DNA of 24,904 nt from a virus, in IMG/VR virus record IMGVR_UViG_3300025687_000306, positions 1 through 24,904 of that record; one strand, given 5' to 3'. Shown here piece after piece: positions 1 through 24,904 of this stretch. Under the pieces are notes generated by a model that had not been told where the DNA came from, did no database searches, and saw only the letters and a program-made list of their open reading frames with translations. Positions within the stretch are counted from its first letter, which is position 1, and every line of letters starts with the position of its first letter. Both the position numbers and the translations under genes were made by a program.

Positions 1-137
1 TCCCCCTGGCTAAACATCTTGAATGCAGCTGCTTGGGCTTGGTCCATCGGAAGCCCTTGGGCCATATATGCGTTCACTTGCGCTCGTATTGCTATGTTTT
101 CAGCGTTCGTTCTGGTGATTCGTGCTCTTTTCGCCAT
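1..137 (-). CDS. N-terminal fragment of a leftward phage gene, possibly small terminase; runs off the left edge
   Basis: An open frame starts with ATG at 137 and stays open to base 1, giving 45 residues that begin MAKRARITRTNAENIAIRAQ. A good ribosome site (AAGGGG) lies about 6 bases upstream. The visible part is basic at first and then helical and Ala/Gln-rich (around QGLPMDQAQAAAF), as in a small helical DNA-binding domain. It is divergent from the gene at 187. If the genome is circular, this gene would lead into the partial gene at the right edge, which lies upstream of terL, the usual place for the small terminase. Joining the two edges directly is out of frame by one base, so this remains a hypothesis. 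No function is visible in the fragment itself. Confidence 0.6.
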   Translation of the reverse strand, partial: MAKRARITRTNAENIAIRAQVNAYMAQGLPMDQAQAAAFKMFSQG

Positions 138-186
138 ATGGTCCCCTTATCGGATATATTTGTATTGTAACTTAAAAGGAGCTCAA
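138..186. promoter_or_regulatory. Divergent intergenic region with two strong ribosome binding sites
   Basis: This 49-bp A+T-rich gap separates two divergent genes. Rightward, AAAAGGAG sits 6 bases before the ATG at 187. Leftward, AAGGGG precedes the ATG at 137. Possible -10 hexamers are TATATT (rightward) and TACAAT (leftward), but I see no good -35 at the right spacing. If the genome is circular, this would be the start of the long leftward late operon. Confidence 0.4.
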
Positions 187-534
187 ATGCCTGTGTTTAA
201 AGCCCCAAGCCATGTCAAACAGCTTGTTCAGCGTGCTATCAATGTAAACCTAGACCGTCCCTTGTCCCAGCGTGCCGCCTACAAAGAAGTGGACGGGAAA
301 AAAGTCGAAGGGACTGGAATGAGAACAGCCCGTCGAATCTTGAACGACCAAGTCGATGAAGAACAGCTTCGGTTAATGTCTGCTTGGTTCGCTCGCCATG
401 GGGATAGCCCCTTGGAAGCCAAAGCCCGAATGAAGTCCAATAGTAAAGCTGCTATCGCTTGGGCTCTTTGGGGTGGCTCGGCTGGACGGATATGGGTGGA
501 CGCTACCCTAAGAGAGATAGACCGAAAGAAGTAG
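187..534 (+). CDS. Hypothetical phage protein with C-terminal Trp/Gly motif (115 aa)
   Basis: The start at 187 is chosen because AAAAGGAG lies 6 bases upstream. The longer open frame back to base 19 has no such site and would overlap the divergent gene. The protein is basic and probably helical, with an Arg-rich middle (around RTARRILNDQVDEEQLRL). It ends in a compact Trp/Gly motif, AWALWGGSAGRIW, at about residues 91-103. From memory, similar Trp-x-Leu-Trp-Gly-Gly endings occur in small uncharacterised proteins of other phages; no function is established. It is the only rightward gene in this part and is followed by the candidate origin. The 13-mer AAGTGGACGGGAA inside it (287-299) recurs in that non-coding region at 567-579. 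I cannot assign a role. Confidence 0.75.
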   Translation: MPVFKAPSHVKQLVQRAINVNLDRPLSQRAAYKEVDGKKVEGTGMRTARRILNDQVDEEQLRLMSAWFARHGDSPLEAKARMKSNSKAAIAWALWGGSAGRIWVDATLREIDRKK

Positions 535-536
535 CC

Positions 537-775
537 TGTCCACTTCTGTCCACTTCTGTCCTGAATAAGTGGACGGGAATAACCTTTGAACAAAGCCCAC
601 TTTCAAAGTTCTGTCCAAAAGTCCGTATAAAATGCCCTTTTGTAGTACTTTTATATATTTCTATAAAACCCCTCTTATAGGAATTAAGTGGACTAATGGA
701 CGGATTGTTCATAATAGGCTTTCAATATAGCATAATCCCGTCCACTTCTATTGGACGGGAATGGACGAAGTGGAC
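537..775. repeat. Six copies of GTCCACTT / AAGTGGAC in both orientations
   Basis: Forward copies lie at 538-545, 548-555 and 740-747; inverted copies at 567-574, 686-693 and 768-775. The first two belong to a 10-bp tandem repeat, TGTCCACTTC. At 736-760 the arms TCCCGTCCA and TGGACGGGA form a 9-bp inverted repeat around a 7-base spacer. The density and mixed orientation suggest binding sites for a replication or regulatory protein. None of the hairpins is followed by a T-run, so terminators are unlikely. Confidence 0.75.
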
Positions 776-804
776 AGATTGGTTCAACAAATTGGGTTTT
801 GTCC

Positions 805-941
805 TGTGGATAACTTGTGGATAAACCTGTGGATAAACCTGTGGATAAACCTGTGGATAAACCTGTGGATAACTTGAAAGAGTATCGATTGTATCGGGCT
901 GTTTTGCTTATGGATAAACCTGTGGATAAACCTGTGGATAA
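805..941 (-). repeat. Direct array of DnaA boxes (TTATCCACA) at 12-bp spacing
   Basis: TGTGGATAA on the + strand (TTATCCACA on the other strand, the high-affinity E. coli-type DnaA box) occurs perfectly at 805, 816, 828, 840, 852, 864, 921 and 933. A one-mismatch copy (TATGGATAA) is at 909. All have one orientation. Spacing is 12 bp apart from the first pair (11 bp), so most copies form a tandem ACCTGTGGATAA. A 36-bp gap separates the two clusters. This fits cooperative DnaA loading at an origin, or titration of host DnaA. The reverse-strand open frame across it only translates the repeat. Confidence 0.85.
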
Positions 942-966
942 CTTTTTTCCAAGGCAAAAATAAAGA

Positions 967-984
967 CGACCCACGAATGGGTCG
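967..984 (-). terminator. Rho-independent terminator for the leftward replication operon
   Basis: CGACCCA and TGGGTCG form a 7-bp stem around a CGAA-type loop. Reading leftward, the stem is followed by TCTTTATTTTT, as expected of an intrinsic terminator. It lies about 150 bases beyond the last leftward gene and shields the DnaA-box array from that transcription. Confidence 0.65.
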
Positions 985-1044
985 CCTGCTTCATCTCTCA
1001 CAACACCGAAATACTTTTTCGGCTGGATTCTATAACATAAAAGA

Positions 1045-1091
1045 GAACCCCATGTCAGGGGCAAAGTTGACATGAGGTTCAATATTTTTTT
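1045..1091. terminator. Bidirectional terminator hairpin
   Basis: GAACCCCATGTCA (1045-1057) pairs with TGACATGAGGTTC (1068-1080) with one mismatch, a 13-bp stem with a 10-base loop. Rightward it is followed by AATA and seven Ts (1085-1091); leftward by TCTTTTAT. It stands about 50 bases beyond the end of the leftward gene at 1132 and would also stop rightward transcripts coming from 187-534 through the origin region. Confidence 0.75.
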
Positions 1092-1131
1092 GAGATAAAC
1101 GAAAATGAGTCATACAGAACTCGAATGTCCA

Positions 1132-1347
1132 TTAATTCAAATGTCTTCGACTGTCAACATCCCGAATCCGTTGCAATAGTTCGAACGCTCGCTTCCATTC
1201 CTCTTGGTTCTTTCCGAAGCACAAAGACAAGACCAACAGTTCTTTGTCTGTTGGTAGTTCATACCCAGTCAACCAACCCAAGACCGCTCCAGCTGATAGG
1301 TGAAGTGCTTCCGCAAATTCATCAATCGTCATTCGCTTTCGTTTCAT
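1132..1347 (-). CDS. Small helix-turn-helix protein, last gene of the replication operon (71 aa)
   Basis: I chose the ATG at 1347 because AAGGA lies 4-5 bases upstream, it begins 8 bases after the exonuclease stop, and it places the HTH at the usual distance from the N-terminus. An upstream ATG at 1395 would overlap the exonuclease. Residues about 7-40 (TIDEFAEALHLSAGAVLGWL and on) match the Cro/C1-type HTH pattern: a first helix, Ala-x-x-Leu, then a recognition helix ending in a Trp-Leu turn. The rest is helical and charged. The family binds DNA as dimers. The target is not visible; the repeats of the candidate origin beside it, or the divergent promoter at 4815-4888, are possible. Confidence 0.75.
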   Translation of the reverse strand: MKRKRMTIDEFAEALHLSAGAVLGWLTGYELPTDKELLVLSLCFGKNQEEWKRAFELLQRIRDVDSRRHLN

Positions 1348-1355
1348 GAGGTCCT

Positions 1356-1946
1356 TTATAACCACTTGGAAATACATAACCCTGTAAACCTCCATATCAG
1401 TCTATCGAATAGTGTAGCTCGTCTCAGTGTTTGGAATAGCCGCTTGACATCTCGACAATCGTTTAAGGCATCGTGACATTCTCTCAGCTCCCACCCAAGG
1501 AACTTTCGTATCTTGTCGAACGACAAACCTTGAAGACCGCATGGCGTGAGATGTTCATGGGCTAGTGTCATCGTGTCCAGACATCGAACTGGGATGGGTG
1601 GGAGGTCTGCTTTGTCGAACCAAAAGTTCAGCCAATGGACATCGAATTGGACATTGTGTCCAACATAAAGCGTTCCAGGAACACAAAGGACATCATGGAT
1701 TTGTTTAATGTGGTTACGCCATGGTTCAGTTAGATAGTTGTGTTTTCGATTGTTGTATCCGTTAATGGACATCGACTTGGGGTCGTGTAGGCTCGGCTTT
1801 TCGGGCTCCATTCGCCAGACATATTCCTTCCCATCCTCACGAATAACGGCCACTTCCAACAGCTCCCCATAATAAAGGAAGCCGTTAGAATCTCGATGGT
1901 GTCCAGCGAATAAAGCGCTTGTTTCGATGTCGATAAATACTAGCAT
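1356..1946 (-). CDS. DEDDh-family 3'-5' exonuclease (DnaQ/RNase T-like, 196 aa)
   Basis: All core motifs of the DEDDh superfamily are present. Exo I is DIETS with D6 and E8. Exo II is GHNVQFDV with D102. Exo III is HDALNDCRDV with H158 and D163. These residues hold two metal ions for hydrolysis of DNA or RNA from the 3' end. The length fits a stand-alone exonuclease domain, with no polymerase attached. It overlaps the end of the helicase gene by 7 bases, so the two are probably translated together. In this operon, with primase, helicase and resolvase, it could trim DNA ends for the annealing protein or proofread. The family call is strong; the substrate is inference. Confidence 0.9.
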   Translation of the reverse strand: MLVFIDIETSALFAGHHRDSNGFLYYGELLEVAVIREDGKEYVWRMEPEKPSLHDPKSMSINGYNNRKHNYLTEPWRNHIKQIHDVLCVPGTLYVGHNVQFDVHWLNFWFDKADLPPIPVRCLDTMTLAHEHLTPCGLQGLSFDKIRKFLGWELRECHDALNDCRDVKRLFQTLRRATLFDRLIWRFTGLCISKWL

Positions 1947-3190
1947 TTCCAGCCCCTTGGTCGATATAGATGTGGATGTCGTGAAAGGGTTGTCGTGAAT
2001 CGATGTTGAATGAGCCCCATCGATTTACATATATTATTGATTCGTCGGTTTTCTGCTCTTTCTGCTCGGCTTGTGTTGAGACCAAGTTGGGCTAAAACAT
2101 CAGCATTAATGAAGCCTTCTGGATACATGTCAGCACATTTATTAATCGCTGTTTCCCACGGGTCTTCGACAACGAAGTCTTGTTGGTATTCGAACAAGTC
2201 CATTTCGAACGATTCATTTAACCACCATGATTCGTTATCTCGTAGCAGCTGCATAGCCTCGGCCCATATCATGTCACGGTCTCGTTCTAGCCCTACCAAG
2301 TCCACTTCCCCAATGTTCACCGGCCAGTATCGGCGATTCCCGCTTCCATCGGTTAGGAATGAGGGTTCGTTGGTTGTTGAGACGAAGACCACGGACCGTT
2401 CCCTCGTTATTGGGGTTCGTCCATAGGAAGGGCGGAAGCGGTCCGACTGTGCACTAAGGAACATTTTCGCATTGTTGACATCGGACTTATTAAGGGCGTA
2501 GTTTTCAGCCATTTCCCAAATCCAAACCCCGCTTGAGTGAATGAGCTCGTAGCTTTCTTTGCGTGATATGTCCAAGTGACTATCTGAAAACCACCCATCC
2601 CCAGCCAATACCCGAAGGCTTGTTGACTTATAAGCCCCTTGGGGACCACATAAAATTAAAACGGTGTCGACCTTTGACCCTGGCATGATTGCACGGGCTA
2701 CACATGAAATAGCCCAACGAAGTCCAATTTCCCTTAAAAGCTCTGTGTCTTCAACGCCCCAATAGGTCTGAAGCAGTGTTTCAAGACGACAAACACCGTC
2801 CCATTTTAAGCCCAAAAGATATTCCTGTAGAGGGTGGTAGCGCTTGAACTTGGCTTGTCTCACAATCAAGTCGAAGACAACATCCTTTCCAATCCGAACC
2901 CCATAAACACGATGTAACCACAATTGGGTCTCGGTTATGTCTTCGTCTTCGAACCGTCGTTCCAGAACATAAATTTGGTCGTTGAATTCGTTATATGTGA
3001 ATCGGTCTTCCATACGACTGTCGTTTTCAATAATAATCGAACCGTTAAGGGCGTGACTTTTGACAGCCCCACGAATCAAAACCCCTTCGACTGTTCGGTC
3101 TTGGCTCCGCTCCAACATGTCCATGACATCCGGTTCGGGTTGGTCTGTTGTTTCAATGTTGAGTAGTTGTCCCATTTCGTTAATATCCAT
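1940..3190 (-). CDS. VapE-like (virulence-associated E family) replicative helicase/ATPase (416 aa)
   Basis: The C-terminal two thirds match the VapE/D5-like P-loop ATPase pattern. There is a Walker A-like GPQGAYKST at 182-190, a Walker B region VWIWEMAE near 222-229, a sensor strand VFVSTTNE at 268-275, and an Arg finger segment GNRRYWPV near 284-291. The family's LKWDGVCRLETLL box lies near 128-140. The usual Gly before the Walker lysine is Tyr here. Such proteins act as replication helicases in phages and phage satellites, usually beside a primase. AAAGGAG lies 8 bases before the ATG, and the gene begins 2 bases after the primase stop. The N-terminal ~100 residues are acidic and unassigned. 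Confidence 0.88.
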   Translation of the reverse strand: MDINEMGQLLNIETTDQPEPDVMDMLERSQDRTVEGVLIRGAVKSHALNGSIIIENDSRMEDRFTYNEFNDQIYVLERRFEDEDITETQLWLHRVYGVRIGKDVVFDLIVRQAKFKRYHPLQEYLLGLKWDGVCRLETLLQTYWGVEDTELLREIGLRWAISCVARAIMPGSKVDTVLILCGPQGAYKSTSLRVLAGDGWFSDSHLDISRKESYELIHSSGVWIWEMAENYALNKSDVNNAKMFLSAQSDRFRPSYGRTPITRERSVVFVSTTNEPSFLTDGSGNRRYWPVNIGEVDLVGLERDRDMIWAEAMQLLRDNESWWLNESFEMDLFEYQQDFVVEDPWETAINKCADMYPEGFINADVLAQLGLNTSRAERAENRRINNICKSMGLIQHRFTTTLSRHPHLYRPRGWKC

Positions 3191-3192
3191 TT

Positions 3193-4101
3193 TTATAGCT
3201 CCTTTAATAAATCATATACCGACCCGTACCAACCACACGAATTTCGGTGATTGCATTGTGCCGTGTGCTTCTGTGACGGGTCAATACAGAACCACACATC
3301 TTTCTTTTGACATTGGGGACACTCAATATAACGAGCTATCCCATCCCCTGTTATCTGTGCCCCAAGTCGTTCAGCTGCTACCTTCCGACTGTCGGGTTCA
3401 CTTCTAAGGGCTTCCATTATCTTTCGTTCGCTTGACTTCGCTGTTTTCGCCTTGCGTTGGGTGAGGGAGACAACCTTGTTTCGTGGCTTGGGCTTTTCAA
3501 TTGATTTCCAATCCAAGTCCAAGAAGACCCCTTCGTCATAGCTCGTAAAAGCTTTTCGACTTGAGGTTGCCACCTGACACATGTCTTTGGGTGGGGCTAC
3601 ATAGTACATTCTCGACGGGTCTTTGCACGCTCCATCGATGTCCGAACCAGTTCTGTCTTTAAATAGCCGTCGACCCGCTTCCCAAGCCCTTCCCCATTCC
3701 GTTCCAGGGACGGATTTTTTCAACGGAAGCACCAAGCGCCACTTGGGCGTCTCAGGTGTCGAAGAAGCTGTCGTGTGGGCGTAATAGTAGAAGTCCGAAA
3801 ATAAAGCGTGCATTTCGAAGGGTGTCCCGTCATCGACATCGTAGACCATGCAGCTGACCTTAACGACATTCGCCTTCTTTCGGGTCGCTTGAGGTTCGTA
3901 GACAGCTGGGGACCACAACATTTCCTTGTCCTTTCCTTCCCACTTGCGCTTCGTCCAACCAACATTTAACACCCAGTCAAGCGGGTGTTGGTGATTCAAT
4001 GTCAAGGATAGCCCAACCCGTTGGAAGCGATTGTCGAACAGGGTCACGCCTAGGTCCCAAGCCCCCCAGTCGATAACGGGCTTAGAATGGGAGCGTGTCA
4101 T
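3193..4101 (-). CDS. Archaeo-eukaryotic-type primase with C-terminal zinc finger (302 aa)
   Basis: The ATG at 4101 is preferred; the open frame goes back to 4224 but that part overlaps the resolvase by 140 bases and looks non-native. Residues about 80-170 carry a primase-like core: VYDVDDGTP with the Asp pair at 88 and 90, a His/Thr segment near 109, WRLVLPL near 121-127, and DPSRMYYVAPP near 161. This order matches RepB/VirE_N-type primases. The C-terminus holds a zinc finger: CPQC, then a Cys, then CNHRNSC. It is followed directly by the helicase gene; primase followed by VapE is a common pair in phage replication modules. No clear ribosome site precedes the ATG, so coupling to the resolvase is likely. 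Confidence 0.8.
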   Translation of the reverse strand: MTRSHSKPVIDWGAWDLGVTLFDNRFQRVGLSLTLNHQHPLDWVLNVGWTKRKWEGKDKEMLWSPAVYEPQATRKKANVVKVSCMVYDVDDGTPFEMHALFSDFYYYAHTTASSTPETPKWRLVLPLKKSVPGTEWGRAWEAGRRLFKDRTGSDIDGACKDPSRMYYVAPPKDMCQVATSSRKAFTSYDEGVFLDLDWKSIEKPKPRNKVVSLTQRKAKTAKSSERKIMEALRSEPDSRKVAAERLGAQITGDGIARYIECPQCQKKDVWFCIDPSQKHTAQCNHRNSCGWYGSVYDLLKEL

Positions 4102-4522
4102 GTCGCACCGAATAAATGAAAATTTGTGTCCGTGGTTCTTCGTCGGTTCCACAGTAATATTTCGAAGCCCGAAGCGCCACGACTTGATTGTCGTCAACCC
4201 AAACACCTGAACGATTGAGACCATCCAACACGGTCTTTACTAAGTTATCTATGTCGGGTTTTGTGGCCTTTCGTACAGCTGCGCCCTTCTTCATTCTTTT
4301 GGGTCTCTTGAAGTGAAATTGGATGGATATGTCGAACATGTCTTCACATTCACGATAGGGTATCATTTCAGCCGCTACACTGGCGATATGATTCACCGCT
4401 TCTTCGGTCTTCTTTGGGGTATAGACCCGACCGTTTCGGGTGAACCGTGGACGGCCCATGGCGACCGGCTCGCCCAAGACCTGAAAACAACCAATAAATG
4501 AGGGTGGCCAAAGTTCCTTCAT
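4082..4522 (-). CDS. rusA: RusA-family Holliday junction resolvase (146 aa)
   Basis: The protein has the RusA signature: an N-terminal GEPVAMGRPRFTRNGRVYTP segment (about 17-36) and the catalytic block KPDIDNLVKTVLDGLN (about 88-103) followed by GVWVDDNQV. Acidic residues D90, D92, D100 and D110/D111 are the expected metal ligands. RusA dimers cut four-way DNA junctions symmetrically; phages use this to resolve recombination and replication intermediates before packaging. GGAGG stands upstream, inside the end of the preceding gene, and the start overlaps that stop as ATGA. Length is normal. It is encoded opposite the Rad52-like operon, but the two should work in the same pathway. Confidence 0.92.
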   Translation of the reverse strand: MKELWPPSFIGCFQVLGEPVAMGRPRFTRNGRVYTPKKTEEAVNHIASVAAEMIPYRECEDMFDISIQFHFKRPKRMKKGAAVRKATKPDIDNLVKTVLDGLNRSGVWVDDNQVVALRASKYYCGTDEEPRTQIFIYSVRHDTLPF

Positions 4523-4785
4523 TTTTCCACCTCCAAAAGTTGGTACATTTTATAGATGAGCTCTAAGCGTAGGAAATAGACTTGTCGATGGTCCATCTTT
4601 TCGGCTTCCCCTTCCACTTTTGCGAACAAATCAGCCAATAAACCAACATTCTGAAATGAAGGTCTTTTGCTTCCCTGTTTATAGTGCCAAATCAGGCTCC
4701 TATCTATTTTGGTCCTGTTCTGGACCTCCAAATCGGACAAACCATGTTTGTTCATGGTCTCCCGAAGCCATTCTTTAAAATCCAT
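4519..4785 (-). CDS. Helix-turn-helix regulator heading the replication operon (88 aa)
   Basis: An AAGGAG box lies 6 bases before the ATG. Residues about 5-45 look like a Cro/C1-type HTH: WLRETMNKHGLSDLEVQNRT, then KIDRSLIWHYKQGSKRPSFQ, a typical turn and recognition helix ending in a basic Gly-Ser-Lys-Arg-Pro corner. The C-terminus is helical. It is first in the leftward operon and faces the rightward recombination operon across a 122-bp region holding both promoters and an inverted repeat, the classic position of a repressor that controls its own divergent promoter. That it represses either promoter is inference; its family (DNA binding) is well supported. Confidence 0.8.
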   Translation of the reverse strand: MDFKEWLRETMNKHGLSDLEVQNRTKIDRSLIWHYKQGSKRPSFQNVGLLADLFAKVEGEAEKMDHRQVYFLRLELIYKMYQLLEVEK

Positions 4786-4814
4786 TTTATTCTCCTTGGT
4801 TAATGGATGTGATT

Positions 4815-4865
4815 TCTATACTTTATTTGTTATCTGTTGACAACACAAAAAAAACACAGTAAGCT
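4815..4865. promoter_or_regulatory. Overlapping divergent promoters sharing one -35 palindrome
   Basis: Rightward: TTGACA at 4837-4842, 17 bases, then TAAGCT at 4860-4865. Leftward: TTGTCA (complement of 4838-4843), 17 bases, then TATAGA (complement of 4815-4820). Both -35 hexamers lie in the 11-bp palindrome TGTTGACAACA (4835-4845), so two polymerases could hardly bind at once. The leftward promoter would start the replication operon; the rightward one the membrane peptide, annealing protein and HTH genes. Confidence 0.7.
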
Positions 4866-4871
4866 CTTTTC

Positions 4872-4888
4872 ATGGACATGTTGTCCAT
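4872..4888. promoter_or_regulatory. 17-bp inverted repeat, candidate operator
   Basis: ATGGACA and TGTCCAT are perfect 7-base arms around TGT. The site begins 6 bases after the proposed rightward -10, where the transcript should start, a good position for a repressor of the rightward operon. The facing HTH protein (4519-4785) is the obvious candidate to bind it. The half-site TGTCCA also recurs in the candidate origin region. Confidence 0.6.
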
Positions 4889-4907
4889 AACCAACATAGG
4901 AAATGAA

Positions 4908-5042
4908 ATGTATAACTTTCTTCTAAACAACCAGGAACAAATCGTTCATTATAGCGGCTTGATTGTCGCTTGTATTGCTGTAGCGGCCCCCATGGTCATG
5001 CTATGGGCCTTCTCAACCTTAGACCTTAAAGGGGACAAGTAA
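4908..5042 (+). CDS. Small single-span membrane peptide (44 aa), first gene of the rightward operon
   Basis: AGGA lies 6 bases before the ATG at 4908, and the stop TAA is followed at once by the ATG of the annealing protein. In-frame ATGs at 4872 and 4878 fall in the operator and lack such a site. The peptide has a polar N-terminus, one hydrophobic span (about residues 17-37, HYSGLIVACIAVAAPMVMLW), and a short charged tail ending KGDK. It would sit in the inner membrane. No family is recognised. Small membrane peptides at the head of early phage operons often act in exclusion or host takeover, but nothing in this sequence shows that. Confidence 0.6.
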   Translation: MYNFLLNNQEQIVHYSGLIVACIAVAAPMVMLWAFSTLDLKGDK

Positions 5043-5777
5043 ATGTCACGACTACCACTAGCAAATTTATGTAAGCCCTTCCCACCTGAAGACCTCGAAT
5101 GGCGGGTGGGCAATGTCGCCAAATCTGGCAAGATGTGCACCCTTCTAACCTATATCACTTCTCGGGCTGTCATGGACCGATTGGACGCTGTTGTCGGTCC
5201 TGAAAACTGGAAAGACGAATACCACAAGACCCCATTGGGAGACGGCTTCGAATGTCGCTTGTCTATTCGAATGAACGATGGGACATGGGTAACTAAGATA
5301 GACGGGGCTGAACCAACCCAAATAGAGTCCATAAAGGGCGCTTATTCTGATTCGTTCAAGCGTGCTGCGGTCAAGTGGGGAATAGGGCGCTATTTGTATC
5401 GGCTACCCCTTGTTTGGGTTCCTATTCAGTCCAAGGGCCAAATCTATGTCTCGTCCAAAGGTTCGACAGGTTACGCCACCCCTCCAGAACTTCCACAATG
5501 GGCGCTCCCCATCACCTATCAAACCAAGCCCCCTTCAGTCGCTCCAGCTGCACCGCTTCCCAATCCCGAACCACCAAAAGACGAAACACCCCACGATGAA
5601 CTTTGGACCAAAGACCAAAAATGGTTCTGTGCGGCTATGGGCAAGTTTGGCGGTTATGCTGCGGTTCGTGATTGGACTGTGGCGAAGGGTTGGGGTAAGC
5701 CTTCGACATGGGGAACTGAACGACGACGAAATTTTGTTCTCAAGCTCGAAAAGGGCGAACTACATGTGGGGGAATGA
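5043..5777 (+). CDS. Rad52/Rad22-like single-strand annealing protein (244 aa)
   Basis: The N-terminal ~125 residues fit the Rad52-like annealase family: PFPPEDLEWRV (12-22), RAVMDRLDAVVGPENWKDEY (41-60), and the signature KGAYSDSFKRAAVKWGIGRY (98-117). Such proteins form rings that pair complementary single strands and drive phage recombination. After a Pro-rich linker (about 140-185, several Pro/Ala/Thr runs) comes a small C-terminal domain rich in Trp and basic residues (about 190-240). This could contact single-stranded DNA or a binding protein; that is inference. A GGGG box precedes the ATG. The gene is coupled to the next one (ATGA overlap). Partners in the window are RusA and the DEDDh exonuclease. 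Confidence 0.88.
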   Translation: MSRLPLANLCKPFPPEDLEWRVGNVAKSGKMCTLLTYITSRAVMDRLDAVVGPENWKDEYHKTPLGDGFECRLSIRMNDGTWVTKIDGAEPTQIESIKGAYSDSFKRAAVKWGIGRYLYRLPLVWVPIQSKGQIYVSSKGSTGYATPPELPQWALPITYQTKPPSVAPAAPLPNPEPPKDETPHDELWTKDQKWFCAAMGKFGGYAAVRDWTVAKGWGKPSTWGTERRRNFVLKLEKGELHVGE

Positions 5778-6058
5778 TGATTGGTCACATGTTGCGCTTA
5801 TGGCTTGAACAATACAATCTCGATGTAACGACATTCGCCAGCCTTTCAGGCTACGACCGAAAAGTGGTTCACAATTGGCTTAGTCGACGGTCTATTCCCA
5901 ATAAACAGTCGATTCGAAACATTGTTGACACCTTGGCCCATTATGCACACTGGACAACGAACCATCGGGAATTCGTCTTCGTCAAGTTGCTAGGGTTTCG
6001 TGAGACTGAAATGTCTTGGCAAATGAGATTGAGACAAATCGAAAAAAACACGATATAG
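5774..6058 (+). CDS. Helix-turn-helix protein, last gene of the rightward operon (94 aa)
   Basis: The start overlaps the stop of the annealing protein gene as ATGA, with GGGGG just before. Residues about 13-45 resemble an HTH: LDVTTFASLSGYDRKVVHNW, then a recognition segment LSRRSIPNKQSIRNI. The C-terminal half is aromatic and basic (HYAHWTTNHREFVFVKLLGF). It resembles the two leftward small HTH proteins in size and design but is not an obvious copy of either. It could be a Cro-like partner of the repressor at 4519-4785 or an activator of the late operon; the sequence does not decide. Transcription is stopped by the hairpins just downstream. Confidence 0.7.
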   Translation: MMIGHMLRLWLEQYNLDVTTFASLSGYDRKVVHNWLSRRSIPNKQSIRNIVDTLAHYAHWTTNHREFVFVKLLGFRETEMSWQMRLRQIEKNTI

Positions 6059-6064
6059 GACATT

Positions 6065-6090
6065 GGGCAATTCGCCCGTTTTCCTTTTTG
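6065..6090 (+). terminator. Weak terminator after the rightward operon
   Basis: GGGC and GCCC (6065-6068 and 6074-6077) form a short stem followed by GTTTTCCTTTTT. The stem is only 4 bp, so alone it would be leaky; it sits just before a much stronger hairpin. Confidence 0.4.
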
Positions 6091-6101
6091 GTTAATGGTT
6101 T

Positions 6102-6136
6102 GGCTTGGGGAAGTTCCCCAAGCCTTTTCACTTTTT
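6102..6136. terminator. Strong terminator between converging operons
   Basis: GGCTTGGGG (6102-6110) and CCCCAAGCC (6116-6124) form a 9-bp G+C-rich stem around AAGTT. Rightward it is followed by TTTTCACTTTTT, ending the recombination operon. It also lies just beyond the stop of the last leftward late gene (6140); in that direction the T-tract is poor, but the stem could still end or protect late transcripts. Confidence 0.8.
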
Positions 6137-6139
6137 GGT

Positions 6140-6463
6140 CTATGCTTTGATAATTAAAGACCAAGCTGATCCATTACAAACAACCAACGCACCTTCACCG
6201 ACTGCGACTGTGGCAATTGTTGCAGCTGCATCGTTTTTCACGACTAGATTGTTTGTTGCACCTGAATTCTTAACCCAAAAATGGATACCGTCGGTTTCAG
6301 CTGGAAGGGTGATTGTTCTGTCAGCTGCTCCACCGTTTAGAACTTGATAGGTTGAGTCACTCAGAACAAGGGTTTTGTCATTTGCGATTGTCTCAACATT
6401 TACGCCATTCAAAAGGGCGATGTGTTTACGCACCTGAAAAGGGGCTTCGTTATTAAAGGCCAT
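6140..6463 (-). CDS. Small beta-rich protein, last gene of the late operon (107 aa)
   Basis: The ATG at 6463 has GGAGA 5 bases upstream; an upstream in-frame ATG at 6475 overlaps that site. The protein is rich in Val, Thr, Ala, Asn and Gly with alternating hydrophobic residues (TLVLSDSTYQVLNGGAADRT, then VKNSGATNNLVVKNDAAATI), which suggests a beta-sandwich or fibre-like fold. No signal peptide, membrane span or enzyme motif is seen. It follows the lysis genes at the end of the late operon, where head decoration or tail fibre accessory proteins are sometimes found. A structural role is inference from composition and location; the family is not recognised. Confidence 0.65.
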   Translation of the reverse strand: MAFNNEAPFQVRKHIALLNGVNVETIANDKTLVLSDSTYQVLNGGAADRTITLPAETDGIHFWVKNSGATNNLVVKNDAAATIATVAVGEGALVVCNGSAWSLIIKA

Positions 6464-6484
6464 GTTATTCTCCATCGAATAGGA

Positions 6485-6838
6485 TTAGTGGTTTGTTGTG
6501 TGGGTCTCTTTGAACTGGGTATCTAGTTTGAGGAATGTTCGAACCTCTTTCAAGTCGTTCTCCATGGGGTTAAGCCGCTTATGAAGACCGGAAGCAGTAT
6601 TTCGAATAATCTCGCTTGTCTGAATGTGCTGTTCGTTCATTCTCTCGTTCATTGCGTCCAGGCGTTCGGTAATTTTCCGGCTGGCTTCGATTTGTTCGTC
6701 AATTTGTCGAATGTGTTTGTCCACCAATTGGGGAACATACTTTGAGACCATTCGACCAATCCCAAATAACATCGTGACCGCTAGGGCTAGACCCGAAAGG
6801 GGTCCCGTTAACATCATTAATAGGCTTTCGTGTTCCAT
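6485..6838 (-). CDS. Membrane-anchored coiled-coil protein, lysis candidate (117 aa)
   Basis: The start at 6838 overlaps the amidase stop (TAATG) and has a GGGGGG run 7 bases upstream. A hydrophobic stretch at about residues 6-29 (LLMMLTGPLSGLALAVTMLF) forms one membrane span. The rest is a long charged helix with heptad-like spacing (about 38-100), typical of a coiled coil. This design fits an inner-membrane spanin subunit or a one-span holin-like accessory. The position right after the endolysin supports a lysis role. No outer-membrane lipoprotein partner is evident, and the window has no other holin candidate. A role as a tail- or membrane-associated protein is also possible. Confidence 0.7.
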   Translation of the reverse strand: MEHESLLMMLTGPLSGLALAVTMLFGIGRMVSKYVPQLVDKHIRQIDEQIEASRKITERLDAMNERMNEQHIQTSEIIRNTASGLHKRLNPMENDLKEVRTFLKLDTQFKETHTTNH

Positions 6839-7434
6839 TAGATAGCCCCCCATGTCTTGATACCTTGCGCCATGGCCGCCCCAAGTCGATGAATCCCATC
6901 GATGGTCAATAACTGCTTGTGGGCGTCACAATCAATGAATAGAGGTTCGGAGCATATCGCCACGGGTCGGTTCACGCCCTTAATAGTATAATATGCATTC
7001 TTGGTCCAATCCGAAGGGCTAGCCGGTATCTTCTTAACCACCCGAATCTCGGACAAGTTCTTCTCCATGGCTTCGGCTATGTTGTCGGCTAGGTCCGCTC
7101 CAGCTGCGCTCCGATGGTCGTAGAACATCGCCCCATAATCACCGCCCCCAGCGTTCAAGTGTAGCGCAATGTAAACAACAGGACCCGTATAACGAGCTGC
7201 ATATTCGTTAACCCGTGCGTGTCGTTCTGGATATGAACCGTCCGAAATGGGGATAACATGGATTCCTTCTTGTCGAAGTTCCAGTTCAAGCGCTAGGGAC
7301 AAATAGCCCGTCCAAAACGCTTCTGCTTCGTGGATTGATTCTTCTCCATCCCCATCGACATCGGCTATTGCTCCGATTGAATTTAGGCGGTTTATTTGCC
7401 CACTGTGCTGTCTGTCCAATACTACCAACATCAT
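6838..7434 (-). CDS. N-acetylmuramoyl-L-alanine amidase, endolysin (Amidase_3, 198 aa)
   Basis: The protein follows the Amidase_3 plan. The first strand ends in LDRQHSGQ with zinc ligand H10. A glutamate lies in EAEAFW (E37 or E39). ALHLNA supplies H92, and ICSEPLFID the catalytic E163. These enzymes cut the amide bond between N-acetylmuramic acid and L-alanine in peptidoglycan. An acidic DVDGDGEES loop at about 25-33 resembles an EF-hand calcium loop. There is no signal peptide or separate wall-binding domain, so export would need a holin. It overlaps the tail hub gene by ATGA and the next lysis candidate by TAATG. Function is well supported. Confidence 0.9.
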   Translation of the reverse strand: MMLVVLDRQHSGQINRLNSIGAIADVDGDGEESIHEAEAFWTGYLSLALELELRQEGIHVIPISDGSYPERHARVNEYAARYTGPVVYIALHLNAGGGDYGAMFYDHRSAAGADLADNIAEAMEKNLSEIRVVKKIPASPSDWTKNAYYTIKGVNRPVAICSEPLFIDCDAHKQLLTIDGIHRLGAAMAQGIKTWGAI

Positions 7435-9128
7435 GTCCCCCTTGGTGTTGTATATGGGTTGTCTTCGATAAGTATATCATACAACCAAGACGACCCGTCC
7501 CACTTCTTGGAAGTGATTGTGGCTATCTGTTCGGTGAGATACAAAGACGAACTTGTCAGCCCTATAACATCCCCAATCATGAGATAACCATATTTAGCCG
7601 CAGCTCTATAGGTCAATCGTCTTTTGACTAGACAGTTCGCCCGAAGTAGGTATCGGGCTATCCGTCCAGCTGTCCCGGTATCATAAACATAGCTCGTTTC
7701 AATGACATTTCGACGGACCCCATAACGCTGTTGGGATAGGGTCGCATAACCATCGAAGTCCATGGTCTCGGGTATGTATTCCAAGTCGGCCCCAATCGAA
7801 TAATAGGACATGAAAGAACCGCTTGTTCCGTCTTTGGCGTATCGTAGCTCGATGACATTGTATATTTCATCCAGCCCGACAGCCGCTTCAAGTGCGCTTA
7901 TTCTCTGGAAGTCGCTACCCTCCAGAATGTGGGTGGTAAATGCGATTCGTTGCCCCTGGAAGTACTGAAGATAGACAACAGGTCTCAAGCCATAGGGACC
8001 CGAAACAACGGACAAGGGCATAAGCGGGAGAATGTTTTGGTTAAGCCAGTCCCAAGCCGTGACCCGTGGTTCGTTAACATATCCAGCGAACCGATAGGTG
8101 TTGAGTAACTGTTGGACGCTTCCCCATGCTTCCCAATCGACAGACATTTTCGTCTTGGATAGGGCGAACATGACAAGGTCCCCACCGCCTTCCAAAATAC
8201 CTTCTCCGAAGGGGTTTAGGTGCCCACCTGAATATGTCCCCGCTCCCGCTGGGTTGTACCACCTAGTAAAGTAGCTCTTGTTCGAATGTCCTGAGTCGTC
8301 CGCTTCATAGACTGGTGAACCATGGACATCCACGAAGGAATATAGAACCCCATTGGCGTCCTTGGCTTCTTGAACGGGTTGGGTCGTGATTCGATAGTCC
8401 CCATCCCGAATCATAACTGTAGCTGCGTCCACCTTGTGACCGGCTATCATGATTTTATCGTGGTTGATTTCTCCACCCCCACCTCCATGTTCTGAATCGA
8501 TGGGATAAGCGGGTGTCGAATAGAGGTTGGGTACATTGGTTCCGTCAGCTCTGATACTGTTGGACGGATTCCCAAAGACGAAAGGGTAAGCCTTTCCAGG
8601 GCCCAAGTCATTGGGGACATTTGGGAACTTCGAAATGTTTATGAGATTGTCTTGGTCCAATATATAGCCTGACATGTCATAGGGCTGTTGTTCGACACTG
8701 AAAGCCGCAAAACCCAACGGTTCTTCGGGGTCTCCGATGATGGGCTGGCTTATCTCACCTTCGAATAATAGAATCCTTTCTTCCCATGTCTGAAGGGGTT
8801 GTCCATTTCGGACCATGACATAACTAAGCTCGGCCCGTGCACCGTCCAAAATACGCCCATTTCGGAACTCTGCGACCATATCATGAGGAAAGACCACCGC
8901 TAGGGATACGCTGTTCGACTCAACCGATATTTGGAATAAATCGGACTGTTCTGTGTAGTCTAGTTGTTCAAGCTGCCCTTGGAACTGATAGTCGCCATTG
9001 TCATATTGGATTTCGATTGGGATGTTTGAGAACCGATATAGAGCTCCACCCCAATCCACGACTAGAAGCCAAACCAAATCGGCTCCTTTGTAGTCGTTCT
9101 CGTCTAAGACCCTTCGAAATGTTGTCAT
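7431..9128 (-). CDS. Tail tip/hub protein (565 aa)
   Basis: This is the last tail gene before lysis and overlaps the 1108-residue tail protein by ATGA. The N-terminus (FRRVLDENDYKGADLVWLLV, then VDWGGALYRFSNIPIEI) and the later ELRYAKDGTSGSFMSYYSIG and YVYDTGTAGRIARYLLRANC segments look like tail hub/tip proteins that build the base of siphovirus tails. The C-terminus (about 515-565) reads as a small beta-barrel strand set (MIGDVIGLTSSSLYLTEQIA). A Gly-rich loop with five Gly near residue 217 probably links two domains. It likely caps the tube and anchors the sialidase-like protein. Function rests on position and general resemblance rather than on a diagnostic motif. Confidence 0.65.
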   Translation of the reverse strand: MTTFRRVLDENDYKGADLVWLLVVDWGGALYRFSNIPIEIQYDNGDYQFQGQLEQLDYTEQSDLFQISVESNSVSLAVVFPHDMVAEFRNGRILDGARAELSYVMVRNGQPLQTWEERILLFEGEISQPIIGDPEEPLGFAAFSVEQQPYDMSGYILDQDNLINISKFPNVPNDLGPGKAYPFVFGNPSNSIRADGTNVPNLYSTPAYPIDSEHGGGGGEINHDKIMIAGHKVDAATVMIRDGDYRITTQPVQEAKDANGVLYSFVDVHGSPVYEADDSGHSNKSYFTRWYNPAGAGTYSGGHLNPFGEGILEGGGDLVMFALSKTKMSVDWEAWGSVQQLLNTYRFAGYVNEPRVTAWDWLNQNILPLMPLSVVSGPYGLRPVVYLQYFQGQRIAFTTHILEGSDFQRISALEAAVGLDEIYNVIELRYAKDGTSGSFMSYYSIGADLEYIPETMDFDGYATLSQQRYGVRRNVIETSYVYDTGTAGRIARYLLRANCLVKRRLTYRAAAKYGYLMIGDVIGLTSSSLYLTEQIATITSKKWDGSSWLYDILIEDNPYTTPRGT

Positions 9129-12100
9129 TTGATTTCGTCCAGCTGAATAGTTGCGATTCGAAACACTTCCCCAGCCCCAAGACCTTGAAGTTCATCCCCA
9201 ACAATGTTGGTTATCTGAACTGGGTCGACAAATCGACAAGTCATGTGGTCGCCCCTTCGGTTCAGGACTTGGACTTGGTTGTCTCCATCGATGGAACCTG
9301 TAAACGAAGGGACATAGACAGTTTGGTGAACCCCGCCTTCTAGGTATCGATAGAACCCTTGTAGTGAACTGGGAGCGTCTCCAACATTGGCCAAGGCGTC
9401 CCCACGGTTCGACCCTTTCCAATAGTCGGGCTCGGTGTTGGCGCTGTACAGGTCCGAAATATCGATTCCATCCGACCAGCTGATTTGGATAGACCGTCCA
9501 TTGTTGCCCGTGTTTCGACTGAAGACAGTACCGTCTAGCGTTTCGGTGTCCTCAACCCCTTGGGATTCTGTGATTCTTCGGCCCCTTCCATATTGTCGTC
9601 CAGGAATGAACATTGGGCCAGCTGTCACTAGACCGATTTGGAAGTAATCTTCGACGGTCTCTTGAGACGAAATTTCAATCCCAATTGCCTTGGTATCACG
9701 CCACGAAGTGGACTGGTTGTCTGTATAAACCAGAACACAACAGCTATTCGGAATAATTGTTGCTGTTCCACTTGTGGGTTCTGTGCCGTCCACCCCTTCC
9801 AAGGTTAGGACCGCATATTTCGACGATGTCACAATGAACGGTCCTTCACTGTTCGAAGCTATGGTTCTGAACTTGACATTGCCCGCTCCATCGTCCAGCT
9901 TAACCCTCCAACCCTTACATTCATTGTAAAAGAAGTAGGGATGTTGAATGGTTCCACTTGTGGCGGAGCTCTGAATGGTTGCCCCTGTTCGTGTAAAGGC
10001 TCCCGAATAGGCGTTATTGTCGACGGTTCCAATCGTTATCCAAGCGCTTCCATTATGTCGTCGAATGGTGAAGTTTTGGAAGTTGATGTTCTCAAGACAA
10101 ACCCCCAACATGTCGTTTTCCAGCTCGGTTACTTCTTGCGAAGGGTCGACATAAAGGGCTATGCGTGACGATGGAATAGCCCCAACGGAAGCGGGTGTTC
10201 TCCATGTCGTTCGGGTCGTTGGGCTGATTGAGTAGACAATGTTTTCCAACGGATAGTCGAACCGTGGTTCAATGTCCCATGTGTCCACTTCTTGGGTGGC
10301 TCCGTCCCTTGTTGAGATGAACAAATCCCCATTCAGTTTCACATTGTACCCAAGACCCGGATAAGGTCTTGACCACAGCTCCCTATCTGTTTGACCATAA
10401 GCCAATTGGCGTCCTGTGTGGGTGTCATAACTGACATGGGCTTCATAAAGCGAAATATCACGCACTGAACCCGACCCCATAGCTCCGAAATACATGTATT
10501 GGGTGGTTTGAGTCCCGCTTGTTAGGCTTGCGCTATTCCCAATCAAAGACCAAGCACGAACCAAACCTGTCGCAGCTTCACGATACCAAGCGTAGACATT
10601 CGAATCCGATAGACCGATTAAAATGTCCGTCTCTTGTGTCATGTCGACCGAACGAACGGGGCTGATTTGGGCTCCGGCCACTTCGTCGTATAGGTCTAAT
10701 TGGGTTGCACTTGCCCGAACGCTGACACGATATGAGACCCCAACCCCGTCACTGATTTGTAGCTGTAAAATCGGCTTGAGAATGGTCCCCGTTGTGACCT
10801 TTATATGGACTCGTGCGACCATCCCAGTCAATAGGTCACCTGAAAGACCTGTTCGACTGTAGTATCGTTGGGTTATGGCTGTCGTCGTTATGTTGACATA
10901 TCCATTTTGGAGGGTTTGACCTCCAGCCCCCACAGCTGTCCAACCAACCAAACCAGGCAATTGAACACCAAACCAGTTAATCGCCCATCTCATTCGACGG
11001 GTATCATCTGCGAACAGTTGGTAAGGTGGGGCCGTGACCGTTGAATAGCCGCCTATCTGAAGACATCCCAATATTTCATTGTAGATACTAGCTGCGGTTC
11101 CAGCTGTATTGTGAAAGACAAGCCCTTCTCCACCTTGGGAACACCCAACAAAGTTCGTTAGATATAGGTTTGGGGCTAGTAAAAAATTGTTTATTTGTCC
11201 GGCTGGTTGATTGACAAAAACACTTCCACCTACGCCCATCCCCGACCAATTCTTTCCACCGTCAATCGACTGGAAAACTTGTGTCGTGTCCTCTCCTTGG
11301 GTAGAACCTTGAATTTGTCTAGCTATAGCATAATAGGTTCCGTCGGTATCAATCCAAACAGACAATTCACCTTCCCAAGCCGCCCCTGGGGCTCCGCCTT
11401 CGAAAAGCGTGTTCGTGCTTATGTCGTACTTGACCGAAGACGAAATGGGACTGGTGGCGCTCGCCATAGTAGCCAAGACCAACACCCTTGGACTCGCTGG
11501 GAACTCGATATAGGTCACATTGAAGGTTCCGTTCACCACCTGAAGACCATGGGATAAGAACCCGCCCGTGTCATTCTGAGCGACAAGGTCGAAGGTCAAG
11601 CCTTGGTTGGTCGAAATGTATTGAAGCAAGACCCCCATGTTAAAAGTGGTTACGCTCGTGTTGTGTTTGATGATATGGGCCGTTAGAACAGTTTGTCCAC
11701 CAATCGAACGAACTCGAATGTCCGACAGGTCGACCCCAGCCGTTCCCGCTCCGAATGAACCTTTATTGGCTATCGATAGTGTTGCGAAGTCGAAGGGGAT
11801 AGCTTCAGTCGATACTTGATTCCAAGTTGCCCCCCCATCTTCGGTTCTGTGGACATTGACTTGGGCTAGCTCGTCGTCTCCATCGATGGTCCAATGAACA
11901 CAAAGAATCGACCCGTCTTCAAGTTCACAAAGACCCGAAAATAAGAAGTCTTCGGCTATAGCTGCGTCACTCGAATATAGGCTGATTGGGGTTGAGTAGG
12001 TTCCATCGGTCGACCGCTTGATGACCATAACATCGAAGACCCCACTTTCTTGTTTTTCGGTTGAGATATAGACCGAACCATCGGAAGCCTGAAGACAGTC

Positions 12101-12451
12101 CCTTGGAATGAACTTTATTGTGTTCGAACCGACAACCCGTTCCCACCAAGTGTTAAAGTTATAGGCGTCTCGGCCATACCAATCCCCACTTGTCGACGGT
12201 CTCCATTGTAGTTGGGAGCGTCCACCAAGTCCAACATGTCCAGCTCTAACCGTTCGCACCTGTACGACATCCCCTTCAGCCATAAGGCCTGAAGCCTGAA
12301 GAACCATGGGGGAATTTTGGGAAGCCCTTGGGACCCCAGCCCTTGGGGTGTTCTGTTGGGCTGTTGTCTCGTCCATCCAGAACGAATCGGTCGTGAACTT
12401 TAAGGGCGAAATGAAGCCCCTCATGTTGTTGGGTGTTCTATCGGTTCCCAT
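9125..12451 (-). CDS. Large tail protein with sialidase-like (Asp-box) propeller (1108 aa)
   Basis: This is the largest gene, between tape measure and hub; its start overlaps the tape measure stop (TAATG). Residues about 115-440 contain Asp-box-like turns of the sialidase/BNR type: TEDGGATW (203-210), STNQGLTF (280-287) and SIDGGKNW (395-402), plus a looser STDGTYST near 147. These turns mark a beta-propeller that in known proteins binds or cleaves sialylated or other acidic sugars. About 480-690 looks like a lectin/LamG-type jelly roll. The last ~200 residues (RQYGRGRRITESQGVEDTET and on) look like a tail-anchoring domain. It is likely a receptor-binding or sugar-degrading tail component. 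I did not identify the full catalytic Arg triad and Tyr/Glu set, so enzyme activity is open. Confidence 0.7.
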   Translation of the reverse strand: MGTDRTPNNMRGFISPLKFTTDSFWMDETTAQQNTPRAGVPRASQNSPMVLQASGLMAEGDVVQVRTVRAGHVGLGGRSQLQWRPSTSGDWYGRDAYNFNTWWERVVGSNTIKFIPRDCLQASDGSVYISTEKQESGVFDVMVIKRSTDGTYSTPISLYSSDAAIAEDFLFSGLCELEDGSILCVHWTIDGDDELAQVNVHRTEDGGATWNQVSTEAIPFDFATLSIANKGSFGAGTAGVDLSDIRVRSIGGQTVLTAHIIKHNTSVTTFNMGVLLQYISTNQGLTFDLVAQNDTGGFLSHGLQVVNGTFNVTYIEFPASPRVLVLATMASATSPISSSVKYDISTNTLFEGGAPGAAWEGELSVWIDTDGTYYAIARQIQGSTQGEDTTQVFQSIDGGKNWSGMGVGGSVFVNQPAGQINNFLLAPNLYLTNFVGCSQGGEGLVFHNTAGTAASIYNEILGCLQIGGYSTVTAPPYQLFADDTRRMRWAINWFGVQLPGLVGWTAVGAGGQTLQNGYVNITTTAITQRYYSRTGLSGDLLTGMVARVHIKVTTGTILKPILQLQISDGVGVSYRVSVRASATQLDLYDEVAGAQISPVRSVDMTQETDILIGLSDSNVYAWYREAATGLVRAWSLIGNSASLTSGTQTTQYMYFGAMGSGSVRDISLYEAHVSYDTHTGRQLAYGQTDRELWSRPYPGLGYNVKLNGDLFISTRDGATQEVDTWDIEPRFDYPLENIVYSISPTTRTTWRTPASVGAIPSSRIALYVDPSQEVTELENDMLGVCLENINFQNFTIRRHNGSAWITIGTVDNNAYSGAFTRTGATIQSSATSGTIQHPYFFYNECKGWRVKLDDGAGNVKFRTIASNSEGPFIVTSSKYAVLTLEGVDGTEPTSGTATIIPNSCCVLVYTDNQSTSWRDTKAIGIEISSQETVEDYFQIGLVTAGPMFIPGRQYGRGRRITESQGVEDTETLDGTVFSRNTGNNGRSIQISWSDGIDISDLYSANTEPDYWKGSNRGDALANVGDAPSSLQGFYRYLEGGVHQTVYVPSFTGSIDGDNQVQVLNRRGDHMTCRFVDPVQITNIVGDELQGLGAGEVFRIATIQLDEIK

Positions 12452-14499
12452 TAGTAAGCTCCGCTTCCAATTGGTTTAAATTGTCGTGTGAGAACACTTT
12501 GTCGTCGAAGTGCGCTTCTATTATAACGGTCTAAGTGTTTGAATGGGGAAATAACGACGACTTGGGGACCGCTTGTTTCACCTCTTTGTAGGGCTGCGAC
12601 CCCTCGTTCACCGCCCAATCGATTCACGGTTGATTCATCCAAGACGGCTTCCCCTCTTTGGGCTCGAATAATTGTTTCCCCTGGACGAAGTGGGTCCATG
12701 TTCCCAATCAAGCCCCCCATGTCGAAGGTGGGTGGGGGTTGGGCAATAACTGCGGCAGCTTGAGCTGCTCCCGAAGCCACTAACGCACCTGTGGCGATAC
12801 CCCCAGCGATTGGGCCCAAGGTGGCGTTGGCCTTGGTTATGGCGACAGCTGTGTTCACTGCAATGTCGGTTAGAGCTGCGGTTTGTTTGAGGAAGTGCAG
12901 CTTTAGGGCTTGTTCTTGGGTTATCTTGCCCGTGTCCACCAATACACTTTCGATTGCGTTGGCGGCTGCCGTGGCTGAACTGGTCATAATACTAACGAAC
13001 GCTTGACGGGCTGCGGTCTCTTTTGCGATTTCGGCCAATCGCTTCTTGTGTGATTTGGCCTCCATTTCATCCCGAACGGCTATAGCTGCCATCTCGGCTT
13101 CTTCGACTGACCCGCTTATTTCCCGAAGTTCTTCGATTCGTGCTAGCCGTTGTTCGAATTGCATTTGTTCCAATTCTTCTTCAGTCATCAGAGCTTCGAC
13201 GGCTTGTTGACGAATGGCCAACAGTTCTTCAAGGGCTTTCGCTTGTTCCTTGGCTGCGCTGTCGTCTTGTTTTGGTGGCTTGAGGTTCTCTTGTGCGCTT
13301 GCTAGGTCTTGGGCTGCTCGTGCTGCTCTTTGGTCGGCTTGGGCTTGGCTGGCTGATTGCTCTATTATTTCTTTTCGTAGTTTCTGAAGGTCTGACACCT
13401 TCGCACTTGCCTTATCAAATGCGTCCCCAAGGTTCAAAATAGCGTCGACATCTTCACCCATGGCTTTGATGACTTGTCCGGTCTCAGATATAGCATTTTG
13501 GGCAAGTTGGGCAGCTGCTCCGAAGTCCCCTTCAAAGACTTTTACTGTCGCCATTCCCAAGCCTGATATGGATGTCAACACGGCTTCGACTGAACGGGAC
13601 ATTAAACTAAAGTTCGCTATAACTGCTTTAATGACATCCCCAGCGATTGAACCAAAGAACACAATCCCATCGGATATTTTGAATAGTCCATCGCTTAATT
13701 CAGCTGTTCCAGTGACATTGGCTAGAATTTCAGCCCCAACCCCTTGAAGGACCAATTGTATTTCGGCCATGGCTCGCTGAAACAACCCCATTTCAGCACT
13801 ATTAGCGGCCATATTTATTCCGAATTCACTTGCTAATTGGTTAAAGGCTTGCATATTGTCAAGCGCTCCGGACTGTAGAAGGGCGGGTCCTGCTGCCTTT
13901 CCAAAGATGTCCATAGCTAAAGCGTTCTTTTCGGTTTGGTTCTCAACCTGTGCAAGGGTGGCCGTTATCTCGTTGAAGACATCGTCAGCACTTCTCAAGT
14001 TTCCTTCTGCATCCGTTGCACTGATACCTAAGCGTGTAAAGGCTTCCGCAGCTGGTCCCGTACCTTGGGAAGCGTCAACAATTGCTCCTGACAGTTTGAT
14101 AAGGCCGGGTTCTAGTTGTTGAAAAGCAACCCCAGCCCCTTCAGCCGCTAGACGAAGTCCACCTAAGTTTTCAACGGTTAGACCTGTCTTGGTGGAGGCG
14201 TCGACAAGTTCGTTCGATAGGTCGGCTAGATGTTGTCCGAACGCAATAACCCCAGCCCCAGCGACAGCAACCCCCGCTCCCAATGTCGCCATGGCTTGGC
14301 CAGCTTTCTTAAAACTTGCCCCAATCCGTTTCGATGAACGAGCTGCGGCTTCTTCTGTCTTTCGAAAATGTTCTCGCATTTCCGCAGACATCTTTTGAAC
14401 TTGTTCTTCAGTTATTCCAGGAATACGACGAAGTTTTTCTTCTAGGGCCTTGGTTTGGGCTTCAATTTTAATTTGGATTGTCTTATTTACATCAGCCAT
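12451..14499 (-). CDS. Tape measure protein (682 aa)
   Basis: The N-terminus is charged and helical. It is followed by a Gly/Ala hydrophobic segment (about 72-92, AGQAMATLGAGVAVAGAGVI), a phage tape-measure core (about 105-215), and a long coiled coil (about 380-495). A second Gly/Ala-rich hydrophobic region (about 560-600) leads to the typical C-terminus MGGLIGNMDPLRPGETIIRA. This order is standard for tape measures that set tail length and enter the host envelope with the DNA. If length scales at about 0.15 nm per residue, the tail is roughly 100 nm. It follows the chaperone and a gp10-like gene and overlaps the latter by TAATG. Confidence 0.92.
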   Translation of the reverse strand: MADVNKTIQIKIEAQTKALEEKLRRIPGITEEQVQKMSAEMREHFRKTEEAAARSSKRIGASFKKAGQAMATLGAGVAVAGAGVIAFGQHLADLSNELVDASTKTGLTVENLGGLRLAAEGAGVAFQQLEPGLIKLSGAIVDASQGTGPAAEAFTRLGISATDAEGNLRSADDVFNEITATLAQVENQTEKNALAMDIFGKAAGPALLQSGALDNMQAFNQLASEFGINMAANSAEMGLFQRAMAEIQLVLQGVGAEILANVTGTAELSDGLFKISDGIVFFGSIAGDVIKAVIANFSLMSRSVEAVLTSISGLGMATVKVFEGDFGAAAQLAQNAISETGQVIKAMGEDVDAILNLGDAFDKASAKVSDLQKLRKEIIEQSASQAQADQRAARAAQDLASAQENLKPPKQDDSAAKEQAKALEELLAIRQQAVEALMTEEELEQMQFEQRLARIEELREISGSVEEAEMAAIAVRDEMEAKSHKKRLAEIAKETAARQAFVSIMTSSATAAANAIESVLVDTGKITQEQALKLHFLKQTAALTDIAVNTAVAITKANATLGPIAGGIATGALVASGAAQAAAVIAQPPPTFDMGGLIGNMDPLRPGETIIRAQRGEAVLDESTVNRLGGERGVAALQRGETSGPQVVVISPFKHLDRYNRSALRRQSVLTRQFKPIGSGAY

Positions 14500-14954
14500 T
14501 ATTTTGCCTTCTTAATCTCGTCCATTAGTTCGTCCGCTAGGGCATTGACGACAATATTTGTTGCGTTCTTAGCTGGCTTCCATAATAAAGCCCACCAGAC
14601 AAGATGGTTCGGAGGAACCGTTGTTTCCTGTCCTGTCTGGTTCAAGCTCGGCTTGACCTTACCCGAAAGGATACCCGCTGCGTAGGGTGCATCGTTCTCT
14701 AGTGATACGGTTATTCCATCGTTGGTCAATCCGAACCGAATCTCGAAGGCGTCGACACTGCGTTTTGAGTTCTTTCGACGGACTGGCCATTCTTTCTGGG
14801 CATCGTCTTTGATTTTTGTCACCGTGGCTTCAAGTGTTTTCACGATGTCAGGGTAAGCACGACGAAGGGTATCTTCGAAGATCTCTTTGTAGGGACCATC
14901 CAGTGTTACCCGTGCATTCCCTTTAATACTTGTGAATCGTCTAGCGCTCGCCAT
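14499..14954 (-). CDS. Putative HK97 gp10-like tail completion protein (151 aa)
   Basis: The protein has a long N-terminal helix (about 25-60) followed by FEIRFGLTNDGITVSLENDA (beta strands, about 70-90) and a PYAAGILSGKV turn, as in HK97 gp10-type neck/tail completion proteins. After a Trp-rich segment (LVWWALLWKP near 118-128) it ends in a helix. Its ATG lies inside the end of the frameshift product (14-base overlap), with AAAGG upstream. Position between the chaperone and the tape measure is unusual for gp10-like genes, which more often precede the tail tube gene, so the family call is moderate. The structural role is more certain. Confidence 0.6.
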   Translation of the reverse strand: MASARRFTSIKGNARVTLDGPYKEIFEDTLRRAYPDIVKTLEATVTKIKDDAQKEWPVRRKNSKRSVDAFEIRFGLTNDGITVSLENDAPYAAGILSGKVKPSLNQTGQETTVPPNHLVWWALLWKPAKNATNIVVNALADELMDEIKKAK

Positions 14955-15180
14955 GTTCCCGCCTTTCCTTCAATATAGCCAATTGATTGTTAATTCGCTC
15001 TTGGGTTATGCGTTCTTTTCGTCGTTCTTTCTGCTTCGAAGTTTCGTGGGCTAGCGTATATTCAGCGATTAAAAGCTCTTGTTTGTCGTTATCTAGGGTT
15101 GCGAACCAGAACGGGTCTTTCCCCCATCGAAGGGATATGGTCAACCCTAGGTGTTCAAGTTGTCCCCTTCGGGTTGAGAC
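14941..15180 (-). CDS. T part of the tail assembly chaperone, reached by -1 frameshift
   Basis: This frame has no ATG start: the only upstream start-like codon is TTG at 15144. In the -1 frame it is open without a stop from the slippery site T TTT TTG at 15180-15186 to the stop at 14941. The result is a fusion of 114 residues of the G part and 79 of this frame, 193 in all. The T part is basic and helical at its end (SKQKERRKERITQERINNQL). This is the arrangement of lambda gpG/gpGT, where the T part recruits tail tube subunits to the tape measure. The site is just upstream of the tape measure module, as expected. Protein-level proof is lacking. Confidence 0.85.
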   Translation of the reverse strand, partial: VSTRRGQLEHLGLTISLRWGKDPFWFATLDNDKQELLIAEYTLAHETSKQKERRKERITQERINNQLAILKERREHGER

Positions 15181-15186
15181 AAAAAA
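15141..15186 (-). promoter_or_regulatory. -1 ribosomal frameshift signal: slippery heptamer plus stem
   Basis: T TTT TTG (15186 to 15180, codons 112-114 of the G frame) fits X XXY YYZ. Two bases later begins TCAACCC (15177-15171), which is perfectly complementary to GGGTTGA (15147-15141), a 7-bp stem around 23 bases. The G stop codon TAG (15149-15147) overlaps the 3' arm. Few other heptamers of this form could serve as well here. Confidence 0.8.
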
Positions 15187-15521
15187 TCGGCCTTCTCATC
15201 GACCCCCTTTTGTGTCGGGAGCTTTTCCATTGAAAGGGCTAGAACCAAAGAACCATAGCTGTAGATGTCAGGGATTGGAACCCCAGCCCCTAACAGCCAT
15301 TCGATTGAATCCCGCCCATAATCCAATATAGACATGGCGGTCTTGTGTCGTGGCTTCTTTGGGTGGTCGACTGAATGAGCAATTGCAGCTGCGCAAATAA
15401 ACCCAAGTTTAGTTCGGTCGGGTTGTTCGCTCCAGCTCGTGACTAACTCGAAAATAATAGCAAGTGACGAAGGGACCTTGGGGGAATGTTCCCCCAAAGA
15501 CCCCAGATTGAATTTATTCAT
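15147..15521 (-). CDS. Tail assembly chaperone, G part (124 aa)
   Basis: It lies between the tail tube gene and the tape measure, where chaperones that coat the tape measure usually stand. The protein is short, largely helical (SSLAIIFELVTSWSEQ near 18-33; LDYGRDSIEWLLGAGV near 66-81), and acidic at the end. Its start ATG at 15521 has a GGAGA box within the 19-base repeat TCATGGGTGGGTCTCCATT that also starts the scaffold gene. Near its end it carries the slippery site that yields the GT fusion. By analogy with lambda gpG, most product should be the short form. Sequence families here are very diverse, so the call is based on position and the frameshift. Confidence 0.85.
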   Translation of the reverse strand: MNKFNLGSLGEHSPKVPSSLAIIFELVTSWSEQPDRTKLGFICAAAIAHSVDHPKKPRHKTAMSILDYGRDSIEWLLGAGVPIPDIYSYGSLVLALSMEKLPTQKGVDEKADFLSQPEGDNLNT

Positions 15522-15536
15522 GGGTGGGTCTCCATT
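15518..15536 (-). repeat. 19-base repeat at a gene start (copy of 21041-21059)
   Basis: TCATGGGTGGGTCTCCATT occurs identically at 15518-15536 and 21041-21059. In each it carries the ATG and GGAGA ribosome site, of the chaperone and the scaffold gene. Its core GTGGGTCTC also lies at 18068-18076, 18164-18172 and 6500-6508, and inverted at 18119-18127. Confidence 0.7.
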
Positions 15537-15545
15537 GAATCGTTA

Positions 15546-16055
15546 TTAGGTTGGGCCTGTGAAGGTCACGCCACCGTAACAGGTGAAGTTCAAGGTGAAT
15601 GCGTTGGGGTCACCTTCAGCGAAGGACAGAACACAAACACATTTTGAGAAGGTCGCTACATGGTCGGCATCGTCTCCGAAGTCGGTACCTTCGACGGTAT
15701 AAACCATATCGACTGCATGGTGTTCGACATAAACCGAACCACCTGAACCAGTAGATACATTGGAAGCGTAGTTTCCGGTTTTGTTGATGAAGTCCTGAAT
15801 AGAACCAGCATTGGCGGTATCGGTGAATTCTCTCATGTAAAAGTTGAAAGAACCTGTGATGGGCTGTTCGTCACCTTGTCGAACTGTAGTTATCACGCCA
15901 CGGTCACGAACGACGACTTCGTCTCGGACTGGCTTGTCGAAGGTGAAGTTCCCTTCTTCATAAGCGACTTGTAGACTTGCAGGTGTTGGGGTTGTGCCGT
16001 CATTAAAGACGATTTGGCCGTCTTTCTTGGCCTTTGGAACGGTTGAATAAGCCAT
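15546..16055 (-). CDS. Major tail tube protein (169 aa)
   Basis: Position (right after the tail terminator, before the chaperone), length and composition fit a siphovirus major tail protein: an all-beta protein rich in Gly, Thr, Val and Asp. Visible segments are LQVAYEEGNFTFDKPVRDEV near 28-47, TGSFNFYMREFTD near 66-78 and HVATFSKCVCVLSFAEGDPN near 132-151. Tube proteins stack as hexameric rings around the tape measure. The ribosome site GGAG lies about 10 bases before the ATG. No Ig-like extra domain is present. No diagnostic motif exists for this family, so the call rests on context. Confidence 0.8.
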   Translation of the reverse strand: MAYSTVPKAKKDGQIVFNDGTTPTPASLQVAYEEGNFTFDKPVRDEVVVRDRGVITTVRQGDEQPITGSFNFYMREFTDTANAGSIQDFINKTGNYASNVSTGSGGSVYVEHHAVDMVYTVEGTDFGDDADHVATFSKCVCVLSFAEGDPNAFTLNFTCYGGVTFTGPT

Positions 16056-16066
16056 TTTATTCTCTC

Positions 16067-16504
16067 CTAGGTTGGAATAGTGTGGTAAGCGGTGAATTCA
16101 ATGTCGAATAACATGTATTCGGTCGAATCCGTTATGTCACGAACGGTTCGTGCATATCTTATCTCGACTTCTGGACGAACGGAAGCATAGCTCGCTATTA
16201 TTGCGTTAATGACATCCTGTTCGGTGTCCATGGCCAAGTCGTAGTCCGTTGGATAGGCGTCTTTGGGTCGTAAACGGTAGGCGAACTTGACCCGAACGAT
16301 TGATTCCATCATAACCCCAATAGACCTTCGTTGTCGTTCTGGCATGGCGTTCGATGTCGACATCTGAACAGCGAACCTCTTATGGGCTACACTGTTTTCA
16401 TTTCGTCCGAAGTAGTCAGGTGGGATTCGTGACTCGCTGAAGCCTGAAACCGTTAGAACTTGGGTGGCTACAGCTGCCCGAAGTTGTGAGACAGATAACG
16501 CCAT
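16067..16504 (-). CDS. Putative tail terminator protein (145 aa)
   Basis: The protein starts MALSVSQLRAAVATQVLTVS with a helix, then has alternating beta/helix segments: IGVMMESIVRVKFAYRLRPK (about 62-81) and DYDLAMDTEQDVINAIIAS (about 88-106). It ends with EYMLFDIEFTAYHTIPT (about 129-145). This helix-strand pattern and the size match tail terminator proteins (lambda gpU type) that cap the tube at the neck. The gene lies immediately before the tube gene, the common site. It overlaps the upstream gene as TGATG. Minor-tail or neck function is the alternative; I am fairly sure it belongs to the connector/tail-top set. Confidence 0.65.
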   Translation of the reverse strand: MALSVSQLRAAVATQVLTVSGFSESRIPPDYFGRNENSVAHKRFAVQMSTSNAMPERQRRSIGVMMESIVRVKFAYRLRPKDAYPTDYDLAMDTEQDVINAIIASYASVRPEVEIRYARTVRDITDSTEYMLFDIEFTAYHTIPT

Positions 16505-17283
16505 CAGTACCTCGTGGACCTATAACGGAAACGACCAAATCGTCCGGGATTGGAAAGATAGACGACTGGGGTCTTTGCCGTTCTCATGTCGGGCTCGTCC
16601 GTTTTTCCATCGTGGTCATAATCATAGATAAAGTTGATTCGTTTCCATTCATCCTGATATAACTTGTAGTGTTCTTGGGATAGGTCCAAGTATCGCCCAT
16701 TCGACTGTCCAAGTGAACTGTGGAAGTCACGCCAAATCAAATAGAGGGTGAGATGTCGATGGGCTTCAAACATGCTTTCAGGACTGATAACAAGGTATTC
16801 CAGCCCCCCACCTTCGGTTCTGAGTCGTCGAATGATGGTGAACCAAGCGTCATCGATGTAAGGCTGATAGCTCGACAAGGTGGAAGGGCGTAGACTTGCA
16901 AGGTCCGAATAAACGCTGGTCAAGTCGCCATCATAGACAACCGGATAAAGACGACGACGAACAACAGAACAGGTTCGTCGAAACACATATGTCAGTTCGC
17001 TTATGTTTAGGGACCATTCTTGGATATACCCTTCGCCCAATGTCAGGGTGTTGGGTAGGCTAGCAGCTGAATGGGTATAACTCGCCACATTAGCGACAAT
17101 CGTCACAGCTGCAGCGTCGACAAGTTTGGTCCCATCCGGTTTAATGAGCGTATAGCTGCCCGAATCCAACCCCACGACAGCCCCATTTCGATGGATGGTT
17201 ATGTCGGTTGTATTGGTCGCTTCTCTTTGTAAAAGCTCGACCGTTCTTGAATCTGAACTGTAAGGGGTTGAATCTGTCGACAT
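16504..17283 (-). CDS. Head-tail connector protein (259 aa)
   Basis: It starts in the TAATG overlap with the 47-residue gene. The N-terminal third (about 25-115) is beta-rich (TDITIHRNGAVVGLDSGSYT). The C-terminal part is helical and tyrosine-rich: DGDLTSVYSDLASLRPSTLS near 118-137, then a Trp-rich helix with RTEGGGLEYLVISPESMFEA near 156-175. Helical proteins of this type between capsid and tail genes act as head completion adaptors on the portal ring; the beta domain could be a neck decoration. No family is recognised with confidence; the adaptor role is inferred from gene order (capsid, unknown, connector, terminator, tube). Confidence 0.55.
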   Translation of the reverse strand: MSTDSTPYSSDSRTVELLQREATNTTDITIHRNGAVVGLDSGSYTLIKPDGTKLVDAAAVTIVANVASYTHSAASLPNTLTLGEGYIQEWSLNISELTYVFRRTCSVVRRRLYPVVYDGDLTSVYSDLASLRPSTLSSYQPYIDDAWFTIIRRLRTEGGGLEYLVISPESMFEAHRHLTLYLIWRDFHSSLGQSNGRYLDLSQEHYKLYQDEWKRINFIYDYDHDGKTDEPDMRTAKTPVVYLSNPGRFGRFRYRSTRY

Positions 17284-17426
17284 TATCGTCTCCTGTTGAC
17301 GGCTTCAATTATTCGCTTTTTGACCTGTTCGTGCGTGACCTGTGTGTTTCCCGCCTTTCGTTGGGCTTCCAACATTTTCGCAGCTGCTCGGTCCATGGCC
17401 TCCCTATCACTTTTGAAGTTCGACAT
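17283..17426 (-). CDS. Short helical protein between capsid and connector genes (47 aa)
   Basis: ATG at 17426 (inside the end of the upstream gene) to TAA at 17285-17283, which overlaps the ATG of the connector gene as TAATG. The 47 residues begin MSNFKSDREAMDRAAAKMLE and end in EAVNRRR; the protein is basic and likely helical. Position and translational coupling on both sides make it a probable gene despite its size. GATAGGGAGG lies inside the reading frame rather than before it, so I rely on coupling. No function can be assigned. It may assist head completion. Confidence 0.55.
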   Translation of the reverse strand: MSNFKSDREAMDRAAAKMLEAQRKAGNTQVTHEQVKKRIIEAVNRRR

Positions 17427-18063
17427 AATAATCACGCCCCTTCTCTTGGATAAGTTTGGTTGCTTCGGACATCCCTTTCACTTCTGCTTCGATGGCTTTC
17501 ATTTTGGCGGCTAGCTCTGGAATGTGTTGTTGTCTGATATATCGGTCGATGTGTCGGGCTCGTTGAATTCGAATCCGCTCCAAGATGGTTGGATGGGGTT
17601 GTCGAATAACACCGTCAAGTATCAGTTGAATTCTGAATTCTGCCCAAGCCTCTTTATCCAAGGTTTTGATAAGCTCGCCGGCTATGTTCTCAAGTTTGAA
17701 GAACTTGGTCGTGTAGTATTTGCCGTTCTGGGCTGGATAGACTCGGAGGAAGTCAGCTTGGTGAGGAAGAATAACGGTATAGCCGTCTTTGTTGAGATTG
17801 GCATGTCGAAGGGTGCTGTCAATGTTTCGACCATCGGTTCGTATACCGTTCACCCCTGGACGCTCGTATTCGAGCTGTATATTTGGAAGCCAAGCTCCGA
17901 TTGTCTTGTCGGCAGCTTTTCCTTTTCCTTTGCTTGTCAGGTATTCAAAGCGCCATCCCTTCCCATGGTGTTTCAGGAAAATGGGGAAGTTAGCCCGAAC
18001 TGGTAGTCGGGGTGTTTGGCCGCTTGGCTGGGCCCATGGTTGGGCGATTGATGAATAGTCCAT
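17407..18063 (-). CDS. Unknown late protein downstream of the capsid gene (218 aa)
   Basis: The ATG at 18063 is chosen: AGGAGA lies upstream, about 10 bases away. The open frame reaches 18105, but only through a TTG. The protein is a mixed alpha/beta one rich in basic and aromatic residues. Notable segments are WLPNIQLEYERPGVNGIRTD near 64-83, GRNIDSTLRHANLNKDGYTV near 84-103, and a charged helical C-terminus (about 155-215). No catalytic motif, signal or membrane span is visible. The place between capsid and connector genes suggests a head-associated or head-completion role. I do not recognise the family. Confidence 0.7.
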   Translation of the reverse strand: MDYSSIAQPWAQPSGQTPRLPVRANFPIFLKHHGKGWRFEYLTSKGKGKAADKTIGAWLPNIQLEYERPGVNGIRTDGRNIDSTLRHANLNKDGYTVILPHQADFLRVYPAQNGKYYTTKFFKLENIAGELIKTLDKEAWAEFRIQLILDGVIRQPHPTILERIRIQRARHIDRYIRQQHIPELAAKMKAIEAEVKGMSEATKLIQEKGRDYYVELQK

Positions 18064-18118
18064 AATTGTGGGTCTCCTATGGAAGGTTAGAATGGGGTAG
18101 AACAAGGGACGAAAGACC

Positions 18119-18172
18119 GAGACCCACTTCTTAGTCTATATCCCAAGCCCCACCCCATAAAAAGTGGGTCTC
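18119..18172. repeat. 11-bp inverted repeat with a 32-base loop downstream of the capsid gene
   Basis: GAGACCCACTT (18119-18129) is the exact reverse complement of AAGTGGGTCTC (18162-18172). The pair lies just beyond the capsid gene stop and could form a stem in the late mRNA, stabilising it or limiting read-through. There is no T-run on either side, so it is not a classic terminator. The arms contain the same 9-mer found at other late gene starts. Confidence 0.65.
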
Positions 18173-18182
18173 TTTAATAAAG

Positions 18183-19130
18183 TTAGCTTACTGAGATAAG
18201 CTGACAGCCTCGTGCGTCTTCAAGGACAGCCATACCAAGATAAGCATGGCCCATAACGATGGTAGAAGCAGTAGCTGCGTCACGCTCCATCTCGACAATG
18301 ATGTCGCCCATTTGCATGAAGTCGGCCGCCCCTGGAATGTCACTTGGAACACCAGTAGCATAACCCAACGCACCGACACCGAAGATAGCTCCATTAAGGT
18401 CGCTTGAACCATCGGTGTTAACATAGCTTGAGCTGTACAGGTCAACATTAAGGAAGCGGCCAACATAGCCGGGGCCTTTTGCGCTGATAGCTTCCAAGGT
18501 GGCTGGGCTATAAGCGAAAATGCTGTTTGACTCATTGCGAAGGTCGTCTTGGAGCTCTGTCAGCTGCTTGGGGTGAAGGATAGCTGCGAATGGTCCAGGA
18601 ACGCCACGGTTAGAATCGGCCTTCTCAAGGGTGAAGATACCGTCCAACATTGCGTCAACAGTGAAGACCGCACCTGAAGTTCCAGCGGTTGCGGTGAAGT
18701 CGTCAATGGTGTCAGCTGTAAGGCTTGCAAAGTAACCTTCATATGAACCCGCCATGGATTGGGCGATTCGGAAGACATCGATACCATTTGGTGTTTGGAA
18801 CTCAGTCAAGCCGGCTAAGTCGGTGAGCTGATAACGAAGGGCCGCACGAACGACAGCAACATCCGCGTAACCGTCAGTTAATGCGGTGTTTGAAGCTGCG
18901 TCATCTTCTGAAGCAAGAGCTGCGAAGACATCTCGACCGTCTAGTCCAGCTTTACGAACACGAATGGTATCAGAACCCGCACCGTTGATGGAACCGACGA
19001 AGTCGATGTAAGGGGTGTTTCGGAGGTTGTTAACATCACGAAGAAGAAGTCGAATTTCTTGTGAGATCATTTGGGCTAAACGAAGGTCGCCCACTAAAGA
19101 GGTATTGGTAATACCGTTAGAAATAGCCAT
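18183..19130 (-). CDS. Major capsid protein, HK97-type fold (315 aa)
   Basis: The gene lies after the scaffold and two small head-region genes, and its strong ribosome site is AGGAG 7 bases before the ATG. It begins with MAISNGITNTSLVGDLRLAQ and a long N-terminal helix, and has an extended segment with TIRVRKAGLDGRD (about 56-68) as in E-loop proteins. A spine-helix/P-domain region (LTDLAGLTEFQTPNGIDVFR) and an A-domain-like end follow (AAILHPKQLTELQDDLRNES; IVMGHAYLGMAVLEDARGCQ). Size fits an unprocessed shell protein with a separate scaffold. High expression is expected. Fold assignment is by general resemblance; the capsid role is well supported by context. Confidence 0.85.
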   Translation of the reverse strand: MAISNGITNTSLVGDLRLAQMISQEIRLLLRDVNNLRNTPYIDFVGSINGAGSDTIRVRKAGLDGRDVFAALASEDDAASNTALTDGYADVAVVRAALRYQLTDLAGLTEFQTPNGIDVFRIAQSMAGSYEGYFASLTADTIDDFTATAGTSGAVFTVDAMLDGIFTLEKADSNRGVPGPFAAILHPKQLTELQDDLRNESNSIFAYSPATLEAISAKGPGYVGRFLNVDLYSSSYVNTDGSSDLNGAIFGVGALGYATGVPSDIPGAADFMQMGDIIVEMERDAATASTIVMGHAYLGMAVLEDARGCQLISVS

Positions 19131-19243
19131 GGTTGGCTCCTATGAATGAATGGTGGTTTGAGGTTTCAAGGGCTGTTCTGCTGTTACCGGTGCGACCGTA
19201 CCCCATTCGGATGTTAGGGACCGAAGCCCCATAACTGTTTATA

Positions 19244-20077
19244 TCATGAACTTAATAGTTTTCGCCACTTTAGATTAAAATCCCAACCCATAACCGTGTT
19301 GTCACTAGAAAGGGCGACTTGGAAGGCGACACCTAATTTTATGGTTTCGCTACTCGTCGTCGTCTTAGTGTTCAGTCCGTCGCTAACTTGGCTAATTGTT
19401 CCCAACATGGCGAAGTCATCATAACCGACATCGTCTCTATAGATAGCCCCATTCCAATCGACTTGGCTTATTCCAAGCTCCGTAGATGTTAAATAGCTTT
19501 TGCCAAAAGTAGCTGTCATTTGAAGGTTTTGGAAGCGATACCCAAAGCCATAGCTCGAACCCTGTGGGGCGGTCGTCGTTCCTTGGGTTCTCATGATTCG
19601 GGTTTGGTTATACCATCCCTCGTTATTGGTCTGGTTTAGATTTGGTCGACATTGTAAGCCGTGACCAAAATATACCATATCGCCTGAAACGAAAGGTGGA
19701 CCATCGAAGCCACACCATAACATGACTGTTTGAGGTCTAGCGACATCGGTATAATAGACCGATTGATCATCAACCCCAGCAGGTTCAAATTGGAACTGCA
19801 CAACACCATTTGAACCTTCAGCAGCTGTCAGGGTGTCAAGGCTGATACCCGTGTCGAATGTTAGAATCCCACATTCGGACATTCTCGTCGTGTTCGATAC
19901 GCCACCAACATCGGCTCCAATGTTGATTCGATGGGCGTAACCCTCAAGCGCTGAAGCTGCTAGGTTAAAGGTTGTATAGGATTGGGCGTTGGTGGTTAGG
20001 TCCCCACTTGATATTTCAGTCCATGCACCAGCTGAAGGGGCGGCCCCTCCACCAGTTGGAAATCTAAATCTAGCCAT
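19244..20077 (-). CDS. Unknown beta-rich protein between scaffold and capsid genes (277 aa)
   Basis: The protein is rich in Gly, Thr, Ser and aromatic residues with few long helices. It begins MARFRFPTGGGAAPSAGAWT and ends in KLGVAFQVALSSDNTVMGWD plus a basic tail. Motifs such as TVMLWCGFDGPPFVSGDMVY and SSYGFGYRFQNLQMTATFGK suggest an exposed beta-sandwich. Its ATG comes 1 base after the stop of the small gene before it. Such genes beside the capsid gene often encode head decoration or fibre proteins; that is inference from position and composition. No enzyme motif is visible, and no family is recognised. A 113-bp gap without a gene separates it from the capsid gene. Confidence 0.65.
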   Translation of the reverse strand: MARFRFPTGGGAAPSAGAWTEISSGDLTTNAQSYTTFNLAASALEGYAHRINIGADVGGVSNTTRMSECGILTFDTGISLDTLTAAEGSNGVVQFQFEPAGVDDQSVYYTDVARPQTVMLWCGFDGPPFVSGDMVYFGHGLQCRPNLNQTNNEGWYNQTRIMRTQGTTTAPQGSSYGFGYRFQNLQMTATFGKSYLTSTELGISQVDWNGAIYRDDVGYDDFAMLGTISQVSDGLNTKTTTSSETIKLGVAFQVALSSDNTVMGWDFNLKWRKLLSS

Positions 20078-20078
20078 C

Positions 20079-20393
20079 TTAAATTCGCTCCAACACGATA
20101 TTAATATCAGCTGTTCCAGTTTGGGCGGCTACGGCTATCGAAGTGACCTTGTCGCCACCGGAATGTCCCAAGTCCAGCTCCAAAAGGTTACCCGCTGGAA
20201 TTGCTAGCTTGTCGGCTGGCATAGCTGCACCATCGGATACGCCCGAAGTCGCAATGTCGATTAGAACATCCGAACCAGCTGAAATTCTTATCTTTCCAGG
20301 GGGAAGAATAATTTCTTGTTGGGTCGTTCCAACGGACGAAATAAGTTTAATTACGGGGAATGCGCTCGAAGCGCTAAGGTCAACAGCTGCCAT
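20079..20393 (-). CDS. Small beta-rich head-region protein, decoration candidate (104 aa)
   Basis: AGGAGA lies 5 bases before the ATG. The 104 residues alternate hydrophobic and polar residues (FPVIKLISSVGTTQQEIILP, then PPGKIRISAGSDVLIDIATS), with many Gly, Ala and Thr, as expected of a small beta-sandwich. The last strand is TADINIVLERI. Size and place (between scaffold and capsid genes) match head decoration proteins such as lambda gpD, although I see no specific sequence match. It and the 277-residue gene are adjacent and probably translated together. It resembles, in size and composition only, the 107-residue protein at the end of the late operon. Confidence 0.65.
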   Translation of the reverse strand: MAAVDLSASSAFPVIKLISSVGTTQQEIILPPGKIRISAGSDVLIDIATSGVSDGAAMPADKLAIPAGNLLELDLGHSGGDKVTSIAVAAQTGTADINIVLERI

Positions 20394-20405
20394 GATGGTC
20401 TCCTA

Positions 20406-21044
20406 TTATCGGTTATAAAATGCTTTCTTAATTGCTTCTCTGTTTTCACGGTAGAAGTCCAAGTCCCGAAGACCTCGTTCGACAAGGTTTTCAGTCGTTG
20501 GGGGTGCGGTTATAGCCCCATTATTCATTCGTGGGGGTTGGGGTAAGGCTTGAGGCGCTTGGGCTGCTTGTGGCGCTTCTTGTGGCGCTTCTTGTGGCGC
20601 TTGTGGGGCTTCTTTTGGCGCTAGGGCCTGAAGATGGGGTCGAAGGGCGATTGGTGCGGTCGATGGGTCTTGAACCAACCCTTCCAACCAATCCCCAAGG
20701 CTCTGTTGGTCCTTCTTGTTACGCTTCGACATGGTCTTCTCATATTGCCATTCAATGAGTTCCATTTGGTCGGGGTCCGTCATTCCAAATTTGGAAACAG
20801 TTTGGTATCGGTCGAACCGCCCGTTCGCTTGCTCAAGCTGTTGTTTATATTGGTCGATTTGGGACTGTAGGTTGTCAAGCGCTCCAAGTCGTCCATTCAT
20901 TCCGTCGATTGTGTCTTGGAGCTGGGCGGCTTGCTGTTCGGCTTCTGCGGCTCGGGCTGACATCTTTTGTAGACGGGTTTGAATAGCATTTTCCATATCG
21001 GTCTTAAGGACATAGGTTTGTCCCTCGTGTTCAATTGTTTTCAT
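20406..21044 (-). CDS. Capsid scaffolding protein (212 aa)
   Basis: Acidic/basic and highly helical with a long coiled coil (about 18-75: Glu, Gln, Ala and Leu-rich, MSARAAEAEQQAAQLQDTID), followed by a charged middle. A Pro/Ala/Gln/Glu repeat (about 140-170) leads to a short basic C-terminal helix with GLRDLDFYRENREAIKKAFY. This is the typical build of a scaffold that sits between portal and capsid genes and binds the shell protein through its C-terminus. No protease motif is visible. The start carries the 19-base repeat with a GGAGA site (21041-21059). The repeat region is the only low-complexity part. Confidence 0.85.
   Translation of the reverse strand: MKTIEHEGQTYVLKTDMENAIQTRLQKMSARAAEAEQQAAQLQDTIDGMNGRLGALDNLQSQIDQYKQQLEQANGRFDRYQTVSKFGMTDPDQMELIEWQYEKTMSKRNKKDQQSLGDWLEGLVQDPSTAPIALRPHLQALAPKEAPQAPQEAPQEAPQAAQAPQALPQPPRMNNGAITAPPTTENLVERGLRDLDFYRENREAIKKAFYNR
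20567..20602 (-). repeat. Three perfect 12-bp tandem repeats in the scaffold gene
   Basis: CTTGTGGCGCTT occurs three times in a row (20567, 20579, 20591), with looser copies around it. In the reading direction it encodes repeated Ala-Pro-Gln-Glu units, a flexible linker. It keeps the reading frame and may vary in copy number. Confidence 0.8.
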
Positions 21045-21059
21045 GGGTGGGTCTCCATT
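21041..21059 (-). repeat. 19-base repeat at the scaffold gene start
   Basis: Identical to 15518-15536; it holds the ATG (21044) and the GGAGA ribosome site of the scaffold gene. The two genes are unrelated in protein sequence, so the match is in the translation start region only. Confidence 0.7.
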
Positions 21060-21062
21060 TGT

Positions 21063-22529
21063 TTATAGATACTCGGCCCGCTCCCGTCGAATCTTTTGTA
21101 GAAGTTCGACAGCTGCGGTTTGGTCCAAGTCGGGGTTAAGGGTTTGTATTGCGTCAATGGGTGAGATAAGACCAGCTTGTAGTTTGGCCAAGATGTCTTC
21201 TCTTTGAGCTTTGAGCTCCTCCGGTCCAAGTGCCAACGACTGATAGCTGACACGATACCCGCTTTCTGGTAGGTTCGTGCCCAAGTATCGGTTACAAAGA
21301 GCTGCACTTTTGGCCAACAGGTCTTCGTCACCCATTCGAAAAACTGGGGCGTATTTGCGTTGGGCTTCCCGTTGTCCGGCTCGGTCAATCGAAAGGGCGT
21401 ATCCGCTTCTTGGGTCGGCATTCTGTCGGGTTAAACTTTCGGGAGCGATTCCACTAGACACGGCCACCCGCAGCTCGTACTTGGCGACACTTTCCAACAG
21501 CTCGTCCGGCTTTATTGGTGGACTGAAGGTTCCGACAAGCGGTTGTCCTGTTGTGTCGGGGTCACTCTGAAGAATGAGAATAGACGATGGGTCCGTCGAA
21601 ACAGCTGCACGACGACTAACAAGGTCTTGGTCCATGGCGTTGAGTCCAGCGACCGAAGCCCCAAGCATGTACTTTTGAGCCCAAGCATTGTCTCGGACGC
21701 AATGAAGGAACATGGTATAAAGGACCGCACTATTCAAAGAACCATAGACAAGGGTGTTTCCGTCTAGGAAGTTCCATAGTTCACCCGTTTTTTCAGCATG
21801 ATAGACCGTCAACGGAAGGAATGGTTGGCCCAATGCGTTTCGGAATGGGAAGTCTGCGCCCCTATGGGTTGGATGTCCCATATATAGTTCGCTGACATCC
21901 TCGCCCAAAGAACCATCCTTGTTGGCTAAGAACATCCCGAACATGGGCTCGTTCATGTTTCGAATGTCGATGACATCACAAACCCATTCTTGTTCGTTGG
22001 TTATTGGATTCAATCGAATTCGGTATTCTCGATAGTAGACTGGGATGTCTGGTTGGTCGGGGTCGACTTCGCAATAGACATTGTCAGGGGTCACGCACCG
22101 ATAGACCAGTCCAGGGGTGTCAGGTTGAACCCCTCTAGTGTGGGGAATAACCTCCACCCGAACAACAGTTTCCCGAAGACCAAGGACCATTTGTTGAACA
22201 CGCTGCATTAACGGCCATAGACCCGCCCGTGTTGCGTATCCCTCACGACCTACCAAGGCCGAAATGTCAGCCGCTCCAGCTGTGACCGTTGGGCTATCCG
22301 TATAGAGAACAGACAATTGACGGGTAACCTGTTCGAATGGGTTAGAACTCAGGTCCGAAGGGCCCCACGATTCTCGCCTGTCTGGGCTTAGGTGTCGTGC
22401 CAATTCGTCTTCTAGGTCTTGGTCCCAAGCTCCTGTCAACATGCGTTTTCGAAGGCTGGTGAATTCCCAACGCTTTTGGTCTAGGTTGTTCGGTGCGACT
22501 GGTTTGGTGGGGTAGGTGTAAGTTAACAT
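21063..22529 (-). CDS. Portal protein (488 aa)
   Basis: The gene lies right after terL, overlapping its stop as TAATG, and before the scaffold. The protein has a portal-like design: an N-terminal clip/wing region with many beta segments (CVTPDNVYCEVDPDQPDIPV near 168-187), then a long helical stem with VAVSSGIAPESLTRQNADPR near 358-377 and SGYALSIDRAGQREAQRKYA near 378-397. The Ser-Gly-Ile-Ala-Pro-Glu-Ser-Leu and Ser-Gly-Tyr-Ala-Leu segments, which support the stem helix, recur in SPP1/phi29-like portals. The C-terminus is a charged helix. It forms the dodecameric vertex through which DNA is packaged. Start codon choice is supported by coupling. Confidence 0.9.
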   Translation of the reverse strand: MLTYTYPTKPVAPNNLDQKRWEFTSLRKRMLTGAWDQDLEDELARHLSPDRRESWGPSDLSSNPFEQVTRQLSVLYTDSPTVTAGAADISALVGREGYATRAGLWPLMQRVQQMVLGLRETVVRVEVIPHTRGVQPDTPGLVYRCVTPDNVYCEVDPDQPDIPVYYREYRIRLNPITNEQEWVCDVIDIRNMNEPMFGMFLANKDGSLGEDVSELYMGHPTHRGADFPFRNALGQPFLPLTVYHAEKTGELWNFLDGNTLVYGSLNSAVLYTMFLHCVRDNAWAQKYMLGASVAGLNAMDQDLVSRRAAVSTDPSSILILQSDPDTTGQPLVGTFSPPIKPDELLESVAKYELRVAVSSGIAPESLTRQNADPRSGYALSIDRAGQREAQRKYAPVFRMGDEDLLAKSAALCNRYLGTNLPESGYRVSYQSLALGPEELKAQREDILAKLQAGLISPIDAIQTLNPDLDQTAAVELLQKIRRERAEYL

Positions 22530-23947
22530 TAATACATCCTGATTCTAGCGGGTGGGGTGAACCTTTGGTGGACGACTGGAAGAATACAATAGCGTAGGGC
22601 GTCGACTGCGTGCCCATGGGGGTCCGTCGACTTTTGCGAACTGGTTCGCTTGAATGTATAGCGTTGTAAGGACTGAATCAATTGGGAACATTCAGGTCTC
22701 ACATAAAAATGATTTTTGGCCATGATGCTATATAGCACACTAGAACCGTAATATACCGAACTTTTGAATTTAAGGGCCGTTCTAATGGTAAATGGTAGCC
22801 CCCTTGGTGGAAGGTTCAAGACTCGTTCGAACGCTCGCATTAACATCCCGTTCGACATCTTGAATCCAGTTTGACCACGACCCGCATAATGGGCCCCATC
22901 TCCGGTCCAAGTACACATCGATGGGTCGACATGGTGGCGCTTCAACATTTCCAATATGCCTCGAACATGATGTTCTGCGCTCGAAGCCCCTCCCGTGTAT
23001 TCACCAAGGACATAGACCTTCGGTTCTTGATAGTCGGTCATGTCGATAGCCGCTAAGACTGCGACTTGGCTGTTTGGCTGGCTTCCATGGTCGATACCGA
23101 CTGCGAATTTGTAGTCCCCTCCACTTGGGACCGGTGCACCGCTTATCATGGACGGGTCGAAGTTGTCGAAGATAAGCTGCTTCGGGTCGATTCCAACATC
23201 CCACGACCCGTTCAAGCGTGCTTCCCTGTCGATTGGAAGGTAGGTGGACGCTATATTGTCGATTTGGGCCTGACTCAACATGGGTTCACAATCCAAGGGT
23301 GTCGTGTCTTCGACGGTTAGGGGGGCTCGGTGACATGAGATTCTCCCGTCTTCAACCATTCGTCTTAAATAACCAACATCTTCTCCAACCGGTGTCATGG
23401 TTATGGCGATTGTGCCCGTCTTTCCTCCAGCTCCGCCACGAAGAACACGCGCGGCTAGTTCACCCCATACAGCTTCGGGGATTGGCTCGTCTATTGCCAC
23501 GAACCCAATGGAAGCGGAAGCTAGCCCAAGTCCCTGTTGGGCGGTCTTTATACGGATGATTGACCCGTTCTTGAATCGAACGATTGGAACTTGACCCCTA
23601 AATCCCTTTCCAGGAATGAAGACACAATCGTCCATCAACATCCCTTCGGGTATCATTTCGAACAGCTTTTCCTGAATGGTTCTCGATTGGTCGTGGCTAT
23701 GGGTGATAAGCCACGATTCGTTTGGGGCTGGGTCCGTCTTTAAATATGGGTGACAGTCAAGCGCACGATATAAAAGCTCCATGACTGAACACCTTGTCTT
23801 CCCCACTTGGTTCCCACCCAATAGAAGTTTGATTGGGCTGGGGTCTTTGAGGAAGGTCAATTGGGGGGGCGTTGGTCTGAAGTAGGACAACGGATTGATA
23901 GCCGCCCTACGCTTCAGCTGGAGAACTTGACGGGTTAGGTCAATCAT
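22529..23947 (-). CDS. terL: Terminase large subunit (472 aa)
   Basis: The ATG at 23947 is used; the open frame extends 1 codon further to a TTG. The ATPase half shows Walker A LLLGGNQVGKT (41-51), Walker B GFVAIDEP (148-155, D153/E154) and a coupling motif ITMTP (182-186). The nuclease half shows VGIDHGS (D286), TGDGAHY (D350) and HAVDALRY (D449), an RNase H-like metal set. The enzyme powers DNA translocation and cuts the concatemer. It overlaps the preceding small gene by 8 bases and the portal gene by TAATG. Length and motifs are complete, so it is probably functional. The packaging mode (cos or headful) cannot be read here. Confidence 0.95.
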   Translation of the reverse strand: MIDLTRQVLQLKRRAAINPLSYFRPTPPQLTFLKDPSPIKLLLGGNQVGKTRCSVMELLYRALDCHPYLKTDPAPNESWLITHSHDQSRTIQEKLFEMIPEGMLMDDCVFIPGKGFRGQVPIVRFKNGSIIRIKTAQQGLGLASASIGFVAIDEPIPEAVWGELAARVLRGGAGGKTGTIAITMTPVGEDVGYLRRMVEDGRISCHRAPLTVEDTTPLDCEPMLSQAQIDNIASTYLPIDREARLNGSWDVGIDPKQLIFDNFDPSMISGAPVPSGGDYKFAVGIDHGSQPNSQVAVLAAIDMTDYQEPKVYVLGEYTGGASSAEHHVRGILEMLKRHHVDPSMCTWTGDGAHYAGRGQTGFKMSNGMLMRAFERVLNLPPRGLPFTIRTALKFKSSVYYGSSVLYSIMAKNHFYVRPECSQLIQSLQRYTFKRTSSQKSTDPHGHAVDALRYCILPVVHQRFTPPARIRMY

Positions 23948-24131
23948 CAAACACCTTTGAGAATAGGTCGTGTATTTGTGGCTTGTTCATCTTCAAGCTT
24001 TTGGCTAGCTCTGCGACCAATATGATAGCCGTCTCAAGCTGTTGGGCTTCGGGCATTTCGTATTCGTCCGCCTTTGTGAAGAAGAACCGAACCAATAACC
24101 GAATATAAACGCTTGTTCCTTCGTCCATCAT
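23940..24131 (-). CDS. Small protein before terL (63 aa)
   Basis: The ATG at 24131 overlaps the stop of the Cys-rich gene (ATGA), and the end overlaps terL by 8 bases, so all three genes are translationally linked. The protein is acidic and helical (VRFFFTKADEYEMPEAQQLE near 14-33, then a Leu/Ala-rich helix and a final FSKVFDD). No motif or membrane span is visible. In many phages a small gene lies between the terminase subunits; its role here is unknown. It may be a packaging accessory. Confidence 0.6.
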   Translation of the reverse strand: MMDEGTSVYIRLLVRFFFTKADEYEMPEAQQLETAIILVAELAKSLKMNKPQIHDLFSKVFDD

Positions 24132-24514
24132 AATCGTCTATCGAATAGCTCGACGCATTCTTTATAGGCTTCCCCAAGTTTGGAACACTCTTTGAGAATG
24201 ACAAGTTTGTTCTGGATGTTGGATATTTGTTCGCACTCGCCCCCACTTGTCTTCGAATCGATTCCCCTGGTTGTCATTCGACAGAACATTTCCCGACAAA
24301 GTAGGTCCCCATTCGTGGCGATATATTCCGATGAACATGGAACCTTCAACAAGTCGGGCTCGGTTAGGTTCTCGCTTGGCTTATGAAGGGCGATTGTACT
24401 TTTCACGATGTCTTCGACATTTATGGACTCGGGCTCGGGCTTGTTTCGTTCCACGACAACCCAAGCGGAAGTCGTAAGGGCTACCCCACCCAATAAGCCT
24501 AACACTATCAACAT
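24128..24514 (-). CDS. Membrane-anchored Cys-rich protein between terminase-region genes (128 aa)
   Basis: The ATG at 24514 follows AAAGGA by 7 bases and starts 1 base after the previous stop; the longer frame to 24541 overlaps that gene. Residues 1-20 (MLIVLGLLGGVALTTSAWVV) form a signal anchor or single membrane span, and the rest is polar and extracytoplasmic if it is exported. Six cysteines lie in the outer part: VPC, LLC, MFC, GEC and two KEC. They could form three disulfides, which suggests a periplasmic or secreted domain. No lipobox is seen. This design is unusual in a packaging module. Possibilities are superinfection exclusion, an inner-membrane spanin-like part, or an anti-host factor; none is shown. 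Confidence 0.65.
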   Translation of the reverse strand: MLIVLGLLGGVALTTSAWVVVERNKPEPESINVEDIVKSTIALHKPSENLTEPDLLKVPCSSEYIATNGDLLCREMFCRMTTRGIDSKTSGGECEQISNIQNKLVILKECSKLGEAYKECVELFDRRL

Positions 24515-24515
24515 T

Positions 24516-24904
24516 TTATTTTCCTTTGAATGAGACGACATTGGAAGTATCCATGGATAAACGGTTTTGTAGTCGTTGACGAAGTACTGGGGGCATTGAC
24601 AGAACGGCAGCTTCGATTTGTCCGATAAGCTGCTCGTCCGTCATGCGCTCCAACCCGTCTTCGGTGTCTTCGCCTTCTATGCTCCGAAGTTCTGAAACCA
24701 TCGAAACAAGTTGACGCTGAAGGGCTGCGTAGGCTTGCCACGACTGGGCGGCTGCAGCTGAAGCTATAGCCTTCTGTAGGTCTTCGATTTGGTTCTTCAA
24801 TAGTTCGACTGGGTCGCTTGTCTTCTTGGCTGGTTCTTCTTCTGGAATGTCCATTGGTGCGTTGAGTCTATAAAGGTAGCGTCGTTCAAGTAACCAAGCT
24901 GCAG
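24516..24904 (-). CDS. C-terminal part of a gene cut by the right edge, possible small terminase
   Basis: The frame is open from the right edge (from base 24902) to the stop at 24516; an internal ATG at 24854 gives 112 residues, but 16 more precede it in frame, AAWLLERRYLYRLNAP. These look like a real protein rather than noise, so the true start is probably outside. What is seen is a charged helical protein: a Leu-rich coiled coil (ELLKNQIEDLQKAIASAAAA), a Gln/Leu-rich middle and a polar tail. It lies two genes upstream of terL in the late operon. Together with the fragment at 1-137 it could be a small terminase of normal length; the frames at a direct join differ by one base. Confidence 0.6.
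   Translation of the reverse strand, partial: AAWLLERRYLYRLNAPMDIPEEEPAKKTSDPVELLKNQIEDLQKAIASAAAAQSWQAYAALQRQLVSMVSELRSIEGEDTEDGLERMTDEQLIGQIEAAVLSMPPVLRQRLQNRLSMDTSNVVSFKGK

Follow-up and report, generated by a model that had tools for sequence, protein, structure and literature searches.

The phage DNA analysed here (a stretch of 24,904 bases, hereafter the window) holds, at positions 535-941, two sets of regularly arranged repeats: a block of twelve TGGAC sites (iterons) that ends at position 775 and, 29 bp further on, a row of nine DnaA boxes. Positions 535-941 are very probably the replication origin of the phage; furthermore, we favour, with moderate confidence, a composite origin, in which the VapE-domain helicase of the phage would load on the 2x6 iteron block and the DnaA array would help initiation. 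The helicase origin of the phage and the array for host DnaA would then sit side by side in one compact element. An earlier sequence-only reading of this DNA lacked the iteron half (535-775) and thus described half of the larger element.

Genomic Context of the Array

The window is an unfinished linear IMG/VR contig from a siphovirus of about 28 kb; no terminal repeat was seen in it, the contig being an open fragment. Its assignment to a phage, already made in the earlier reading, is correct, since genes matching the VapE, primase, RusA, Rad52, terminase, and endolysin families (Pfam/PHROG) are present. The minus-strand operon adjoining the array encodes an HTH protein, an RNase_T exonuclease, the VapE-domain helicase, a primase, and RusA; a gene for a Rad52-like annealing protein lies near the operon, and the remainder of the window is made up of lysis, tail, head, and terminase genes. 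The array itself is located in a non-coding gap of about 600 bp (535-1131) between convergent genes. The features of the region are the following:

187-534, plus strand: p1, a conserved small protein with no assigned function, whose stop codon abuts the iteron block
538, 548, 558 (AGGAC), 613, and 621 (CGGAC), minus strand, and 570, plus strand: TGGAC iterons, left arm
626-688: AT-rich centre between the iteron sets (about 70% AT), a putative unwinding element, including CTATAA-N8-TTATAG
689, 697, 752, 762, and 771, plus strand, and 740, minus strand: TGGAC iterons, right arm
805-872, plus strand: DnaA-box cluster 1, six perfect TGTGGATAA at 805, 816, 828, 840, 852, and 864, with 2-3 bp spacers
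909-941, plus strand: DnaA-box cluster 2, TATGGATAA at 909 (one mismatch) and perfect TGTGGATAA at 921 and 933
964-987, minus strand: terminator-like hairpin with a T-run, closing the minus-strand operon before the array
1132-1395, minus strand: HTH (Cro/C1-type) DNA-binding protein (family match)
1356-1946, minus strand: RNase_T-type exonuclease (family match)
1940-3190, minus strand: VapE-domain replicative helicase, putative iteron-binding initiator (Pfam PF05272, 8.8e-67; PHROG DNA helicase)
3193-4224, minus strand: primase (PHROG DNA primase matches, best 3.7e-16)
4082-4522, minus strand: RusA Holliday junction resolvase, same replication operon (family match)

The VapE protein resembles a helicase of solved structure described as "Similar to D. 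nodosus vapE" (PDB 7pds, 6e-40), which we take to be SaPI5 Rep; an AlphaFold model built from a two-row alignment was unusable (pLDDT 30). The PDB matches of the primase were low-quality, short stretches of unrelated chains and were disregarded.

A relative, G001 (L077; 27,865 bp), is about 90% identical to the window across most of its length. The search with the large terminase subunit (TerL) retrieved eleven loci from viral contigs, G001 included, no match among annotated phages, and no relative among genome contigs (the host search). The G001 contig (L077/L128, IMGVR_UViG_3300009124_000079) has GGCTCGGAGATGTGTATAAGAGACAG, a transposase-adapter remnant of the assembly, at its array-side end. 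In four of the TerL relatives (L133, L137, L139, and L140), the match to G001 stops at G001 base 33, about 70 bp upstream of TerS, and is preceded in each by 28-38 nt of unrelated sequence; this break is probably a physical genome end and possibly a set of variable junctions.

The DnaA-Box Array

The sequence-only reading had reported eight perfect boxes and one with a single mismatch, all in one orientation and in two clusters, at 12-bp spacing; all of this stands except for the spacing, which from box to box is 11, 12, 12, 12, 12, 45, 12, and 12 bp, the first step being 11. From base composition, about 0.2 perfect boxes would be expected in the whole window, and the probability of at least eight of them within one 137-bp stretch is about 1e-31. 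In G001 (90.7% identical), the number of units differs, yet eight boxes are perfect and none is damaged; the more diverged relative L169/L174 (VapE 52% identical) has six perfect boxes plus TATGGATAA, so that the two-cluster layout is common to the window, G001, and L169. The presence of the array in these relatives implies that it did not arise by misassembly of a single contig. The ORFs that span the array (784-957 and 693-1082) were ruled out as coding on the basis of a 13-nt unit indel and the absence of a codon pattern.

In all likelihood, the array binds DnaA. The label "host-type" that the boxes had been given rests on the near-universal DnaA-box consensus.

The Iteron Block and Its Conservation

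The 270 bp adjoining the array (535-805) are rich in TGGAC/GTCCA. Ten of the twelve TGGAC sites of the block 535-775 are perfect and two carry one mismatch; their orientations, from left to right, are minus, minus, minus, plus, minus, minus and, beyond the AT-rich centre, plus, plus, minus, plus, plus, plus, with six sites on each side. The comparison between the window and G001 revealed no change among the 50 iteron core bases and 65 changes among the 221 other bases (p 2e-7). The CTATAAAACCCCTCTTATAG of the AT-rich centre is likewise unchanged in G001, which was also the sole match in a scan with the conserved 19-mer of the centre. In the neighbouring p1 gene, 19 of 26 substitutions fall at third codon positions.

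Owing to the mirror order of the iterons, the region folds into a single long and imperfect palindrome (z -8.2); between the window and G001, six changes in it are two-sided. Giant hairpins were rejected as a general partner of DnaA arrays, since their excess close to arrays was modest (6.9% vs 2.3% of windows).

The intermediate relative L169/L174 (two nearly identical phages, therefore counted once) shares with the window 52% identity in VapE, 46% in the primase, and 59% in the Rad52-like protein. L169 has twelve perfect TGGAC sites in the same order of orientations around an AT-rich centre, with spacings of 10, 11, 13, 42, 9, 64, 9, 42, 13, 10, and 10 bp, against 10, 10, 12, 43, 8, 68, 8, 43, 12, 10, and 9 bp in the window; the two series agree within 1 bp except at the centre (68 bp in the window, 64 bp in L169). 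Between the sites, identity is 44%, compared to 46% for shuffled sequences. With the geometry kept and the intervening sequence at the shuffled level, the simplest explanation is that selection maintains a protein-binding geometry. The GTGGAC repeats were also considered as a pure RNA or DNA hairpin; they do fold, but L169 retains only the TGGAC cores and their geometry, not the remaining stem, so that protein sites fit better.

Two more distant lineages have other iteron words. In L029, ACAGAT occurs at 5274, 5284, 5295, and 5305 on the plus strand and at 5498, 5508, 5519, and 5529 on the minus strand, with the spacing 10, 11, 10 in both arms; in L177, TCACAC/GTGTGA occurs at 11-bp steps. Mirror symmetry exceeds chance in all four lineages (P 0.003 in the window, <0.001 in L169, <0.001 in L029, and 0.017 in L177), and in each of them the DnaA array adjoins the iterons. 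With respect to the iterons, the array has one polarity in the window, L169, and L177 and the opposite one in L029; in other lineages, polarity is mixed. The gene order helicase-array-iterons-p1 is kept among the relatives, and the p1 neighbour is present also in L029 (55%) and L174.

VapE/Primase Loci in Other Phages

Clusters of mixed-orientation hexamers (iterons) were found in 10 of the 17 VapE/primase loci tested, the detection being limited to iterons that have three exact copies per strand; none or at most one of 40 shuffles gave a cluster as good. All ten are located 3' of vapE and begin between -174 and +1165 bp from the gene end; in the window, the iterons are 1.2 kb downstream of vapE, with two small genes in between.

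The sequence-only reading had suggested searching related phages for an array beside the VapE/primase genes. Such an array is present in the four lineages described above, but none lies beside the iterons in 13 other VapE/primase loci; 12 of these have no perfect box or one distant box, and the remaining one (L066) has four boxes 2 kb away. These 13 loci imply that VapE origins do not need DnaA.

In Marinobacter phage PS3 (L157, 6761-6994), perfectly mirrored GGTCAC iterons with spacings of 23, 33, 18, 80, 18, 33, and 23 bp are located just 3' of a VapE-type primase, without DnaA boxes. The iteron words GGACAG of Pseudomonas phage U5 (L156, 9569-9838) and GGGACA of Corynebacterium phage Lederberg (L163, 6286-6537) are similar to the TGGACA/G of the window, which hints that VapE-type helicases share a recognition core.

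DnaA Arrays across Phages

Viral contigs were scanned for at least three boxes with 1-6 bp spacers (10-15 bp steps allowed). Arrays were retrieved from at least 120 contigs, corresponding to at least 87 distinct contig clusters; the control motif, i.e., the same word read backwards, gave three matches in the full scan. The remark of the sequence-only reading that regular direct arrays are uncommon is thus wrong for phages, and for chromosomes it is incomplete: in E. coli oriC, the low-affinity sites are exactly two bp apart and R4-C1 three, a spacing that is critical for cooperativity (PMC4451416). Among the matches listed, 218 of 234 box steps are of 11 or 12 bp, with 11- and 12-bp steps seen in 62 and 56 clusters, respectively. 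Steps of this size match the 2-3 bp gaps of the cooperative oriC sites and speak for a DnaA oligomer. Because the scan required a common orientation of the three core boxes, same-strand counts are informative for extra boxes only.

Tandem arrays recur in dozens of phage lineages. The genes nearest to them include replication initiators, RusA, a DnaD-like loader, VapE, and terminases, and 11 array loci have an iteron cluster, the highest-ranking one lying beside the array in 7 of them (1.7 expected). Among the matches listed, the array is found within 5% of a contig end in 13 of the 42 long contigs that carry one, against 4.2 expected (p 1.5e-4); the positions were taken by hand from tables, and contig ends can be assembly breaks. 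Annotated phages with an array near the genome end are Arthrobacter Tiff81, Arthrobacter Seahorse, Klebsiella ZK1, and Vibrio BD1. Predicted DnaA sites of alphaproteobacterial phages, on the other hand, show no positional clustering (PMC9437464), which implies that the arrays are not universal.

Arrays also occur in T5-like phages and in Escherichia phage P483 (T7-like; L127, 3447-3586) and phage nasanit (L147); in P483 and nasanit, T7-like Berlinvirus phages for which no need of DnaA is expected, they sit between the terminase and the early genes, and the P483 and T5-like sites have no obvious origin. Stretches of about 500 bp with 23 and 17 perfect boxes occur in L049 (12862-13348) and L118 (332-842), respectively; many of their steps measure 14-17 bp instead of the usual 11-12. 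A viral contig of 73 kb (L176, 4443-4793) has 27 AGTTAG hexamers of mixed orientation packed into 350 bp, directly adjoining a four-box DnaA array.

In the open-access literature, we found no survey of tandem DnaA arrays in phages, and on phage DnaA arrays only the T5 injection stop signal and one Ori-Finder prediction. Given their occurrence in many unrelated phages, the recruitment or sequestration of host DnaA may be a common phage tactic that has received hardly any attention.

A Proposed Composite Origin and Its Alternatives

The region contains a VapE/SaPI-Rep-family helicase gene, a primase gene in the same operon, and, downstream of vapE, iterons flanking an AT-rich core, to which consensus DnaA boxes in cooperative spacing are adjoined. 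The conservation of the iterons, the VapE family of the helicase, and the position of the iterons 3' of the gene, as in SaPI origins, together make the assignment of 535-941 as the origin very probable. From these features, we infer the following scenario. On the first module (535-775), VapE would bind the iterons and assemble as two hexamers, which the six sites on each side would fit; the helicase would melt the AT-rich centre, and forks would start with the phage primase. On the second module (805-941), a DnaA oligomer would form on the nine boxes beside the phage origin and help either to open it or to bring in host replication proteins, the kind of help that host DnaA gives at the iteron plasmids RK2, P1, F, and pSC101 (PMC4980987). 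Provided that the array binds DnaA and that 535-941 is the origin, a positive role of DnaA in initiation is reasonably likely. The 2x6 geometry makes two-hexamer loading of a SaPI-type Rep on one origin directly testable.

The sequence-only reading had proposed either recruitment of DnaA to the phage origin or its titration. The location supports the former well, an independent and strongly conserved 2x6 block being so close to the array and at the position of a SaPI/VapE-type origin; the proposed check by GC skew gave no support, in that the cumulative curve has no turning point near 800. Against the composite origin are the VapE origins without arrays, the reversed polarity in L029, and the arrays away from obvious origins; polarity variation counts here because the orientation of DnaA boxes matters in RK2 (PMC4980987).

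Some of the same observations would suit an array that acts as a sink, titrating host DnaA so that host initiation stops or DnaA-controlled genes change; its place next to the phage origin would then merely raise its copy number early. The absence of the array from most VapE origins, its presence in T7-like P483 and in T5-like phages, and a polarity that is not fixed all agree with this explanation, as do consensus boxes at 2-3 bp spacing, which suit cooperative binding, reportedly linked to efficient titration in vivo. Nine boxes, however, are few until phage copies become numerous, and in four diverged VapE lineages the array has stayed next to the iterons, as a pure sink would not need to. 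We regard titration as the main rival and as less likely than the composite origin. An element of the genome end, serving DNA entry, circularisation, or packaging, is much less probable. It would account for the excess of arrays near contig ends and for the four annotated phages named above, it has a precedent in the T5 injection stop signal (PMC13250531), and the G001 array is about 1.1 kb from a contig end, with TerS at the other; but contig ends may be assembly breaks, the conserved partner here is an iteron block by a replication operon rather than a terminal repeat, and no T5-type pre-early genes were recognised in the window.

Two further explanations find still less room. The palindrome (535-790) might be a 3' RNA structure and the boxes regulators of a promoter, in keeping with the very stable fold, its two-sided changes, and the ability of DnaA to regulate promoters; this is very improbable, in that the genes converge on the region, the terminator-like hairpin ends the minus-strand operon, promoter matches in the region are not above chance, no Rfam match was found, and the part of the stem outside the TGGAC cores is lost in L169. 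A selfish or mechanical expansion of repeats without function could explain why the copy number differs between the window and G001, but the boxes are intact, 11-12 bp apart, and in two clusters across lineages, and the word recurs so far above its control in the viral contigs that we give this explanation hardly any credence.

The composite origin therefore remains the reading we prefer. More tentatively, cooperative arrays for host DnaA might be a widespread and repeatedly acquired phage control element; in one VapE lineage, their union with a 2x6 double-hexamer iteron block would have produced a composite origin where DnaA licenses or times the loading of a self-loading phage helicase.

Comparison with Known Systems

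The modules are individually known; no description of a VapE/SaPI-type double iteron block combined with a regular consensus DnaA array, or of the breadth of phage arrays, was found in the open-access literature. The T5 injection stop signal resembles the window in being a phage non-coding region with DnaA boxes; it differs in lying at the end of the first-step-transfer DNA, and the account consulted describes no replication operon or iterons there (PMC13250531). The datA and Bacillus DnaA-box clusters bind or titrate DnaA, as is predicted for the array in the window, but they are chromosomal and irregular, and datA needs an IHF site.

In E. coli oriC, box R1 is oriented away from the AT-rich side, and the boxes of the window face away from it as well; in both cases, an AT-rich element lies beside DnaA sites with 2-3 bp gaps. 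Unlike oriC, the window has boxes that are nearly all high-affinity consensus and in one orientation, together with the sites of a second initiator. The iteron plasmids RK2, P1, F, and pSC101 combine Rep iterons with DnaA boxes (PMC4980987) and share with the window the initiator iterons, the AT-rich unwinding region, and the adjoining boxes; nevertheless, their Rep/TrfA-type initiators load host DnaB, whereas the window has a VapE helicase and nine boxes in a regular row.

As for the SaPI/VapE-type origins, they share with the window a VapE/SaPI-Rep-like helicase with a primase and short iterons 3' of the helicase gene, in both orientations and with an AT-rich centre; in SaPIs, Rep is a self-loading helicase and the iterons are located just downstream of rep. 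The window departs from this type in the added DnaA array, the strict 2x6 mirror geometry, and the two small genes between vapE and the origin.
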